Below, one piece after another: positions 1 through 64,000 of a stretch of 64,000 nt of DNA. Both the position numbers and the translations under genes were made by a program. Each line of letters begins with the position of its first letter. The stretch's first letter is position 1. Source of the DNA: Paenibacillus fonticola DSM 21315 (GTDB lineage: Bacteria > Bacillota > Bacilli > Paenibacillales > Paenibacillaceae); contig NZ_KB907255.1 in assembly GCF_000381905.1 (NCBI RefSeq), positions 86,638 to 150,637 on the forward strand, in the 5' to 3' direction. The notes beneath the pieces were generated by a model. That model was given only the letters and a program-made list of their open reading frames with translations, was not told the origin of the DNA and searched no databases.

Positions 1-332
1 CCGAGCCGCAGCACGCCGAGAATCATTTGAATGACGCCAGCGAGAATCGTCGCTGCAAAGAGATATTCGATGCCATAGTCGCGGACGAGGCCACCCATCA
101 GCAGCGCCATTGCCCCCGTAGCTGCCGAGATCATTCCCGGCCTTCCTCCCGTAAAAGCGATCACTACAGCGATGAAAAAAGAAGCATAAAGCCCCACCAT
201 CGGGCTCACCCCAGCCAATAACGAGAAGGCGATTGCCTCAGGTATTAAGGCAAAAGCAACCGTCAGGCCGGACAGCAGGTCAGCACGTATGTTCGAGAAC
301 CAAGCCGCACGAATATTTGATGTTTTAAACAA
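1..332 (-). CDS. SulP-family anion transporter, N-terminal part (cut by window edge)
   Basis: The first 110 codons of a membrane transporter; the rest lies beyond base 1. The protein starts at a TTG codon 9 nt after a clear AGGAGG (342-347). After about 15 residues it reads [20 protein letters not shown], the N-terminal signature of SulP (SLC26-like) anion permeases, followed by hydrophobic segments and a [16 protein letters not shown] stretch typical of the second and third helices. Family members move sulfate, bicarbonate or other anions across the cytoplasmic membrane, often with a C-terminal STAS domain, which cannot be seen here. The substrate cannot be told from this fragment. It has its own promoter and is not in an operon with the kinase at 585-2939. 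Confidence 0.85.
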
Positions 333-390
333 ATGATGTAATCCTCCTGTATACTTTAAATTTGGGTCCGGTGCAATGCTCACGAACTCG

Positions 391-420
391 ATTATATTAA
401 ATTTAAGCATTCTTTCTCAA
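391..420 (-). promoter_or_regulatory. Sigma-A type promoter for the SulP gene
   Basis: On the minus strand a TTGAGA -35 (415-420) is followed after 18 nt by a consensus TATAAT -10 (391-396). The predicted transcript starts near 384 and gives a leader of about 50 nt before the TTG start. Confidence 0.6.
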
Positions 421-511
421 CTGGACAAGGTTTGCCTTAAACGCTAACAAGTGATGAAATCTTGTTATTTCTGCATCATACAGCGATTTGCTCTCTTTTT
501 TGGCCCTCCTT

Positions 512-543
512 AAAAAAAAGCACCCTGCATCGTACATGCAAGG
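512..543 (-). terminator. Intrinsic terminator of the hybrid kinase gene
   Basis: An 8-bp stem with one mismatch (CCTTGCAT / ATGCAGGG, 523-543) is followed on the minus strand by a run of eight T. It lies about 40 nt downstream of the kinase stop codon. Confidence 0.7.
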
Positions 544-584
544 CGCATTCCATTCATACGGGTATAGCTGTATTTTGCACACGG

Positions 585-2939
585 TTATCCGAAATACTTT
601 GCAATCATTTCCGCGATGGCCGTGCTCTTGATCGGCTTGCTTATATAATCATCCATCCCTGCATTCAGACAGTTTTCTCTGTCGCCCTTCAATGCGTTAG
701 CGGTGACGGCGATAATAATCGGCCATTTATCCGCCGGTACTGTCTCCTTAATGACCCGCGTGGCGTCAAGCCCGTTAAGCTCAGGCATATGAACATCCAT
801 GAAAATGAGGTCAAACGGTTCATAAGCGATTTTCTGAATGACCTCTATACCGTTCGAAACGATTGTAATCTGATGGCCGAGCCGCTCCAGCATTTTTTTC
901 AACACGATCTGGTTAATTTCATTATCTTCGGCTACGAGAATATTGAGCGCTGGGCCATGCATTCTGTCCAGGAAACTCAATTCAGCACCTTGACCGGCAG
1001 CAAAATTTTTCGCCGGCTCCCGCAGAGCGATATGGAAGGCAAAGACAGCCCCCTGCCCTTCCGCAGGCTGGATCCAAATGTCCCCATCCATCAGCCCGAT
1101 CAGCCGCTTTGTAATCGCCAGCCCCAATCCCGTGCCTTCATAATTGCGCGTCATGAAATGGTCGAGCTGGGAGAACGGTTCGAACAGATGCGATATTTTA
1201 TCCTTGGGAATGCCGATTCCGGTATCTTTGACGACAATCTTCAATCTGACACAGCCTTCCTTCCTCTCCGCCAGATCAACCGTTATCGACACCCCGCCGT
1301 TAAAAGTAAATTTCACTGCATTGCCGACCAAATTGAGAAAAATCTGCTTCAGGCGATCCGGGTCCCCGATCAACGCTTCTGGAATTTCGGGATGGACGTT
1401 GTATTCCATCGTCAGCCCCTTCTCCCTGGCCTTTGGCGTAAGCACGTCCAGCGTCTCGGAGATGCATTTGCGAATATCGAACGTTTCCTTATGCAATACG
1501 CTCTTCCCGGATTCGATCTTGGCAAAATCAAGAATATCGTTAATGATGCTTAACAGCGTATCGCCGCTTTTACGAATAATATCCAAGTACTCCCTCTGGG
1601 TATCGTCCAGTTCCGTTGCTTCAAGCAGCAGATCGGTCATGCCAATGACCCCGTTCATCGGCGTGCGGATTTCATGGCTCATCATAGCCAGAAACTCGCT
1701 TTTGGCCTTGTTCGTGCTTTCCGCCGCTTCCTTGGCTATGAGCAGCCTTTTTTGCTCGGTAATATCCTTAGCAATAATATAGAAGCCTACGTTCTCGCTA
1801 TTGACAATGATCGGCGCAATCGTCGTAAGCACCTCTACCGTCTCGCCGTGCTTATTATGGAGCTTATCGATCAGTTTCTCGATGCTCGGATCATTAATGG
1901 ACTCCTTCAGAATACGCTTTACGTATTTCTCGCCGATAAAGCGCGAAAAGCTCTTGCCGGCCATTTCTTCGATCGCATAGCCTGTCATCTTCACCGCCAT
2001 GTCGTTGGCATTAATAATGTTCCCCTCCAAATCAAGGGAGAACACGGCGTCATGATTGTATTTTTTCAATGAAGTATAGCGTTCAACGGTTTCCTGGATT
2101 TTGCGTTCAATGTTTTTGCGTTCCGTAATGTCCTGTACGGTTCCGTTCATTTTGATAGCTCTGCCATGGTCGTCATAGGAGACGATCCCTTTTAAGCAAT
2201 AATAGCCTACAGTGCCATCCTCGTACTTATATTGAAATTCAAAATCGAGCTTGCCTTTTTCAAGCGCTTGGCCGACCGCCTCTATAAATCGCTCCCGCTC
2301 GTTGTTCGGCATAAAGCCGACTAGTTCGGAGGAGGTGATGATGGAACCCTTCTTGATGTTAAACATTTCGTATACGCAATCGAACAGAACGATTTGATCC
2401 TGCTCAACAACCCATTCCCAACTGCCAATGAGCGCAGTTCGCATCGTCTCCGTTAAAACCATCCGTTCATATTTCCATTTCGAAATGTCACGGCCTATAG
2501 CCAAAATAAGTGGTGGTTTATCCAGTCCTTCATCGATCTGGGTAATGTTAAATTCGAACCAGATGTACTTGCCGTCCTTATGTCTAAGCCGCAGTTCGAT
2601 CATTCCCCCGCCGCGAATAATATCCCGTCTAGTCGGCAGAGCCCGGTCAGCCGGATGGCAAAGGCCGCGGTAGTTTTCGCCTAACAATTCCCCAGGAGCA
2701 TATCCGAGAGACGGCTCGACTGACGGTGATACATACTCGCAGATCCCTTCTTCATTGCAGCAAAATACGATGTCCCCCGCACGATGAACGATCTGTCTAT
2801 AAAACTGGCCCGTGTTGAATTCCGGCCTTAAGCCAGCTTGGCTTAGCTCCACTTCCCTATTGCAATCGCATTCATCTCTGTTTGAAATCTCCTGCCGGCT
2901 CTCGCGAATGGATTGCTGTCCCTCTTCTTTGATGCCCAT
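585..2939 (-). CDS. Cytoplasmic PAS-domain hybrid sensor histidine kinase with receiver
   Basis: A 784-residue signalling kinase without membrane segments or signal peptide, so it should sense a cytoplasmic cue. Three PAS/PAC units are visible at about residues 45-165, 165-285 and 285-405, each closing with a D-I-(S/T) motif. The HisKA domain carries the phospho-acceptor in MMSHEIRTPMNG (His422). The ATPase domain has the N box NLVGNAVKF, the G1 box DTGIGIP and the G2 box GTGLGLAI. A C-terminal receiver has its phospho-accepting Asp715 in MDVHMPELNG. This is a BarA/ArcB-like hybrid layout but without an HPt domain, so phosphate presumably passes to a separate HPt protein encoded elsewhere. 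The gene stands alone with its own terminator. The ligand and output are unknown. Confidence 0.9.
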   Translation of the reverse strand: MGIKEEGQQSIRESRQEISNRDECDCNREVELSQAGLRPEFNTGQFYRQIVHRAGDIVFCCNEEGICEYVSPSVEPSLGYAPGELLGENYRGLCHPADRALPTRRDIIRGGGMIELRLRHKDGKYIWFEFNITQIDEGLDKPPLILAIGRDISKWKYERMVLTETMRTALIGSWEWVVEQDQIVLFDCVYEMFNIKKGSIITSSELVGFMPNNERERFIEAVGQALEKGKLDFEFQYKYEDGTVGYYCLKGIVSYDDHGRAIKMNGTVQDITERKNIERKIQETVERYTSLKKYNHDAVFSLDLEGNIINANDMAVKMTGYAIEEMAGKSFSRFIGEKYVKRILKESINDPSIEKLIDKLHNKHGETVEVLTTIAPIIVNSENVGFYIIAKDITEQKRLLIAKEAAESTNKAKSEFLAMMSHEIRTPMNGVIGMTDLLLEATELDDTQREYLDIIRKSGDTLLSIINDILDFAKIESGKSVLHKETFDIRKCISETLDVLTPKAREKGLTMEYNVHPEIPEALIGDPDRLKQIFLNLVGNAVKFTFNGGVSITVDLAERKEGCVRLKIVVKDTGIGIPKDKISHLFEPFSQLDHFMTRNYEGTGLGLAITKRLIGLMDGDIWIQPAEGQGAVFAFHIALREPAKNFAAGQGAELSFLDRMHGPALNILVAEDNEINQIVLKKMLERLGHQITIVSNGIEVIQKIAYEPFDLIFMDVHMPELNGLDATRVIKETVPADKWPIIIAVTANALKGDRENCLNAGMDDYISKPIKSTAIAEMIAKYFG

Positions 2940-3386
2940 ATTTCTGCCTCCATCAAGTAGGATGTTATAACATCAAATGAATTCATGATTGATTATGAAT
3001 ACTGAATACAGATCAGTTGCAATAGACTTGTTTCATAACTAAATAACAAACCATGTATTAAAAGTCAATTAGGATCGTTTTATACAAAAAAATAATTATA
3101 GTTAAATTTTCTCTTTTCAAGAAAGAATGAATTATTGTTGCTAGGGTGCTTTTTGCGCCCTGATACAGAGAAACCATATAAGGATCCGCTGGCGCTCTCC
3201 TTGATTTACGTCGTCGAGTTTCGCTTCCATCTTCCTTGATACACTAGTTCTACGCTTTCTGCATCCGGTTATTTTTATCAACCAATAAATCAACCAATAT
3301 AGGAGCACACATGATAGATGCATAGATATAGGTGCATAGAATAGGTGCATAGAGCGACGAATTTCAGCGGTTTTCAGCGGTTAGAT
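2940..3386. other. Gene-free AT-rich stretch
   Basis: No convincing coding region. A 69-codon frame on the minus strand (3141-3350) lacks a ribosome site and a plausible composition. Upstream of the kinase the sequence is AT-rich and may contain its promoter, but no clear -35/-10 pair stands out. Confidence 0.4.
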
Positions 3387-3527
3387 AAATTAGATGGATT
3401 TCATGGATTTAATTCTAGTCCGTAAAGGCGAAATCGCAGATTAACTGCTAATCGTGTATCTAATACGCGCTTCTTCGCTTTGCTAACCTAAAAACTTCAT
3501 TCTAATTACAAGGAATCCAGTTAAATT
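3387..3527. repeat. Interspersed MITE-like element, copy 1
   Basis: The left end AAATTAGATGGATTTC and the reverse complement of the right end AATTTAACTGGATTCC agree at 12 of 16 positions, so the element has imperfect terminal inverted repeats. A diverged second copy with the same ends lies at 33528-33726. There is no coding capacity. The repeat nature is inferred from two copies only. Confidence 0.45.
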
Positions 3528-3566
3528 GTACCTCTGGCGAGCACTGCAGGATTTAAATACACCAAA

Positions 3567-3640
3567 TACACTTTTTCATATGTACGACGCTGAATTGAGC
3601 CATACACTTTTTCATATGTACGACGACGAATTGAGTCGCG
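3567..3640 (+). repeat. Direct repeat, two copies of about 35 bp
   Basis: The phrase ACACTTTTTCATATGTACGA followed by CG and GAATTGAG occurs twice back to back, with small differences (GACGCTG versus GACGACG). It lies in the gene-free space before the pyrophosphatase terminator. Confidence 0.7.
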
Positions 3641-3701
3641 CTCATCTGCGCATAAACCTTATTACCCTAAAAGTCCGGAACTTTATACGATACGAGAAAA
3701 T

Positions 3702-3743
3702 AAAAAAGAGTCCGGCAGCAGATTATCTGCTCCGGGCTCTTTA
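3702..3743 (-). terminator. Intrinsic terminator of ppaC
   Basis: A long stem (GAGCCCGGAGCAGAT against ATCTGCTGCCGGACTC, nearly perfect) is followed on the minus strand by TTTTTTATTTT. It lies 35 nt downstream of the ppaC stop codon. Confidence 0.85.
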
Positions 3744-3776
3744 TGATCGTTGTTTAACATTAAAGACGTTGTTGAA

Positions 3777-4709
3777 TTAACGCTTATTGAAAATATCCGT
3801 CAATACCGGTACGATTTGCGATTTGCGGGATACTACGCCCTTCAGTACCGCTTTGTTATCGACAAGCTTAACGCCGTAAGCTTCTTCGACCGCTGCTGTG
3901 TCTTTGCCTACTGCCAGACCGACGGAGTCGTTGTTCAGAATATCCGTTACGACGAACAGGAACAGATCGAGTCCCTTCTTCTCCACGATGCCTGCCAGCG
4001 CCGCTTCCAGCTCCGATTGGCGGGACAGTACGTCATTCACGTCAACCGCGTTGACCTGAGCGATTTCTACCTTGGAGCCGCCCATATCAAATTCCTTTGC
4101 ATCGAGGGAAACCAGATCCTCAATCGTTTTGTCGCTTAGGTCCGCTCCCGCTTTAAGCATGTCCAGGCCGTACTCTTCCGCATTCACCCCGGCAATCCCA
4201 GCCAGCTCGCGAGCGGCTGCGACGTCCTGTTCGGTGCAGGTTGGGGATTTGAACAGCAAAGAATCGGAAATAATCGCCGACAGCATCAAGCCTGCGATGT
4301 TCGCCGGAACCTCGATGCCGTTCTCCTTATACATTTTGTTCAAAATCGTTGCTGTACAGCCGACAGGCTCCGCACGGTAATACAGCGGCCCGCTTGTCTC
4401 AAAATTGGCAATTCTGTGGTGGTCGATAACCTCTGCCACCCGTACTTGCTCGATATCCGAAACGCTCTGCTGGCGTTCGTTGTGGTCAACGAGAATAACA
4501 TCCTTCACTTCGCCCGCTACGCTTTCCACTATGCGAGGTGCCTTGAACCCGAAACGCTCTAAAGCGAATCCCGTCTCCCCGTTCACGCTGCCAAGAGCGA
4601 CGGCTTCGACATTCCAGCCTAGCTTGGATTTCAAATCTGCATAAGCAATGGCAGAGCAAATTGTATCCGTATCCGGATTTTTGTGGCCGAAAATCAATAC
4701 TTTGTCCAT
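3777..4709 (-). CDS. ppaC: Manganese-dependent inorganic pyrophosphatase (DHH family)
   Basis: Hydrolyses pyrophosphate to two phosphates in the cytoplasm and so pulls biosynthetic reactions forward. The 310-residue length is normal for family II pyrophosphatases (PpaC/YybQ). The N-terminal DHH domain shows the metal ligands in GHKNPDTD (His9, Asp13, Asp15), VDHNE (Asp75) and IDHHR (His97, His98). The C-terminal DHHA2 domain holds the substrate-binding basic motif SRKSQIVP near the end. The ATG start follows AAAGGAG by a normal distance. The gene is monocistronic, with a strong terminator. The call rests on several exact motifs. Confidence 0.96.
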
Positions 4710-4863
4710 CTCAATACTCTCCTTTTACTCATTAACTTAGAAAAGTATATCCTACAAGGCCTCGGACAATCAAGATGATAGAGTCCCAGATTCAAATATT
4801 TTACATAGATTAGGATCATATCTGTAAATATGGCGGAACGGAATTAAGAAAGAACTCAGATTT

Positions 4864-4897
4864 TTTTCAGCTTGTTTTCAGTAATGTTCTCTATAAT
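4864..4897 (+). promoter_or_regulatory. Candidate promoter with direct repeats for the two-component pair
   Basis: A TATAAT -10 lies at 4892-4897. Upstream, TTTTCAG occurs twice at 11-bp spacing (4864-4870 and 4875-4881). Tandem sites one helical turn apart are the usual binding pattern of OmpR/PhoP regulators, so the encoded regulator may control its own operon. No good -35 is seen, which fits an activated promoter. Autoregulation is inference. Confidence 0.4.
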
Positions 4898-5000
4898 AGA
4901 GGCAATTAAATAAAGGCAATTAACAGAGACAACCATAAAGACATATCATTCGGAAATAGAAAATTAAACCGCCAGTCGCTACTAGAGGAGGCTTCAACCA

Positions 5001-5684
5001 ATGAGTCACATAAAAGGCATAAAAATTTTGCTCGTCGACGATGAGCCCCATATCGTTCAATTTCTGGAGCTCGGGCTGATCAATGAAGGATACGAAGTGC
5101 AGAGCACGCACGATGGTCTTAGCGCCGTTAATCTGGCCGCGGAATTCCAGCCGCATATCGTCGTACTGGACGTGATGATGCCCGGTATGAACGGATGGGA
5201 GGTGTGCCGAATGCTGAAAAAAAACGGCTTGTCTGCCTCCATCATCATGCTGACTGCGAAAGATGAAGTGGAGGACCGGGTCAAGGGGCTGACGATCGGG
5301 GCTGACGACTACATCGTAAAGCCGTTCAGCTTCGAAGAACTGCTTGCCCGCATCGGCGCACGCCTGCGCAACCAGTTCCCGGCGCTGATCGGTGAAGTGG
5401 CGCTCGGCCCATTTCGAGTCAATGACAAGAAGAAGGAAATCATCTTCCAGGGACAAGTGCTGGAGCTATCGCCTACAGAGTACGAATTGCTTAAATATCT
5501 CGTACTTAATCATGGCATCGTGCTTAGCAAGACGACAATTCTGGATAAAGTATGGGGCTACGACTTCGGAGGCGAAGAGAACATCGTCGAGGTGTATATC
5601 CGGTCTCTGCGGGATAAATTGAACGACAAAGAGCATCGCCTCATCCGGACGCTGCGCGGAGCCGGGTACAGGGTCGATATATGA
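5001..5684 (+). CDS. OmpR/PhoB-family response regulator
   Basis: A 227-residue DNA-binding response regulator. The receiver shows the acidic pair in LLVDDEP, the phospho-acceptor Asp57 in VVLDVMMPGMNG, and the conserved lysine in DDYIVKPFS. The winged-helix domain (about residues 130-227) has SPTEYELLKYL, the recognition helix region EENIVEVYIRSLRDKL and the closing RGAGYRVDI. The ATG follows AGAGGAGG at good spacing. Its last codon overlaps the kinase start by 4 nt (ATGA), so the two are translationally coupled and must form a cognate pair. The inducing signal is unknown. Confidence 0.93.
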   Translation: MSHIKGIKILLVDDEPHIVQFLELGLINEGYEVQSTHDGLSAVNLAAEFQPHIVVLDVMMPGMNGWEVCRMLKKNGLSASIIMLTAKDEVEDRVKGLTIGADDYIVKPFSFEELLARIGARLRNQFPALIGEVALGPFRVNDKKKEIIFQGQVLELSPTEYELLKYLVLNHGIVLSKTTILDKVWGYDFGGEENIVEVYIRSLRDKLNDKEHRLIRTLRGAGYRVDI

Positions 5685-7438
5685 GTAGACTTATGGGCAG
5701 GCTTATGAGCAGGCTGAAGCTGCTTCAAAGCCTTCGCAGCCGCATTCGGAACACGGCAGCCCCTCGTTCTCTCCGAATCCAGCTGCTGTCCCGTTCCTTG
5801 CTCGTGCTGGCAGTGCTGTTGCTGCTGATCGGTGTGCTGCAATACGTCATCATGAATGATTTTCTATACCGGAACCAGGCGAAAACGATGACTTCCCAAT
5901 TGCTGGGGCTTCCGAAGGATCTCTTCGGCATCCCTGGCTTCGTTCCCGAGCACTGGAACATTCGCGCGCCAGCGCTAAGCGGGGAGTCCCCCCCTGCCGA
6001 TCCTGCTAGCTCTGCAGGTTCTGCTAACTTTTCCGGTCCTGCTAGCTCTGCAGGTTCTGCTAACTTTTCCGGTCCTGCTAGCTCTGCTGATCCTGCTAGC
6101 TCTACCGGTCCTGCTGGTTCTGCAAGTTCAGCTAGCTCTGCCGATCCTGCTAGCTCTGCTGGTCCCGCTACGGCAAGAGACAATCCAAATAATCCGAGCA
6201 ATCGGCCGGTGCTATTTCTCCCTGACATGTCGATCGCCTATATATCGGCAAGCGGCGAGTTCACCGACTTCACCGGAGCTGAGGGAATGGTATCGCCGCA
6301 ATTGTCCGCCGAGAAATATGCCGCTATTCAGAAGCAATTCGAGCATAGAGTGCATGACGGCTATGAGGTGGTGCAGGATAAGACCGGCCGGGAGCAGCTC
6401 GTCGTCTTCCGCCCGGCCAGAGGGCCCGAAGCCCAACACGGGCTGATCCAGATCGGCAAGGACACTGCCCCGCTGCGGAGCATCATTCTGCGCCAGCTGC
6501 TGACATTCGCTGGTCTGTCTGCGCTGGCCCTGGCCTGCGGCCTGATGCTCTACCTTCCCCTGCTGCGGCGTACGCTGCATCCGCTGAATCGCATGGTTCG
6601 CACCGTCGAGGACATCAATGCCGGCAACCTGAGCATCCGCTTCCCTTCCAGGCAGGGACAGATGGAGATCGACGCCCTCGCCGAGTCGTTCAACGGAATG
6701 CTCGAACGGCTCGAGGTGTCCTTCGAAGGCGAGCGGGAAGCGAAAGAGCAAATGCGCCGTTTCATCGCGGATGCCTCGCATGAGCTGCGGACGCCGCTCA
6801 CCTCCATCCACGGATTTCTGGAGGTGCTGCTGCGCGGTGCCGCAGCGAATCCGGAGCAATTGCAGGCCTCCTTAAACAGCATGCTGGGCGAATCCACGCG
6901 CATGAAGAAGCTCGTCGAGGATTTGCTGCTGCTCGCCAAGCTGGACCGCCAACCCGTGCTGGAGCTGCGGGAAACGCGGCTGGATGCCCTTATTTCCGAG
7001 ATGGAGCCTCATTTGCGGATGCTCGCCAAGCAGCGGGCGGTCCGTTTCGCCCTGACGGGAGGGGTTACGGGTATGTATGATGACAATGCGATCAAACAGG
7101 TCATCCTCAACCTGTTCAGCAACGCGGTGCAGCATACCGATCCCGAGCAAGGCCTTATTACTGTAACGCTAACTGCATCGCGTACGAAGGCCATGCTGTT
7201 GATTCGCGACAACGGCTGCGGCATCCCGCCGGAGCACTTGCCCCACGTATTCGATCGCTTCTACCGCAGCGACTCCTCGCGGACGCGAAGCCATGGAGGC
7301 GCAGGGCTCGGCCTCTCCATCACCCGGTCCATCGTTGAAGCGCATGGCGGCGTTATTCAAGTATCCAGTTCGCCAGACGATGGCGCCACTTTTGAGGTGC
7401 AATTACCGCTGAACACGTACGGCAAACAAAGTAAATAA
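5681..7438 (+). CDS. Membrane sensor histidine kinase with Ala/Ser-rich repeated ectodomain
   Basis: Cognate kinase of the regulator just upstream (4-nt overlap). It is 585 residues long. A first membrane helix lies at about 33-55 and a second at about 268-288, flanking an extracellular loop of about 210 residues. HAMP follows, then HisKA with His367 in ADASHELRTPL, the N box NLFSNAVQHT, the G1 box DNGCGIP and the G2 box GAGLGLSI. The loop contains a low-complexity Ala/Ser/Pro/Gly stretch (about residues 105-165) in which PASSAGSANFSG occurs as two adjacent copies, with looser copies after it. The matching 36-nt DNA repeat is nearly exact, so this looks like a recent slippage expansion inside the sensor domain. 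The rest of the loop resembles a small single sensor domain of unknown ligand. Confidence 0.92.
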   Translation: MSRLMGRLMSRLKLLQSLRSRIRNTAAPRSLRIQLLSRSLLVLAVLLLLIGVLQYVIMNDFLYRNQAKTMTSQLLGLPKDLFGIPGFVPEHWNIRAPALSGESPPADPASSAGSANFSGPASSAGSANFSGPASSADPASSTGPAGSASSASSADPASSAGPATARDNPNNPSNRPVLFLPDMSIAYISASGEFTDFTGAEGMVSPQLSAEKYAAIQKQFEHRVHDGYEVVQDKTGREQLVVFRPARGPEAQHGLIQIGKDTAPLRSIILRQLLTFAGLSALALACGLMLYLPLLRRTLHPLNRMVRTVEDINAGNLSIRFPSRQGQMEIDALAESFNGMLERLEVSFEGEREAKEQMRRFIADASHELRTPLTSIHGFLEVLLRGAAANPEQLQASLNSMLGESTRMKKLVEDLLLLAKLDRQPVLELRETRLDALISEMEPHLRMLAKQRAVRFALTGGVTGMYDDNAIKQVILNLFSNAVQHTDPEQGLITVTLTASRTKAMLLIRDNGCGIPPEHLPHVFDRFYRSDSSRTRSHGGAGLGLSITRSIVEAHGGVIQVSSSPDDGATFEVQLPLNTYGKQSK

Positions 7439-7449
7439 ACAGAAACAGC

Positions 7450-7498
7450 AAAAGGCCCGGGCAGCCGCGCTTCATAAAGCGTCCTGTCCCGAGCCTTT
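7450..7498. terminator. Bidirectional terminator between kinase and hflX
   Basis: The stem AAAGGCCCGGGCAG against CTGTCCCGAGCCTTT encloses about 20 nt. It lies between two converging genes and has A/T flanks on both sides, so it can serve both. Confidence 0.75.
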
Positions 7499-7512
7499 GT
7501 TTCGTTTATTTC

Positions 7513-8784
7513 CTAGCTATCACTTTCAATAACATACTGTTGAAATTTGCTGTAATCGCTCAGCCTGCACTCCATTACAAGCTTGGTGCCTTCAGCCTCG
7601 TAGCTGGTCGCCTCGATATTCGCATTCTCGTTGAAATGGGAAACGAGCGCCCCTTGATCATACGGAATCAGCATCTCACAGCGGATGTAGTCCTTAAAGA
7701 TCGACTTCCTGATGCACTGCACCAATTCCTCGATACCGATTCGCGGCTTCGCAGCCATATAAATCCGATCCTCCTGTACTTCAGGCACAGGCTGATTGGT
7801 CAGATCGCTCTTGTTGTACGCATATATCGTCGGAATATCGGTTATGCCGATTTCCTTCAGCGTCTCGTTAGTAATCTGAATGAGGCGCTCATATTCCGGG
7901 TTGCTGTAATCGACGACATGGATTAGCAGATCGGCCTCGGCCACTTCCTCCAGCGTGGAGCGGAACGCTTTGACCAGATGATGCGGGAGCTTGCTGACAA
8001 AGCCGACCGTATCCGTGAGCAAAAAAGCTTTGTTGTCCGGCAGCGGAATGTTCCGCACCGAGGTCTCCAGCGTGGCAAACAGCATATCCTTCTCAAAAAC
8101 CAGCTTCTCCGGCGCTTGGTTGTACTGCTCCATCAGCGCATTCATAATCGTTGATTTTCCCGCGTTGGTGTATCCGACCAAAGACACGACAGGCAGTTCC
8201 TTCTTCTTGCGCTGCTTACGCTGGGTTTGGCGATGGGCTACAAGATTCTCGAGCTCTTTGCTCAGCACCGTGATCTTCTCTTCGATCCGCCGGCGATCCA
8301 GCTCGAGCCGCGTCTCCCCTGCCCCGCGGTTCTTCGTACCAACGCCGCCGCTCTGCCGGCCGAGGGACTCCCTCATCCCGACGAGGCGCGGCAGCATATA
8401 CTTCATGTGAGCAACCTCCACCTGAAGCTGAGCCTCTCTCGTCTTGGCCCGCTGGGCAAAAATGTCGAGAATGAGCACCGTCCGGTCGATGACCTTGCAC
8501 TCCAGGTCCGCCTCCAAATTGCGGATTTGCGACGGAGACAGCTCATCGTTGAAAATAACGAGGTTCGCCTCCTGTCCTTCAATCAGCCCGCGGACTTCCC
8601 CGATTTTGCCTGTTCCGATATAATGGGATTTATTCGCCTTGGGCAAATTTTGCGTTAGCATGCCGGCAACTTCAATCTGGCAAGCCTCCGTCAAGTTCGT
8701 CAGCTCTTCCATCGAGTAATCGAAATCCTCCTGATGATTCAGGTTGACGCCTACGAGTATCGCCTTCTGCTGTAGTTGTTCCAT
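7513..8784 (-). CDS. hflX: Ribosome-associated GTPase HflX
   Basis: A 423-residue GTPase of the Obg/HflX class that binds and splits 70S or 100S ribosomes and rescues stalled ones; some paralogues (HflXr in Listeria) give macrolide/lincosamide resistance. Seen here: the N-terminal HflX domain with a glycine-rich segment (SHYIGTGKIGEV), the linker motif GVGTKNRGAGETRLELDRRR, then the G domain with G1 GYTNAGKST, G3 DTVGF and G4 NKSD. The ATG follows GGAGG at 10 nt. A leader of about 340 nt precedes it, containing a promoter, a 13-codon leader peptide and an intrinsic terminator, so expression is very likely controlled by attenuation (see the separate entries). Whether this is the housekeeping HflX or a resistance-type copy cannot be decided without the rest of the genome. 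Confidence 0.95.
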   Translation of the reverse strand: MEQLQQKAILVGVNLNHQEDFDYSMEELTNLTEACQIEVAGMLTQNLPKANKSHYIGTGKIGEVRGLIEGQEANLVIFNDELSPSQIRNLEADLECKVIDRTVLILDIFAQRAKTREAQLQVEVAHMKYMLPRLVGMRESLGRQSGGVGTKNRGAGETRLELDRRRIEEKITVLSKELENLVAHRQTQRKQRKKKELPVVSLVGYTNAGKSTIMNALMEQYNQAPEKLVFEKDMLFATLETSVRNIPLPDNKAFLLTDTVGFVSKLPHHLVKAFRSTLEEVAEADLLIHVVDYSNPEYERLIQITNETLKEIGITDIPTIYAYNKSDLTNQPVPEVQEDRIYMAAKPRIGIEELVQCIRKSIFKDYIRCEMLIPYDQGALVSHFNENANIEATSYEAEGTKLVMECRLSDYSKFQQYVIESDS

Positions 8785-8866
8785 ATACGTATAACCTCCT
8801 TCGGCATCGATGCCGAGTTTCTGGCTTAGCTTACTCTGTGATCATCTGTATGATCAAAAAGTTAAA

Positions 8867-8899
8867 AATGAAAAATAAAAACACAGGCATCCCCTGTGT
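8867..8899 (-). terminator. Leader terminator (attenuator) upstream of hflX
   Basis: A perfect 7-bp stem (ACACAGG / CCTGTGT, 8881-8887 with 8893-8899) is followed on the minus strand by TTTTTATTTTT. It lies about 80 nt before the hflX start and 160 nt after the leader peptide, inside the presumed transcript. A CCTGTG copy further upstream in the leader (9030-9035) could pair with the first stem arm and act as antiterminator; that alternative fold is inference. Confidence 0.75.
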
Positions 8900-9058
8900 C
8901 ATGCAAACAAGACCACCAAGACATCGAGCCTACGGCAAATAGCGCTTACCGTAAGCGACGTCAGGTACGATCGGTATATTCTATTATAAAGATTCCCTTT
9001 ATGATAGCACACCTATCCCGTTTGCCCTGCACAGGCAGAGCCTTTGAGCACTATTCAA

Positions 9059-9100
9059 TTAGCCGCGCAAAGTGGTGAAACGGGATCTAATGTAAATCAT
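9059..9100 (-). CDS. hflX leader peptide (13 residues, Arg-Ser-Arg stall motif)
   Basis: A short reading frame, MIYIRSRFTTLRG, with its own good ribosome site (GGAGGG, 6 nt before the ATG) and a TAA stop. It starts about 28 nt after the predicted transcription start of the hflX leader. Residues 5-7 form an Arg-X-Arg motif, the (+)X(+) type sequence known to stall ribosomes in the presence of macrolides or ketolides. The segment RSRFTTL resembles RLRFPTL of the ErmD leader peptide, as I recall it. A terminator follows before hflX. The small size means the ORF itself is not proof of translation, but promoter, ribosome site, motif and terminator occur in the expected order. Confidence 0.7.
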   Translation of the reverse strand: MIYIRSRFTTLRG

Positions 9101-9133
9101 AGGGAACCCTCCGTTCTTCTCTAAATTGACTCC

Positions 9134-9162
9134 ATTTTAACATAATTTACAATACGGCACAA
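9134..9162 (-). promoter_or_regulatory. Promoter of the hflX leader transcript
   Basis: TTGTGC (9157-9162) and TAAAAT (9134-9139) are separated by exactly 17 nt on the minus strand. The start would be near 9128, giving a 5' leader of about 340 nt upstream of hflX. Confidence 0.65.
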
Positions 9163-9301
9163 ATTACCGCCACCAAGCTGTTTAAAGGATCTCTGTAGTC
9201 AAGCGTGCTTATGTCCAGTTTGGTTACATATGAATATAGAAAACATTATCCGAAACCAATTGCATTTGTATTCCGTTTATATTATGAAGGAGGCTTGCCA
9301 C

Positions 9302-9727
9302 ATGATTGACTTCGGTTTTTCACCTATGGGAGGTGGAGGGCTTTTCAGCTTAGTTTCCACTCTTTTCCCTATCATTTTCATCATCGGATTTGGAATCATT
9401 ATCGCCATGTTCATCTCAAACGGAGTAAAATACGCCCAAAACAAACGCTCGCCCCAGGAATCAGTATTTGCCACCGTCGTGTCCAAGAGGACGTATGTAG
9501 AGCATCATTCCAGCCATCATGCGGACGATCATATGCATTCCTCCACATCGCGGACCCACTATTACATCACACTGCAATTCGATAATGGACAACGCAAGGA
9601 GTATCTTGACGTCAAGAGCCTATACGGACTCGTCGTTGAAGGCGATACAGGATACGCTCTCGTGCAGGGGGAGTGGATTGTTGCATTTGAGCGAAGCCGG
9701 GAAAGAAGTTATGCAGGCTCCTATTAA
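9302..9727 (+). CDS. DUF2500-family small membrane protein
   Basis: 141 residues if started at the ATG at 9302, which follows GAAGGAGG by 9 nt; an in-frame start 24 codons earlier has no ribosome site. One transmembrane helix lies at about 15-40 (LVSTLFPIIFIIGFGIIIAM). A soluble domain follows with the DUF2500 pattern: VFATVVSKRTYVE, a His-rich linker, THYYITLQFDNGQRKEYLDV and GDTGYALVQG. The family is widespread in Firmicutes and of unknown function. The His-rich segment (HHSSHHADDHMH) might bind metal, but it lies in a variable linker. Monocistronic with a strong terminator. Confidence 0.85.
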   Translation: MIDFGFSPMGGGGLFSLVSTLFPIIFIIGFGIIIAMFISNGVKYAQNKRSPQESVFATVVSKRTYVEHHSSHHADDHMHSSTSRTHYYITLQFDNGQRKEYLDVKSLYGLVVEGDTGYALVQGEWIVAFERSRERSYAGSY

Positions 9728-9774
9728 TGCAATTAATACAAATATTATACCTTGCTTAACACGCGTAAAAAGAG

Positions 9775-9816
9775 AACAGCAAGACCGGCCTCTCAAAAGA
9801 CCGGTCTTGCTGTTTT
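9775..9816. terminator. Strong bidirectional terminator
   Basis: A perfect 14-bp stem (AACAGCAAGACCGG / CCGGTCTTGCTGTT) is followed by TTTTC on the plus strand and by CTCTTTTTAC on the minus strand. It can end both the DUF2500 gene and, with a long 3' tail, the DUF5107 gene. Confidence 0.85.
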
Positions 9817-10015
9817 CTATCAGTTTGTTATTAGTCTGGAGCTTAGCCCGCGCTCTTAGCATGATTCTAGTCTGCTCTTGATCTGATCTTTTGCAAGCTA
9901 TTGGTCTGATCCCGGTCCGCTCTTGATTGCTCTCGGCCAACTATTGGTCGCTCCCGGTCCGTTCTTAGCTTGTTCCTGAACTGTCCCAGTCCATTTCTGA
10001 TCCTTACTTAAACAG

Positions 10016-13000
10016 TTATAAACACATGGCCCGGTGAATCATCGCCCCTTGCTGGTTGAGGTCGAGACGAAGCACCTCATCAAGCTGGCTTTTCGCTTCT
10101 TCCAACTGCCCGAGGCCCAGCAAGCCAAGCGCTCTCATATATCGGCAGTGAATTTCATTGCGCTTATTCAGATCGTCCTCAAAGACCAGGAAATCCGGCA
10201 GCGATACCGCGAAGTAATCAAATTTTACATCCTCAAACAGATGCTTTTCGGCATAGTCAACCAGTTTGTTGAAGCGGCGTTTGGCCTCCTTCTCGTTGCC
10301 GAGCTTGTGCCACGCCATCCCCTGATAAAATATCAACTCCGGCGGCTGGTCATTATAATACATCGCGCTGGCCGGCTCTTCCAGGCCGACAGATGCCTTA
10401 TTCCAGCACTCGACTGCCTTCTCATGACGGCCCAGGCCCTCATAGGCATTGCCAAGATAATAATAAATGTTGTTCTCTTGCGCCCCGGCTAATTTGCCCT
10501 CTCCCAGATTAGCGGGATAGACCAGCGCCTCATTCAGCAGATGAACGGCCTCATCATAGCGCTGCCCTTCCAGCGCCTGCTTGGCGAGTTCCACATGGGC
10601 AAGCACATATTGCCCCGTCACCTTGCCTTCGCCGCCCTCCCAAGGATGAAAGCGGCGCGCCGCCAGCGCCTCAAGCGCTTCCTTATGACGGCGCTGAGAG
10701 TTCAGCAGCGTCACGTACTCCACATACACATCATCCCGCTCATCAACAAGCTCTTTATGCCGCTCTAAATTAGCGAATCTTTTCTCGACGGAATAACCTG
10801 CCTTCTTGTACAACTGATCCAGCTCATAAAATACACGGGCGTCCCGTTCATTTAAAGCAAAGGCTTTTTCCAGCGACTCCAATGCGGCTTGGCCATCATT
10901 CCGTTTGTTGTAATAGGCCAGTGCCAAGTTACGGTGCACCGTAGCAAACCGGTCATTTGCCTGACGGGAAGCTTCCCAGTGGGCGATAGCGTCATCCGGC
11001 CGCTTCTTGTCGTAATACCAGTTGCCCAAATAATAATTTGCCTTATCGTCGTGCGGATTGGCCCGCTTGGCGCTTTGCAGCACGAGCAGGTCAAACAGGC
11101 TGTTCGGGAAGCAGTAATCCGGTGACGCCTCGTTTCCGGCTTTCCGGTGCGCTTCCGCCACTTCCGGGGCGCCCGTTTGCTCATGTATATAAGCGAGGGC
11201 GTAATGTAGCATCGGGTAGACATCCGCAGCAGCGCCCGGGACTACCCGCCCAAGGACATCCGCCGCCTCCTCCAGCAGTCCGCAGTCTACGTAATCCGAT
11301 GCCAAGCTTAAATAATTGTGGACATTGTCCCGCATGAGCCGCCGCAGCGAGGCAAGCGTCGCCTCCGCTCCCGCGCCCTCCCCGAGGCTGCGCAGCAGAA
11401 TCCATTTCTCGTTGGCGGCCCCGAAGTCAGCTACATCCAGGCCCAGCGTCTCCTCGGCGTACGCCAGTGCTTCCGCATGGCGCCCCAGCTTGCGAAGTAC
11501 AGCGGTCTTCAACAAACGGGCCTTATAGTTGCGGCTGTTGCGAATAAGCGAATTTTCAATGAGCTCAAGCGCCTCGTCATAATCGTGTTTCCGGCTGGAG
11601 ATTTGGGCCAGCGCTAAAAATCCGCTGTCCTGCCATGCAGCCGACCAAACAGCTTTGTAGAAAGCGGTGAACGCCTCCTCCAGCCGGCCCTGCAGCTTTA
11701 ATGCCAGCCCCAGCTGGTAGTATGCTTCACTGTCGTAAGGGTTCGGATTCCGCCAGGTCAATGATTTGACGGCCGCGCGGAAGTGGCGCTCCGCCTCCGC
11801 AAACTGCCCCCTGCGCAGCAGCAGCGTACCGTAAGCTACATTAATTCGGATATCGCCCGCGTCGCGCTTCAGTCCTTCCAGGTAGTACGCTTCGGGCTCG
11901 AACGTAGCGTGACGGTATTGCTCCAGATGCAGCCCCGCCAAATACAACTGCTCTATCGTCTTGATCTCCTGCGGTTCAGGAAGCGCGCTAGCCGCATCCG
12001 GTACTTCCTCGATCGACGGCTTGGCAGGCTGATACGAAATCAGAAGCCGCCCGTTTGCATCGCGGACCGATACGATTAAATCGTGGGCGGACTCGCCTTC
12101 GTCCAAGGTTACTACGGTTTTATAAGTCGATGTCGGGGAGAGCAATACGGAATCATGTCCGTAAGTGCGCGTCTTGCCCTTAAGCTCTATTACTGCTCCC
12201 TCAAACTCGGATGTGGCATAGGCAAGCACGGTCGCCGTTTTTGTCTGCTCATCCACCTCCAGATTGACGGCGGCGTCGATGGATGCATTTTTGACGACAC
12301 CGATATTTTTATAGGGCATGAAATATTGCTTGAACGATTTGGACTCGTAGGGCTGAAGCCAGGTGAAGTCAGGCTGATTATCCGTATATACTCCCGTCAT
12401 TAGCTCGATGTACGGGCCGTCTTCATCCGTCAGGCTGCGATCCCACGTTTGTCCGAAATCACCATTCCCCCATGTCCATTGTTTTTTGCCCGGGGAAATA
12501 TGATGGTTTGCCACATGCAGAAGTCCGGCCTGTACCCCATGGTCGTAGCCGCCGATAAAGTTGAAGTCCGACTTGTAAGCCATATAAGATGTCGGGACAG
12601 GAACATTTTTGTAGCGGGAAATATCTACGCCTTCCGAGTAATCCATCTTATAGTAAGTTCCCGTCGCAATCGGAAACCGGGATACGTCCCGTTTTCCATG
12701 GTCAAACACAGCGGTTACGTCCGGCGGGAACACCGACTGGGTATGATCATTTACGGCAACGGCCGGATTGGCCCACCAAAGGAACGTTTGCGGCTCGGGG
12801 GTACGGTTGTAGAATTGTCCAGATATTTCAATGTACGCTTTGCCGGGATGCAAAGTAAATCCGGCTGTCACTTTCGTGCCGTACATCCGGTCGATTTCAC
12901 TGACCCATACCGTAGCGCTGCCATCCTCGTTCTCGGAGAGCGAATGCTCCACCGGGTTGAACGTTGTCGGCCGGTGATGCTGCGGCCAGTTGAACTCAAT

Positions 13001-13375
13001 CCCTCCGGATATCCACGGTCCAGTCAAACCGACGAGCGCCGGCTTAATTACCCGGTTGTAATAGACGAAATCATAGTTGTTCGTTTTGTCGACGGCGCGA
13101 TATATGCGTCCGCCAATCTCCGGCATAATTTCAATGCGCATGTATTCGTTTTCCAAAATCGCCATCCGATAGGTCACAGGCGCTTTATCGTCTTTGATTT
13201 TATCAATGACCGGATGCGGGTATACTCGCCCTGTACTGCCTTGATACACTCTTTTCTCCAAAAACATCGGATTCTTATCCGGCTCTCCGACCCCATAGGT
13301 TGGAATCGAGACGTCCTCTTCCCATACCCGTACTGCGGTGCCGCTCACGTGCCCTGCCGGCTGCTTCTCGCTCAT
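10016..13375 (-). CDS. DUF5107 protein with long tetratricopeptide repeat array
   Basis: A 1119-residue cytoplasmic protein without a signal peptide. Residues about 40-340 match the DUF5107 type, with EYMRIEIMPEIGGRIYRAVD, GPWISGGIEFNWPQHHRPTT and WWANPAVAV, which resembles galactose-mutarotase/glycosidase-like beta-sandwich folds. From about residue 480 to the end it is built from TPR units (for example PYDSEAYYQLGLALKLQGRLEEAFTAF, split across helix pairs, and DKANYYLGNWYYDKKRPDDAI). Such proteins occur in Paenibacillus and Bacteroides, usually near carbohydrate genes and AraC regulators; a role in sugar recognition or processing is inferred, not shown. It is divergent from an AraC regulator 186 nt away, which probably controls it. 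The start follows GGAGGTAG. Confidence 0.85.
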   Translation of the reverse strand: MSEKQPAGHVSGTAVRVWEEDVSIPTYGVGEPDKNPMFLEKRVYQGSTGRVYPHPVIDKIKDDKAPVTYRMAILENEYMRIEIMPEIGGRIYRAVDKTNNYDFVYYNRVIKPALVGLTGPWISGGIEFNWPQHHRPTTFNPVEHSLSENEDGSATVWVSEIDRMYGTKVTAGFTLHPGKAYIEISGQFYNRTPEPQTFLWWANPAVAVNDHTQSVFPPDVTAVFDHGKRDVSRFPIATGTYYKMDYSEGVDISRYKNVPVPTSYMAYKSDFNFIGGYDHGVQAGLLHVANHHISPGKKQWTWGNGDFGQTWDRSLTDEDGPYIELMTGVYTDNQPDFTWLQPYESKSFKQYFMPYKNIGVVKNASIDAAVNLEVDEQTKTATVLAYATSEFEGAVIELKGKTRTYGHDSVLLSPTSTYKTVVTLDEGESAHDLIVSVRDANGRLLISYQPAKPSIEEVPDAASALPEPQEIKTIEQLYLAGLHLEQYRHATFEPEAYYLEGLKRDAGDIRINVAYGTLLLRRGQFAEAERHFRAAVKSLTWRNPNPYDSEAYYQLGLALKLQGRLEEAFTAFYKAVWSAAWQDSGFLALAQISSRKHDYDEALELIENSLIRNSRNYKARLLKTAVLRKLGRHAEALAYAEETLGLDVADFGAANEKWILLRSLGEGAGAEATLASLRRLMRDNVHNYLSLASDYVDCGLLEEAADVLGRVVPGAAADVYPMLHYALAYIHEQTGAPEVAEAHRKAGNEASPDYCFPNSLFDLLVLQSAKRANPHDDKANYYLGNWYYDKKRPDDAIAHWEASRQANDRFATVHRNLALAYYNKRNDGQAALESLEKAFALNERDARVFYELDQLYKKAGYSVEKRFANLERHKELVDERDDVYVEYVTLLNSQRRHKEALEALAARRFHPWEGGEGKVTGQYVLAHVELAKQALEGQRYDEAVHLLNEALVYPANLGEGKLAGAQENNIYYYLGNAYEGLGRHEKAVECWNKASVGLEEPASAMYYNDQPPELIFYQGMAWHKLGNEKEAKRRFNKLVDYAEKHLFEDVKFDYFAVSLPDFLVFEDDLNKRNEIHCRYMRALGLLGLGQLEEAKSQLDEVLRLDLNQQGAMIHRAMCL

Positions 13376-13561
13376 TTAGACTACCTCCTCCGTTGTGGTT
13401 ACTCTCACTTTACTGCGAAAGCAGGCAAACTCCAATTGACGAAATACGGGATATGATGGATTATATTCGTATATATCTCTTAAAGATCACTTTAATTTGT
13501 ATCGTTTATTTCAATCATAATGAATTATTATCTGAAAATGATTTTTAAAGGAGCCTCCCAG

Positions 13562-14452
13562 ATGACGAACATCCAAAAACCGGACGGCTTTGCATCACAG
13601 AAGCTATTCGTCCAGCCAGAGTACATGCTGAAGGAGCTGGGTGAATCAGAGCTGACCCGCTCGCTTTTTATTAGCGATATCGGCAGTTTTCCGCATGCCC
13701 AGTTTCACTTTCGTGAGCGAAAAGAAGGCTGCCCTGCCCACATCTTTATATACTGTGCCCAGGGCAGCGGATGGGTTGAGTACGACGGGGGACAGCATAC
13801 TGTCGTGGAGCAGCGGCAGCTCGCCGTTATTCCTGCGGGCACGCCCCATCGCTATGGTGCCTCTGCGGACAATCCCTGGAGTATTTACTGGTTCCACCTG
13901 CAAGGAGATCACGCTAGCCAGCTTATTCGCTTCTACGGCCTGGATCGCGGGCTCGTCACGCTTCCTTTAAGCGCACATGCGAAAATGCTGGAGGATTTCG
14001 AACAGTGCTACAGTCTGCTTGTCAATAAAGCGTATTCGCTGCCCGTTCAAATCCATGCGGCCAATACGATGAGGCATCTGCTAAGCAGCATCGGAATTAG
14101 TGCCGGAGGCTCCCTGCAGGACAAAAAAAGAGAGCGTTATTTAGAGCAAGCCCTCCGCTACATGACCGACAGATTGGCTGAGTCCATCACGCTTCCCGAC
14201 TTAGCCCGGCACACCGGTTTATCCAAGCAGCATTTAATTTATTTATTTAACCAGGAAACTGGCTGTCCCCCAATTGAATACTTTATTCGGATGAAAATGC
14301 AGCGGGCCAGCAGTCTGCTTGATTTAACCGATTTCAGCATTAAGGAAATCGCCGCTTCTGTCGGCTTTCCTGATCCGTATTATTTTTCCCGCCTGTTCAA
14401 GAAGTTCAACGGCTGCTCTCCGACGGAATATCGGAGCATCCCTAAAGGCTAA
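13562..14452 (+). CDS. AraC-family transcriptional regulator with cupin-type sensor domain
   Basis: The ATG at 13562 follows AAAGGAGCC, so I prefer a 296-residue protein over the in-frame start at 13520. The N-terminal half has a cupin-like arm (GSGWVEYDGG, VIPAGTPHRYGA, WSIYWFHLQG), the usual sugar-binding domain of XylS/RhaS-like activators. The C-terminal half has two helix-turn-helix motifs (LARHTGLSKQHLIYLFNQET and IKEIAASVGFPDPYYFSRLF) and ends in the family signature GCSPTEYR. It is divergent from the DUF5107 gene and is its likely regulator. The effector is unknown. Confidence 0.9.
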   Translation: MTNIQKPDGFASQKLFVQPEYMLKELGESELTRSLFISDIGSFPHAQFHFRERKEGCPAHIFIYCAQGSGWVEYDGGQHTVVEQRQLAVIPAGTPHRYGASADNPWSIYWFHLQGDHASQLIRFYGLDRGLVTLPLSAHAKMLEDFEQCYSLLVNKAYSLPVQIHAANTMRHLLSSIGISAGGSLQDKKRERYLEQALRYMTDRLAESITLPDLARHTGLSKQHLIYLFNQETGCPPIEYFIRMKMQRASSLLDLTDFSIKEIAASVGFPDPYYFSRLFKKFNGCSPTEYRSIPKG

Positions 14453-14522
14453 CCTCTGGCTGGAACTAACCTCCTCAAAAGGCGTTAATATAGTTATATG
14501 ATAAGGAGTTGGTCATCCCGGT

Positions 14523-15323
14523 ATGAAGAAGTTAAACTTTATTGTCCTGGTTACAGCGGCAATGCTGGCCTTGACAGGCTGCAATACGGCGGCAGAAGAA
14601 AGGATTACGGAGGTTCCGCTTACCCAAGAAGCGAATGATGGCACGGAAACAGCCGTCATTACGAAGGAAACGGCGAGTCCTCCGGCGACGCAGATTTTTT
14701 TGCCGGAATTTTTTGATACGGAAGTACTCCAGCCGCTCCGGAAAGCGGAGGCTGAGGAGGGTGCCGAGCCGTTCACGTTCAACGTGCTCTATAGCAAGCC
14801 CATCGGCAATTATGAGGTGGAGGTTTATCGAAAGCAAGATGACGCTGAGACTGTTTACGCCGCGGTCAATAGCGGCGATATCCGATATGAGGTCGGCCGA
14901 ATCGGATATTCCGGCAGCCAAGGCGCTGAAGACTTCACCATTAGCGAGGTAAGTGCGCTGGGAGGAACATGGATTAAGATTACCGGTTCTTGCGGAGCCA
15001 ACTGTCCTATCGCGTACTATGTCCAGTTGGATGAGCTGAGCGGCAAGGCTCCTCTGCTCTTGCCCATTGAAGCGCATACCGTCGAAGCCGATGTCGACAA
15101 TGATGGCATCGTGGAAATCGTGGCGACCGTCGGTACAGCCGCTGAAACATCGATTTACAAAAGTTCTGGCGGCCGGATTTCCATAGCCCAGTTAAACGAG
15201 CTGATGGACGCAGCTGTGGTGATATATGAAATCGAGACGAACACTTTTCAGGCGGAAATTTCTGAAAAGCATTTATCCCGCTGGGCATTTAACGGAAACC
15301 AGCTGCAATGGGTTCCCGATTAA
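14523..15323 (+). CDS. Putative lipoprotein of unknown function
   Basis: 266 residues. A lipoprotein signal peptide is clear: Lys-Lys, a hydrophobic core, then the lipobox LALTGC with Cys at about residue 19, so the mature protein is anchored to the outer face of the membrane. The remainder is acidic, with no motif I recognise. Two cysteines (SCGANC) lie near residue 160 and could form a disulfide. It follows the AraC gene by 70 nt with a rather distant ribosome site (AAGGAG, 15 nt), so it may be cotranscribed with it. Confidence 0.75.
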   Translation: MKKLNFIVLVTAAMLALTGCNTAAEERITEVPLTQEANDGTETAVITKETASPPATQIFLPEFFDTEVLQPLRKAEAEEGAEPFTFNVLYSKPIGNYEVEVYRKQDDAETVYAAVNSGDIRYEVGRIGYSGSQGAEDFTISEVSALGGTWIKITGSCGANCPIAYYVQLDELSGKAPLLLPIEAHTVEADVDNDGIVEIVATVGTAAETSIYKSSGGRISIAQLNELMDAAVVIYEIETNTFQAEISEKHLSRWAFNGNQLQWVPD

Positions 15324-15330
15324 TGGCTAA

Positions 15331-15357
15331 CCATAAACAAAGACGCCTCACGGCGCC
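15331..15357 (-). terminator. Weak terminator of the first YesM/YesN operon
   Basis: A 6-bp GC stem with one G-U pair (15342-15347 with 15352-15357) is followed on the minus strand by TCTTTGTTTA. It lies in the short gap between converging genes. The short stem and interrupted T run keep confidence low. Confidence 0.4.
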
Positions 15358-15400
15358 TCAGGTTGTAAACCATTTTAAACCACATCATCATTTCTCTTGT

Positions 15401-16588
15401 TCATGGACACGCTTTGCGCGCGTCGACCCGGCACTCCTGCCGGTATTCGGTAGGCGTAACATTGTATTTCCGGCGGAAAACCTGGGTAAAATGCTTTACG
15501 TCCTGATAACCGATCCGTTCGGAAATGTCGGCCAGCTTCAGCTGTGGATTCAGCAGCAATTGCTTCGCCATTTCCATGCGTAAATGAATGACATATTCCT
15601 TGAAGCCATAGCCCGTCTTCTGCTTGAACACCTGACTGAAATAGACGGGGTTTAAGTACACGATCGAGGCTACCTTATCCAAGGATAAGTCGGTATTGTA
15701 ATAGGCCCGGATATACTGAATTGCCACCTCAATAATTTCATTCCCGCTGGTCGCATAATATTCAAATTCATGGCTGACTGAGTCCTGGTGCATCCGCTGT
15801 ACTTCCGCCGGTATACCATCGAAATCATGCAGCACTTCGCTGTGCATAATCTGAAAGGGCACCCTTATGTATTTTTTCAGGCAATTCCGGAGCTCTTCCA
15901 GCATGCTGTCCAAGGCGTTCTCTTCATTGGTCGTTATAAGGCCCAGTAAGCTCTTAGCATCAAAAGTGGTGACGAAACCTGTACCGTAAAGGGCCGTTAG
16001 TTCAGTCAGTACATTGTCAATAATAAAATGCTCCAAATGCAAGGTCCGGTCGCTTTCCATTTTGACCATAACCAATTGAAACCGAGGGTGATTATTGATC
16101 ATTGAAGTCATATCCATGCCCCCGATATCAAGTCCGGATGCCCAACGCTGGAATACGGCTTCACGCAAAAATTTCAAGTTTGCACTTAGCATTTTCGACT
16201 CCTGGATTTTTTCCGCTTCACGATCAATAAGTGGTTTTAGCTTATCGATCATCTCCAGCAGCAATTGCTTGCCGATCGGCTTCAGCAAATAATCTATCGC
16301 TCCAAGCGTCATAGCTTCCTTCGCATAGGCAAATTCGGAATAGGCGGAAATGATCACCCATTTAATATGCGGATAGCTCGCTTTGGATAGCTGCATCAAT
16401 TCCAGCCCCGTCATGCCTGGCATCAAAATATCGGTCAATACGACCTCAATCGGACAGCTGCGCAGCAGTTGCACTGCTTCCTCCGGACTGGCAGCCAGAT
16501 AAATATCATATTGCGGATACGCTCTCTGAATCGTTCGCATAATACCTTCACGGATGACAGACTCATCATCCACAATAAGAATTTTCAT
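15401..16588 (-). CDS. YesN-type response regulator with AraC output domain
   Basis: 395 residues. The receiver has LIVDDES, Asp53 in LTDILMPGMTG and the lysine in DYLLKPIG. A middle linker is unrecognised. The C-terminal AraC domain shows LDKVASIVYLNPVYFSQVFK and ADISERIGYQDVKHFTQVFR, then TPTEYR. The start codon sits 23 nt inside the end of the kinase gene and follows AAGGAGG, so the pair is translationally coupled. It is the last gene of a five-gene unit with the ABC transporter upstream and presumably activates that promoter. The controlled sugar is not known. Confidence 0.93.
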   Translation of the reverse strand: MKILIVDDESVIREGIMRTIQRAYPQYDIYLAASPEEAVQLLRSCPIEVVLTDILMPGMTGLELMQLSKASYPHIKWVIISAYSEFAYAKEAMTLGAIDYLLKPIGKQLLLEMIDKLKPLIDREAEKIQESKMLSANLKFLREAVFQRWASGLDIGGMDMTSMINNHPRFQLVMVKMESDRTLHLEHFIIDNVLTELTALYGTGFVTTFDAKSLLGLITTNEENALDSMLEELRNCLKKYIRVPFQIMHSEVLHDFDGIPAEVQRMHQDSVSHEFEYYATSGNEIIEVAIQYIRAYYNTDLSLDKVASIVYLNPVYFSQVFKQKTGYGFKEYVIHLRMEMAKQLLLNPQLKLADISERIGYQDVKHFTQVFRRKYNVTPTEYRQECRVDARKACP

Positions 16589-18383
16589 CTCGGAGCCCTC
16601 CTTGCATCGGTAATGGTATCGGTACTACGACGGTTACCGTCGTTCCTTTTCCCTGCTGGCTCTCCACGCGCACTCCATAGCCTTCACCAAACATCATGCT
16701 GATTCTGGCATGAACATTTTGCAGCCCGATCCCTCTTCTCGGCCGATTTACCGGTTCAAGGGCAAAGCTTGGCTTCATGCGCAGGGTAGATTGAATCTGC
16801 TCCAGCGTATCTTCATCCATTCCCATACCATGATCGGTAATTTTAATATGCAGCTGATGGTTGTGCTGTACCGTATGAACCTGCAGCCTGCATGGACTTC
16901 CCAGCGGCTCCAGGCCGTATTTTACCGCGTTTTCAATAATGGGCTGAATCGTCATTTTAGGCAAAACGACATCCAGCCAGCGCTCATCCACCTTAATTTC
17001 CGTCTGCACCCGATCGTTCAAACGGCTTTCAATAATCGTTAAGTAATGACGGATTTGCTCCAGTTCATGCCGAAGTGTCGTCTGCGACGCTTCCTCCCAA
17101 TCGCTGCTGTAACGAAACATTTGCGACAGGGACAAAATAACGCGGCTTAACCTCTCATTGCCCTTCTCATCGAGCATCCAGTAAATCATATCCAGCGTAT
17201 TGTACAAAAAATGCGGATTCACCTGCGATTGAAGCGCCTGCAGCTGTGCGTTCTTTTCACTAACGGAGGACAGCTTGATCCTCTGAATCAATTCATCCAT
17301 CCGATGAACCATCCGGTTAAAGGAAGAGACCAGGCTGTTGATTTCCTCAAAGGAGTTTACGTTTACCGAGCCGCTGAAATTACCCAGCTCAACCTTTTTC
17401 ATTTCCCGGATCAATAGTTTTAGCGGAGAGGCTATCGTCCTCGATACGATGGAGGCAAGCACCGTTGATACGATGATAAGCGCAAGTACGACGATAAACA
17501 AATACATCCGGGTCTGGTTGATTTCCGCGCTAAAGTCGCTTTTTGGGGTGAGTCCATATATCGTCCAATCGGCAAGCGAGGTATTGGCGGCAACAATTAA
17601 ATGATCAGATGTATCATCAACGATAATCCCCTGATCCGGCGAAGGCTTGGGGAGCTGGGAAAAATCGGGCCACCCGGCCCCCTGCTGTCCCTTGCTGGCA
17701 ATGAGCTGATTATTCGTCCCTGTAATATATACGTGGGTGCCAGGACTTATACTTACATTGGACAATGCTTCTGTAATCGGAATAGGATCCGTCTCAATGA
17801 CCATAACGCCGATAGATTTATAATCCGTTAAATCGTAAAGCTGCCGTCCAAAGACGAATACTGTATCCTGCTGCATCGTATTAATCGGAGATCCGGAATA
17901 CAGGCCCAGCCAGACCATGTCACCGGAGGACGCCTTCAATTTGCTGTACCAATCTGTCTGTGCATAGTTAATATCGATAACCCCGGCAAATTGTTTCTCA
18001 TAGCTGTATACTTTGCCGCCGTTTGTAATGATATGGATTCCTACGATCTCTTTGCGGGAATAGAAGGTTGCTCCGATAATATTCGTAATCGACCGCTCAT
18101 TAATGACGGAAACCGCCGGGTTGCTCGATGTTTCTTTAAGCAGGCGGGTCAGCTCATAGTTGCTGTTCAGCGATTTAGTGACACTGTTATACCCTTCTAG
18201 CATCAGATCGAACAGACCGGCGGTTTGCGAAATATTTTTCTGGGCAATGTCGCTGATTTTAGAATGAATAATAGCTAAAGCACGCGAATAATACAGGAAG
18301 CTGACTAAAATAAGTATGGCGGTCATACACGTTAAAAAAAGCAGAAAAAGACGGCTATGGATTGAGCGGAATCCTCGAGCCAA
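16566..18383 (-). CDS. YesM-type sensor histidine kinase
   Basis: 605 residues from a TTG start that follows AAGGGAG. A membrane helix at about 12-34 and a second at about 296-318 enclose a large extracellular Cache-like sensor domain. A HAMP segment follows (SPLKLLIREMKKVELGNFSG), then the His_kinase domain with His391 in QVNPHFLYNTLDM, typical of the LytS/YesM class. The ATPase domain has IIENAVKYGLEP, DHGMGM and RGIGLQNV. These kinases usually sense extracellular sugars or their ABC binding proteins. It overlaps its regulator by 23 nt and lies 98 nt after the last permease gene. Confidence 0.93.
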   Translation of the reverse strand: MARGFRSIHSRLFLLFLTCMTAILILVSFLYYSRALAIIHSKISDIAQKNISQTAGLFDLMLEGYNSVTKSLNSNYELTRLLKETSSNPAVSVINERSITNIIGATFYSRKEIVGIHIITNGGKVYSYEKQFAGVIDINYAQTDWYSKLKASSGDMVWLGLYSGSPINTMQQDTVFVFGRQLYDLTDYKSIGVMVIETDPIPITEALSNVSISPGTHVYITGTNNQLIASKGQQGAGWPDFSQLPKPSPDQGIIVDDTSDHLIVAANTSLADWTIYGLTPKSDFSAEINQTRMYLFIVVLALIIVSTVLASIVSRTIASPLKLLIREMKKVELGNFSGSVNVNSFEEINSLVSSFNRMVHRMDELIQRIKLSSVSEKNAQLQALQSQVNPHFLYNTLDMIYWMLDEKGNERLSRVILSLSQMFRYSSDWEEASQTTLRHELEQIRHYLTIIESRLNDRVQTEIKVDERWLDVVLPKMTIQPIIENAVKYGLEPLGSPCRLQVHTVQHNHQLHIKITDHGMGMDEDTLEQIQSTLRMKPSFALEPVNRPRRGIGLQNVHARISMMFGEGYGVRVESQQGKGTTVTVVVPIPLPMQGGLRDENSYCG

Positions 18384-18481
18384 TGACGTAGTCTCCCTTC
18401 ATTCGCTTCTGAAGCTGTTCAATGCGAAACGGCTTTGCATGCGGCTTCAATCCCAGTTTATCACAATAACCGTTCAATCTT

Positions 18482-19363
18482 TTATCCTTTTACAGCACCT
18501 GCTACCATGCCTTGCGTAATTTTATCCGCTAACAGAAAATAGATGACGATAACGGGAAGCGCACCCAGCACCAGAAACGCGCCAATGGCTCCGTAGTTCA
18601 CCGAATATTGGCTGACAAAGCTGTTTACACCAAAGGGCAATGTTTTCAGCGATTCGGAGGAAATGAAGGTTGCCGCCAATATATATTCATTCCAGATGTT
18701 AATGAAGGTCAGAATACATACGGTCATAATCGGCGGGACCGAAATGGGCAGCATGATGTTTCTGTACACCCGAAAGACGCTCGCCCCGTCCATAATGGCT
18801 GACTCCTCGATCTCATGGGGGATCGACTTCATAAAGCCGTTGAGAATAAATACGGAAATCGGCGTAGAAAACGCGATATATGGAAAAATAATCGATAAAT
18901 GCGTGTTCAGAATTTGCATATTTTTAAAAATGATCATTAGCGGCAGCAGTGTCGCTTGCAGTGGAATCATCATGCCAATCAGAAAGACCAGCATAACCGC
19001 CTGCCCGTACTTCCAGCGAAAACGGCTGATCGCAAAGGCCGCTAGCGAGCTTAAAACAATGACGCTGATCATCGTTATCGAGGTAACAGAAAAGCTGTTC
19101 CATAGATAACGAAGGTATCTTCCTCCTGCCAGAGCGGAAGTATAATTTATCCATTGCGGTGACTGCGGAAGGGCGAAGAAGCTCCCGGACAATATTTCCT
19201 CATTTGTCTTAAAAGAATACAGGAGCAGCCAAAGCAGCGGGTATACCTGGGTCACAACGAGCAGGGACAGCAGTAGAAGAACGATTCCTTTCGTAACAGA
19301 AAATCGTCTGCGCTTCGGTACGGCGGTCTCATTCCGAACGGCCATGGCACCTGATGGGTTCAT
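18482..19363 (-). CDS. CUT1 sugar ABC transporter permease (MalG type)
   Basis: 293 residues with six predicted membrane helices and the EAA-type cytoplasmic loop EIEESAIMDGASVFRVYRNI that contacts the ATPase subunit. It pairs with the MalF-type permease encoded 15 nt upstream and the lipoprotein receptor before that. No ATPase is encoded nearby, which is usual in Paenibacillus, where a shared MsmX-type ATPase serves many importers. The substrate is a sugar or oligosaccharide that cannot be specified here. Confidence 0.92.
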   Translation of the reverse strand: MNPSGAMAVRNETAVPKRRRFSVTKGIVLLLLSLLVVTQVYPLLWLLLYSFKTNEEILSGSFFALPQSPQWINYTSALAGGRYLRYLWNSFSVTSITMISVIVLSSLAAFAISRFRWKYGQAVMLVFLIGMMIPLQATLLPLMIIFKNMQILNTHLSIIFPYIAFSTPISVFILNGFMKSIPHEIEESAIMDGASVFRVYRNIMLPISVPPIMTVCILTFINIWNEYILAATFISSESLKTLPFGVNSFVSQYSVNYGAIGAFLVLGALPVIVIYFLLADKITQGMVAGAVKG

Positions 19364-19378
19364 CTCGATTTTCCTCCT

Positions 19379-20269
19379 TTACGAGAACCGTTTTTCTAAT
19401 GAATTGAAGATCAAATTAATAATCAGTGTGGCGATCAGGCATACGACGACAAGAAATGCGGCGATCGAGCTGCCGTAGCCGTACTTCATCGATAAGAACG
19501 ACATGTTGTACATATGAGTAGAAATGACATCTGTAGCATGGGCAGGCCCTCCGGCCGTCATGACCATCACCATATCGAATGCTTGGAGCGAACCGATGAA
19601 TGCGAGCACGATCGATATTTTGAAAATGGGAACAATGAGCGGGAATGTAATGTGCCTATCCGCCTTGAAGCCTTCTGCGCCATCAATGCGCGCTGCCTCA
19701 TACAGCTCGTTTGGAATGTTGGAAACCCCGGTAAATTGAATTAACGTGTGATACCCCAAATACTGCCATAATGCGACAAAGTACAGGGCGTACATCGCCA
19801 CCGCAGGATCGGTTAACCACGGTCTCGCCCAGGAATCCAGGCCAGCCATAATTAACACCTGATTCAGCATACCGCCCATCGAGGCCGGGTTATAAATCGT
19901 CTTCCATAGCTGACCGACAATAACGACAGACAAAATAACAGGCAAAAAGTAGCTGGACACCAGGAAGTTCGGTCTCTTGATAAAACGGCGCAGTAAAATG
20001 GCCACCAGCAAAGCAATCGGAATTTCGGACATGGAAAATACGGCGAACATTAGCGTTCTTCGTACGGAAGGCCAAAACACGGGATCATGAAAAAATAAAT
20101 TTTTGAAATTTTCCAGCCCGACGAACGTCGACTCGCCAATTCCATTCCAATCGAGCAATCCGCTGTAAAGCGATACGAGAATCGGGATGAATACCATCCC
20201 TGAGTAGATGAGCAAACAAGGCAGCACAAACAGGGTGATCGTAAGGCGGGAGACCTTAAGCACGTTCAT
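19379..20269 (-). CDS. CUT1 sugar ABC transporter permease (MalF/UgpA type)
   Basis: 296 residues with six predicted helices and the EAA motif ELYEAARIDGAEGFKADRHI. It is the first permease after the solute-binding protein, which ends 93 nt upstream; that gap holds a hairpin likely to stabilise the upstream message. The start ATG follows AGGAGGAGATGCGGT. Together with the next gene it forms the transmembrane channel. Confidence 0.92.
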   Translation of the reverse strand: MNVLKVSRLTITLFVLPCLLIYSGMVFIPILVSLYSGLLDWNGIGESTFVGLENFKNLFFHDPVFWPSVRRTLMFAVFSMSEIPIALLVAILLRRFIKRPNFLVSSYFLPVILSVVIVGQLWKTIYNPASMGGMLNQVLIMAGLDSWARPWLTDPAVAMYALYFVALWQYLGYHTLIQFTGVSNIPNELYEAARIDGAEGFKADRHITFPLIVPIFKISIVLAFIGSLQAFDMVMVMTAGGPAHATDVISTHMYNMSFLSMKYGYGSSIAAFLVVVCLIATLIINLIFNSLEKRFS

Positions 20270-20304
20270 ACCGCATCTCCTCCTTCAGGCTAGCATGATA
20301 GAGC

Positions 20305-20333
20305 ATGAAGGGAACAGCTAGTGTCCCCTTCAT
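20305..20333 (-). other. Intercistronic hairpin after the solute-binding protein gene
   Basis: An 8-9 bp stem (ATGAAGGG / CCCCTTCAT) lies between the binding-protein gene and the permeases, with no T run. Such stems commonly protect the binding-protein mRNA so that more receptor than permease is made. Confidence 0.5.
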
Positions 20334-20361
20334 ACGGCGTTGCAGCAATAGTTATTGCAAT

Positions 20362-21708
20362 CTATTTATTGTTTGCTTCATAGGCTGTCTGATGTTCTTT
20401 GGCCACCTCGGAGGACTCTTTCTTCTGTACGAATAAGTTCTGAATGCTGCTTAGGTGGGCTTGAGCAGTGCCCGGATTCATTGTGTTGTCGAACGCCAGG
20501 TCGCCGCCCTTCACTTCTTTAAACAGATCAAGCACTTCCATCGCCATATCGGAGTATCCCGCAGCCTTAAAGTCGCCTTCCACAATCTGACCAATCCCGA
20601 CTGCGCCTTTCGCATCAAAAGCTTCTTTCGGGAAATTCAGCATAAAGTAGTTCAAGAAATCCTTCGTTTCCTGCAGGTGTTTGCTGTCCGCTGAAATCGC
20701 AAAGGCACTGCCCGGCGCTAGCATGAATTCGTTCGGATCTCCTTTGCCTCCGATCGTCGGGAATTTAAATACGCCTACTTTTCCGTTCACAGACGATGTT
20801 TCAATTCCGCCCGTTGCCCATGACCCCATAAAATACATTGCAGATTGACCTGTCTTAAATAAATTCTCCCCGGCATTATAATCAAAAGAGGTGGCTCCCT
20901 CTTGGAAGGCCCCCGCTTCCACCAGGCTCTGGAAAGCATCAACCGCCTGAAGGAACGCCGGATCTTCAAAGGTTTTCTTGTTATCCAGCACATCGTTTAG
21001 AAATCCAGGGCCGTTTGTACGGAGCAGCATATTCATAAATAAGAAGGAACCCGTCCACGAATCCTTCTCACCGATCGCAATCGGCGTAATTCCTTTTTCT
21101 TTAAGCTTTTTCACTACATCAAGCATTTCTTCGAAGGTTGTCGGAACTTCAACTCCCCCTTGCTCGAACAGCTCTTTATTGTAATATACAACCGCGATGT
21201 TGTTCCCATCGGGAAGCGCATAAATATTGCCATCAAAGCTGTACCAGTCCAGAAGCCCTTCCTGGAATGTGTCCTTTAGGCCATTTTGGTCGAGCATGTC
21301 GTTAAGTGGTGCAAACAGATTAGCTTCGACAAAAGGCTTCATCTGCGCCGCAGGGTTCACTACGGTAATATCCGGAACCTCCTTCGATGCGGCCTGCGTT
21401 TTCAGTTTCAATTTCTGCTGATCCGTATTGAGAGAATCCAGTTCGATCTTGATGTTAGGATTTTCGCTTTCATACTTATCGACGAGCTTATTCATAATTT
21501 GATGCTTGGGATCGGTCGGATCCGGGAATATATTCTGGAATGTAATCGTTATTTTCTTATCTGGAGCTTTTACCTCTGCAGCTGTACCGCTATTCCCTGC
21601 GTTGCTAGAGCTTCCCTGGGTTTCTTTCGCCCCGCCTCCGCAAGCCGCCAAGCCAAATACGAGCGCCGCCGACAGAGCGAGACCTAACATTTTGGACTTT
21701 TTCACCAC
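20362..21708 (-). CDS. Extracellular sugar-binding lipoprotein of a CUT1 ABC transporter
   Basis: 448 residues. A signal peptide ends in the lipobox FGLAACGGG (Cys at about 23), followed by a Ser/Gly/Asn linker. The mature part is a family 1 solute-binding protein with ITFQNIFPDPTDPKHQIMNK, the hinge-region PDITVVNPAAQMKPF, and YALPDGNNIAVVYYNKELFE. It captures the sugar outside the membrane and delivers it to the two permeases downstream. It is the first gene of the unit; a tandem repeat array and the pdp terminator lie upstream. The substrate is unknown. Confidence 0.92.
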   Translation of the reverse strand: MVKKSKMLGLALSAALVFGLAACGGGAKETQGSSSNAGNSGTAAEVKAPDKKITITFQNIFPDPTDPKHQIMNKLVDKYESENPNIKIELDSLNTDQQKLKLKTQAASKEVPDITVVNPAAQMKPFVEANLFAPLNDMLDQNGLKDTFQEGLLDWYSFDGNIYALPDGNNIAVVYYNKELFEQGGVEVPTTFEEMLDVVKKLKEKGITPIAIGEKDSWTGSFLFMNMLLRTNGPGFLNDVLDNKKTFEDPAFLQAVDAFQSLVEAGAFQEGATSFDYNAGENLFKTGQSAMYFMGSWATGGIETSSVNGKVGVFKFPTIGGKGDPNEFMLAPGSAFAISADSKHLQETKDFLNYFMLNFPKEAFDAKGAVGIGQIVEGDFKAAGYSDMAMEVLDLFKEVKGGDLAFDNTMNPGTAQAHLSSIQNLFVQKKESSEVAKEHQTAYEANNK

Positions 21709-21834
21709 TTCGTTCCCCCCTAATCATTTATAGCCCTAATTATGAGCGGGATGAGGCCATTTGGGGAGGTGTGTTTTTTAGAAAAGAGGTTTGATTTCTT
21801 CGGAACTATGTCAAATTTTAAAAAGTCTAAGTTC

Positions 21835-21958
21835 AGGAGTCTATGTTCAGGAGTTCAGGTGTCTAAGTTCAGGAGTTCAGGTGTCTAAGTTCAGGAGTTC
21901 AGGTGTCTAAGTTCAGGAGTTCAGGTGTCTAAGTTCAGGAGTTCAGGTGTCTAAGTTC
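21835..21958 (+). repeat. 22-bp tandem repeat, about five copies
   Basis: A 22-bp unit containing GTTCAGGAGTTCAGGTGTCT is repeated head to tail with almost no differences, after a degenerate first copy. It lies between the binding-protein gene start and the pdp terminator. The internal duplication GTTCAGGA/GTTCAGGT shows growth by slippage. Confidence 0.9.
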
Positions 21959-21992
21959 AAAAAAATCTGCCTCCCGTTTGGGAAGCAGATTT
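21958..21992. terminator. Terminator of pdp / deo operon
   Basis: The stem AAATCTGCCTCCC / GGGAAGCAGATTT has one mismatch and a GTTT loop. On the minus strand it is followed by TTTTTTT, 22 nt after the pdp stop. Confidence 0.85.
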
Positions 21993-22013
21993 TAGCTGCT
22001 CTGCAGCTGCAGT

Positions 22014-23315
22014 CTACTCGGTCACAAAGCCGTGTATGAGCGCTGGAGCTGTCGCCTGCTCGGCGATTGTAATATTTGCATAGATTTTCTCGATGACTTC
22101 ATCGACGTTTTCCCGGTTGGCATGAATCGTCACCAAAGATTCTCCTACAGCCACCTTGTCGCCGATTTTTTTGTTGAGCATCAGGCCGACCGCCAGATCG
22201 ATTTCCGATTCCTTTGTCGCCCGGCCCGCTCCGAGGAGCATGGCCGCGGTGCCGATCTCGTCGGCGACGATGGATGCGACCACGCCGTCTTTCTTGGCCG
22301 GTACTTCAATCCGGTACGCAGCTGTCGGCAGCTTGCCGGGATCATCGACGATCGAGGCGTCCCCGCCCTGATTCGCAATGAATTCCTTGAATTTCTCCAG
22401 CGCTTTCCCGTTGCGGATAACCTCCCGCAGCTTCTCCTCCGCTTCTTCCAGCGAAGCGGCTTTGCCTGCAAGGAAGACCATCTGACGGCCAAGGGCTAGG
22501 CACAGCTCCTCCAAGTCTTTCGGCCCGGTGCCGCGCAAGGTGTCGATCGCTTCGCGGACTTCCAAGGCGTTGCCAACCGCCGCACCGAGCGGCTGGCTCA
22601 TGTCGGAGATGACCGCCATCGTTCTGCGGCCAACATTGTTGCCGATGCTGACCATGGCATGCGCAAGCTCCTTGGCGTCCTCTACGGTCTTCATAAAGGC
22701 GCCGGCGCCCGTCTTCACGTCCAGGACGATCGCATCCGAGCCGGAGGCGATTTTCTTGCTCATAATGGAGCTGGCAATCAGCGGAATCGAATTGACCGTG
22801 GCCGTCACATCGCGCAGCGCGTAAAGCTTCTTGTCCGCTGGCGTCAAATTGCCGCTCTGGCCAACGACCGCGATTTTATGCTCGTTAACGAGCTTCACGA
22901 ACTCCTCTTTGGCCAGTTCGACATGGAAGCCGGGAATCGCCTCCAGCTTATCTGTCGTGCCGCCCGTATGGCCTAGCCCCCGTCCCGACATTTTGGCTAC
23001 GGGAATGTCCAGCGCAGCGACCAGCGGAGCGAGGATAAGTGTCGTCGTATCGCCGACTCCTCCGGTGGAGTGCTTATCTACCTTCACTCCTTCGATCGCC
23101 GACAGGTCGATCATATCGCCGGATCGGGCCATCGCCAGCGTCAAGTCGGCCCGTTCGCGCTCGCTCATATCCTTGAAATAGATCGCCATGGCCAGCGCAC
23201 TCACCTGATAATCAGGAATTTCGTCCCGCGTATAGCCTTCGATGATGAAATTAATTTCCTCGGTCGTAAGTTCCTGTCCGTCACGCTTTTTCTCAATCAA
23301 ATCCACCATTCTCAT
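22014..23315 (-). CDS. pdp: Pyrimidine-nucleoside phosphorylase
   Basis: Phosphorolysis of uridine, thymidine and deoxyuridine to free base and (deoxy)ribose-1-phosphate in the cytoplasm. The 433-residue length is standard. Family signatures are present: [16 protein letters not shown] (phosphate and pyrimidine site) and [16 protein letters not shown], the type II phosphorylase motif. The last gene of the deo set; the sugar phosphate it makes goes to DeoB and DeoC. The ATG start follows AAGGAGAAT. Confidence 0.96.
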
Positions 23316-23453
23316 CGCAGATTCTCCTTACTCTGATCTGATTAGCTGCTCTTGCATAGCGTCATCGTGTTGCATAACCTGACTTGCATCAATCTTAGCT
23401 TCCTAATCGCCGATAACTACAAAAAACTACAGGAAACTACAAAGAACAGGAAA

Positions 23454-24161
23454 TTACAAAGTAGCAGCCGTCTCCAGCGCTACCTCCATCATGTCATGGA
23501 ACGTCGTCTGGCGCTCCTCGGCCGTAGTCTCTTCACCGGTGATCAAATGATCGCTCACGGTAAGAATGGTGAGCGCGTTCACGCCGAACTTGGCTGCGAT
23601 CGTATAAAGCGCGGTCGTCTCCATTTCCACACCAAGCACACCGTAATCCATCAGCTTCTGGACCACGGTTTTGTCGTCACGGTAGAACACGTCAGAGGTG
23701 AAGACGTTGCCGACATGCATGTTCAGCCCTTTGGCTGCTCCCCGCTCATACGCGGCCTTAAGCAGCTGAAAGCTGGCGATCGGAGAGTAATCGTAACCGC
23801 CGAAAGTATGGCGGTTTATGCTGGAATCCGTGCACGCCGCTTGGGCGAGAATAACTTCCCGCACACGGACATACTCCTGCATTGCCCCGCATGTGCCCAC
23901 GCGCATCAGGTTTTTGACACCGTACTCCTGAATCAGCTCATGAACGTAAATTCCAATGGACGGAATGCCCATTCCCGTCCCCTGCACGGACACCCGCTTG
24001 CCTTGGTAGGTTCCTGTAAAACCAAGCATCCCGCGCACTTCGTTATAACAAGTTACGTCGCTTAAATAGGTTTCTGCAATATACTTTGCCCGCAGCGGAT
24101 CGCCTGGCAGCAAAATCGTATCCGCAACGTCTCCTTGCTTAGCTGCGATGTGTACACTCAT
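23454..24161 (-). CDS. deoD: Purine-nucleoside phosphorylase, DeoD type
   Basis: Cleaves purine (deoxy)nucleosides with phosphate. 235 residues from the ATG at 24161; the adjacent GTG one codon earlier is an alternative. Motifs of the hexameric bacterial enzyme are present: [14 protein letters not shown], the phosphate-binding [16 protein letters not shown] for the ribose, and TVSDHL carrying the catalytic Asp. It lies 20 nt after deoB and is followed by a 138-nt gap with a short AACTACA repeat before pdp. Confidence 0.96.
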
Positions 24162-24181
24162 CACGGCTTCCTCCTCTATTG

Positions 24182-25363
24182 TTATTTTAAATCAGCCAAG
24201 AAGCTTACTCCGTGTTCTGGCATTTTTACTCCAAAGTTATCCGCGACGGTTGCCCCGATGTCCGCAAAGGTCTTACGCAGCGGCAGCTCTTGTCCTCCTC
24301 CGGCAAAAGACTTCGAATACACCAGCAGCGGCACGTATTCTCGCGTATGATCCGTTCCCTTGTACGTCGGGTCGTTGCCGTGATCCGCCGTAATGATCAG
24401 CAGATCGTCATCCTGCATCAGCTCAAGCACCTCCGGCAGGCGGGCATCGTATTCCTCAAGCGCCTGACCGTAGCCTTTCGGATTGCGCCGATGACCATAG
24501 ACAGCATCGAAGTCCACCAGATTTACAAAGGATAGCCCGCTAAACGGCGTCTTGATCGTCTCGGCCAACTTCTCCATGCCATCCATATTGGATACGGTGC
24601 GCACTGCCTTGGTCACCCCTTCTCCGTCGTAAATGTCGGAGATTTTGCCGAGGGCTATCACGTCGAAGCCAGCATCCTTTAGTTCGTTCATCGTCGTACG
24701 GCCAAAAGGCTTGAGCGCATAGTCGTGCCGGTTCGATGTTCGCGTAAAATTTCCCGGCTCGCCGATAAACGGACGGGCGATAATCCGGCCAAGCATGTAA
24801 GGATCGTCCAAAGTGATCTCGCGGCAGAATTCGCAAATTTCGTACAGCTCCTTCAGCGGCACCACCTCTTCATGGGCGGCGATTTGCAGCACAGAATCGG
24901 CTGAGGTATAGACGATCAGCGCGCCCGTCTTCATATGCTCTTCGCCCAGTTCATCGATGATCTCCGTCCCGCTGGCCGGTTTGTTACCGATAACCTTGCG
25001 GCCCGTCTTCTCTTCGATACGGCGAATGAGTTCCTCCGGAAAGCCGTCCGGGAAGACGCGGAACGGCGTATCGATGTAGAGACCCATAATTTCCCAGTGC
25101 CCAGTCATCGTATCTTTGCCCCGCGAGGCCTCCTGCATTTTGGTATAGTAGGCCAGCGGTTTCTCCGCCTGGGGTACGCCTTTAATTGGCACGATATTGG
25201 ACAAGCCGAGCTGGGCCATGTTCGGCATGTTAAGCCCGCCGCAGGCCTCCGCGATATGCCCGAACGTATCCGCGCCCACATCGTCGAATTCGTCCGCATC
25301 CGGAGCCTCACCGATGCCGACAGAGTCCAGTACGATCAGGTGAATTCTTTTGAATTTTGCCAT
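24182..25363 (-). CDS. deoB: Phosphopentomutase
   Basis: Interconverts (deoxy)ribose-1-phosphate and 5-phosphate, linking the phosphorylases to DeoC. 393 residues, alkaline phosphatase superfamily. Metal ligands are visible in [14 protein letters not shown] (Asp13) and ADHGNDPT; the phospho-accepting Thr lies in [13 protein letters not shown]. The order deoC-deoB-deoD-pdp puts the whole salvage route in one unit, unlike B. subtilis, where drm-pupG and dra-nupC-pdp are separate. Confidence 0.96.
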
Positions 25364-25429
25364 GCTCTTTCACTGCTTCCTTTCTGCTTACGAGCATTGA
25401 TCATCTGTTATCGGTTTTGATACAACTGC

Positions 25430-26095
25430 TTAATAAGAGCTGGAGCCCTGCTCTCCCTTCACGATCTGCACCCCGGAGCTTGCGCCGATACGGGTCGCGC
25501 CGGCCTCAATCATCCGATTGACGTCTTCCAGGCTGCGGACGCCGCCCGAGGCCTTTACGCCAACGTCCGGACCTACGGTTCGGCGCATCAAAGCCACATC
25601 CTCGGCCGTCGCTCCTCCGCCTTGGAAACCGGTGGACGTCTTCACGAAATCGGCACCAGCCTGTACAGCCAGCTTGCAGGCTCTTACCTTTTCCTCGTCC
25701 GTCAGGAGAGATGTCTCTATAATGACTTTAACCAAAGCCCTGCCCGCTGCCGCATCGGCTACGGCTTGAATATCGCGAAGAACGATATCGTCGCTGCCGG
25801 ACTTCAACGCTCCGATATTGATGACCATATCGACCTCAGTCGCGCCGCTGCCAATTGCATCAGCCGTCTCATAAGCCTTCGTCTTGGAAGTCGAGGCGCC
25901 AAGCGGGAAGCCGATGACGGTGCACACCTTCACCTTCGTACCCGCAAGCTGTTCCGCGGAATAGGCTACCCACGCCGGGTTTACACACACCGATGCGAAT
26001 CCATACTCCTTTGCATCGTCCGTCAGCTTCTTGATATCTTCTGTCGTCGCGTCAGACCGCAGCAGCGTATGATCAATCATGCCAGCTATATTCAT
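25430..26095 (-). CDS. deoC: Deoxyribose-phosphate aldolase
   Basis: Splits deoxyribose-5-phosphate into glyceraldehyde-3-phosphate and acetaldehyde. 221 residues. The catalytic residues are in place: Asp89 (TEVDMV), the Schiff-base Lys152 (FVKTSTGF) and Lys181 ([10 protein letters not shown]). First gene of the operon after a 470-nt gap from deoR; a DeoR-like operator lies about 120-140 nt upstream of its start. The ATG follows AGAGGAGAGCG. Confidence 0.96.
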
Positions 26096-26192
26096 AATTA
26101 CGCTCTCCTCTATCGTTTGTATTCAGTAAATAAATGATGCACGTTGGAACTATCTTGACCAATTAACACCATCTTAACACCTTGACGAAAAG

Positions 26193-26231
26193 ATGAACAG
26201 ATGTATATTGGCGTCTGAAATTATGTTCATT
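26193..26231 (-). promoter_or_regulatory. Candidate DeoR operator upstream of deoC
   Basis: On the minus strand 26231-26214 reads AATGAACATAATTTCAGA, which agrees at 14 of 18 positions with the B. subtilis DeoR operator ATTGAACAAAATTTCAAT as I remember it. A further half site TGTTCAT lies about 31 bp downstream (26193-26199), three helical turns away. In B. subtilis an extra half site also lies between operator and promoter core. DeoR is encoded next door. Confidence 0.55.
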
Positions 26232-26460
26232 ACGCTTCTCTGCTTATTATTCCCGCTATGCATACAATATTCAGGTGAGCTCTCCGAGCGGCTAAGCTGT
26301 CTAATTCAAATGAGCACTGATTCGATTGAGTATAGTCCAGAGCAATCCGAGCAAGCCAATTTCACTGACAATCTGATTTCGACTCAGCAAACAAGGGCGA
26401 TCCAGCTTTACTGATAGCCTGATTCGACTAACGCAAACCAGAGTAAATCAATTTAACTAA

Positions 26461-26549
26461 ATAGTTCAACTCAGTTCGAGATAGTTCAACTCAGTTCGAG
26501 CATTTCACTCTGGCTAACGTGGTTCGAGCATTTCACTCTGGCTAACGTG
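26461..26549 (+). repeat. Two short direct duplications before deoR's 3' end
   Basis: ATAGTTCAACTCAGTTCGAG occurs twice in succession (26461-26500), then a 28-bp unit starting GTTCGAGCATTTCACTCTGG occurs twice (26494-26521 and 26522-26549). The copies are exact, suggesting recent slippage. The deoR stop codon lies 16 nt further on. Confidence 0.85.
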
Positions 26550-26564
26550 GCCTCTACAGGCTGC

Positions 26565-27506
26565 CTAAACCTCATCTAATAATGCTTGTGCTGTAAACTG
26601 ATCGGTTACCAAAACATTCGGGTATTTGCCGTTCAATGCAGCCCGGATGGCCGCCAGTTTGCGCTGCCCGCCTGCCACGAGGACCGACTTTTCCTTCCGG
26701 CGCAGATCGGGCAGATCAATACCTACTGTACGGTCGTTGATCTCCTCACTGACAACGTTCCCATCCGCGTCGAAGAAACGGGAGCATATATCTCCAGCTC
26801 CCCGACACTGCAGCAGCCTCTGTTCCTCCTCGCTGAAATAGCCGAGCCGGAATAGCAGAGCATCCTCCTGAACGGTGCCGACCGTAAAAACAGCAACATT
26901 CGCCTGTTTACCAAGCTGGATGATTCGCTGAATATGCCGATCCTCCTCGACCATTTGCTTAAGGGAGATGCTGTCGAAAATAACGGGCAGCGGCAAATAA
27001 CGCGCTACGGTATCATAAGCTTCCGCGAATAAATGTACCGTCTCCGCTGCAAATGTATTCGCCCGGGAGTAGCTGACGCCTCCCTTAAGCTGTACGACCT
27101 CGACGCCCCGGAGCTGTTTATGCCGCAAATGAAGCGCCACTTTGTGCATGGTCGTTCCCCAGGTCACGCCGATAATGTCCGCGTCCTTGACCGTTTCGTA
27201 CAAATAGTCTGCTGCCTTCCTGCTGATATGCTCCTGTATTTCCTGATACTCGTTCTGAGGAGAATGGCAAACCAGCACCTTGTCGATGTCGTATTTCACC
27301 TTGACGCGGTCAGCCAGCGCATTCAAATCCTCCATAGGATCGACGATGCTGATGCGGACGTATCCCTGTTCCTTCGCATGCTGGAGCAGGCGGGATACCG
27401 TGGGGCGAGATATGCCGAGCCGAGCTGCGATTTCCTGCTGGCTGTAATCTGAAATATAGTACAGTCTGGCCGCCTTGATACTAAGGCTCCGCTTGTCTTT
27501 TTCCAT
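26565..27506 (-). CDS. deoR: Deoxyribonucleoside regulator, SorC family
   Basis: 313 residues. An N-terminal helix-turn-helix (YSQQEIAARLGISRPTVSRL) is followed by a sugar-binding effector domain with GVTWGTTMHKVA and a C-terminal GGQRKLAAIRAAL. This is the SorC/DeoR (Bacillus DeoR, CggR-like) family, which in B. subtilis represses dra-nupC-pdp and is released by deoxyribose-5-phosphate. Its place directly upstream of deoC and the operator-like sequence support the same role. The ATG follows AGTAGGATG. Confidence 0.9.
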   Translation of the reverse strand: MEKDKRSLSIKAARLYYISDYSQQEIAARLGISRPTVSRLLQHAKEQGYVRISIVDPMEDLNALADRVKVKYDIDKVLVCHSPQNEYQEIQEHISRKAADYLYETVKDADIIGVTWGTTMHKVALHLRHKQLRGVEVVQLKGGVSYSRANTFAAETVHLFAEAYDTVARYLPLPVIFDSISLKQMVEEDRHIQRIIQLGKQANVAVFTVGTVQEDALLFRLGYFSEEEQRLLQCRGAGDICSRFFDADGNVVSEEINDRTVGIDLPDLRRKEKSVLVAGGQRKLAAIRAALNGKYPNVLVTDQFTAQALLDEV

Positions 27507-27558
27507 ATATGCATCCTACTTTTACGTTAATTATTGGCAATACAACTACTTTCCAACA

Positions 27559-28866
27559 TTATAATGCCTTACCGGTTCCCTCGCCAGCCGCCGAAACTGG
27601 ATTGCGGCTTGGCGCCGGCGCCGAAGCGCCCCATATCGCGGAGCGAAACGCAATGCCCGCCAGACCAATCAGCGCAGTGACTGCGCCTATTAGCATAAAA
27701 GCTCCGCCTGCCCCAGCCGCCTTGATCAAAAGGCCCCCAATCAGAGGCGCGGTGAGCAGCACCAGACTGGAGACCGTGTTCTGAATGCCGAATACCCGGC
27801 CGATCATCTGCTCGGAGGTCTCTTTTTGCAAAATATAATTTTGTGTGACCATATACATGCCATTGCCGATGCCGATTAGCGCGCCGAGTCCGAGAAGCAG
27901 CAGCACGCCGGTTCCCGGCGGACAAAGCCCCAGAAGGGCGATCCCGGTTCCGATCAGTACATAGCCCCCGCCAAGGCCCCAGCCGTAACCGATCCGGTTC
28001 AATCGATTAAGGACGACAAGCATGGCCACCGCCCCTGCTCCGATAGCGGACACCAGCCAGCCGATCAGCGATTCATTCGCGGAATCGATCGTACGCAGCA
28101 GCGTCGGGAACTGATAATCGATCATCAGCAGCGCGGTCAAGCCAATAAAGCCGAACGTCATCGTATACAGCACTTTTTTCGCCTGAAAAAGATACAGCCA
28201 GCCTTCGCGCCAATTGTGCAAAAAGGCATCCCAGGCCCGATCCCGGCTGGAATTGCCCCTCTTCAATGATTCCTCCGTATGATGGAAAGCCGGAAGCCCT
28301 CGCAGCGGGAGGAGCAGTACGGCCGACAACAGCCTTACTCCGGCATTGAGCATAATGCACGCCTGGGGCGACAGCGCTGTTAGCGTCATCGCGCCAAGCA
28401 ACGGGCCGGCCACCTTCGAGGACTGGTTTACCAGGCCGTTGAAGGAGGTCGCCTGAAACAGCAAAGCCGGCGGCACGACTTGCCGCGTCAGCGCCTGCTG
28501 GGCAGGCACGTGGAACACGCCGCAAGCCGCCCGCAGCGCCAGAAGCGGGAGCAGCCAGGTCATGTTAGGCGCAGCCAAAATGCATAGCGTCAGCGCCGCG
28601 GTGACCAGGTCGCAGACCATCATAAGCCGCGCTTTACGCACCCGGTCTGCGGCCGTTCCGGCGAAGGAGCCGAGCAGCACCGCCGGCAGCGCCATCGTCA
28701 CCGGGATAAGAGCCAGCAGCATCGGATCGGCGCCCCAGCGGTATGCGACGAGTACTTGAATGGCCAACGCGTCGAACCAGTCGCCAAAAGAGGCGAGCGC
28801 ATAAGCCGCAAACATATGCCTGAAGCTTCGTATCGATAATAGGGAGGAGCGGTCTTTTCGAGTCAT
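27559..28866 (-). CDS. MFS transporter, probable drug or metabolite exporter
   Basis: 435 residues with about twelve predicted membrane helices. The N-terminal part (SFGDWFDALAIQVL, AGTAADRVRKARLMM) matches the MFS_3/EntS-MefA-like exporter group rather than sugar importers. It lies 103 nt downstream of a winged-helix regulator gene on the same strand and ends 52 nt before deoR. It is more likely part of the unit with the winged-helix regulator than of the deo regulon, although a nucleoside role cannot be ruled out because no nucleoside permease is seen in the window. Confidence 0.85.
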   Translation of the reverse strand: MTRKDRSSLLSIRSFRHMFAAYALASFGDWFDALAIQVLVAYRWGADPMLLALIPVTMALPAVLLGSFAGTAADRVRKARLMMVCDLVTAALTLCILAAPNMTWLLPLLALRAACGVFHVPAQQALTRQVVPPALLFQATSFNGLVNQSSKVAGPLLGAMTLTALSPQACIMLNAGVRLLSAVLLLPLRGLPAFHHTEESLKRGNSSRDRAWDAFLHNWREGWLYLFQAKKVLYTMTFGFIGLTALLMIDYQFPTLLRTIDSANESLIGWLVSAIGAGAVAMLVVLNRLNRIGYGWGLGGGYVLIGTGIALLGLCPPGTGVLLLLGLGALIGIGNGMYMVTQNYILQKETSEQMIGRVFGIQNTVSSLVLLTAPLIGGLLIKAAGAGGAFMLIGAVTALIGLAGIAFRSAIWGASAPAPSRNPVSAAGEGTGKAL

Positions 28867-28969
28867 AGGGGAATCTATCCTTTCGCGTCTCTAGTCCTCC
28901 TATCCTATCCCGCGATTGTCAGAGGAATATCAGACGGCCCGAAATGCCAGGTAAGCCTGCCGCCGCAAG

Positions 28970-30121
28970 CTAGGACAAACATAACGCCCCCCTGATGACG
29001 TTTTCCATCTCCTCTTTATGCTTGGACAGTCCTAGCTCTTGATCGAGGGATTCATAGAGCGACGCATATTTGCGCTCCATTTTCAGGCCAGCATTATTCC
29101 GCGTGATATACCCCGTAATTTGGCAAAGGGAAATGGTCCGAAGCGGGACATTCAGTGACATCTCCAACACATCCAGCCCTTCATCAAATAGCTGCTCCGC
29201 CTCCTTCTCCCGGCCGCGTGCCATTCCCAGCAGCCCCTGAACGATGCGAAAACGGCCGATCTCCCGCAAATACGGCGTATCCCGGAGTAAGCCGGCCAAT
29301 CGTTCAGATACCGTGTCCGCTTGCTCCAGTTTTCCGGCCAGCACGTAAACGTACATTTCCATAATTGCTACCGGCATAACAAAGCCGCTGAGTCTATCCG
29401 CCTCCACCGTCTTTCTCGTCTCTTCGAACCGCTTCATCGCCTCCACCGCAAGCCCTGCATCCGCATACACCTCAAGAATGTTAAGGATGCGCATTTCGCG
29501 ATGCTCCTCCGGGGAGAGGGCGCGCCGGGAAATGGCCTGCTCGCAATAGCTCAGCAACTGCTTTGGTTCCGGATTCGTCCCGCGATAAAGAATCAGCAGC
29601 CAGTACAGCCGGGTCTGAAGCGGCAGGTCGTCCGCTTGCAGGAACCAGGCGATATCGCCCTGAATGAATTTCAAATAGACGGCATAAAACGGGTCCAGTT
29701 CGTACCCAAGCACGTCCTGCTGTGTGGCCAGCGCCAGCATCGACTTGCCTTGCCCGAACAAATGGTATTTCTTGAAAATGTCCCGCACCGAGGAGTTAAC
29801 CTCACGATCGCTTACCGACGGATTCATCACGGATTTCGGCTCTCCGACGGTCAAGCTGTATCCGTAGCCCCGCACCGTATTGATGCGGACATGCGTCCAT
29901 GGGGACAGCTTCTTCCTAAGGCGGTAAATATGATCATCGACCGTCCGCTCGACCGGGAATTCCATCGTCCATACCTGATCCAGGAGCTGATCGCGCGTAA
30001 ATGCCCGGTCACGGTGACGATACAGAAATTGCAGCAGCGCGAACTCCTTCGCCAGCAGCCCGATGCTCTCGGCGCCCCATTTTACCTTGTAGCCGGAAGG
30101 ATCGAATATCAGTCGCTCCAT
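28970..30121 (-). CDS. Winged-helix regulator with C-terminal TPR-like domain, no receiver
   Basis: 383 residues. Residues about 1-92 form an OmpR/PhoB-type winged helix (LLAKEFALLQFLYRH, TRDQLLDQVW, ERTVDDHIYRLRKKL, NTVRGYGYSL). There is no receiver domain; instead about 290 residues of helical repeats follow, resembling the bacterial transcriptional activator (SARP/AfsR-like) TPR domain, for example MARGREKEAEQLFDEGLDVL. Such proteins likely respond to a bound ligand or partner. It probably controls the MFS pump downstream. The start ATG follows AGAAGGAG. The ligand is unknown. Confidence 0.82.
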   Translation of the reverse strand: MERLIFDPSGYKVKWGAESIGLLAKEFALLQFLYRHRDRAFTRDQLLDQVWTMEFPVERTVDDHIYRLRKKLSPWTHVRINTVRGYGYSLTVGEPKSVMNPSVSDREVNSSVRDIFKKYHLFGQGKSMLALATQQDVLGYELDPFYAVYLKFIQGDIAWFLQADDLPLQTRLYWLLILYRGTNPEPKQLLSYCEQAISRRALSPEEHREMRILNILEVYADAGLAVEAMKRFEETRKTVEADRLSGFVMPVAIMEMYVYVLAGKLEQADTVSERLAGLLRDTPYLREIGRFRIVQGLLGMARGREKEAEQLFDEGLDVLEMSLNVPLRTISLCQITGYITRNNAGLKMERKYASLYESLDQELGLSKHKEEMENVIRGALCLS

Positions 30122-30216
30122 AACTACTCCTTCTCCTATGTCGTATTAGACTTATCATAATCTATCCACCCCCTCCCTGAGAAATAAAAAGCAGTAAAAA
30201 TACGCTGCCAAAACAA

Positions 30217-30268
30217 AATCCCCCGAAGCATGCAGCCAAAAATTGCTTCAGGCCGCTCCTCAGGGGAT
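30217..30268 (-). terminator. Terminator of kamA
   Basis: The outer stem AATCCCC / GGGGATT and inner stem GAAGCA / TGCTTC form a branched hairpin; on the minus strand it is followed by TTTTGTTTTGG. It lies about 110 nt after the kamA stop. Confidence 0.6.
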
Positions 30269-30376
30269 TGTTTACCGATAGTTATTTGCGATAGTTATTT
30301 ACGATAATTGATTGCGATCATCGTTTGTGATTATCGTTTGCAACAATTGATAGCGATGTTTACTACGATCTATGGA

Positions 30377-31564
30377 TTATTGCATTGCTGGTGTACGTTT
30401 TCTTTTTTGCGGAAAATCGGGCATTTCATTCACGGAGACGATCTCATCGGACTTCTTCTCCGGCTGTTTCCAATACTGCTCATTTCCGGGAAGGTCGTCG
30501 AACCAAGCCGCGTCCTCAGGGCAGTCGAGGATCATTAGTTTCCCGTAATCTCCATCGCGGGACTGGTGGTATTTCAAATAGGCCTTGCCGTTTTCAATCG
30601 CGAGAATTTCAATTTTGCCGGACGTATGGCTCATCGACAGCCTGACTCGTTTACCCAGGCCGGATGTCCGCGCCTTCGCCTCCTCGACGATCCGGTACAC
30701 CTCCTGCAGGGAAAGCACGAAATCCCGGTTTCCGGCTACCGGTCTGTTCACAAAGAAGTAGTACGGCGTAACCCCTGCCCAGGACAGCTTATCCAGAAGT
30801 TCCCCAAGCACCGCCGGGTCATCGTTAATGCCTTTCAGCACCGGGGTCTGATTGACTACGATCGCGCCGGCCTCATGCAGCGCCTGGAAGCCGCGTCTCG
30901 CTTCCGGCGTAATCTCGCGCGGATGGTTAATATGGGCCATAACGTAAATGCGCTGCTCCGGTGTAGAGTAAGTACGGATCACATCGAGCAGTTCCTCGTC
31001 CTCATAAATACGCATCGGGTTGAAAACGGGGATTTTCGAGCCGAGACGGATGATTTTTACGTGCTCGATTTCACGCAGTTGGGCAAGAATTCCCCGCAGC
31101 TTCTCTGTAGCCAGTATGAGACTGTCCCCGCCAGTCAACAGAACGTTGTTGATTTCGGGATGCTTGGCGATATAGTCGATCCCTGGCTGCACGTCGGACA
31201 TAGCCTCCTTCACGTCATTGCGGAACAGGCGTTTGCGGAAGCAATAGCGGCAGTAAGCCCCGCATACCTCCGAGACGATCAGCAGGGCGGTCGTCGTATA
31301 TTTGTGCTGACATCCGGGCACGACGTAGTTGGTATCCTCGTCAGAAGCATCCCAGCGGCCGTACTCCTCAAGCTCCCCCTCATTCGGAATGACCAGTTTG
31401 CGAATCGGATCCTGGGGATCATTCCAGTCGATCAAATTTAAGTAATAATCGTTAACCCGAAATACGAATTTCTCCGTAATCGGTTTCAAACGCGCCCGCT
31501 CCTCTTCCGGAATCATCGTCAGTCTATCCAGATTTGTAATATACCTCGTTTTCGTCTTTGTCAT
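30377..31564 (-). CDS. kamA: Lysine 2,3-aminomutase (radical SAM, PLP)
   Basis: Converts L-alpha-lysine to L-beta-lysine using S-adenosylmethionine, a 4Fe-4S cluster and pyridoxal phosphate. 395 residues. The cluster motif is CGAYCRYC (Cys101, Cys105, Cys108); the glycine-rich SAM site GGDSL follows, and the PLP lysine probably lies in SHTSGKIEIL. In methanogens and some bacilli beta-lysine is acetylated by AblB to the osmolyte N-epsilon-acetyl-beta-lysine; no AblB gene is present next to it here. The leader carries a c-di-AMP riboswitch, which fits osmotic control. The ATG follows AAGGAG. A related 2,3-aminomutase specificity (for example glutamate) is possible but less likely. Confidence 0.9.
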   Translation of the reverse strand: MTKTKTRYITNLDRLTMIPEEERARLKPITEKFVFRVNDYYLNLIDWNDPQDPIRKLVIPNEGELEEYGRWDASDEDTNYVVPGCQHKYTTTALLIVSEVCGAYCRYCFRKRLFRNDVKEAMSDVQPGIDYIAKHPEINNVLLTGGDSLILATEKLRGILAQLREIEHVKIIRLGSKIPVFNPMRIYEDEELLDVIRTYSTPEQRIYVMAHINHPREITPEARRGFQALHEAGAIVVNQTPVLKGINDDPAVLGELLDKLSWAGVTPYYFFVNRPVAGNRDFVLSLQEVYRIVEEAKARTSGLGKRVRLSMSHTSGKIEILAIENGKAYLKYHQSRDGDYGKLMILDCPEDAAWFDDLPGNEQYWKQPEKKSDEIVSVNEMPDFPQKRKRTPAMQ

Positions 31565-31591
31565 TGAACAATCTCCTTCCTAGTAATCAAC

Positions 31592-31617
31592 AAAAAAAGA
31601 CCCCGGATCGGGGGTCC
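31592..31617 (-). terminator. Second leader terminator ahead of kamA
   Basis: The stem GACCCC / GGGGTC with a 6-nt loop is followed on the minus strand by TTTTTTTG. It lies only 28 nt upstream of the kamA start, downstream of the first leader terminator. Confidence 0.8.
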
Positions 31618-31650
31618 TAAACACAGCTTCGCCAGCAAGGGTCAGAAGAC

Positions 31651-31676
31651 AAAAATAGACCCCAAAACAGGGTCTA
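31651..31676 (-). terminator. First leader terminator of the kamA riboswitch
   Basis: The stem AGACCC / GGGTCT with a TGTTTTG loop is followed on the minus strand by ATTTTTG. A second GGGTCT lies upstream, next to the aptamer 3' side (31704-31709), and can pair with the same AGACCC, giving an antiterminator. This is the expected expression platform of a ligand-off switch. Confidence 0.8.
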
Positions 31677-31689
31677 AAGAGACGTAATA

Positions 31690-31838
31690 AATGATCTTAT
31701 AACAGACCCATCCACTGCTGACGAGGTTAGCTGACGGACTCGGGTAAGATGGTACCCTACACCTCATAGGAATGAGTGATTCGCCCCAAAATGAAACTGG
31801 TTCCCCCGCTTTCTTGGCTCCTACCAAGAAACTAAGCG
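31690..31838 (-). ncRNA. ydaO/yuaA-type c-di-AMP riboswitch
   Basis: The leader contains the hallmark CCGAGTCCGTCAGCTAACCT (minus strand, about 31742-31723) together with GCGGGGGAACC, GGGGCGAATC and GGTGTAGGG in the order of the ydaO class. The aptamer begins within a few bases of the predicted transcription start. The ydaO riboswitch binds c-di-AMP, and binding normally promotes termination. Two terminators follow before kamA. The exact boundaries are approximate. Confidence 0.9.
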
Positions 31839-31845
31839 TGTGTTA

Positions 31846-31874
31846 ATGATACGGTGTATCCCCGAATTTGTCAA
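31846..31874 (-). promoter_or_regulatory. Promoter of the kamA riboswitch transcript
   Basis: A consensus TTGACA (31869-31874) is followed after exactly 17 nt by TATCAT (31846-31851) on the minus strand. The start would fall near 31839, immediately before the aptamer. Confidence 0.8.
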
Positions 31875-32047
31875 CCTTGGGTCAATTACTAGAGAGTTGT
31901 ATAACTTTAAATTTTATATAAATTGACTTTATATATCTTTAAATGTATAAAAATGTTTTCTACAGCTCTCACGGTCACCTTCTTTGCCGTAACAATAGAT
32001 GACATGGCCAGCAGCTCAACGCCCCAGGCTCTGCAATTTCTAGCCTC
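31875..32047. other. Gene-free AT-rich gap
   Basis: About 170 nt between the kamA promoter and the end of the monooxygenase gene. It is AT-rich. No convincing hairpin terminator was seen for the unit that ends at 32048. Confidence 0.4.
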
Positions 32048-32506
32048 TCAAGCCCCTTGCTGTTCTGGCTTATGCTGCACGGCTATTTCAAAGGTCGTCA
32101 GTTCTGAGCTAAGAATCGGACTGTCTTCGGGTTGTTCAACCTTTTTTCCTTCGAGTTTTCCTACGGACTTTTCTTCGAATTGTTCACCGAGCTCTACTTC
32201 TGGATTTGCTAGCTTTCCCACAAGCCTTCCTGCCAGCTTTTCATCCGGGGTAGGTTCCCAGTCCTTGTGATGAACCTTTTGAGCCGCTCTGCTCGTTAAC
32301 CACTTTTCAAAATACTTACGATCCTTCCACGTAGTACAAACCTGCAATTCATCGTAATCCGGGGAGTTTTCCTTGATCAGTACTTCCATGAGAACGAATC
32401 CTTCAAACGTATGCACCGATTTCGGCGTCCTGAAGCGAGCCAATATTTCGTTAGCTCTGCCTTTTTTTATACGAATAGTATTGACAGCCTTCATCATCAC
32501 CATCAT
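32048..32506 (-). CDS. ABM-domain monooxygenase, probably heme-degrading (IsdG/HmoA-like)
   Basis: 152 residues. The N-terminal 95 residues have the antibiotic-biosynthesis-monooxygenase fold of IsdG/HmoA enzymes (VNTIRIKKGRANEILARF, FEGFVLMEVL, ELQVCTTWKDRKYFEKWLTS). An Asn, His and Trp set like that of heme-degrading members seems present (Asn9, His in AAQKVHHKDW, Trp61), but I cannot confirm the alignment. A Lys/Glu-rich tail of about 55 residues is extra. It starts inside the stop of the ankyrin gene (ATGA overlap) and is the third gene of a Fur-controlled unit, which strongly favours an iron or heme role. Confidence 0.75.
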   Translation of the reverse strand: MMVMMKAVNTIRIKKGRANEILARFRTPKSVHTFEGFVLMEVLIKENSPDYDELQVCTTWKDRKYFEKWLTSRAAQKVHHKDWEPTPDEKLAGRLVGKLANPEVELGEQFEEKSVGKLEGKKVEQPEDSPILSSELTTFEIAVQHKPEQQGA

Positions 32507-32916
32507 TTCCAGATCACCTCTTTCGATAAAAGCGAACTTAAATACTCATAAACGAAAATGGCGGCATTCCCGCCGGCCTCGGCGTGGCGGATCAGCGATA
32601 TTCCGTGGGGCCCTTTGGCATAAACGGCCTGGGGATGATTTTCAACAATCGCCTTAACTATGTTCAGCTCTCCTAGCATAGCTGCGGCGAAAATATCCAT
32701 TCGTGCTCCGTGCTCCAACAGCAATTTTGCAATATTGTAATTCCCCGTATGCGATGCTGCACCGAGTGCGCTCTCCCAATCACCGCTCCCCCAATCGATG
32801 ACCGCATGAATAAGCGCAGGCTCCTTGAACAATAGCCTTTTAACCTCATCATAATCGCCATGAGCAGCAACGATAAATTCCCGTACCAGTTCATAGCTTA
32901 AAGGCCCTCGTGGCAT
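32503..32916 (-). CDS. Small ankyrin-repeat protein
   Basis: 137 residues. Ankyrin-like units are visible: GSGDWESALGAASHTGNYNI with AKLLLEHGARMDIFAAAML, and GELNIVKAIVENHPQAVYAK with GPHGISLIRHAEAGG. It should be a cytoplasmic protein-binding module. Its 3' end overlaps the monooxygenase start by 4 nt, and its 5' end overlaps the preceding ORF by 19 nt, so all three are cotranscribed and probably translationally coupled. The partner is unknown; the ankyrin-monooxygenase pairing under Fur suggests an accessory role in iron or heme handling. Confidence 0.8.
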   Translation of the reverse strand: MPRGPLSYELVREFIVAAHGDYDEVKRLLFKEPALIHAVIDWGSGDWESALGAASHTGNYNIAKLLLEHGARMDIFAAAMLGELNIVKAIVENHPQAVYAKGPHGISLIRHAEAGGNAAIFVYEYLSSLLSKEVIWK

Positions 32917-33188
32917 GCGTATCCCTCCTTGCCGATTCTGTCCAAATTTCTCGTTCTCTGTTCATGCCGCTCTTGTCGTTCTTGCCGCTCCTCTCGTTTC
33001 CACCGTTCTTGTTGTTCTTGTTGTTCTTGTTGTTCTTGTTGTTCTTGTTGTTCTTGTTGTTCTTGTCGTTCTTGTCGTTCTTGTCGTTCCTGCCCATCTC
33101 TCTCGTTCTGCCGCCCAGCTTCTCTCCTGCACACTGCCGCACTAATTATTAGGAGCCATGATATATATACCAATGAATTTTGATTCAC
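32898..33188 (-). CDS. Small membrane protein with Gln/Glu/Arg-repeat tail, first gene of Fur operon
   Basis: 96 residues from a GTG start that lies 7 nt after a perfect GGAGG; an upstream TTG in the same frame is less likely. The N-terminus NQNSLVYISWLLIISAAVC is a single membrane helix or uncleaved signal. After it come about 55 residues of QER and QEQ triplets, matching a 9-bp tandem DNA repeat (about 33000-33090). The array changes length in whole codons, so slippage would not break the frame. It overlaps the ankyrin gene by 19 nt. I do not recognise a family. The Fur-box promoter ends about 54 nt upstream of the start, which makes a real gene likely despite the low complexity. Confidence 0.55.
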   Translation of the reverse strand: MNQNSLVYISWLLIISAAVCRREAGRQNERDGQERQERQERQEQQEQQEQQEQQEQQEQQERWKREERQERQERHEQRTRNLDRIGKEGYACHEGL

Positions 33189-33209
33189 TTCAATTCCTCC
33201 ACTCAAGTA

Positions 33210-33226
33210 TTGATAACCATTCTCAA
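33210..33226 (-). promoter_or_regulatory. Second Fur box, downstream of the promoter core
   Basis: TGATAACCATTCTCA (33211-33225) matches the Bacillus 7-1-7 Fur box TGATAATNATTATCA at 12 of 14 defined positions. It lies just after the predicted transcription start, between the promoter and the GTG start of the first gene. Confidence 0.65.
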
Positions 33227-33241
33227 TTAATGATCAACTCC

Positions 33242-33270
33242 ATTTTATTGATAATGATTATCATTGTCAA
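33242..33270 (-). promoter_or_regulatory. Consensus promoter with perfect Fur box in its spacer
   Basis: On the minus strand TTGACA (33265-33270), a 17-nt spacer and TAAAAT (33242-33247) form a near-ideal sigma-A promoter. The spacer contains TGATAATGATTATCA (33249-33263), an exact 7-1-7 Fur box. Bound Fur would cover both promoter elements, so the operon should be off with iron and strongly on without it. Confidence 0.88.
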
Positions 33271-33339
33271 TAAATAGTTTGGGGATAGTCCCCTGTCGCG
33301 GTCCTTATTGTCGTCCAAGCTCCGCATGCAGCACAAAAC

Positions 33340-33430
33340 CGGAGCTGGCGTTGGGAGCGGAGCCAGTGTTAAGAAGGAGCCAACGTTAGGAAGGGAGCCA
33401 GCGTTAGGAAGGGAGCCAGCGTTAGGAACG
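33340..33430 (+). repeat. 18-bp tandem repeat (GGAGCCAGCGTTAGGAAG type)
   Basis: GGAGCCAGCGTTAGGAAG is repeated about two and a half times exactly, with degenerate copies (GGAGCCAGTGTTAAGAAG, GGAGCCAACGTTAGGAAG) before. Gene-free. Confidence 0.8.
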
Positions 33431-33527
33431 GTACGCGTTGAGTTTGATTTCTTTTTGTAACTGTGGCTTATTATGTAACTGTATCTCATTTGTAGCAGCG
33501 CCCTATTGTTTGGTTGTACCTTGTCAG

Positions 33528-33726
33528 TTAAATTTAAATGGATTTCATGTTTCTATTTTTATTCTAAAGGGGCGCTTTCGATAAATAGCTGTATTTCATG
33601 TATTAAAAAGTAAACTTTTTACCCAATTCCAACTCAATTCCCGCTCTAAGTACATGAATTCCAACTAATCGTATATGCAACTGAAAATTGCTGCTTTTAA
33701 TTACAACAAATCCAGTTAATATATTT
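33528..33726. repeat. Interspersed MITE-like element, copy 2
   Basis: It shares with copy 1 (3387-3527) the left end AAATGGATTTCATG and the right end TTTTAATTACA followed by AATCCAGTTAA. The two ends are imperfect inverted repeats of each other around GGATTTC/GAAATCC. The middles differ in length and sequence. No coding capacity. Confidence 0.45.
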
Positions 33727-33739
33727 AATCATCGTTCAA

Positions 33740-33990
33740 CCGTAGTACCGTTCAGACTCCAAACATTCAGCCACTCAGCCAATTCAATTGTTCAGTCTGC
33801 ATACACCTCAGTCACTTCGCCATTCCATTGCTCATTCCCCATACTTATATTCAGTCACTCGGTCACTCAATCGCTCAGTTACTCATTCATCTAGTTACTC
33901 AGTTACTCATTCATCCAGTTATTCAGTATTTCAATCGTTCAACCGTTCAGTCACTTAGTCACTCAGTCACCCAACAGTTCAATTGTTCAT
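33740..33990 (+). repeat. Degenerate CAGTTACTCATTCAT-type repeats
   Basis: About 250 nt built from short words such as CAGTTACTCATTCAT, CAGTCACTC and CGTTCAG in irregular tandem order. The ORFs across it are repeat translation artefacts. Confidence 0.7.
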
Positions 33991-34027
33991 CTGCAATTCA
34001 ACATACGCCTTGACTCCAAACTTCATA

Positions 34028-34255
34028 CGTCTCGACTTTACCTTCATACGTCTGTCAATCCATCTTCATGCGCCTCGACTTTACCTTCATACGTCTGTCA
34101 ATCCATCTTCATACGTCTCGACTTTACCTTCATACGTCTGTCAATCCATCTTCATGCGCCTCGACTTTAACTTCATACGTCTGTCAATCCATCTTCATGC
34201 GCCTCGACTTTAACTTCATACGTCTCGCAATCCATTTTCATGCGCCACAACTTTA
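34028..34255 (+). repeat. 43-bp tandem repeat, about five copies
   Basis: A 43-bp unit starting CTTCATACGTCTGTCAATCC and ending CTCGACTTTAC is repeated head to tail. Copies differ at a few bases (GCGCC versus ACGTC), and the last is degenerate. It is itself made of two related halves. Ribosome sites are absent, so the ORFs over it are not counted as genes. Confidence 0.9.
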
Positions 34256-34340
34256 ACTCAACTCCTCGCATTCTAACTCCATTCGTCCTCGCAATCTAAC
34301 CCGCCCCCCCCTACATTCCAACGTTAAAGTTTCTGAAAAA

Positions 34341-34381
34341 TAAAAAAGATCAGCTCGAAGCCCTCTGCAGCGAAGCTGATC
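34341..34381 (-). terminator. Minus-strand terminator-like hairpin
   Basis: The stem GATCAGCT / AGCTGATC, extended by TCG/CGA, is followed on the minus strand by TTTTTTATTTTT. The nearest minus-strand genes upstream are the ribbon-helix-helix pair ending at 34925, so either their transcript runs antisense through the YvrJ gene or the hairpin serves an unseen RNA. Confidence 0.6.
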
Positions 34382-34505
34382 CAATCCCACAACTATGATG
34401 TTTATTCAAAATAAAAACTCTAAAAACAGCAAAAAAATCATGTAGCGTGACGTTACGATATATATTATAATGTAAGTATTCTAAAAAAGAAAGGAGGCGT
34501 CTATT

Positions 34506-34718
34506 ATGGACTTACAAACTACAATTCAGGTAATCGGCAATGTCGGATTCCCAATTGCCTTATGTTTAATTCTTCTGCAATCCATTTTAATTCAATTCAA
34601 CAAGCAATTGGATGGTTTAGACAAACGTTTAGCCCAGCTTGATAAAACGATAAATACTTTAATCCGAACATTTCACCAAAAGGAAGCTGCTAAATCGTCC
34701 ACCGAAGGAGACAAGTAA
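34506..34718 (+). CDS. YvrJ-like small membrane protein
   Basis: 70 residues. The ATG follows AAAGGAGGC at 9 nt. The N-terminus has IGNVGFPIALCLILLQSIL, the NVGFP-helix pattern of the YvrJ family of tiny single-helix membrane proteins, followed by an amphipathic coiled-coil-like tail with heptads of Leu (LDGLDKRLAQLDKTINTLI). In some bacilli such peptides are phage- or bacteriocin-associated or lie near sigma-O genes; function is not established. A hairpin terminator follows. Confidence 0.7.
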   Translation: MDLQTTIQVIGNVGFPIALCLILLQSILIQFNKQLDGLDKRLAQLDKTINTLIRTFHQKEAAKSSTEGDK

Positions 34719-34744
34719 ATGCCCGGTCAAAATGCAGGCAAAAC

Positions 34745-34790
34745 AATAGCAGCTCCAGTGCCTTCCCTAATGCCCCAGAGCTGCTATTTT
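34745..34790. terminator. Terminator after the YvrJ-like gene
   Basis: A perfect 11-bp stem (AATAGCAGCTC / GAGCTGCTATT) with a 22-nt loop, followed by TTTTC on plus and by GTTTTG on minus. Confidence 0.75.
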
Positions 34791-34794
34791 CTTA

Positions 34795-34915
34795 GTATGG
34801 CTGACTATAGATCGCTATAGATCACTATATATCGTTATAGATCACTATAAATCATTATATATCACTATAGATTTCTATAATTCTCTATAGTCCTCTATAT
34901 ATCGCTACAGATCTC
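34795..34915 (+). repeat. AT-rich TATAGATCACTATA repeats
   Basis: The words TATAGATC(G/A)CTATA and TATATATC occur about nine times at roughly 12-13 bp intervals. Each unit is nearly palindromic. Gene-free space between the converging YvrJ-like and ribbon-helix-helix genes. Confidence 0.75.
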
Positions 34916-34924
34916 ACTAATTCT

Positions 34925-35092
34925 CTATTCTTTACTCTGCTGCTCGCTCTTTACTCTTTCATACTCTTCCTCAATCGTTCTGGACAAAAGCTCCGTAGCG
35001 GTCATATTTAACTTTTTAGCAGCAGCAGCCAGCTGTGTCTTGACATAGACAGGAACATCATAATGAAATTTTACTTTGTTACCGTAAGCCAT
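34925..35092 (-). CDS. Small ribbon-helix-helix (Arc/CopG-like) protein
   Basis: 55 residues, beginning MAYGNKVKFHYDVPVYVKTQ. The ATG follows AGGAGGATGCTTC. The pattern, a basic beta-strand (NKVKFHYDVP) then two helices (VYVKTQLAAAAKKLNM and TATELLSRTIEEEYERVK), is that of a ribbon-helix-helix DNA-binding monomer. It lies 12 nt after the larger protein upstream, in a two-gene unit. A palindrome sits in the promoter spacer of that unit, so autorepression is likely. No toxin gene was recognised beside it. Confidence 0.65.
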   Translation of the reverse strand: MAYGNKVKFHYDVPVYVKTQLAAAAKKLNMTATELLSRTIEEEYERVKSEQQSKE

Positions 35093-35104
35093 GAAGCATC
35101 CTCC

Positions 35105-35470
35105 TTATTCCATCACACTTTGATATTTTTGTTCGATCAAACGTATCAACAATTGAGTGGCGGACATATCCTGAAGATCCGCCGCTTCAATAAGCTTCTC
35201 TTTAATGTCTGGCTGGAATTCGTATGGGAGTTTAATTTTGGGCTCGCTCATGCTTCCGTTTAATGATTTTTCAGTCTCAATGGCACTTTGCACCAGTTCC
35301 TGCATTGAGGAAGCCGAGGTCGTTTCTCTACCGTATCTAGGAAGGACTCTGATTAAATAATCTTTAAGCTTCCGTTGATCCTCCTCTTTGAATGCAAGGC
35401 GAAGCGAATCATTTTCAACCATTAAATCACAATCAATCTGGTAACCAAACAGCTTTAGGGAATATTTCAT
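35105..35470 (-). CDS. Protein with C-terminal ribbon-helix-helix-like segment
   Basis: 121 residues from the ATG that follows AGGAGG by 6 nt; longer in-frame starts lack a ribosome site. The N-terminal part (MKYSLKLFGYQIDCDLMVEN) is unrecognised. The C-terminal 45 residues resemble the neighbouring small protein: a basic strand (EPKIKLPYEF), then QPDIKEKLIEAADLQDMSA and TQLLIRLIEQKYQSVME. The two genes may derive from a duplication of the DNA-binding half. The promoter has a TATAAT -10. Confidence 0.55.
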   Translation of the reverse strand: MKYSLKLFGYQIDCDLMVENDSLRLAFKEEDQRKLKDYLIRVLPRYGRETTSASSMQELVQSAIETEKSLNGSMSEPKIKLPYEFQPDIKEKLIEAADLQDMSATQLLIRLIEQKYQSVME

Positions 35471-35501
35471 AACCATCCTCCTATTTTTGTTCATCTCTTG
35501 T

Positions 35502-35530
35502 ATTATATAGTGTATCGATACGGTATACAA
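35502..35530 (-). promoter_or_regulatory. Promoter with palindromic operator for the ribbon-helix-helix pair
   Basis: On the minus strand TTGTAT (35525-35530), 17 nt and TATAAT (35502-35507). The spacer holds the perfect palindrome GTATCGATAC (35512-35521), followed by GTATAC (35523-35528). This is a typical site for a dimeric autorepressor. Confidence 0.65.
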
Positions 35531-35544
35531 CGTTATTCGTCATT

Positions 35545-35631
35545 TTATTTCCTCTTATTTATGTAATTACTGTAAAAGAGCACGGCAGCGGCACCTATAA
35601 TAAAAGTTAAAATCATGATAAAAATTTGCAT
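35545..35631 (-). CDS. Possible 28-residue membrane peptide
   Basis: The frame encodes a hydrophobic helix (MQIFIMILTFIIGAAAVLFY) and a basic tail (SNYINKRK). The ribosome site is weak (AAAGGGG, far from the ATG), and no promoter is evident. It could be a membrane peptide, or chance in AT-rich DNA. Confidence 0.25.
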   Translation of the reverse strand: MQIFIMILTFIIGAAAVLFYSNYINKRK

Positions 35632-35923
35632 AACTTTCTTATTTCCCCTTTCTGCGAATTCTGCGAAGAAATTACGTAATTTTTGCGCAGTTATAGATAC
35701 TGTCCCTATTTTGGCCGCTAAAGAAACATTCGGTACAATTATAATAATATTAACTAGTTTTCCAAACAATTCAAGTTAAGGAGGAATGGCAACATATGAT
35801 AGTATCAATACATTGCGCTATAATACGTAATATAATATAATGTAATATATTATCCCTAATGGATATTTTAGGTATTTTGTCGTCGTTGTCTCTCTTAATA
35901 AACGCAGAGGAGTGATTCAGTAT
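35632..35923. other. AT-rich gene-free stretch
   Basis: No clear gene. On the plus strand AAGGAGG (35778-35784) precedes two 14-codon frames, but spacing is poor for both. Repeated ATATAATATAATG words around 35820-35850 could supply -10 elements for the ORF at 35924. Confidence 0.3.
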
Positions 35924-36235
35924 ATGGTGATTTATAAAGGTGAATTAATGAATGATACAATCTCTTTATTTCATCAAATATTTCCAGTTATGCTGTGTCA
36001 ACATTTTTCAAACATCATCGAATCTGCTCCGACGGCCCGCTTTTATGCCCATATCGTTGAAGATCAACCGAATTTGATCGTATACCTCGTAGAATATAAC
36101 CAGCAAGAAAAGTATACTTTATGTCATCTTTTTTTAACGGATCACTTAGGACAAGATTATGATTATCAAGGGATGTCCATCGAACATGTGAACTTTTTTG
36201 AGCAAATTGCCAAACAACACTTCCCTCAAGCCTAA
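35924..36235 (+). CDS. Hypothetical protein
   Basis: 103 residues from the ATG at 35924, which follows GAGGAG by 11 nt; a GTG four codons earlier is too close to the ribosome site, and a later ATG at 35948 is possible. No signal peptide or membrane helix. The sequence (ARFYAHIVEDQPNLIVYLVE, YTLCHLFLTDHLG) suggests a small alpha/beta protein, but I do not recognise a family. It belongs to the AT-rich patch 34.4-36.3 kb. Confidence 0.5.
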   Translation: MVIYKGELMNDTISLFHQIFPVMLCQHFSNIIESAPTARFYAHIVEDQPNLIVYLVEYNQQEKYTLCHLFLTDHLGQDYDYQGMSIEHVNFFEQIAKQHFPQA

Positions 36236-36303
36236 TTCCTGCCTATTTTATTCTACTCAAACAACTGACTACTTGAAGCACAAATTGATATTTAATGTAA
36301 ATA

Positions 36304-36327
36304 AGCGCTGACAGTACAGTCAGCGCT
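36304..36327 (-). terminator. Terminator of the HAD phosphatase gene
   Basis: A perfect 9-bp stem (AGCGCTGAC / GTCAGCGCT) with a 6-nt loop, followed on the minus strand by TATTTACATT. It lies 27 nt after the stop codon. Confidence 0.7.
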
Positions 36328-36353
36328 CCAACAAATCATATTTTCGCTTGCGT

Positions 36354-37178
36354 TTACAGAATCGGTGCCGCTTGATTAAGCATATGAGTCTCAACTATTT
36401 TAGCCACGCCATCTTCCATATTCGTATCGGTTACGAGATCCGCAATCGCCTTAATATCGTCCGGGGCATTTCCCATAGCTACACCAAGTCCGGCAAATTG
36501 AATCATCGCCAAATCATTGTAGCTGTCGCCTATCGCGATAACTTCCTCTCGCTTGATCCCCAGCTGCTGGATAAGATGATGCAAGCTTGTTCCTTTATCG
36601 ACCCCGGCTTCCGTAAATTCCAGGAAAAACGGCTTCGACCGGACGACGTTCAACTCCCCTGCGAGCTGCGGCTGCAGCTTGTCCTCCAAAGCGATCAATT
36701 TCTCGGGATCGTCTACCATGAGCACCTTCACCACTGGCTCCTGAATTGCTTCGACAAAATTCTTAGCCTCCACAATCGGCATTCCTGTAATTTCACCTTC
36801 GATATCGGTATACTTATTGTGCGCTGGCGTTACGATTTCATCGCCGACATAAGTATGAATCCATACGCCCTCTTGCTTGCTGATTTCAAATAATTCATGC
36901 ACCGTCGCTGGCGACAATGTGCTGCTAAACAAAACCTCTTGAGTAGCACAGTTCGTAATTTTAGCCCCGTTAAAAGATAGAATAAAGCTACCGTATTTCT
37001 CAAGCTCCAGTTCCTTCGCTATGTGCGTCATCGCAAATGTCGGGCGGCCCGAGGCAAGCACCACTTTATGGCCTGCCTGCTGCGCATCCATCAAAGCCTT
37101 CTTCGTACGCGGGGAAATCGTATGGTCATCCCGGAGCAGCGTATCGTCCAAATCCAATACTATCATTCTATAATTCAT
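36354..37178 (-). CDS. Cof-type HAD-superfamily phosphatase
   Basis: 274 residues if started at MNYRMIVLDLDDTLL; the longer open frame upstream lacks a ribosome site and homologous content. Motif I is DLDDT (nucleophile Asp9, acid/base Asp11), motif II lies in VVLASGRP, and motif IV in GDSYNDLAMI, with the C2 cap between. This is the Cof/YidA/YwpJ group of sugar-phosphate or cofactor phosphatases. The gene stands alone with its own terminator. The physiological substrate is not predictable. Confidence 0.9.
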   Translation of the reverse strand: MNYRMIVLDLDDTLLRDDHTISPRTKKALMDAQQAGHKVVLASGRPTFAMTHIAKELELEKYGSFILSFNGAKITNCATQEVLFSSTLSPATVHELFEISKQEGVWIHTYVGDEIVTPAHNKYTDIEGEITGMPIVEAKNFVEAIQEPVVKVLMVDDPEKLIALEDKLQPQLAGELNVVRSKPFFLEFTEAGVDKGTSLHHLIQQLGIKREEVIAIGDSYNDLAMIQFAGLGVAMGNAPDDIKAIADLVTDTNMEDGVAKIVETHMLNQAAPIL

Positions 37179-37386
37179 CTCTCTACGTCCCTTCCACTCA
37201 TCTGTTCTATAGCCATGCAGCCGGCTACTCAGTCTTTGTCTACTACATAGCATACCATTTAAGGATGATTTATTGGACGTTTTCTTGCATGTTCTTTGGT
37301 CTTGCAATAATTCATTTGTTACCGATAATATTCTGATCATCTATAAATAAAGTAAATGGATACCTAGTATATGATCAGCTTATAAT

Positions 37387-37431
37387 AAAACCTTCATAGC
37401 CTATAGTTGATATAGGCCATGAAGGTTTTTT
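37387..37431. terminator. Bidirectional terminator of the rhamnogalacturonan operon
   Basis: The stem AAAACCTTCAT / ATGAAGGTTTT, extended by GCCTATA / TATAGGC, is followed by TTTT on the minus strand. It is the first strong terminator after the last gene of the operon (37627). Confidence 0.75.
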
Positions 37432-37626
37432 CTGCCGCAGCGGAGATTAGGTCGATGTCTGCCTATCATTTTCCAACATTTCTCGATCATTCTCCTCCCG
37501 TCTGTCACGGCCGTTTCAGTATCGCCCACGCGTCATGGTTGACCGATCACCGAACAGTGAAACACTGCGTGCTGAGAGCTGCGCGTGATACGTATCATCG
37601 GCAATTTGATGGAGCGATTATTACAG
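37432..37626. other. Gene-free stretch
   Basis: Between the terminator and the transducer-fold gene nothing with coding character or clear regulatory structure was seen. The same holds for 37179-37386, upstream of the HAD gene. Confidence 0.4.
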
Positions 37627-38004
37627 CTAGCCTTCTACCGGATATGCCATAACGCTCATCAAGGCCAGCTCCGGCTGCGTCGTATCGAGCCTGCTGTATT
37701 GAATGATGACGGGGACATCGCTTTCTACGGTCAACGCATAAGGCACGCCAGCTGGTATACGCTCTCCTCCGCTCTCCAGCGAAGAGGTGCGGATATGCTT
37801 CGTGCGCCGTCCTTCGACGATGGCCGCAATCCCCTCCAGCGGCTCCCTGTCTTCATAATAGATAGTTATGTCGAGCTTCGCCGGCGCCTCGCCGCAGTTC
37901 AGCACGCAAATGCTTTCGTGGCTGACCAGCTCTCCCCGGCTGTCCGGCGGAATATACCCGTCAGGAATAACCCAGAAACGGTGTCCCTTCGCTTGAACTC
38001 CCAT
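37627..38004 (-). CDS. ASRT-fold (sensory rhodopsin transducer family) protein
   Basis: 125 residues from the ATG 8 nt after AAGGAG. The sequence (HRFWVIPDGYIPPDSRGELVS, ESICVLNCGE, DITIYYEDREP, PVIIQYSRLDTTQPELALMS) matches the family named after the Anabaena sensory rhodopsin transducer, a small beta-sandwich tetramer. No rhodopsin is present. Members in Firmicutes and other bacteria lie near sugar-degradation genes and are thought to bind carbohydrate or DNA; this copy ends a rhamnogalacturonan operon, which supports a carbohydrate role. A 266-nt gap with repeats separates it from the hydrolase, so cotranscription is likely but not certain. Confidence 0.8.
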   Translation of the reverse strand: MGVQAKGHRFWVIPDGYIPPDSRGELVSHESICVLNCGEAPAKLDITIYYEDREPLEGIAAIVEGRRTKHIRTSSLESGGERIPAGVPYALTVESDVPVIIQYSRLDTTQPELALMSVMAYPVEG

Positions 38005-38084
38005 ATGCAACTCTCCTTTTTTAATTGATCAAATGCGGTGCTCTTCCGGCGATAAATAACTTTCTTCCGCGCAAAGTGTCAGCT

Positions 38085-38270
38085 TCAAAAGTTCGATTGT
38101 TCCTATGTTCAGTTCCAGTATTTGATTCTATTGTTCAGTCCTAGTGTTCGATCCTATTGTTTAGGTCCTAATTTCAGGTCCTACTGTTCAGCCCTATTGT
38201 TCAGTCACTTGTTCAGTTTCTAACTATTCAGGTCCAATCTATCAGTTCAAAATCGTTCAGCCCGAGCCAT
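38085..38270 (+). repeat. Degenerate TATTGTTCAGTCCTA repeats
   Basis: Words such as GTTCAGTCCTA, GTTCAGTTCCAG and TATTGTTCAG recur about every 16-20 bp for 185 nt. Gene-free gap between the hydrolase and the transducer-fold gene. Confidence 0.75.
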
Positions 38271-39347
38271 TCAGCTGTGCGGATTCTCTTTGGAGCGCAG
38301 CAGCTGAGCCAGAAAAGCCAAGGCAAGCCCTTGTCCCCAGCCTTGAATGCGCTTATACGGTACGCCTTTGTAACCGTCCGCGTCATTCATGACCGCCGTA
38401 CCAGCCGAAACGTCCGTAACAGTACCGTCGTCCTTGATCCGGGACAGAATGCCGTCGATCGATTTTTGCGTATACTTATTGTATAACCTGCCCCGCATTA
38501 GCAGCGCTGTAGCGATGCCTGCCGAACCGGACGTTTCCAGATACGAGGAATCGTCATTCAGCACCGTATGCCATAGCCCTTCCGGCGATTGCAGCCTGAC
38601 GAGCGTGCTTAGCTGATCCCGCAAAGAGCCGTCGATAATCATGTAGGACGGGTGCTGAACCTCGACGTACTGCAGCGCCTTGGACATCGTCAGCGCCGCC
38701 CAGCTGTTGCCGCGTGCCCAGTATATGCCGGACATATGGTTCTGATTCAAATGATCCCAGCCGTGATAATAGAGATTCGTATCCGAATCCTGCAAAAACT
38801 CCTCATGGCCGTGATACTGCTTCAAACCATCCTCGAAATATTCCTTGTTCCCAAGCAGATGGCCGATGCGCAGCAAGTAATAGCCAGCCATAAACATCGT
38901 GTCCACCCATGCCTGCTGGGGGAATACGTCATTCACCGAATTCACCGTATGCTGAAAAATACCATCCGCGAACCGTTCCGCTTTATTTTTCAAAAACTCC
39001 GCCATTTCGACAGCCGTATTCAAATATTTTTCGTCCTGGTATACCTGATACAGCGTCAGCAGGCAGTGGCCGATCGATACCCCGTTCACGGACAGCTTCG
39101 GCAGACCGTCCTCCATATGCTCGTCAACCCATGCTTTCAGTTTGGTCAAATACTCCTCATTTCCCGTCGCCTCGTACGCTTCGCATACGCCGTAATAAGC
39201 AACGCCCCCCGGCCAATCCCAGTTAAAATCCATATTAAACGTACGTTCGACGACCCGGTCGATCGTCTGCTTCACCTTTTCCTCGTCATAAACCAATGCT
39301 GGCATATCTGTCTCTCCTCCCCATAATGGCTCAGTTTCAGTTGTCAT
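38271..39347 (-). CDS. Unsaturated rhamnogalacturonyl hydrolase, GH105 (YesR/YteR-like)
   Basis: 358 residues, no signal peptide, so it acts inside the cell on imported oligosaccharides. Family GH105 alpha6/alpha6-barrel features: WDWPGGVAYYGVCEA, the catalytic Asp149 in QQAWVDTMFMAGYYL, WARGNSWAALTM and ETSGSAGIATALL. The enzyme removes the unsaturated galacturonyl residue left by a rhamnogalacturonan lyase. It lies 16 nt after the acetylesterase gene, as expected for a YesT-YesR-like set. The ATG follows GGGAGG. Confidence 0.92.
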   Translation of the reverse strand: MTTETEPLWGGETDMPALVYDEEKVKQTIDRVVERTFNMDFNWDWPGGVAYYGVCEAYEATGNEEYLTKLKAWVDEHMEDGLPKLSVNGVSIGHCLLTLYQVYQDEKYLNTAVEMAEFLKNKAERFADGIFQHTVNSVNDVFPQQAWVDTMFMAGYYLLRIGHLLGNKEYFEDGLKQYHGHEEFLQDSDTNLYYHGWDHLNQNHMSGIYWARGNSWAALTMSKALQYVEVQHPSYMIIDGSLRDQLSTLVRLQSPEGLWHTVLNDDSSYLETSGSAGIATALLMRGRLYNKYTQKSIDGILSRIKDDGTVTDVSAGTAVMNDADGYKGVPYKRIQGWGQGLALAFLAQLLRSKENPHS

Positions 39348-39363
39348 TTGTTCCTCCCAAACG

Positions 39364-40797
39364 CTACCTCAGATACATTAACAAAGGCTGTAATTGCAAA
39401 TCGCGGATTCCGTCCGCTATTAACCGGGCAACCGCTTCTCCCCCCTGCTCCTGGAAATGCGTGTTATCCTGCACTCCCGCAGGGAAGTTCATGTATTCGC
39501 CCGGATACACCCACATGAACAAATCCTTGCTGCCCTCCGGCCCGGCCGCCTCGAACAGCTCCTTGCTTCTGGCGGCAAGGTCGATAAGCGGCGTGTCCGT
39601 CTCGCTCGCCAGCTCTGGCATCGCCTGAATATAATCCCCGTGCGTATCGGAGAGCGTCCCGTCAGGGTTGAAATACCGGCGATGCACCGGGGTCACCAGT
39701 ACCGGATGGACCCGCTTCTCCCGAGCGGCTTCGATATAATGCAGCAAATGCTGCTTGTAGGTTGTAAAAGCATCTGTACCACGTGGATCAGGCTTCTCAT
39801 CGTTGTGCCCAAACTGGATCATCAGGAAATCTCCAGGCTTGGCCAACTGCAGGATCGCCTTCAGGCGCCCTTCTTCGATGAAGCTTCTTGAACTGCACCC
39901 GGACTGCGCATGATTATCGACGCATACATCGTGCTTGAACAGAGCGGGCAGCAGTTGGCCCCACCCGGCATAAGGATAGCCATCCTCCGGCTGGTCGGTC
40001 ACCGTGGAGTCACCCGCCAGGAACAAGGTCATGGTACCAGGGGCCGGATGAATTTCCAGCATATTCAGCCTCGGCGCCTGTCCTGAAACATTAAGCCGAA
40101 AACGGCCGCCGCGCACGGGGATGGTGAACCTCTCTTCGAGGAACTGGCCCGGCGCTAAACGAATCGGGGGCAGTACCATCTTATTTCCACCGGCCTTCAG
40201 CGTTGTATGCGTTTCTGCTAAACTGTCTCCTACCAATATTTGAACCTGATATGTCCCGTCCGGAACCCGTACCGCAAATGTAGCTCCCATAGGAATACAG
40301 AAGCTATGATGCAATCGTGTCCTTGTGTCCACCTTGGCGGACAGGGCTGATGTGGACTTGACGACAGATTTGGACTTGACAGCAGGGTTGGGAACAAGGC
40401 TTCGATCAGGCTCAGAGTCGCAATTAGGATCAGAATTGTCATCAGATTTATAGCTACGATCAGAGTAAGAACTATAATCGGAACCAGGGTTACAATGAGG
40501 TTCAGAATTACAATCACTGACAGCAGCTTCCCGTCCTTGTCCCGCAGGTGTCCGCGCCCGGCCATACACCCGGCTGACATCCTCGAATCCATATCCTGCT
40601 TCATCGCTGTATAAGCAATCTGCAGCTACACCAATGTAACCGCTTGCGGCTTGCCCCGGACCAAAGTCAAATTTCCACGAAGTACTGTCTGGAGACGTAC
40701 ATTCCAAGCTGCGCTGCCCGGCCTTTGGTTCGGCATTTGCACTCTCCATTCCCTGGCCCCCTCCACCGCTCTTAGGCTTAAATATATTTTCCTTCAT
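39364..40797 (-). CDS. Rhamnogalacturonan acetylesterase (SGNH/CE12, YesT-like) with low-complexity insert
   Basis: 477 residues, considerably longer than YesT-type enzymes of about 230. The C-terminal two thirds is an SGNH esterase: block I LAGDSTVTDQ (nucleophile Ser264), block III GHNDEKPD and block V DNTHFQEQG (Asp/His pair). The N-terminal domain (KFDFGPGQAASGYIGV, YGFEDVSRVYG, then CIPMGATFAVRVPDGTY) is a beta-sandwich often fused to these enzymes. It is interrupted at about residues 92-157 by a Ser/Asp/Asn/Pro-rich stretch of low complexity. No signal peptide, so deacetylation takes place in the cytoplasm. It follows the permease by 3 nt. Confidence 0.88.
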   Translation of the reverse strand: MKENIFKPKSGGGGQGMESANAEPKAGQRSLECTSPDSTSWKFDFGPGQAASGYIGVAADCLYSDEAGYGFEDVSRVYGRARTPAGQGREAAVSDCNSEPHCNPGSDYSSYSDRSYKSDDNSDPNCDSEPDRSLVPNPAVKSKSVVKSTSALSAKVDTRTRLHHSFCIPMGATFAVRVPDGTYQVQILVGDSLAETHTTLKAGGNKMVLPPIRLAPGQFLEERFTIPVRGGRFRLNVSGQAPRLNMLEIHPAPGTMTLFLAGDSTVTDQPEDGYPYAGWGQLLPALFKHDVCVDNHAQSGCSSRSFIEEGRLKAILQLAKPGDFLMIQFGHNDEKPDPRGTDAFTTYKQHLLHYIEAAREKRVHPVLVTPVHRRYFNPDGTLSDTHGDYIQAMPELASETDTPLIDLAARSKELFEAAGPEGSKDLFMWVYPGEYMNFPAGVQDNTHFQEQGGEAVARLIADGIRDLQLQPLLMYLR

Positions 40798-40800
40798 CTA

Positions 40801-41640
40801 CTATCCTTTCAACCCGCTGCTGCTAATTCCTTCCACGATTTGTTTCTGGAATATAAAAAATACAACAACGACCGGAATAAGGCTGACGATCGACATGGCG
40901 AACATCGCCCCCCAGTTCGAGCCGGATTCACTATCCAGAAACATTTTGAGCCCCATCGATACGGTATATTTCTGGGGGGAGTTTAAGTACAGTACCGGAC
41001 CGATCAGATCTTCCCACCGCCAATAGAAGGAAAATATGGCTGCGGTCGCCAGCGCCGGTTTTATGAGCGGCAAAATAATGCGATAAAAAAGCCGGAACTT
41101 GTCGCATCCGTCGATCGTCGCCGCCTCATCCAGCTCCATCGGAATCGAGCGGATAAATTGAATCATCAGGAAAATAAAAAACGGTGCCCCGAAGTAGTTC
41201 GGTATGACGATCGGCTTAATGCTGTTTAACCATCCGAGCTTGGAAAAAATAATGTACTGCGGAACGAGCACCACGTCATGCGGCAGCATCAGCGTCACCA
41301 TCATTAGAGCGAACCAAAGATTGCGACCTCTAAAATCAAGCCGGCCGAAGCCGAAAGCGACGAGCGCCGAAGTAATTACGACGCCAATCGTGGCGAGTAT
41401 GACGATAACGAGGGAATTGACGATAAATTGAGCAAAAGGCTGCCCGCCGACGCCTGACCAGCCGGCCGCGTAGTTTCCAAAATCCCAAGACTGCGGGATC
41501 AGCTGCGAGGCCGTGGCAAATATCGTGCGGCTTTCCTTGAAGGAGCTCATAAACAACCAGATGATCGGGTACAGCATAAGTATGGCAATAGCGCCAACGA
41601 GAAGATGGTAAGCCGGCCATTTCCATTTGCTTGATACCAT
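40801..41640 (-). CDS. Rhamnogalacturonan oligosaccharide ABC permease (YesQ-like)
   Basis: 279 residues, six predicted helices, EAA loop [20 protein letters not shown]. MalG-type permease. Its ribosome site (AAAGGAGG) lies within the last codons of the preceding permease, whose stop is 2 nt before this ATG. With YesO- and YesP-like partners it imports oligosaccharides produced outside the cell by pectinolytic lyases. No ATPase gene is present nearby; a shared MsmX-type subunit is assumed. Confidence 0.92.
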
Positions 41641-41642
41641 AA

Positions 41643-42575
41643 TCAGCGGCCTCCTTTCGACTCATAGAACACCCAAAATTTCGATGTTTTGAACAGGATC
41701 GCTGTCATAATGCCGATCATGATGAGCATGACCCAAGCCATCGCCGCCGCGTACCCCATGTTGTTGAACATGAAGGCCTGCCGGAATAAATACAGGGAAT
41801 AGAGTAGGGTGCCGTCCATCGGGGTTCCTTCCCCTTTGGAAATAATATACGCCGGCACAAAGGTCATGAACGCGCTGATCGTCTGCATGATCAGGTTGAA
41901 CAAAATGATCGGGCTAAGCAGCGGCAGCGTAATTTTCATAAATTTGCGGGGAGCGGTTGCTCCATCGATGCTGGCTGCTTCATACATGTCTGGCGAAATA
42001 TTTTTCAATCCGGCTAAAAAGATAAGCATCGACGATCCGAACTGCCACACCGACAGTGCGATTAACGTTCCAAGCGCGGCATTGGGGTCGCCGTACCAGG
42101 CTACGGGAGGAATGCCAAGGAAGATGAGCAGGCTGTTCACGATCCCTTGTTCATTAAAAATGTTGCGCCACATAATCGAAACGGCTACGCTTCCGCCGAT
42201 AATCGACGGCAAATAATAAATGGTGCGGTAAACGCCAACCGCCCTTGACTTCGTATTCAGCAGCATAGCGACGAACAAGGCAAACATCAGCCGCAGCGGC
42301 ACACCTGCAAATACGTATATAAAAGTAACTCTGACCGAGTTCCAATATTTTTGATCCTGGGTAAACATTTTTTTAAAATTGAAGGTCCCAATCCATTGAG
42401 GATCATTAAACAAATTATAATTCGTAAACGATAAATATAACGAAATCACGACTGGAATAAGCGTAAAGGCCAAAAACCCGATCACAAACGGACTGATAAA
42501 AGCATACCCGGTCAAATCAGCTTTCAATGACTTGTTCCGCAAGGCATCTGCACCTCCTGGCAGTTTCTTGAGCAT
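41643..42575 (-). CDS. Rhamnogalacturonan oligosaccharide ABC permease (YesP-like)
   Basis: 310 residues with six predicted helices and the EAA loop [20 protein letters not shown]. MalF-type permease that forms the channel with the next gene. It starts 84 nt after the binding-protein gene; that gap carries a 12-bp hairpin. The assignment to rhamnogalacturonan oligosaccharides comes from the neighbouring acetylesterase and GH105 genes. Confidence 0.92.
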
Positions 42576-42592
42576 TCATGCATGAGAATAAC

Positions 42593-42631
42593 AGCGGTAA
42601 ATAAACATTCATCGGAACGTTATTTACCGCT
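42593..42631 (-). other. Intercistronic hairpin after the binding-protein gene
   Basis: A perfect 12-bp stem (AGCGGTAAATAA / TTATTTACCGCT) with a 15-nt loop lies between binding protein and permeases without a T run. The same arrangement occurs in the other ABC operon (20305-20333), consistent with mRNA protection and differential expression. Confidence 0.6.
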
Positions 42632-42659
42632 ATTATTTAGTGGTCAAAGGCTGCCCAGC

Positions 42660-44003
42660 CTACTTGTTGTTGGCCAGAATGCCGTTGGCCTCCTGCCGGA
42701 ACCTTTCAGCCGCCTTCTCCGGAGTGATCTGACCGTAATTGATCTGCTCCACCAGGTCAGCAAGTGAGGCGATCACCTGCGGGGAACCGACCGGCGGCGC
42801 CGGGCTCATCGGCGAGCTTTTCTCTTCCATCGCTGCGACGAAGTCAAATACCTGCTTCTCCGGCTCCGACAATTCCGAGACAATCGCCTCTTTGATGGAC
42901 GCCGAGATCGGCACGCCGCGCTCTCCTTTGATCATTTTGTTCGCTTCCACATCGTTAATCCAGAAGTCGATGAACTTGGCTGCCTCTTCCTTGTTCTTGG
43001 AGTGGGAAGTGATGGACCAGAACATGCTCGGCTGCATATACAGCCCCTTCTCCATATTCGGCCCTGTCATTGGCGCCAGTTCCATCGGCCGGTTGACCGC
43101 AGCCTGCAGTCCGACGTACTGATTCGACCATTGCCATACGCCGATGCCCATTCCTTTTACAATTTCCGATTCTTCTAAAATCCCTTTGGTCTGCGTCAGC
43201 TTCTCTTGAGACGGCACAGCCCCCTCTTTAATCAGCCTGGCCAGCCGTCCAAAAAATTCCGCAAACAAAGCATCATCCTCATATCCCAGCGCCGTTCCTT
43301 CTGGGTTATAAAGTGAAAGTCCATGGGTGCGCAGGAAATAGTGGAAGAAAATATCCGGTGCCATGGAGCCATCCATCACATAACCTGCATCCCGGGCTTT
43401 CATTGCAATTTCCTCATATTGATTCCAGGTCCAATTTTCCGGAATGCTGTCCACACCCGACTTCTTCAGCAGTTCGGGATCATATTGAAAACCAAGCACG
43501 TTGACGCCAGTTGGCACGCCATATTGCACATCGTTAATTTGTCCTGTTGAAATGACATTTTCGTTGACGTCATCCACTTTGATTTGATTGCCCATGTAAG
43601 ACGTCAAGTCTTCGAGTTGGCCATTTTTGGCATATTGCACAATATAAGAAATGTCCATCTGCACAATATCCGGCAGCTGGTTCGCCGCCGCCTGCGGCGC
43701 AAGCTTCTTCCAATAATCATCAAAAGCTGCATATTCGACATCGATCTTTACGTGCGGGTTTTGTTCCTGGTACTTATCAATAATTTGCTGGGTATACTCG
43801 TGGCGCTTATCGCCTCCCCACCAGGCGATTCTCAGGGTAGTCTTGTCTTTCTTGTCTGTACTCTGCTCAGCAGCCTTTCCATTGCCCTCTCCGCCACTGC
43901 TTCCTCCGGCGTTACCTCCGGTGCTGCCTCCTCCACCGCAGGCAGGCAAAATGAACAACAAGGCCACCAGCAACCATAAAGCCGTTTTCTTCCTCACAAC
44001 CAT
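42660..44003 (-). CDS. Rhamnogalacturonan oligosaccharide-binding lipoprotein (YesO-like)
   Basis: 447 residues. A signal peptide ends in the lipobox FILPACGGGG (Cys at about 22), followed by a Gly/Ser linker. The mature part is a family 1 solute-binding protein (LRIAWWGGDKRHEYTQQII, PDIVQMDISYIVQYAKNGQL). It delivers oligosaccharides to the two permeases. It lies 113 nt after the response regulator gene, and that gap contains a CcpA cre site, so it probably has its own catabolite-controlled promoter. The ATG follows AAAGGGGAGA. Confidence 0.92.
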   Translation of the reverse strand: MVVRKKTALWLLVALLFILPACGGGGSTGGNAGGSSGGEGNGKAAEQSTDKKDKTTLRIAWWGGDKRHEYTQQIIDKYQEQNPHVKIDVEYAAFDDYWKKLAPQAAANQLPDIVQMDISYIVQYAKNGQLEDLTSYMGNQIKVDDVNENVISTGQINDVQYGVPTGVNVLGFQYDPELLKKSGVDSIPENWTWNQYEEIAMKARDAGYVMDGSMAPDIFFHYFLRTHGLSLYNPEGTALGYEDDALFAEFFGRLARLIKEGAVPSQEKLTQTKGILEESEIVKGMGIGVWQWSNQYVGLQAAVNRPMELAPMTGPNMEKGLYMQPSMFWSITSHSKNKEEAAKFIDFWINDVEANKMIKGERGVPISASIKEAIVSELSEPEKQVFDFVAAMEEKSSPMSPAPPVGSPQVIASLADLVEQINYGQITPEKAAERFRQEANGILANNK

Positions 44004-44028
44004 TCTCCCCTTTCGTCGATCGCTAGCT

Positions 44029-44042
44029 TGATAACGCTTACA
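44029..44042 (-). promoter_or_regulatory. CcpA cre site upstream of the ABC/degradation genes
   Basis: On the minus strand TGTAAGCGTTATCA fits the catabolite-responsive consensus TGWAANCGNTNWCA at every defined position. It lies 26 nt before the start of the binding-protein gene, where CcpA would repress the transport and degradation genes in the presence of preferred sugars. Confidence 0.8.
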
Positions 44043-44115
44043 AATTGATCAATATCATTGTCGCCCCTAAGGGGGGTGCAAGGAAACTCACTGAACCGAC
44101 TTAAAGGTATAAAAA

Positions 44116-45675
44116 TCAGAGGTGCTGTTCAAAAGATTTACGATATTCCGTCGGGGTCATCCCCATCCACTTTTTGAATGCTTGGCTAAAATATTTGGAG
44201 TTGCCTCCGAAGCCGTACGAATCAGCGAGCTCGAATACCTTCACATCGCCGCTGCGGCGAATTTGCTCTGCGGCCCGCTCAATCCGCAGGCGGCTTAAAT
44301 AATGAGAGAAGTTGTCCCCGGTGACCTGCTTGAACACTTTACCAAGATAATCCGGGTTCATGTAGAGCATTTCATGGGCTACCGCATTCAAGGTCAGTTC
44401 CGCGTTCATGTAATGCTGTTCAACAATGGAAATCATCCGCTCAACGATCGAGGAGCGCCGGCTAATGCTGTTCTTGTAATATCCGGCGGTAACGTGCAGC
44501 GCGGCCTCTTTGACGAATAATGTCAAGCCCGGCAGTGTATCCAGCTTCACAAGCTCGGCCATTTGCGCTGTAAAGCGGTGACGGTCTTCCGGCGAGCATA
44601 AACGAATCAGCATTGCGTACAGCTCGAGCACATAAGAGCGCGTAACGCCGATTTCCAGACAGCGCTCACCCAGCTGGCAAAATAACCGGTCAAGCTCATG
44701 TTCCACCTCTTCTCTAAGCCCTGATTTAACCAAAAGGGCCATCCGCTCCTCATCCAGCTCTATATCACCGCTCCCCCGCTCATCAGCGGGCAAATCGCTT
44801 TTCGTAATCAAGCTGCCTTCTCCAACGTAGAAACGATGATTCATGCACTGAAGCGCCTCACGATATAACCTACGCCCGGCTTCCATCGGCCCGGCTTCAC
44901 TAAGAGCGATCGTTAATTCCACGCTATAAAAGCCGATAAACGTCCGTTTCACTTCCTCGATACTCTGCAGCAATATTGCTGGTTCCAGCGTTTCCTGAAC
45001 GAGAATCAGCAGTCTTCCGTTCAGCGTCGCTCCCAGCAGCACATTGGTCAGCAAATCCTCCGCTATATTTTTCAGGGCAAATAAATGCTCATATTCATGG
45101 GAATGCTCCAGCTGAAATAAAATCAGGCGCACCGGCTGCTCCCCCGTCTTGAGCCCGAACAATTCCTGGTAATAGTCTAAATCACTGGGCCCATAGGTTT
45201 TGTTCGAGACGAGCTCGCGCAAAAACTGCTCCTTCACATGAGGAAGCACCTTGTTCATCCCTTCCTTCATGCTGGCTACAAACCGCTCTTTCTCCAGCTG
45301 CTCCTCCCGTTCAGCGACGAGCTCCGCCAGCGCTTCATATATTTGCGCCTCGTTGCACGGCTTGAGCAAATAATGCTTCACGCCATATTGCATCGCGCTG
45401 CGGGCATATTCAAAATCCTTGTACCCGGTCAGCATAATAAAGCGAATATCCGGAAAAGACTGGAGCGTTTTCTCCACCAGTTCAAGCCCGTTCAGCCCTG
45501 GCATTGAAATATCGCTAATGACAAAGTCTGGCCGCTCCTTAACGATCAGCTCGTAGGCTTCAATTCCGTTGCGCGCTGTTCCAGTCAGCTCGGTTCCTGC
45601 GCTGCTCCAGTCTACGATCTGCTGAATCCCCTCCAATATCATGCGCTCATCATCCACCAATAGTACTTTATACAT
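44116..45675 (-). CDS. YesN-type response regulator with AraC output domain
   Basis: 519 residues from the ATG at 45675 that follows GGGGAGG; a longer in-frame start lies inside the kinase gene. Receiver: LLVDDER, Asp55 in VISDISMPGLNG, and HYLLKPCN. A middle domain of about 270 residues is unrecognised. The AraC domain at the end shows LNAVAHEMLYMNPDYLGKVF and FELADSYGFGGNSKYFSQAF, with TPTEYR. It overlaps the kinase by 8 nt and should activate the oligosaccharide transporter just downstream. Confidence 0.93.
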   Translation of the reverse strand: MYKVLLVDDERMILEGIQQIVDWSSAGTELTGTARNGIEAYELIVKERPDFVISDISMPGLNGLELVEKTLQSFPDIRFIMLTGYKDFEYARSAMQYGVKHYLLKPCNEAQIYEALAELVAEREEQLEKERFVASMKEGMNKVLPHVKEQFLRELVSNKTYGPSDLDYYQELFGLKTGEQPVRLILFQLEHSHEYEHLFALKNIAEDLLTNVLLGATLNGRLLILVQETLEPAILLQSIEEVKRTFIGFYSVELTIALSEAGPMEAGRRLYREALQCMNHRFYVGEGSLITKSDLPADERGSGDIELDEERMALLVKSGLREEVEHELDRLFCQLGERCLEIGVTRSYVLELYAMLIRLCSPEDRHRFTAQMAELVKLDTLPGLTLFVKEAALHVTAGYYKNSISRRSSIVERMISIVEQHYMNAELTLNAVAHEMLYMNPDYLGKVFKQVTGDNFSHYLSRLRIERAAEQIRRSGDVKVFELADSYGFGGNSKYFSQAFKKWMGMTPTEYRKSFEQHL

Positions 45676-47455
45676 CGTTGTCCTCCCCTTGTCTGTATGG
45701 AATGCGTACGTGGATCGCCGTGCGGGCGCCTGGCTCGCTCTCGATCCGGATTCCCCATTCATGGCCGAAAGTCAGCTTGATCCGGTCCTCAATATTGGAC
45801 AACCCGATGCCTTTGCCTCTGGTCTGTACCCTGCCCTGCCTAAGATTCGTCAGAAATTCAGGCGTCATGCCCGGTCCATCATCCTCCACCCGGATATCGA
45901 GCCCCCCATTCCGCTCTGCCGCCGCGGCTACGACGATGCGGATATGGCAAGTGTCGATTTTCGGCTCCAATGCGTAATGGATGGCATTTTCGAGCAGCGG
46001 CTGCAGCGTCATTTTCGGAATAAGTGCGTCCAAATATTCGTCTGGAACTTCCAGCTGGAAGTCCAGCCGCTCTTCAAAGCGGATACGCTGAATCGTCACA
46101 TAGCTGCGCACGATGTCCAGCTCCGACCTTAGCGTAATCAAGCTTGTGCCGTCGTCTAGCGAGCTGCGCAGCAAAAAGCCCAGCGCCTCCACCATTTGCG
46201 ATATTTTCGTTTGACGATTCACCTTGGCCAGCCAGTTAATAGAATCCAGCGTGTTATACAAAAAATGCGGATTGATTTGCGCCTGAAGCGCTTTCAATTC
46301 TGTTTCGCGAATGACCAGCTGTTTGGCGTAATTTTGGTTAATGAGCTCGCGGATGCGCTGGATCATCATCTTGAACGTGCGCTGCAGATGCTCGACTTCG
46401 GTCTGCGAAGTTTTGGGCACCTCTCCGAGTGATTGTTCTTCCAGGTTGTCGAGATCTCCCTTTTCGATCTTGCGCATCTTTTTAATCAACTGCTCGATCG
46501 GCCGGGTAATGCTGCGCGACAAGCGGACGCCAAGGGCAATTCCAATAAGCAAAATCAGTATAAAGATGACCGTGACCAGTTCCTTAACGAACGAAATCGT
46601 ACGGAACATGCTGTCATATGGAGTCATATTCAAATAAGTCCAGCCTAGATCAGAGGACCGTACCCGGGTAAAAAAGTAGCGATTCCCGCCGACCATCGTG
46701 AGGCCGTAAGACTCTGGACGGCGCAGTTCAGCGGCAAGGTCACCCTCCAAAATAAGGGGTTGGTCCGGATATATAATTTTGCTTCCGTCCGTAATGATGA
46801 GGTGATTGTCATCTCCGCTGCTCTGCACGAAGTCCTCCATAATGCGGTCCTTGCGGAAGCGGACAATAAGCGTCCCGAGGTTGTCCATCGGAAAGGTTGT
46901 ACCGCTGTACGACCTGATTTGCCGTACGGCATACAGCGAACGGTCGCTGCCGACGTACCATATGTTCGATCCATTTGCGGATTCAGCAATTGTGACGAGC
47001 TCATCTTGCAGTTCCTGCGCCATGCCCCCCCGATTGCCTCCGATTAAGGCATGCTTCTCCCGGTCGATGACCATGATCGAATAGACCAATTTCTCCGAGC
47101 CGGCGATCGAAGTGAGCCGGTCCATAATTTTTTTGCGCTGGATCGCTTTCTGATAGGCAGTGGCATCCTCCACCTTCAGATAAGCCAGGCTTTGCTGAAG
47201 CTGCTCATCCGAGAACACCCGGAACGACAGCTCCTCCTGCTCCCGCAGCTGCTTTTCAATCCCCAGCGCCGAGCTGTTCAGCACCTGGGACGTCCGCTCG
47301 TACATTTGCCGGTCGTACAAACTGGTCACGTACTTTAACGCTATTAAATACAGAGCAAAGCTGATCATCATCAGCAGTATGATCAACACTAGCATTTTAT
47401 GATAGATTCCAGCTTCCCTGAACAATCCGCGAATTTTCCCCGTCAAAAAGGCCAC
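45668..47455 (-). CDS. YesM-type sensor histidine kinase
   Basis: 595 residues from a GTG start with a weak ribosome site. A membrane helix at about 20-40 and another at about 282-305 flank an extracellular Cache-like domain; a HAMP follows. The His_kinase domain carries His397 in AQINPHFLYNTLDS; the ATPase domain has LLENAIHYALEP, DDGPGM and KGIGLSNI. First gene of the rhamnogalacturonan cluster. It is expected to sense an extracellular pectic oligosaccharide, directly or through the binding protein. Confidence 0.93.
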   Translation of the reverse strand: MAFLTGKIRGLFREAGIYHKMLVLIILLMMISFALYLIALKYVTSLYDRQMYERTSQVLNSSALGIEKQLREQEELSFRVFSDEQLQQSLAYLKVEDATAYQKAIQRKKIMDRLTSIAGSEKLVYSIMVIDREKHALIGGNRGGMAQELQDELVTIAESANGSNIWYVGSDRSLYAVRQIRSYSGTTFPMDNLGTLIVRFRKDRIMEDFVQSSGDDNHLIITDGSKIIYPDQPLILEGDLAAELRRPESYGLTMVGGNRYFFTRVRSSDLGWTYLNMTPYDSMFRTISFVKELVTVIFILILLIGIALGVRLSRSITRPIEQLIKKMRKIEKGDLDNLEEQSLGEVPKTSQTEVEHLQRTFKMMIQRIRELINQNYAKQLVIRETELKALQAQINPHFLYNTLDSINWLAKVNRQTKISQMVEALGFLLRSSLDDGTSLITLRSELDIVRSYVTIQRIRFEERLDFQLEVPDEYLDALIPKMTLQPLLENAIHYALEPKIDTCHIRIVVAAAAERNGGLDIRVEDDGPGMTPEFLTNLRQGRVQTRGKGIGLSNIEDRIKLTFGHEWGIRIESEPGARTAIHVRIPYRQGEDNDV

Positions 47456-47549
47456 CCCGTTTCAAGGTCGATACAGTTCAAGCGTATATCCACATTTTAC
47501 ATAATTAACAAGCCGCGGGATACCCAACAATATATCTTGTCCGCCAGAG

Positions 47550-47600
47550 GATATGTCATCTAGGCAGGGGAATACATCATCTAGGCAGGGAATACGTATT
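47550..47600 (+). repeat. Short direct repeat TCATCTAGGCAGGG
   Basis: TCATCTAGGCAGGGGAATAC and TCATCTAGGCAGGGAATAC occur in tandem between the yesM-like gene start and the rhaA terminator. Confidence 0.8.
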
Positions 47601-47637
47601 GTGTGTCTGTATACTTTACCGTATTTTCACACTGAAA

Positions 47638-47678
47638 AACCACAGAATGGTTGGAGTACCAACGACAATTCTGTGGTT
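47638..47678 (-). terminator. Terminator of rhaA
   Basis: A perfect 11-bp stem (AACCACAGAAT / ATTCTGTGGTT) with a 19-nt loop is followed on the minus strand by TTTTTCAG. It lies 40 nt after the rhaA stop. Confidence 0.85.
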
Positions 47679-47717
47679 AACAGGTAATTACTGAGTAGTT
47701 ATGTTGAAAATGTGAAA

Positions 47718-48992
47718 TTATATTTTGTTAGGCTTCTCCCGAGGCCACAATACATCCTGCTCATAAGCCTTCACTACATCCAGCCACTGCTCACGCACAG
47801 GCACGCCTTGGGAGGCGCAGTAATAATCCCATACCGCCCCGAACGGATATGACTTGAATTCCTCGGCTAATGCCAGGCGAGAGGTGTAATCGCCCGCAAG
47901 CTCGATCGCCTTCAGCTCCTCGACCGGTTCCAGCAGTGCCCGCAGCAGCGCCTTAATCGTATTGCGCGTGCCGATGACCCAAGCTGCAATATGGTTAATA
48001 CTGCCGTCGAAGAAATCCAGGCCGATATGCGTTCTTCCCAGCAAATTGCCGCGTACTAACTCCCGCGCAATTTCCAGCAGCTCGTCGTCCATCGTAACGA
48101 CATGGTCGCTGTCCCACCGTACCGGACGGCTGACGTGGAGCAGCACTTGCTCGCTGAACAGCAGAATGGAGGACAGCTTGTTGCTGATCACCTCTGTCGG
48201 GTGGAAATGCCCGGCATCGAGACAAATCGCTTTGCCCCGGGTAAGACCGTAGCCCATGTAAAATTCATGCGAGCCTACTACGTAACTTTCCGAACCGAGG
48301 CCGAACAGCTTGCTTTCCACCGCATCGATATTGTAACGAGAGTCGATCGCTTCGCTGAAAATTTCGTCCAGCGATGCCTTCAGGCGCTCCCTTGGCGACA
48401 AGCGGTCCACCGGCACGTCTTTATAACCATCGGGAATCCAGACGTTCGTCACGCAGGGCTGTCCCAACTCCCTGCCGAAGTGCTCGGCGATTTTGCGGGA
48501 GGCCTTGCCGTGGCGAATCCAGAACTGGCGGATCTCATCGTCCGCATGACTTAGCGTGAATCCGTCCTCCGCTTTCGGATGCGAGAAATAGGTCGGATTA
48601 AAATCCAGGCCGAGGCCCTGTTCCCTGGCCCACTCCACCCAGCGCTGAAAATGGCGCGGCTCAAGCTCATCCAAATCGACCTGCTCGTCCGTGTCCGCAT
48701 AAATCGCGTGCAAATTCACCTTATGTTTGCCAGGGATCAGCGAGAGAGCCTTCTCCAGATCATCCCTAAGCTGCTGCGGCGTTTCGGCCCGTCCCGGATA
48801 GCTGCCGGTTACCGCTATGCCGCCGCTCAGTTCTTTATCTTTGAACAGGAAGCCGCGGACATCGTCACCCTGCCAGCAGTGCAGAGATATTTTGATCTCC
48901 TTCAGCTTCTCCAGCGCCTTCTCTACGTCAATCCCATGAGCGGCATACAGCCGCTTGGCTTCGTTATAGCTGTTCATCACGCTTGCATCCAT
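47718..48992 (-). CDS. rhaA: L-rhamnose isomerase
   Basis: Converts L-rhamnose to L-rhamnulose, the first committed catabolic step. 424 residues from the ATG at 48992, which follows GGAGGAGGAAG; ten further N-terminal codons are open but unlikely. Family features: [14 protein letters not shown] near the N-terminus, [50 protein letters not shown] and VRWDSDHVV, which include the metal-binding Glu/Asp/His residues. It lies 108 nt after the MFS gene. RhaB kinase and RhaD aldolase genes are not in the window. Confidence 0.96.
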
Positions 48993-49100
48993 TTTATCTT
49001 CCTCCTCCTGATTGCTTCGCATTCCAAGATTTTCGCACTTTCCCTATCATCCTGCATCCTCATCCTGCATCCGTTCTTCGTTTTATCCTCTTTATTTATT

Positions 49101-50450
49101 TTATCCGTTGCCTTTCGCTACTGCTCCAATCCCCGTTTCCAATCTTCCTGCATTTTCCGCCAGCTCTGTACCATAGCGCTCTATTTGAATTTCCTCCAAT
49201 GTTTTACCCCGCGTTTCCGGGGCCATAATGACGCCAATGACCGCTGCAATAACGAGGAAGCCGATCATGATCAAGCCCGACACCATAAATCCCAGCGTAG
49301 TCAGCATGGTCGGAACGACCAAGGAGATGAGGCCCACTGCAATACGAGCGACACTAAACATGAAACCCTGTGCCTTGGCGCGGTATTTCGTATGAAACAG
49401 TTCACCTGCCCACAGTCCGTAGAACGCCTGGGCTCCGAATCCGGCGGCGACACCCCATAGTACCACGAACAGCAGCAGTTCGGTGATGCCCATTCCTCCA
49501 AAGGCAAGAATCGCCCAGGCCACAATTCCCATTGCCGCTCCGATGCCGTACAACAGCTTCCGGTTCATTTTATCGCCAAGCTTAATAAACACAAAGTAAG
49601 TCGAAGCTACCGTCAAAATCCAGAGGAAGGCCTGCAAAAGATTCGCTTGGGCAGCGGTAAGGCCGCCTACCTTTTGGTAAATATACGGCATGAAATAGCC
49701 CATCACTCCAGCCACCAGATTCCAGAAGCAGTAAATCCCCAGCAGCAATAACATTGCCCGTAAATTCGCTTTGTTCGTAAAGAGCTCTTTAATCGGACTC
49801 TTCAACGTTTTCCCCTTCGCCTGGAGCTGGGCCTCTCTTGCCTTCTCCTCCTCCCATATTTTGCTTTCATTGATCTGCTGCTGCATGATCCAGGTGATCA
49901 GCGCAATAATAAACAGCTGGGCAAAAATGATCCGGCTGCCGAGCAGCCCGAGCGGAGCCAGCGCCACAGACAGCAGCAGGGAAATCGCTGGCCCGACAGA
50001 CCAGGCCAATTGGCCGTAGCCGACACGTGCTGCGCGCTCTTTGGCCGGGGCCTCCTCCAAAATATACGTCCAAGCCGCGGGAATCGCCGCACCTACAGCT
50101 ATGCCGGTAATAATATAACCGGCCAGCAGCATCGGGAAGTTGAAGGATATCGTTACCAGCAGCACCCCGAGCATATATACAAGCAAATCATATTTATAAA
50201 TCAGCTTGCGTCCATACTTGTCAACCAGGTAGCCGCCAATCAACGCGCCGATCGCTGACCCAAAGCCGTTGGCACTTAGTGCACCCAGCAGCCCCAGCTT
50301 CACATCGCTCAGCTTCAGATATTCCACCCAAAGGGACAACCCCCCGGCACCAGCTACGATCGAGCCTGCTTCGAGATAATTGGACATCGCCACCGTCAAC
50401 GTTGACTTAAAACTATTTTTGGGACGGCCTGCCACAGCGCTGCTGCTCAT
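49101..50450 (-). CDS. MFS sugar porter, probable L-rhamnose importer
   Basis: 449 residues with about twelve predicted helices. Sugar-porter signatures are visible: GGYLVDKYGRKLIYKYD between helices 2 and 3, PAAWTYILEEAP, the central loop with ELFTNKANLRAM, and the C-terminal PETRGKTLEEIQIE. Its start overlaps the end of rhaM by 4 nt, and rhaA follows, so L-rhamnose is the likely substrate. This is inference from position; the sequence alone supports only a sugar or related solute. Confidence 0.85.
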   Translation of the reverse strand: MSSSAVAGRPKNSFKSTLTVAMSNYLEAGSIVAGAGGLSLWVEYLKLSDVKLGLLGALSANGFGSAIGALIGGYLVDKYGRKLIYKYDLLVYMLGVLLVTISFNFPMLLAGYIITGIAVGAAIPAAWTYILEEAPAKERAARVGYGQLAWSVGPAISLLLSVALAPLGLLGSRIIFAQLFIIALITWIMQQQINESKIWEEEKAREAQLQAKGKTLKSPIKELFTNKANLRAMLLLLGIYCFWNLVAGVMGYFMPYIYQKVGGLTAAQANLLQAFLWILTVASTYFVFIKLGDKMNRKLLYGIGAAMGIVAWAILAFGGMGITELLLFVVLWGVAAGFGAQAFYGLWAGELFHTKYRAKAQGFMFSVARIAVGLISLVVPTMLTTLGFMVSGLIMIGFLVIAAVIGVIMAPETRGKTLEEIQIERYGTELAENAGRLETGIGAVAKGNG

Positions 50451-50788
50451 TCCGCTCTCTCCTCCCTTGCCGCACTATGAAGATAAAATACATCCTTCAG
50501 CTCTCTGGACACCGGACTATGGTCTGCGTTAGTTTCCATAATGTCCTTCATATACTCCCACCATTTCCGGCAAATTGCCGTATCCGCAGACTTGGACCAC
50601 AGCTCCTCGTCTTCAATTTCCAAATAAGCGAACAATACATCGGTCTCCTCATCCAGAAAAATGGAATAGCTCACCACACCATGCTCCAGCAGCATTTGTT
50701 CCATCTCCGGCCACAGCTCATCATGCCGTTTCCGATACTCTTCATGGCATCCTTTAAACACTTTCATCACCGAGGCTTTTCTTATCAT
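50447..50788 (-). CDS. rhaM: L-rhamnose mutarotase
   Basis: Interconverts alpha- and beta-anomers of L-rhamnose so that the isomerase receives its substrate. 113 residues from the ATG at 50788, after AAGGAGC; close to the usual length of about 104. Typical features: MKVFKGCHEEYRKRHDELWP with the active-site His, the Tyr in SYSIFLDEETDVLFAYLE, and the Trp pair in CRKWWEYMKDIM. First gene of the operon rhaM-MFS-rhaA. Confidence 0.93.
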   Translation of the reverse strand: MIRKASVMKVFKGCHEEYRKRHDELWPEMEQMLLEHGVVSYSIFLDEETDVLFAYLEIEDEELWSKSADTAICRKWWEYMKDIMETNADHSPVSRELKDVFYLHSAAREERAE

Positions 50789-50929
50789 GGACAAGCTCCT
50801 TTCCAATCTCAAAGGGTCATAGATATTGCCATCTGCCCTTGTCAACCTGTTTCTCTAATATAGAACTGCCCCGTTGTTGCCAGTAGGAGAGAATGTTCGG
50901 AATGGGTAGACGATCTTCAGGAAATGCCT

Positions 50930-51085
50930 CGAAAATGCTTCGAAATGTTCAAGAGAGGCTTAAAAGATGCTTTCGAGAGCTCTTAGAGAGCTTTTAGAGA
51001 TGCTCAAGAGAGCTTAAGAGAACTTAAGAGGGCTTAAAAGGGCTTAAAAGAACTTAAGAGACGTTTCGAGATACTTAAGAGATGT
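50930..51085 (+). repeat. AGAGAACTTAAGAG-type short tandem repeats
   Basis: Variants of GAGAGCTTAAGAG and GGCTTAAAAG recur about ten times at 9-12 bp spacing between the rhaM operon and the regulator gene. No coding signal. The promoter of rhaM probably lies just downstream, around 50820-50850, where TTGACA is present on the minus strand, but no clear -10. Confidence 0.75.
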
Positions 51086-51113
51086 TTTAAAGATTTCAGA
51101 GATGTATTTGCAG

Positions 51114-51136
51114 CACAAAAAAACGCCTTTCGGCGT
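51114..51136 (-). terminator. Terminator of the rhamnose sensory cassette
   Basis: The stem ACGCC / GGCGT with loop GAAA (minus strand), followed by TTTTTTTG. It lies about 50 nt after the response regulator stop. Confidence 0.8.
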
Positions 51137-51182
51137 CTATAATACTCACTGTTCTCAATTCCCTATGAACCGTATCTGTCTC

Positions 51183-52859
51183 TCAATATTTCCTCCCTGA
51201 ACCGGCAGCCAGCTCTTTATAACGGGACGGAAGCTCACCAAAATACTGCTTAAACAGCCTGCTGAAATATTTCGCATCCTGATATCCCACCTGCCTGCTT
51301 ACCTCCTGCAGTTTTGCTGCGGGATTGTGCAGCAGCTCTTTTGCGCGCTCCATTCTGACCTTCGTAACAAAATCCAGCACCGTCTCCCCTGTCTGCAGTT
51401 TGAATTGCTGGCAAAAATACGTCGGATTCATATGGACATGATCGGCGATTTTTTTGATCGTCAAATTGCTGTTGAGATGCGATACAATCCATTCTTTGGC
51501 GATTTCCACCGGCTTTGCTGTCATTTGTGCCCGCTCATCGGCCAATGACTGTACGACCTGCCTAAGCATCTGTAGTATGGATACTTTAAGCTCCTGCAGG
51601 TCCACTGCTTCACGCACCTTGAGCAGCGCCTCCTCCGCTCGTTCTGCAGACAGCTCGCCGCCCATGGCTTCAAACTGCGCAGAATGGATCAGAATGACCA
51701 GATGCAGCGTCGCGTCCAGAATCCGGGGCGGTGATCCGTAAGCTTCAATATGGCGGAATATTTCCTTGAACTGGTCTTCGGCAGCCTCTGTCCTTCCTTG
51801 TTCAATGCACCTCTTTAATTTTTGTAACAGCGGTGGAAGAGCGTGATCCGTAAACGTATCTAAACCGCCTTCCGCACCCTCCCCGCCTTCCCTATTTCTA
51901 AAGTTTGCGTTCTCATAAGTAAAAACCCGGTTGCCGCCACTCACCAGCCGGTATTGCATAGCCGCCAGCGCCTGCTGCTTGGCATGGGGAAGCATATACA
52001 GGTCGTCGATCCATTGTCCGCAGGAGACGGACACGGTAAACGGAGTATAGGTACGGACAGCCCGGCATATTTCATAAGCCATCTTTGCGGCTGTACTGTT
52101 GCAATCAGCTGCAGGCTCGTTCGCCGGAAAATGGAGCAGTGTCCAGAAGTCGGATTGACTGCCCCGCCAGCTCCACCCCTGCAATTGCCGTCCATCGTGC
52201 GGAGCGGTAATAATTTCACCGATCATGTTGTCCAAGGCGTAGAAGTAGGCTTTCCAGTCTCTGTCCTTAAAGGAGCGGGACTTTACGGGCAGCTTATCCA
52301 GGCTAATGTAGAGCAAGCCGTAATTTCCTTCCGGGAAAGCATCTACCCAATATCCCAGGCGGGACAAATCCGTTTCTGTAGAAGTGATGTAGCTTAGCGT
52401 TTGTGTTTGCCGGGCATGCTTCAGCATTTCTTCCTTCAGAAGCATCGCTGTCCATTGCTGCTGCTGCAGACGCTGCTCCATCACTTTGCGTTTCACCTCG
52501 GCCAGTCTCATAGCAAACTGCTCCCGATCCATAGGCTTTAGCAAATAGTCCGTTGCCCCGCCGCGCAAAGCAGTGCGCACATATTCAAAATCATCGTAGC
52601 CCGTTAATACGATCGTTTGAAAAGTGTAGCTCTCACTCGCTTTCTCGATCAAAGTTAACCCGTCCATTTCCGGCATGCGAATGTCGGTAATTAACAAGTC
52701 TACCTCCCCCTCATAGCCTGCCAAAAAATCGAGAGCCTGTCTGCCGTCACTCAGCGCCGCCACCACCTGCCACTCTTCACCGCATCCACGCACAAGCCGT
52801 TCCACGCCGCGGCAAATTCGCGGCTCATCATCCACGATCAATACTTTTATCGATTGCAT
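51183..52859 (-). CDS. YesN-type response regulator with AraC output domain
   Basis: 558 residues. Receiver: VLIVDDEP, Asp59 in LLITDIRMPEMDG, and DYLLKPMD. A long central region of about 300 residues is unrecognised. The C-terminal AraC domain shows IKKIADHVHMNPTYFCQQFK and QEVSRQVGYQDAKYFSRLFK. It follows its kinase by 26 nt. In a cassette with a binding lipoprotein and kinase, next to the L-rhamnose genes, it is the most likely activator of rhaM-MFS-rhaA; that target is inferred. Confidence 0.92.
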   Translation of the reverse strand: MQSIKVLIVDDEPRICRGVERLVRGCGEEWQVVAALSDGRQALDFLAGYEGEVDLLITDIRMPEMDGLTLIEKASESYTFQTIVLTGYDDFEYVRTALRGGATDYLLKPMDREQFAMRLAEVKRKVMEQRLQQQQWTAMLLKEEMLKHARQTQTLSYITSTETDLSRLGYWVDAFPEGNYGLLYISLDKLPVKSRSFKDRDWKAYFYALDNMIGEIITAPHDGRQLQGWSWRGSQSDFWTLLHFPANEPAADCNSTAAKMAYEICRAVRTYTPFTVSVSCGQWIDDLYMLPHAKQQALAAMQYRLVSGGNRVFTYENANFRNREGGEGAEGGLDTFTDHALPPLLQKLKRCIEQGRTEAAEDQFKEIFRHIEAYGSPPRILDATLHLVILIHSAQFEAMGGELSAERAEEALLKVREAVDLQELKVSILQMLRQVVQSLADERAQMTAKPVEIAKEWIVSHLNSNLTIKKIADHVHMNPTYFCQQFKLQTGETVLDFVTKVRMERAKELLHNPAAKLQEVSRQVGYQDAKYFSRLFKQYFGELPSRYKELAAGSGRKY

Positions 52860-52885
52860 TTCTGTTCTCCTTTACGTAAGACAGA

Positions 52886-54694
52886 TTACGGGGAACCCGC
52901 TTCAGGCAATGCGGGAATTACGATAATTACCGTTGTACCAGATCCATATTCGCTTTCCAGGCGAACTCCGTATCCTTGACCCAGCATATATTGAATGCGG
53001 GCATTGACATTTTCCAAGCCAAATCCTGAATCCTTGCGTTCGGATACGGCATAAAGAAGCCGGTGGTTCAATGCTTGCAGGCGCTCTGCTTCTATCCCCG
53101 GCCCGTTGTCTTTAATTTTAAATACGATACGGCGGCGTTCCCGTCCTGAACTCCCCTGTTCTTCTGTGATCGTTATGTTTAAATTCAGGCGCTGCCGCTG
53201 CTCCATTCCGTATTTCACCGCATTTTCAACGACCGGCTGTAAAATGAATTTCGGTGTAAATAACATCTCATCTGCCTCTACCGATATGTCAAAAGCGAGC
53301 CGATCCTCAAACCGGAACATCTGTATCGTTAAATAATCATGTGCATGAGCAATCTCCTCGGCCAGCGTTACCCAGCGGGATTTATTCGATACCGAGAAAC
53401 GCAGCATGCGTCCCATGAGCGCTACCATGGAAACAACGGTTTCCTTCTCTCCCTCTTCGACCGCCATACTGATCGTTTCGAGTGTGTTGTATATAAAATG
53501 CGGATGAATTTGCGACTGGAGCGCATATAGCTCCGCTTCTTTTTGACTGATTTCGGTCTGCACATTTTTATCAATCAAATGTTGAATGGTGGACACCATG
53601 GAGGTGAAGCTTTTTGCTAGTATCCCTACCTCATCCCGGGTATGGATTTGCGGATTGACATCAAAACGGCCTTTTCCAACTTCCTTCATCAGCCGGCTAA
53701 GCCGCTCTAGCGGCTTAGTAACCCGCAGCGCAAACACAATCGATATGATCAGCGTCACGAGAGCAAAGCCGACAAAGATGAAATTGTTCACATTTTGCGC
53801 CAGTTCCATACGCTGCGTCAGTTCTTTCAAGGGGATGCTATGAACGAGCATCCAGTCATAGGCCTGCGACTCGGATATGCTCATTATCCAGGTCGTCCCC
53901 CCCTGTTCCTTGCGAAAGCTGCCATTCTTGACAGGATAGTGATGAATTTCCGGATCATAGCTTCCGATTTTAGCCCGGTCGGAATGATAGAACATTTCGC
54001 CTTCACTATGAATGAGCCAGAACTCCGCATTGGGGTTATTCTCAAAGCTGTGCACGATCCCGTCGATAAATGACATTTTGACCGCTATAAATATCGTCCC
54101 CAGGCTCGTGCGATTTTCCACGTCGTCGATCTGCTTCATAATTAGTAAATAAGGCTCGTTATTGTCGAACTTCAGTCCGAAATCACTTGAAATGAGCAGC
54201 TTGGCTTTACCCCGCAAATCAATATCCTGGCCGTATGGCACGCGCAAATCCTCGTCATCCATTCCGGTGTATTCCATTCTCGAAGCGGCATACAAGCGAT
54301 TTTTAGACAAAATAAAAACGCCGAGAATTTCAGAGTTGCTGCCCTCCAAATAGTTGCGGGACAAATAATTGTTGACGACGTAACTGTCCGTGTTCAGATT
54401 CGCCCTGGATTGATAGGAGTCTTTCCGCAATATGCGCACGACATCGGTAGAATTGAACAGCTGTTCAGGAAGCGCGCTCCATTTCTCGATATGCTGGTCG
54501 ATTGTATTGTTGGCCTGGTCGAGAAATTTCGGCATATATTCACCGATCTGCTCGACGATGGATTTCGTATATTCGCGAAAGGAAATGACACCCAGCAGCG
54601 ACATGGGCAGCACTGTCAGCGTGACATAAACGATAATCAGCTTGGAACTGAGCCGAAAATCCCGGAAGCGGCGTTTTCGATTTCTAAAAAGCAT
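52886..54694 (-). CDS. YesM-type sensor histidine kinase of a three-component cassette
   Basis: About 602 residues from the ATG at 54694; starts at 54706 and 54724 are also open and no ribosome site is ideal. The start lies 11 nt inside the end of the binding-lipoprotein gene, so translation is coupled. Membrane helices at about 17-38 and 285-308 enclose an extracellular sensor domain; HAMP follows. His399 lies in SQIHPHFIYNTLET, and the ATPase has VVENAVKYGMEQ, DNGPGI and SGFGLENV. It probably receives the signal from the lipoprotein rather than binding sugar alone. Confidence 0.92.
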   Translation of the reverse strand: MLFRNRKRRFRDFRLSSKLIIVYVTLTVLPMSLLGVISFREYTKSIVEQIGEYMPKFLDQANNTIDQHIEKWSALPEQLFNSTDVVRILRKDSYQSRANLNTDSYVVNNYLSRNYLEGSNSEILGVFILSKNRLYAASRMEYTGMDDEDLRVPYGQDIDLRGKAKLLISSDFGLKFDNNEPYLLIMKQIDDVENRTSLGTIFIAVKMSFIDGIVHSFENNPNAEFWLIHSEGEMFYHSDRAKIGSYDPEIHHYPVKNGSFRKEQGGTTWIMSISESQAYDWMLVHSIPLKELTQRMELAQNVNNFIFVGFALVTLIISIVFALRVTKPLERLSRLMKEVGKGRFDVNPQIHTRDEVGILAKSFTSMVSTIQHLIDKNVQTEISQKEAELYALQSQIHPHFIYNTLETISMAVEEGEKETVVSMVALMGRMLRFSVSNKSRWVTLAEEIAHAHDYLTIQMFRFEDRLAFDISVEADEMLFTPKFILQPVVENAVKYGMEQRQRLNLNITITEEQGSSGRERRRIVFKIKDNGPGIEAERLQALNHRLLYAVSERKDSGFGLENVNARIQYMLGQGYGVRLESEYGSGTTVIIVIPALPEAGSP

Positions 54695-55724
54695 ACTGAT
54701 CCACATTTTCCTTCGTAAAATCAAGCGGTTCGCCCATAATGACGGTATCGCCCTTCACTCTGATTTCCCCCACGTTGCGAATATCCTGGCCGTGATAAGG
54801 CGGTGCCCCGTCCAGCAAATTTTTGGCCAAAACGACCGTCAGATACCCCAGCTTTTTGGGACTCCATAAAGTAATGTTCTGAACCGTTCCCGCTTCCAGA
54901 TAAGAGCGCATCAGGTTAGGCGTAGACAGGCCGGCAATATGCAGTCCCGTTACATTGCTGTCGATTAATGCTTTCGCCGCAGCCGGCGGCACTACAGCCG
55001 AGGTGCCGATGATCCCGCCCAGCCCGGGGTGCTGTGCGAGCAGCTCCATGACAGCGCTGTAAGCTTTTTGCGGATCGTCGTCCGTCGCTACCGTTTGCAG
55101 CAGCGTCATCTGTGGATAATACTCGCGATTTTGCGCGGTAATCCATTTCACCCATTCATTCGTATTAGAAGCTGTAGAGGTTGCGGTCAAAATAACAAAG
55201 GTGCCCTCCTCCTCCATCTGCTCTGCAAGCGCATCCATTAAGTGGCGCCCAAGCGTTTCCGGATCGACCATATCAATGAACAGCTCCCGGCCAGACTCTG
55301 CCGTATCCGAATCCCAGGTAATGACCCGGATATCGTGCCGCTTCGCCTCCATAAGAACGGGCAAGAGCCGGGTGGAATCATTCGCCGAAATGGCCAGCAT
55401 ATCGACATTCCGGGCAATTAAATTGCGAATGACCCGAATCTGCTGCTCCGTATCCGCGACTGGCGATCCTTCATAAATCAACTCTACGCCCAGATCCATC
55501 GCCGCTTCCCGCGCTCCATCCTCCACCTGATTAAAATAAGGGTTTTCAGTCGCTTTTGGAACCATTCCGATCGTATACTTCTCATTCGTTGGCCGGGCCG
55601 ATGCCTGTATTTCCGTATCTTTGGAGAAAATAACCTCATAGCGTGCAGCTTCATCCTTGTTCAGACAGCTCGTTATGATGAACAATAGCACAAGCAGCCC
55701 CCCATATTTCCAGCCACGCCACAA
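54684..55724 (-). CDS. Periplasmic-binding-protein-like sugar sensor lipoprotein (RbsB/RhaS/LsrB type)
   Basis: 346 residues. A signal peptide ends in the lipobox LFIITSC (Cys at about 20). The mature protein is a type I periplasmic-binding protein (YTIGMVPKATENPYFNQVED, GSPVADTEQQIRVIRNLIAR, VDMLAISANDSTRLLPVL, IRVITWDSDTAESGREL), a class that binds ribose, rhamnose or AI-2. No permease or ATPase accompanies it; a kinase and regulator follow directly. That makes it a sensor subunit. Rhamnose or a rhamnoside is the likely ligand because of the neighbouring rhaM operon. Confidence 0.88.
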   Translation of the reverse strand: MWRGWKYGGLLVLLFIITSCLNKDEAARYEVIFSKDTEIQASARPTNEKYTIGMVPKATENPYFNQVEDGAREAAMDLGVELIYEGSPVADTEQQIRVIRNLIARNVDMLAISANDSTRLLPVLMEAKRHDIRVITWDSDTAESGRELFIDMVDPETLGRHLMDALAEQMEEEGTFVILTATSTASNTNEWVKWITAQNREYYPQMTLLQTVATDDDPQKAYSAVMELLAQHPGLGGIIGTSAVVPPAAAKALIDSNVTGLHIAGLSTPNLMRSYLEAGTVQNITLWSPKKLGYLTVVLAKNLLDGAPPYHGQDIRNVGEIRVKGDTVIMGEPLDFTKENVDQYAF

Positions 55725-55899
55725 GTCCTCTCCCTCCTTCCCAATTCCTTATTACAATTGCTGTTAAGTTATCATGGCTGCACTTAAGTGTAAAGTACCT
55801 TAAAGTACCCACTTATGCAGAAAGCCGAACCCCGTGGTTTCCCGCGAATGTCCGGCTAAGGAGAGACGTTTATGATTTCATGTGTTTAACTCAGCTTTC

Positions 55900-56030
55900 G
55901 CAGCTTTGCAGTTTTTGCAGCGTTCGTGGCTTTCGCAGCTTTTGCAGCTTTTGCGGCTTTACAGGCTTTGCAGTTTTGCAGCTTTGTAGCTTTGTAGCTT
56001 TGCAGCTTTGCAGCTTTGTAGCTTGAAATT
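55900..56030 (+). repeat. TTTGCAGCTTTGTAGC tandem repeats
   Basis: An 8-9 bp word, GCTTTGCA or GCTTTGTA, is repeated about fifteen times, first irregular (GCAGCTTTTGCGGC), then regular. Gene-free. Confidence 0.85.
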
Positions 56031-56099
56031 TGCAAATAAGCAAATAAGCCTCAATGTAAATGGGCAGAACTGGGGCCCGCTACTCAAATTGACAACGAA

Positions 56100-56420
56100 C
56101 ACTCACTTAGCAGCCAGATGCAAGGATTGTGTATGAAATATCATACATAATCCTCGTGTAGCTGCCTAATGCAGGGAATGTATATGAATTATCATACATA
56201 ATCCTCGTGAAGCTGCCTAATGCAGGGAATGTATATGAATTATCATACATAATCCTCGTGCAGCTGCCTAATGCAGGGAATGTATATGAATTATCATACA
56301 TAATCTCCCGTGTAGCTGCCTAATGCAGGGAATGTATATGAAATATCATACATAATCTCCCGTGTAGCTGCCTAATGCAGAGAATGTATATGAAATATCA
56401 TCTACATTCCTACCATAGCT
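56100..56420 (+). repeat. 51-53 bp tandem repeat, about six copies
   Basis: Each unit contains AGCTGCCTAATGCAGGGAAT followed by GTATATGAATTATCATACAT, an imperfect hairpin, and an ATAATC(T)CC(C)GT tail. The central four copies are almost identical. There are no unique spacers, so it is not a CRISPR array. A minus-strand ORF across the array is a repeat artefact. Confidence 0.92.
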
Positions 56421-56599
56421 GCCTATTCCAAGCAGAAAGGAATTGAGATCCTCTGCTCCACGTTCACTCCGCATTAACGAGTACAGCTTTATTATAAAGC
56501 CGTATCGCTGGGGCGTGATCCCAAGTCCGGTCCGATAACTAAAGTCGACGCTGAATTCACACCGAGACCTTTACCTACTTTCGTGGCATATTACCAACA

Positions 56600-56860
56600 T
56601 CACAGCAAATTACCTACTCGTGATAACTTACGTGATAACTTATCTACCTACGTAACAACTTATCTACCTACGTGATAACTTATCTACCTACGTGATAACT
56701 TATCTACCTACGTAACAACTTATCTACTTACGTGATAACTTATCTACCTACGTAGCAACTTATCTACCTGCGTGACTACTTATCTACCTACGTAGCAACT
56801 TATCTACCTGCGTGACTACTTATCTACCTAAGTAACAAATTACCTGTCTACATAACAAAT
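56600..56860 (+). repeat. 20-bp tandem repeat, about twelve copies
   Basis: The unit AACTTATCTACCTACGTGAT, with variants GTAAC, GTAGC and GTGACT in the last positions, is repeated head to tail. Some variant pairs recur in order, pointing to duplication of higher-order units. No spacers and no gene. Confidence 0.92.
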
Positions 56861-56982
56861 TACTCAAACCCGAAAGTTGCTGCATCGGCATCTGCTTTAT
56901 TACACGGCGAAACTTCGTCAAGCCATTCATCTTCTCAGCTTCTAACCAACAATACACCTAGGTTCAAGCTACTTTTTCCTCC

Positions 56983-58060
56983 GGTCGAGTAGACATGAGC
57001 CTCACGGCTCATGCCCCTCATAGATCCGTACGTGCCCAATTAAGGCATACGGCTCCTCATAACATCGTTTACAGAATTGCAATGATTAGCCATAGATACT
57101 CACATAGATTTTGGGCTCAGGTAAAGGGTTACGTTTCAGAAAGAGGTTAAATTGGTCATACGTAAAGCTTCTTTTCTGGCTTCTGCGATTCAACCATTTA
57201 AATAATGCTTTGGTAATCTGAAATTTGTATACGGACAGCCCCCGGCTATTGTCGGTTATCCCATAATAGCGGTAATGTCCGATCAGCTTGGCCCGTATAG
57301 TTTTCATTAATTCCTTTACATCTTGATGGCGTTCTGCTTTCAGCCATTCTTTGAATGCTTTCACTTTTGCCTTGGACTTCTTTCCGCTTGTTTTCCTCTT
57401 TATTCTAAATTTACCCTTGCTGCTTTTGCTGCAATAGTCACCTGTTGCTTTGCTGCCATCCAGTTCCTGGTGGCATTGTGTCAGTAGTTCCTCGTTCATG
57501 AGGTGATACAGCGATGTGAATTGCTCTTTTGGCTTTTCTCTTGCAATCTCTGCTATTCTTGCTAGTTTTGTTTGCATTTTCGCCCTACCCCTGTGTGTAG
57601 AAAATGTGTCTCTATCAAGAGTGATGATATGTCACTGCCTTTCCTCTACCGACGTTACTCGGTTTCATCGGTACTACGCAGTGTTCCGACTCCCTGTTCA
57701 TCATTTGACATCCTCCCTTATGATCAGTTGTTTGTCATACTTCTTTCAGAAGAATAGGCAGGGCCTCCCAAGTTGCTGTAAAGTCATTGTATAGCATGCC
57801 TGGCTCTACGACCCCGGGAGAGCTCATTCATCCTCGCCCTTGACGCATGAATGAGTGTTGTCTTCCGTACTTTCGAAAACGTCGACCTCTCCGTTTTGCT
57901 CTTTTCGTGGCTCAATCACTTTCAGGCCTGCTACCTGACTGTCTACGCTTAACGTCTAGAATTACTTCCAGCCGTCCAAGACTCGCTATTGGTGGCTTGG
58001 CTTTGCCTTTCCAAGCAGGATTTCCACCTGCTAAACTTCACAACCTACGCTTGGTCGCAC
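56983..58060 (-). mobile_element. Deletion derivative of a group II intron
   Basis: The intron lies on the minus strand. Its 5' end is GTGCGACC (58053-58060), the group II start consensus. The 3' part has domain V (57023-57054: GAGCCGTATGCC ... GGGCACGTACGGATC, with the AGC triad region) and domain VI (56994-57013: a perfect CATGAGCC / GGCTCATG hairpin), ending near TCGACC. The total of about 1.08 kb is roughly half of a normal element because most of the reverse transcriptase is missing. It sits 65 bp downstream of the alcohol dehydrogenase stop codon. Boundaries are good to a few bases at the 5' end and approximate at the 3' end. Confidence 0.85.
57086..57577 (-). pseudogene. Group II intron reverse transcriptase/maturase, internally deleted
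   Basis: The frame joins the true N-terminus of an LtrA-type protein (MQTKLARIAEIAREKPKEQF ... ELDGSKATG, about 46 residues) directly to the maturase and C-terminal part (KAFKEWLKAERHQDVKELMK ... LIGHYRYYGITDNSRGLSVY ... KRNPLPEPKI). The reverse-transcriptase fingers and palm with the YADD site are absent. The full protein is usually above 400 residues; 163 remain. The deletion kept the frame. The product cannot reverse-transcribe, but a maturase-like remnant might still be made. Confidence 0.88.
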
Positions 58061-58124
58061 CTAAAGTGGAGTATTTAATAACTAATCACAAGTAATGCAA
58101 AGGAAATTCGACTACAAGCTGGAG

Positions 58125-59276
58125 CTAAAGGATCTTCTTGAACATCGCGATCACTTCATCTTTCGTCGGGATAAACGGATTGCCCGGGGCGCAGGGGTCC
58201 TTCATGGCGTTTTCTGCAAGAAGATCCAGATCTGCCTCAGTTACGCCCAACTCGGACAGTTTGGCCGGAATGCCGACTTCCTTGGACAGCTCCTTGATCG
58301 CATTCACGACATAATCTGCGCATTCCTTGTCACTCTTCCCGTTCACATCCATTCCCATCGCCTTGGCAATCGGTCTGAATTTCTCCGGTACATGCTTGGC
58401 GTTCTCTTCTTCCACGATCGGCAGCAGCATCGCATTACAGACACCGTGCGGCAAATCATAAACACCGCCCAGTTGATGCGCCATCGCATGCACATAACCA
58501 AGACCGGCGTTATTGAAAGCGAGGCCGCCGAGAAAAATCGCGTATACCATCTGCTCTCGGGCTTCAATATCATGTCCGTTCTTCACAGTTCGCGCCAAGT
58601 TGTTATAAATCAGCTCCACGGCTGCCAGCGCAGTAGCGTCTGTTACCGGATAAGCGCCCGGAGTTACCAGCGCTTCGATGGCGTGCGTCAGCGCGTCCAT
58701 ACCGGTTGCCGCGGTCAGATCGGCAGGCTTGTCCACCATCAGCTCCGGATCATTAACGGAGATCGTCGCGATGCTGTTCTTATCGACCATCACCATTTTC
58801 ACTTTGCGTTCCTCATCTGTGATGACATAATTAATCGTCACTTCGGCAGACGTTCCTGCTGTAGTGTTCACAGCCACGATTGGCAGCGACTTGTGCTTCG
58901 ATTTATGGATACCCTCATACTCCGTAATATGACCGCCATTTGTAGCGATGATCCCTATACCCTTTGCCGTGTCCTGCGGCGAGCCGCCACCGAGCGATAT
59001 GAGGAAGTCACAGCCGTTTGCCCGAAGCGCCTCCACTCCGTCATGCACATTTTTACACGTCGGGTTCGGTTTCACTTCGTCGTAGACTGCATAATCAAGC
59101 CCGATTTGATCCAGCACTTTCAACAATTTACCAGCAATGCCGCTCTTCATTAGAAATTTATCGGTTACGACGAGCGCTTTCTTCAAGTTAAGCTCCATAA
59201 TGTAAGGTCCGATATCCTGGAGACAACCTTTGCCCATAATGTTGATGGACGGAACATAATACACACGAGTACTCAT
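58125..59276 (-). CDS. Iron-containing (group III) alcohol dehydrogenase
   Basis: 383 residues from the ATG after GGGAGG (11 nt). NAD(P)-dependent reduction of aldehydes to alcohols. The nucleotide-binding loop is ISLGGGSPQDTAKG; metal ligands lie in ATGMDALTHAIEAL and GYVHAMAHQLGGVYDLPHG. Similar to the butanol/ethanol and 1,3-propanediol dehydrogenases of Firmicutes. It is monocistronic; a group II intron remnant lies just downstream. The promoter region carries a 16-bp palindrome shared with the azoreductase promoter, suggesting common redox or electrophile control. The natural substrate is not determined. Confidence 0.93.
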   Translation of the reverse strand: MSTRVYYVPSINIMGKGCLQDIGPYIMELNLKKALVVTDKFLMKSGIAGKLLKVLDQIGLDYAVYDEVKPNPTCKNVHDGVEALRANGCDFLISLGGGSPQDTAKGIGIIATNGGHITEYEGIHKSKHKSLPIVAVNTTAGTSAEVTINYVITDEERKVKMVMVDKNSIATISVNDPELMVDKPADLTAATGMDALTHAIEALVTPGAYPVTDATALAAVELIYNNLARTVKNGHDIEAREQMVYAIFLGGLAFNNAGLGYVHAMAHQLGGVYDLPHGVCNAMLLPIVEEENAKHVPEKFRPIAKAMGMDVNGKSDKECADYVVNAIKELSKEVGIPAKLSELGVTEADLDLLAENAMKDPCAPGNPFIPTKDEVIAMFKKIL

Positions 59277-59306
59277 TTTCGACCAGCCTCCCAATCCGTA
59301 TAGTAA

Positions 59307-59334
59307 ATTATACTTTCAAGTGACACTTTTCACA
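59307..59334 (-). promoter_or_regulatory. Adh promoter region with AGTGA-N6-TCACA palindrome
   Basis: AGTGACACTTTTCACA (59319-59334) is a half-site pair of the type AGTGA-N6-TCACA, close to the Bacillus Fnr/CRP box TGTGA-N6-TCACA. On the minus strand a TATAAT (59307-59312) follows, so the palindrome would overlap the -35. The azoreductase promoter has the same element in the opposite orientation. Confidence 0.5.
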
Positions 59335-59482
59335 TACTACGCGTCTTTATCGTACCTTGCATTTTCTTCGTAGTCAACATATTACATACTGTTTTTAACT
59401 GTTTTTTTATTTTGTTTTGTCTTTTATTGAACGAAAGCCACACAATATGCTGTGGTATTTTATTTGTTTGTGTTTGAGGCCT

Positions 59483-59536
59483 AAAAAAAGAGCCGTCCCC
59501 GGCCCGGTCGATTGCGACCAGCAGAGACAGCCCCTT
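59483..59536 (-). terminator. Terminator of the azoreductase gene
   Basis: A long hairpin: outer arms AGCCGTCCCC / GGGGCTGTCT with mismatches, inner stem GGTCG / CGACC, followed on the minus strand by TTTTTTTAGG. It lies about 40 nt after the stop codon. Confidence 0.8.
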
Positions 59537-59576
59537 ATTTTCAAAACACGTAGTTTATTCCTCTTATCGGTTCGGC

Positions 59577-60218
59577 TTAAACGTATTGATGCGTCAGTTT
59601 GGAAGCCGCTTCCGCTACCCGGCGCAGTCCCTCTTCAACAATTTCGCCCGCTTTCGCCGGCATCGCGTTATGCCCTTCGATCACAACTTCATCGATGATC
59701 TGCATGCCGAACACTCCACCAAATACGTTGCGCATGTAATTTACAGCCATTTCCATTGGCGCCGTTTCCGGCGTGGAGTAAATTCCCCCGCGCGCGCTTA
59801 GGAAGATTGCCTTTTTATCCGTCATCAACGGAACGAGCTGGCCTTCTTCACTATATTTAAATGCGTAACCTGCCGCATAGACGTAATCGATAAAAGTTTG
59901 CAATTTAGCCGGGATAGTCAGGTTCCATAGCGGGAACGCGAAAACGACTACATCCGCTTCCGAAAGTGCATCCATCGCTTTTTGCTTAGCTGCCAGGATG
60001 CGTCCTTCCACATCGCTTAACTCCCCGCCACTCTGAACTTTACCGAAGGCGTCGAACAGATCCTGACCAAAGTAAGGCATGTCTTCAGCGAATACATCAT
60101 ACGTAGTCACGTTCAGTTCCTTTGCCTCTTTGACCGCCTCTATAAATGCTTCGTACATTTTACTCGACACGCCTTCTGCAGCCGGCCGATTGTTTGCTTT
60201 TACTACTAATACGTTCAT
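59577..60218 (-). CDS. azoR: FMN-dependent NADH-azoreductase
   Basis: 213 residues from the ATG 8 nt after GGAGG. Flavodoxin-like fold: VLVVKANNRPAAEGVSSKMY at the FMN phosphate site, VVVFAFPLWNLTIPAKLQTF, FLSARGGIYS, and YMRNVFGGVFGM. AzoR enzymes reduce quinones and azo compounds with two electrons and protect against electrophile stress. The gene has two palindromes in its promoter, one shared with the neighbouring alcohol dehydrogenase. Terminator downstream; monocistronic. Confidence 0.93.
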   Translation of the reverse strand: MNVLVVKANNRPAAEGVSSKMYEAFIEAVKEAKELNVTTYDVFAEDMPYFGQDLFDAFGKVQSGGELSDVEGRILAAKQKAMDALSEADVVVFAFPLWNLTIPAKLQTFIDYVYAAGYAFKYSEEGQLVPLMTDKKAIFLSARGGIYSTPETAPMEMAVNYMRNVFGGVFGMQIIDEVVIEGHNAMPAKAGEIVEEGLRRVAEAASKLTHQYV

Positions 60219-60250
60219 GTAAGATTCCTCCACTTTTTATATCTAGTAGA

Positions 60251-60303
60251 TGTGATAGACATCACTTTTATTTTACCAGATAATCGTTTTAGGTGTCACA
60301 CCT
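60251..60303 (-). promoter_or_regulatory. azoR promoter region with two palindromes
   Basis: TGTGATAGACATCACT (60251-60266) reads AGTGA-N6-TCACA on the minus strand, the same half sites as in the alcohol dehydrogenase promoter. AGGTGTCACACCT (60291-60303) is a second palindrome. A TAAAAT with GTGACA 18 nt upstream places the second palindrome over the -35 and the first just after the start, a repressor-like layout. Confidence 0.5.
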
Positions 60304-60411
60304 ACAGCCCCAATGGATGGACATTCCTTGTCATCATTTGTCATCTTTTCATCTCTTCCATTTAATTCCTAGCTGTTATTTTAAGTTCTAGCCGTATTTT
60401 ACTCCTTGCCA

Positions 60412-61233
60412 TCACTTAATTCCCAGCCTCATTCTGCAGCTGAACATAATTTCTAGTGTCTGATCCCCGAAATAATTATGGGCGCTTTCCCGGAAGGCAG
60501 CGATGTCCGCATCCAATTCCTTCGATCCCGCTTTGAATACGGTTTGCAATCCCCCCTGGCTTAGGGCGATTCCTACAAATCGCTCGGCATTGCATGGTTC
60601 TGTATTATGAAACACAACCTCTCTTGTATAACGAAATACGCCGCTGTTCTGCAGCACACGCAAATGTTCACTTTTATCCCGTTTCATTGCCTGCGCCTCG
60701 TGCGCGACCAGTTGTTCAACCAACGCGTCGGCCTTTTCGATTAACTGAAGGTATTGACGTTCCAGGCGCCAGCTTGCGATAGGCGGCCAATCGTAATCAT
60801 AGGCTGCGAAAATCCCGCCCCGTCTCAAAACCCGATGTACTTCCTGCAGGGTGCTGACGGGTTCCATCCAGTGGAACGACTGCGAACAAGTAATAATGTC
60901 AACCGATTCGTCGGCAGCATTCAGTTGATTGGAATAGCCCGGGACAAAAGAAATATGCTCCGCATCTTGATTTTCCCTAAGCTTCTCCTCCGCTTGACTT
61001 CTCATGTCGTCATTCGGCTCTACGCCAATGATTCGTTCCGCATGGTCTTTCCAGATCAAAGTGGACAATCCGGTGCCGCAGCCTACATCTATAATCAGCG
61101 CAGGTTTTTTCTCCAAATAATTCGTTAAAATCCTCACGACGAGTTCAGGAGCCTCAGGCCGATTCTGATCATACACATTGGCAAACCCGGTAAAGCGCTC
61201 GACATTGCTTAGCAAATTTCCTTCTGGTATCAC
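60412..61233 (-). CDS. SAM-dependent methyltransferase (class I)
   Basis: 273 residues from a GTG start after AGGAGGCGG. Motif I is LIIDVGCGTGLSTL; the acidic residue closing strand 2 is in IIGVEPNDDMRSQAEE; then ESVDIITCSQSFHWMEPVST, and a late FAAYDYDWPP. It resembles the methyltransferase_11 group around ubiquinone/menaquinone or unknown small-molecule methylation. Single gene; substrate unknown. Confidence 0.85.
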   Translation of the reverse strand: MIPEGNLLSNVERFTGFANVYDQNRPEAPELVVRILTNYLEKKPALIIDVGCGTGLSTLIWKDHAERIIGVEPNDDMRSQAEEKLRENQDAEHISFVPGYSNQLNAADESVDIITCSQSFHWMEPVSTLQEVHRVLRRGGIFAAYDYDWPPIASWRLERQYLQLIEKADALVEQLVAHEAQAMKRDKSEHLRVLQNSGVFRYTREVVFHNTEPCNAERFVGIALSQGGLQTVFKAGSKELDADIAAFRESAHNYFGDQTLEIMFSCRMRLGIK

Positions 61234-61379
61234 TTGAACCGCCTCCTATGATATGTAATTGCTACCTATTTTAATCCCCCTGATTGCCTCATGCAAACTT
61301 GGGAGTTAATGGTTTAGAAGGTTAGTGGTCTAGGAGTTAGTAGATTTGGTGAGAGGGATGAGAGTAAGAGTGGTGAGTG

Positions 61380-61520
61380 TGAGTTGATGGGATTGGTGAG
61401 GTTGATGGGGTTGATGGGGTTGATGGGGTTGATCGGGTTGGTCGGGTTAGTGACGTTGGTGACGTTGGTGACGTTGGTGACGTTGGTCGGGTTGGTGAGA
61501 GGGGGGAGTATTGATGAGAC
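61380..61520 (+). repeat. 9-bp tandem repeats (GGGTTGATG and ACGTTGGTG)
   Basis: GGGTTGATG is repeated about four times, followed by GACGTTGGT units repeated about four times, then related GGTGGGGGC words. ORFs on both strands over this stretch are simple-repeat translations. Confidence 0.88.
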
Positions 61521-61609
61521 TGGTGAGATTGATGGGGGCGGTGGGGGCGGTGGGACTCGCGGGACTAATGAGACCGACGGAATTGGCAGGATTCGTGAAC
61601 TGGTCATCC

Positions 61610-61810
61610 GCTAATGGACAGGAGATCCGCTATTTGTTGAAATAGGCCTGTTTCGCTATGCGTACGGACACTGGTTCCGTTATTCGACCAAATGGACTGC
61701 AATAAACAGGTTTTTGGGAGCAATAGCGGAACGTAGGTCCGTTAGCGCTCCAAAATCCCCTTAATTTCGCAAATAGCGCCCCCTGTGTCCGTTAACCGTT
61801 AGTTTCGCAT
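61610..61810 (+). repeat. Interspersed TCCGTTA-type intergenic element
   Basis: The words ATCCGCTA, TTCCGTTATTCG, GTCCGTTAGCG and GTCCGTTAACCG recur at about 50-bp spacing in a 200-nt stretch without coding potential. Similar stretches are, to my memory, common in Paenibacillus intergenic regions. Function unknown. Confidence 0.5.
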
Positions 61811-61844
61811 ATGCTAAAACCAGTTGCCCAGTCATTTGCCCGCA

Positions 61845-61960
61845 AGCTCACACGGCCACACTCAGCCACTAAGACACTAAGCCCACACGGCCACACGGCC
61901 ACACGGCCACTCAGCCACTCGGCCACACGGCCACACGCCCACCCAAACCCTCCTAGCCGC
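61845..61960 (+). repeat. CACACGGC 8-9 bp repeats
   Basis: CCACACGG and CCACTCAG or CCACTCGG words in tandem, about twelve copies. Followed at 62010-62045 by AAAGCAAAGCA repeats. Confidence 0.85.
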
Positions 61961-62056
61961 TCAGCCGGCAACTAACCGACGACAATCACGGCCTCACACC
62001 AGAAAAAGCAGAGAAAAAGCAAAGCAAAAGCAAAGCAAAAGCAGATGTGTAAAGAA

Positions 62057-62100
62057 GTTAAGCGGAAAACCGTGGTGTTTTCCGCTTAACTTTTATTTTG
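62057..62100 (+). terminator. Strong plus-strand terminator without an upstream gene
   Basis: A perfect 14-bp stem (GTTAAGCGGAAAAC / GTTTTCCGCTTAAC) with loop CGTGGT is followed by TTTTATTTTG on the plus strand. On the minus strand the tail is only TTCTTTAC, which might end the lipoprotein gene at 62190. No plus-strand gene was found in the 950 nt upstream. Confidence 0.75.
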
Positions 62101-62189
62101 GGTACTTTTTGGACATCCCCTTCAGTTTCTTCGGAATCAACCTTTTCCCCTGCCTGTATCCCAATTGTTCAGTTCAATTTATATGATTC

Positions 62190-62765
62190 CTAATCGTCAA
62201 GCTCCACGTTTTGAATGTTCCCCTCCCCATCGATCGTCCACTCAATTTCAACCCCTTTATTCAACCCAAGGTTGTCGTCGTCTTCAATCGTTACATTGTC
62301 CGGAATGGTAATTGTTTGCTGTGTACCATGATCCACTTGAACGGTGACTTCCTTACCGCTAACCTGTGAGATGATCCCCTCATATTCCAGATTAAGCAGG
62401 ACCAGCCCGCCGTTTGCATCCGTAATCGTGACGCGCTTGCCTCCGTCCGTCAGCAGCTCAATCTTTTTATGATAATTATTTTTCAGAGTGATATCTTTAA
62501 TTACCCTTTTGACTTTCACACCGGATGGAAGTCCTTCCGTATCCGAAATGGCTGCCGTTCCGTCCTGCTGATGCTTCGGATTGTTCACCGAGTTATTGGA
62601 GTTCGCTCCTGTCGATGCCGATGAATCCGCGGCCGGCGCCTCCTTTGTCCCCTGTGCACCAGATTGCGGCTTGCTCGTGCAGCCGCTTAACAAAATACAT
62701 GTACAAATGACAAGAAGTAGTGTGGAATAGAGACCACGCCTAGTGCTGTCTTTACTATGTGTCAT
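62190..62765 (-). CDS. Putative lipoprotein of unknown function
   Basis: 191 residues from the ATG after CGGAGG; an upstream in-frame start is less likely. Signal peptide with lipobox ILLSGC (Cys at about 29), then a Ser/Ala/Asn-rich linker of about 45 residues. The C-terminal domain of about 110 residues alternates beta-strand-like segments (VKRVIKDITLKNNYHKKIEL, ISQVSGKEVTVQVD, TITIPDNVTIEDDD) and resembles small OB- or barrel-like domains seen in exported Bacillus proteins. Family not recognised. Confidence 0.75.
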   Translation of the reverse strand: MTHSKDSTRRGLYSTLLLVICTCILLSGCTSKPQSGAQGTKEAPAADSSASTGANSNNSVNNPKHQQDGTAAISDTEGLPSGVKVKRVIKDITLKNNYHKKIELLTDGGKRVTITDANGGLVLLNLEYEGIISQVSGKEVTVQVDHGTQQTITIPDNVTIEDDDNLGLNKGVEIEWTIDGEGNIQNVELDD

Positions 62766-62929
62766 CGTATACCTCCGTAAGTTAAGCTTGATATTGTACA
62801 TAGCGTATAGTTTTTACAATATCTTTAGTTATTATAAGCTAACGACTTGAAATTCAAAAAACTGTCGAAACCTGTCTTCCTGGCCGATACATAGTATAAA
62901 GGGAAAATTTAGGTGAAAGGAGGGTTATT

Positions 62930-63592
62930 GTGTTAAATCCAGCCAGCGATATTAGAGTATTTGAGACGAAGCCTGATGAAGTGCTCATTCTTACTCCCGA
63001 TTTTATTTATACGGAGGTATTGAAGGAACAAGAATCCTTGTTTATTGAAGCCATTCAATATGGAGCAGAATTGCCCAAGCATGGAGAGGTATTTGCCATA
63101 CCTGATATTTTGAAAATTTCATGTAATAAAAAAGGGCGGTTAATTACGGTCGTCACCCGGCTTCAGTTCCGTAAAACCTCTACCGACTTTATCGTTATGC
63201 TTGACCCGCATATTCAGGAAGATTTTATCCAGCATCTGCACATACATATGGGTAAGGGGTACAAATACACGAAAGAGGAACTCACAAGCAGCCAGGCAGC
63301 AATCAAGCCTTTATTCATTATGCTGATCATCACCGGTCTTGGCATTTTTTTGACCTCGTTTGCCACGATCGCGCAGCAGCAGTCGATAGAAAAAGGCAGA
63401 ATCGTTAAAGCCCAGGCTCGAATTCTGTACGCTATACTTTCGGCGATTGGCCCGATCGGCGTCATCGTTATTTTTGGCCTGGCTTTTCTGATCTGTCTTA
63501 TCGTCTTGGTCCGCAGAGTGAAAAATCCACCGGTAATAATGCGTATAAAACATATGAAGCCGCGCATCAGCCTATTCAGCTATTTAAGATAG
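62930..63592 (+). CDS. Membrane protein of unknown function
   Basis: 220 residues from a GTG start 6 nt after AAAGGAGGG. The first 115 residues are soluble and beta-rich (PDEVLILTPDFIYTEVLKEQ, RLITVVTRLQFRKTSTDFIV), followed by two membrane helices at about 122-146 and 166-195 and a basic tail. A PH-like or YcxB-like layout is possible, but I do not recognise it with certainty. The next gene encodes a PH-domain protein on the opposite strand. Terminator downstream. Confidence 0.7.
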   Translation: MLNPASDIRVFETKPDEVLILTPDFIYTEVLKEQESLFIEAIQYGAELPKHGEVFAIPDILKISCNKKGRLITVVTRLQFRKTSTDFIVMLDPHIQEDFIQHLHIHMGKGYKYTKEELTSSQAAIKPLFIMLIITGLGIFLTSFATIAQQQSIEKGRIVKAQARILYAILSAIGPIGVIVIFGLAFLICLIVLVRRVKNPPVIMRIKHMKPRISLFSYLR

Positions 63593-63614
63593 GACGCTGC
63601 TATAGAAAATGGTT

Positions 63615-63647
63615 AGAGGGGCATTACAGCCCCTCTTTATTTTATTT
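63615..63647 (+). terminator. Terminator of the membrane protein gene
   Basis: A perfect 8-bp stem (AGAGGGGC / GCCCCTCT) with a 6-nt loop followed by TTATTTTATTT on the plus strand, about 23 nt after the stop. Confidence 0.88.
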
Positions 63648-63677
63648 GAGCTAATGAAAATGAATCTCCGATTGACC

Positions 63678-64000
63678 TCACTCGATTTCAATTTCCTGTG
63701 TGCGGCCGACGTACCAGTTGTAAAAAGCTTGTGCCTCTTTCAGGGGCACGTCCTTCACTCCCGTTCGATGAACCGGCTTGGCCCGATTTACTGTACCGAT
63801 AGTAGCTAGGCCAAACAGCCGTTGGATTTTACTTTGGGTTACCTTGACTTCAATAATTTTATCTCTTCTGGACACGAATAGAGTAGTAGCAAAGCTTCCT
63901 GTTTTCATCTGAATAAAGTTACGGTGCAATATGTACCGGGTATTCAAGTAACCCAGCCATCTGGCAATCAGAACGATTGCAAGCAGAACCGCCGACAAAA
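63678..64000 (-). CDS. Bacterial PH-domain (bPH2, YdbT-like) membrane protein, C-terminal part
   Basis: The C-terminal 106 codons of a gene that continues beyond base 64000. A membrane helix (VLLAIVLIARWLGYL) is followed by a PH-like unit: TRYILHRNFIQMKTGSFATT, then VKVTQSKIQRLFGLATIGTV, the bPH2 signature in which a strand-helix reads ..IQ..Q..FG.ATI... YdbS/YdbT proteins carry one or more such units next to membrane helices; in B. subtilis they are linked to resistance to certain bacteriocins. The length of the full gene is unknown. Confidence 0.8.
   Translation of the reverse strand, partial: LSAVLLAIVLIARWLGYLNTRYILHRNFIQMKTGSFATTLFVSRRDKIIEVKVTQSKIQRLFGLATIGTVNRAKPVHRTGVKDVPLKEAQAFYNWYVGRTQEIEIE

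What the first reader, a model, noticed from the sequence alone, without database searches (positions are those of the whole stretch)
8867..9162. Leader-peptide attenuator controlling hflX, with an ErmD-like Arg-X-Arg stall motif
Seen in order on the minus strand: promoter TTGTGC-17-TAAAAT, a 13-codon ORF MIYIRSRFTTLRG with GGAGGG ribosome site, a perfect-stem intrinsic terminator with a T run, then hflX. Known: in Listeria the resistance GTPase HflXr is induced by ribosome-stalling antibiotics through an upstream ORF and transcription attenuation, and Arg/Lys-X-Arg/Lys motifs stall ribosomes with macrolides/ketolides; the ErmD leader has RLRF. Inferred: macrolide or ketolide binding stalls the ribosome on RSR, the CCTGTG at 9030-9035 pairs with the terminator arm, and hflX is read through. 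This would make hflX a drug-inducible ribosome rescue gene in this organism.
Basis: partly seen in the sequence, partly recalled or inferred. Interest (0 to 1): 0.85.

Follow-up and report, generated by a model that had tools for sequence, protein, structure and literature searches.

The report
Drug-sensing leader RNA before hflXr
In this Paenibacillus genome a short RNA leader with a tiny stall-prone peptide gene almost certainly keeps the ribosome-rescue gene hflX off until a macrolide-type antibiotic stalls a ribosome, as shown in Listeria; the same RNA also sits before about eight other kinds of resistance gene in many Bacillota, which suggests a shared drug sensor.

Summary
In detail: promoter-like site, GGAGGG, the 13-codon uORF MIYIRSRFTTLRG (9100-9059), a terminator (8900-8870) and hflX (8784-7513), all on the minus strand. 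The gene is the accessory paralogue: it clusters with Listeria HflXr, apart from the genome's second hflX. Every one of 35 genomes of the genus that has hflXr has the leader; 29 of 30 leaders read keep the peptide (MxxIKFRFTTLRG type), the exception being a frameshift.

The stall codons (ATCCCGTTT) pair with AAACGGGAT (9023-9015). A ribosome stalled there frees AAACGG to pair with TTGTTTGC (8910-8903), beside CCTGTG:CACAGG, and this removes the terminator. Folding with a ribosome mask flips the window's leader only when the P site is at codons 3-11. OFF-stem covariation is strong.

A covariance model built only from Paenibacillus hflXr leaders finds the same RNA in 80 of 349 Bacilli genomes. 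In 110 of 111 loci it lies before hflXr, mph, erm, Msr-type ABC-F, a TlrB-like methyltransferase, mef, lmrB, a macrolide esterase or a tet-like pump, including mph in this genome.

The kind is known (Listeria rli80-hflXr; uORFC-6-1). I did not find the breadth described. Drug response here is untested.

The parts
9134..9162 (-). probable promoter: TTGTGC (9162-9157), 17 nt, TAAAAT within extended -10 TGTTAAAAT (9142-9134)
   Evidence: a TGnTAnnnT -10 element recurs in many relatives; weak -35, not in the simple scan
9101..9113 (-). ribosome site of the uORF (CGGAGGGTTCCCT), also the base of the OFF hairpin
9059..9100 (-). 13-codon leader peptide MIYIRSRFTTLRG*, +X+ stall motif R5-S6-R7
   Evidence: 29 of 30 genus leaders keep [KR]xR
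9078..9086 (-). ATCCCGTTT inside the uORF (codons 5-8): anti-antiterminator arm, pairs with 9023-9015 (OFF)
9042..9072 (-). stem-loop over the end of the uORF and its stop (CTTTG...CAAAG)
9024..9041 (-). stem-loop GCTCTGC-CTGT-GCAGGGC that holds CCTGTG (9035-9030), antiterminator helix 1
9015..9023 (-). AAACGGGAT: shared switch segment, pairs with the uORF (OFF) or, as GCAAACGG 9025-9018, with 8910-8903 (ON)
8973..9013 (-). ON-state hairpin GGTGTGCTAT...ATAGAATATACC, exclusive with the 3' arm of the OFF hairpin
   Evidence: pairs kept in nearly all of 30 leaders, mostly without compensatory change
8903..8910 (-). TTGTTTGC: antiterminator partner of GCAAACGG
8870..8900 (-). intrinsic terminator GACACAGG-GGATG-CCTGTGTT + TTTATTTTTC; its 5' arm is also the partner of CCTGTG
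7513..8784 (-). hflXr, 423 aa, HflX GTPase of the HflXr clade

Best explanation
This is a ribosome-mediated transcription attenuator that makes hflXr inducible by macrolide/ketolide (and perhaps lincosamide) antibiotics. OFF: ribosomes finish the 13-codon uORF, the uORF arm refolds with 9023-8991, AAACGG is hidden, the terminator at 8900-8870 forms and transcription stops. ON: a drug-bound ribosome stalls at R5-S6-R7 (inferred P site S6, A site R7, by analogy with ErmDL), covers ATCCCGTTT, and AAACGG plus CCTGTG pair with TTGTTTGC and CACAGG, so the terminator cannot form and hflXr is transcribed. HflXr then splits and recycles the stalled ribosomes. Shown here: the anatomy, the conservation and covariation of the OFF stems, the model-predicted switch on the window sequence, and the HflXr phylogeny. 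Inferred: transcription, stalling, drug identity and induction.
For: Peptide conserved with R/K-x-R in 29 of 30 hflXr leaders of the genus; leader present in all 35 genomes with hflXr. OFF structure over 101 leaders: 31 of 32 pairs have changes on both sides, 89.9% of cells paired against 75.7% in shuffles and 38-53% when slid (the alignment was fitted to the model). Antiterminator changes in step: CCTGTG to CCCGTG with CACAGG to CACGGG (L048), GCAAACG/CGTTTGC to GgGAACG/CGTTCaCC (L049). Across the family the switch segment matches its own uORF and its own downstream partner better than those of leaders of another type (p 2e-11 and 4e-7, not corrected for relatedness). Ribosome-mask folding of the window: terminator 0.97 free, 0.00 with P site at codon 6, 0.95 at codon 13; flips only at codons 3-11. 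Protein: 482 bits to 8a57_D, taken as Listeria HflXr (PDB labels it only 'GTPase HflX'), against 277 for the next HflX; HflXr clade supported at 100. Listeria hflXr is controlled this way by experiment (PMC6310831).
Against: No expression, toeprint or drug data for this organism. Equilibrium folding with a stalled ribosome favours the antiterminator in only 19 of 34 hflXr leaders, and 4 of 120 shuffled leaders switch as cleanly. The -35 box is weak and the TSS is unknown. RSR is a rare version of the motif (2 of 91 motifs in the family set).
Confidence: 0.87

Rival explanations
1. The leader senses general translation stress (amino-acid shortage at Arg codons, or heat) rather than antibiotics, and hflX serves ordinary ribosome repair.
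For: Three Arg codons in 13; HflX in other bacteria is a heat-stress factor (general knowledge).
Against: The same RNA sits before dedicated macrolide/lincosamide resistance genes. The conserved feature is R/K-x-R (KFR is commonest in the genus), so Lys replaces Arg. The other hflX copy lacks the leader (only two hits in the genome).
Confidence: 0.06
2. Control is mainly translational (the hflX ribosome site is hidden) and the hairpin with T run is incidental.
For: The tlrB leader of B. subtilis combines transcription and translation attenuation (PMC6851288).
Against: The conserved downstream element is a T-tailed hairpin; in the window it ends about 70 nt before the hflX ribosome site (8799). 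No evidence was found for a pairing that hides that site, although this was not tested by folding the stretch 8870-8780.
Confidence: 0.05
3. The uORF is not translated; the conserved element is a riboswitch-like RNA that binds a ligand directly.
For: Nucleotide conservation is very high, also outside the peptide.
Against: The peptide is kept with a ribosome site and start codon while the nucleotides encoding it vary (KFRF, RSRF, RLRF); in Listeria the response needs drug-sensitive ribosomes and the uORF start codon (PMC6310831).
Confidence: 0.02

Closest known systems
Listeria monocytogenes rli80-hflXr (Duval et al. 2018, PMC6310831)
   Same: HflXr paralogue; short uORF with R-x-R; anti-antiterminator within the uORF region, antiterminator, terminator; second hflX copy elsewhere in the genome
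   Different: Peptide here is RSR/KFR-type, not RLR; the Listeria leader sequence could not be fetched, so RNA homology with rli80 is untested; induction untested here
uORFC-6-1 motif (RNA Biol 2021, PMC8632094)
   Same: Structured uORF RNA upstream of hflX in Bacillales, Arg-x-Arg peptide, covarying structure downstream of the uORF start; the window leader may well be one of its 51 examples
   Different: Described as mainly hflX-linked; no ON-state pairing given in the text; figure and alignment not available here; no Rfam match
ErmD/ErmK leaders of Bacillus (ErmDL, PMC8298421)
   Same: +X+ stall motif followed by F-x-T-L (RLRFPTL against RSRFTTL); ErmK is controlled by transcription attenuation (title of Kwak et al. 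1991, cited in PMC6333372); close relatives of the peptide are found by the hflXr RNA model
   Different: Controls a methyltransferase; B. licheniformis ermD itself was not searched by name
Bacillus subtilis tlrB (yxjB) leader (PMC6851288)
   Same: RYR stall motif, terminator, rRNA methyltransferase of the kind found downstream of 12 leaders here
   Different: Nine-residue peptide with the motif at its C-terminus, plus a ribosome-site-sequestering hairpin and a NusG pause; not shown to be the same RNA

Membership tests
HflXr (resistance paralogue of HflX) | falls in the HflXr clade, apart from the housekeeping HflX of the same genome | tested here: met
   (100 SH-aLRT; second copy L190 in the other clade)
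HflXr (resistance paralogue of HflX) | confers lincomycin/erythromycin resistance | not testable with these tools
   needs a knock-out and MIC
rli80-type attenuator | short uORF with R-x-R upstream of hflXr | tested here: met
rli80-type attenuator | mutually exclusive terminator and antiterminator, with the anti-antiterminator in the uORF region | tested here: met
   sequence, covariation and model folding, no experiment
rli80-type attenuator | RNA homology with Listeria rli80 | not tested
   no Listeria genome appeared in the samples
rli80-type attenuator | drug-induced read-through dependent on the uORF | not testable with these tools
   needs RNA-seq or a reporter
uORFC-6-1 motif | Bacillales, upstream of hflX, Arg-Leu-Arg peptide, covarying RNA downstream of the uORF start | tested here: inconclusive
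   position and covariation met; the peptide in the window is RSR, relatives have KFR or RLR; the published alignment was not available
ErmDL-type macrolide leader | +X+ motif with P/A sites at X and the second R, ketolide/macrolide stalling | tested here: inconclusive
   motif present; stalling not testable
Rfam families (incl. riboswitches) | match to a curated family | tested here: not met
   none in 8780-9200

The most novel reading that the evidence does not exclude
The hflXr leader is one branch of a single homologous, exchangeable antibiotic-sensing RNA module, found in Bacilli and in a few genomes outside that class, that has been placed before at least nine unrelated kinds of resistance gene: hflXr, mph, erm, Msr-type ABC-F, TlrB-like methyltransferase, mef, lmrB, macrolide esterase and a tet-like pump. 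Leader type and peptide would set which drug switches on which gene.
Probability: 0.75. Interest if true: 0.72.

Novelty: new member of a known kind. Interest (0 to 1): 0.62.

Why it matters
It predicts that intrinsic ribosome rescue in environmental Paenibacillus is drug-inducible. It also supplies an RNA model that finds, without any protein query, resistance genes under the same kind of switch: in this genome it picks out hflXr and an mph. A shared sensor RNA means that inducible macrolide resistance could arise in evolution by joining one leader to different genes, and that the natural range of peptides (RLR, KFR, RFR, RSR, and some without +X+) is a ready-made set for testing which drug each sequence senses.

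Tried and rejected
Genome-wide search of CCTGTG: uninformative (1600 hits). Simple promoter and terminator scans are not above shuffles. A second conserved ORF, MQGKRDRCAMIKG..., just after the hairpin was rejected: it is the conserved 3' arm of the OFF hairpin and its ends vary. A search for a Listeria genome by HflXr gave none in the sample. Equilibrium ribosome-mask folding across the family is mixed (ABC-F 0 of 14, mph 6 of 15, erm 5 of 19 switch), so it is offered as support for the window, not as proof for the family. Leader tree: few supported forks, so the number of transfers is not claimed.

Full report
Observation. On the minus strand, in order, lie a promoter-like site with a good extended -10 and a poor -35 (9162-9134), GGAGGG, the uORF MIYIRSRFTTLRG (9100-9059), an intrinsic terminator with T run (8900-8870) and hflX (8784-7513). 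Pattern scans alone are no better than chance. The full leader, however, folds at -96 kcal/mol against -71 for shuffles (z -5.1), mainly because the uORF and its ribosome site form one long arm that pairs with 9023-8991.

The gene. The genome holds two hflX genes 48% identical. The window's copy matches PDB chain 8a57_D at 482 bits and the next HflX at 277. I take 8a57_D to be Listeria HflXr from memory; the PDB table calls it only 'GTPase HflX'. The window's copy falls in a clade with it (support 100) that excludes the second copy, and all leader-bearing hflX genes lie in that clade (quick method, long branches noted, and some members of the clade have no leader or were not examined). In the genus, 35 of 35 genomes with this gene have the leader; of the five without it, four have no hit and one has only a weak hit before a macrolide esterase.

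Conservation. The peptide is MxxIKFRFTTLRG, with RSR in the window and some of its closest kin and RLR in the deepest branch (MWNMYRLRFFSLCR). It is intact in 29 of 30 leaders; the exception, P. ihumii, has lost one base, which shifts the frame while the RNA arms stay. The 20-sequence alignment gives a consensus structure with 7 compensated pairs. In 101 family members, 31 of 32 pairs have changes on both sides, with 435 double-change cells against 144 in shuffles (the alignment was fitted to this structure, which favours it; sliding the partners drops pairing to 38-53%).

Switch. The codons of the stall motif (ATCCCGTTT, 9086-9078) pair with AAACGGGAT (9023-9015) in the OFF state. The same segment, as GCAAACGG (9025-9018), can pair with TTGTTTGC (8910-8903), and CCTGTG (9035-9030) with CACAGG (8898-8893), the 5' arm of the terminator. 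These helices are nested and exclude the terminator. A further ON hairpin (9013-8973) is nearly invariant, so it carries little covariation. In relatives the antiterminator partners change together: CCCGTG with CACGGG in L048, and GGGAACG with CGTTCACC in L049. Across the family, leaders with AATCGGG have CCCGATT-like sequence in the uORF and often CGATTAC before the terminator, where others have AAACGGG, CCCGTTT and CGTTTAC; own partners fit better than swapped ones (relatedness not corrected). With ViennaRNA, masking a 31-nt ribosome footprint turns the terminator probability of the window from 0.97 to 0.00 with the P site at codon 6, while positions at the start and at the end of the uORF keep it. 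Over 34 hflXr leaders the terminator is favoured in all without a ribosome, and the antiterminator in 19 with one; 4 of 120 shuffles of the window's spacer behave as cleanly as the real one. So the folding is supportive, and the covariation is the stronger evidence.

Beyond hflX. A covariance model built only from 20 Paenibacillus hflXr leaders was run on whole genomes: 36 of 40 in the genus, 80 of 349 Bacilli (39 of 134 genera), and 5 genomes outside the class in a phylum-wide sample of 249. In 111 loci examined, the gene downstream on the same strand was mph 25, hflXr 23, erm 23, ABC-F 17, TlrB-like methyltransferase 12, mef 3, lmrB 3, macrolide esterase 3, tet-like pump 1, and one SDR gene (family names by NCBIfam on one example each; three erm calls, L113, L131 and L138, and one esterase, L128, are fragments or poorly placed, and in L150 and L151 the gene is more than 1 kb away). 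The five loci outside the class lie before ABC-F (2), mef (2) and mph (1). Eight arbitrary stretches of this genome gave no such gene (a small control). 91 of 111 leaders hold an R/K-x-R/K peptide, mostly RLR. Leaders up to 90% identical stand before different genes (erm/tlrB 0.897, mef/tlrB 0.891, mph/tlrB 0.890, erm/mph 0.889), which fits exchange or duplication of the leader rather than convergence. In this genome the only other hit is a leader with peptide MLIYSRLRKQCN before an mph-like gene (G000:C1:390595-390718); masking flips its terminator from 0.96 to 0.02.

Known or new. Listeria hflXr is controlled by a uORF attenuator and protects against lincomycin and erythromycin (PMC6310831). 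The uORFC-6-1 motif was described upstream of hflX in Bacillales with an Arg-Leu-Arg peptide and a suggested stalling mechanism (PMC8632094). ErmDL stalls at RLR with Leu7 in the P site and Arg8 in the A site (PMC8298421). The tlrB leader of B. subtilis uses RYR (PMC6851288). The window is therefore a new member of a known kind. I found no paper in the library that describes one homologous RNA shared by these genes, and no Rfam family matches, but the library lacks many subscription journals, so this is weak evidence of novelty.

What is shown and what is not. Shown: anatomy, orthology, conservation, covariation of the OFF stems, predicted switching of the window sequence, and the company the RNA keeps. 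Inferred: that the uORF is translated, that drug-bound ribosomes stall at R5-S6-R7, which drugs do so, and that hflXr is thereby induced.

Noticed in passing
G000:C1:390595-390718 (L110): Second copy of the leader RNA in the same genome, peptide MLIYSRLRKQCN, before an mph-like macrolide phosphotransferase gene.
   Followed up: yes
L126 3368-3481 and 3112-3233 (minus strand); similar in L129: Two leader copies in tandem upstream of an erm gene, like tandem riboswitches.
   Followed up: partly
L127, L179 (macrolide esterase); L146, L158, L169, L171 (mph): Leaders that keep the RNA but lack an R/K-x-R/K peptide (for example MANQIPVFALIK): perhaps another stall sequence and another drug.
   Followed up: no
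L010 / L027 (Paenibacillus ihumii), uORF of the hflXr leader: One-base deletion shifts the uORF frame and removes the stall motif while the RNA arms stay: a natural test case, or a sequencing error.
   Followed up: no
L111, L095, L104 (between leader and gene): Two terminator-like hairpins in a row in some erm, tlrB-like and ABC-F leaders.
   Followed up: no
window 31701-31848 (-): c-di-AMP riboswitch (ydaO type) upstream of an ORF (30377-31564) that looks like a lysine 2,3-aminomutase, an unexpected partner for that riboswitch.
   Followed up: no
window 57086-58024 (-): Group II intron RNA (57802-58024) with a short ORF (57086-57577) that looks like the end of an intron-encoded reverse transcriptase: probably a degraded intron.
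   Followed up: no
window 5994-6170: 18/36/72-bp tandem repeat in the N-terminal (probably extracellular) part of a sensor kinase gene (5681-7438), encoding a Ser/Ala/Pro-rich repeat.
   Followed up: no
window 56118-56401 and 56629-56862: 51-bp (5.5 copies) and 20-bp (11.7 copies) tandem repeats close to the intron fragment.
   Followed up: no
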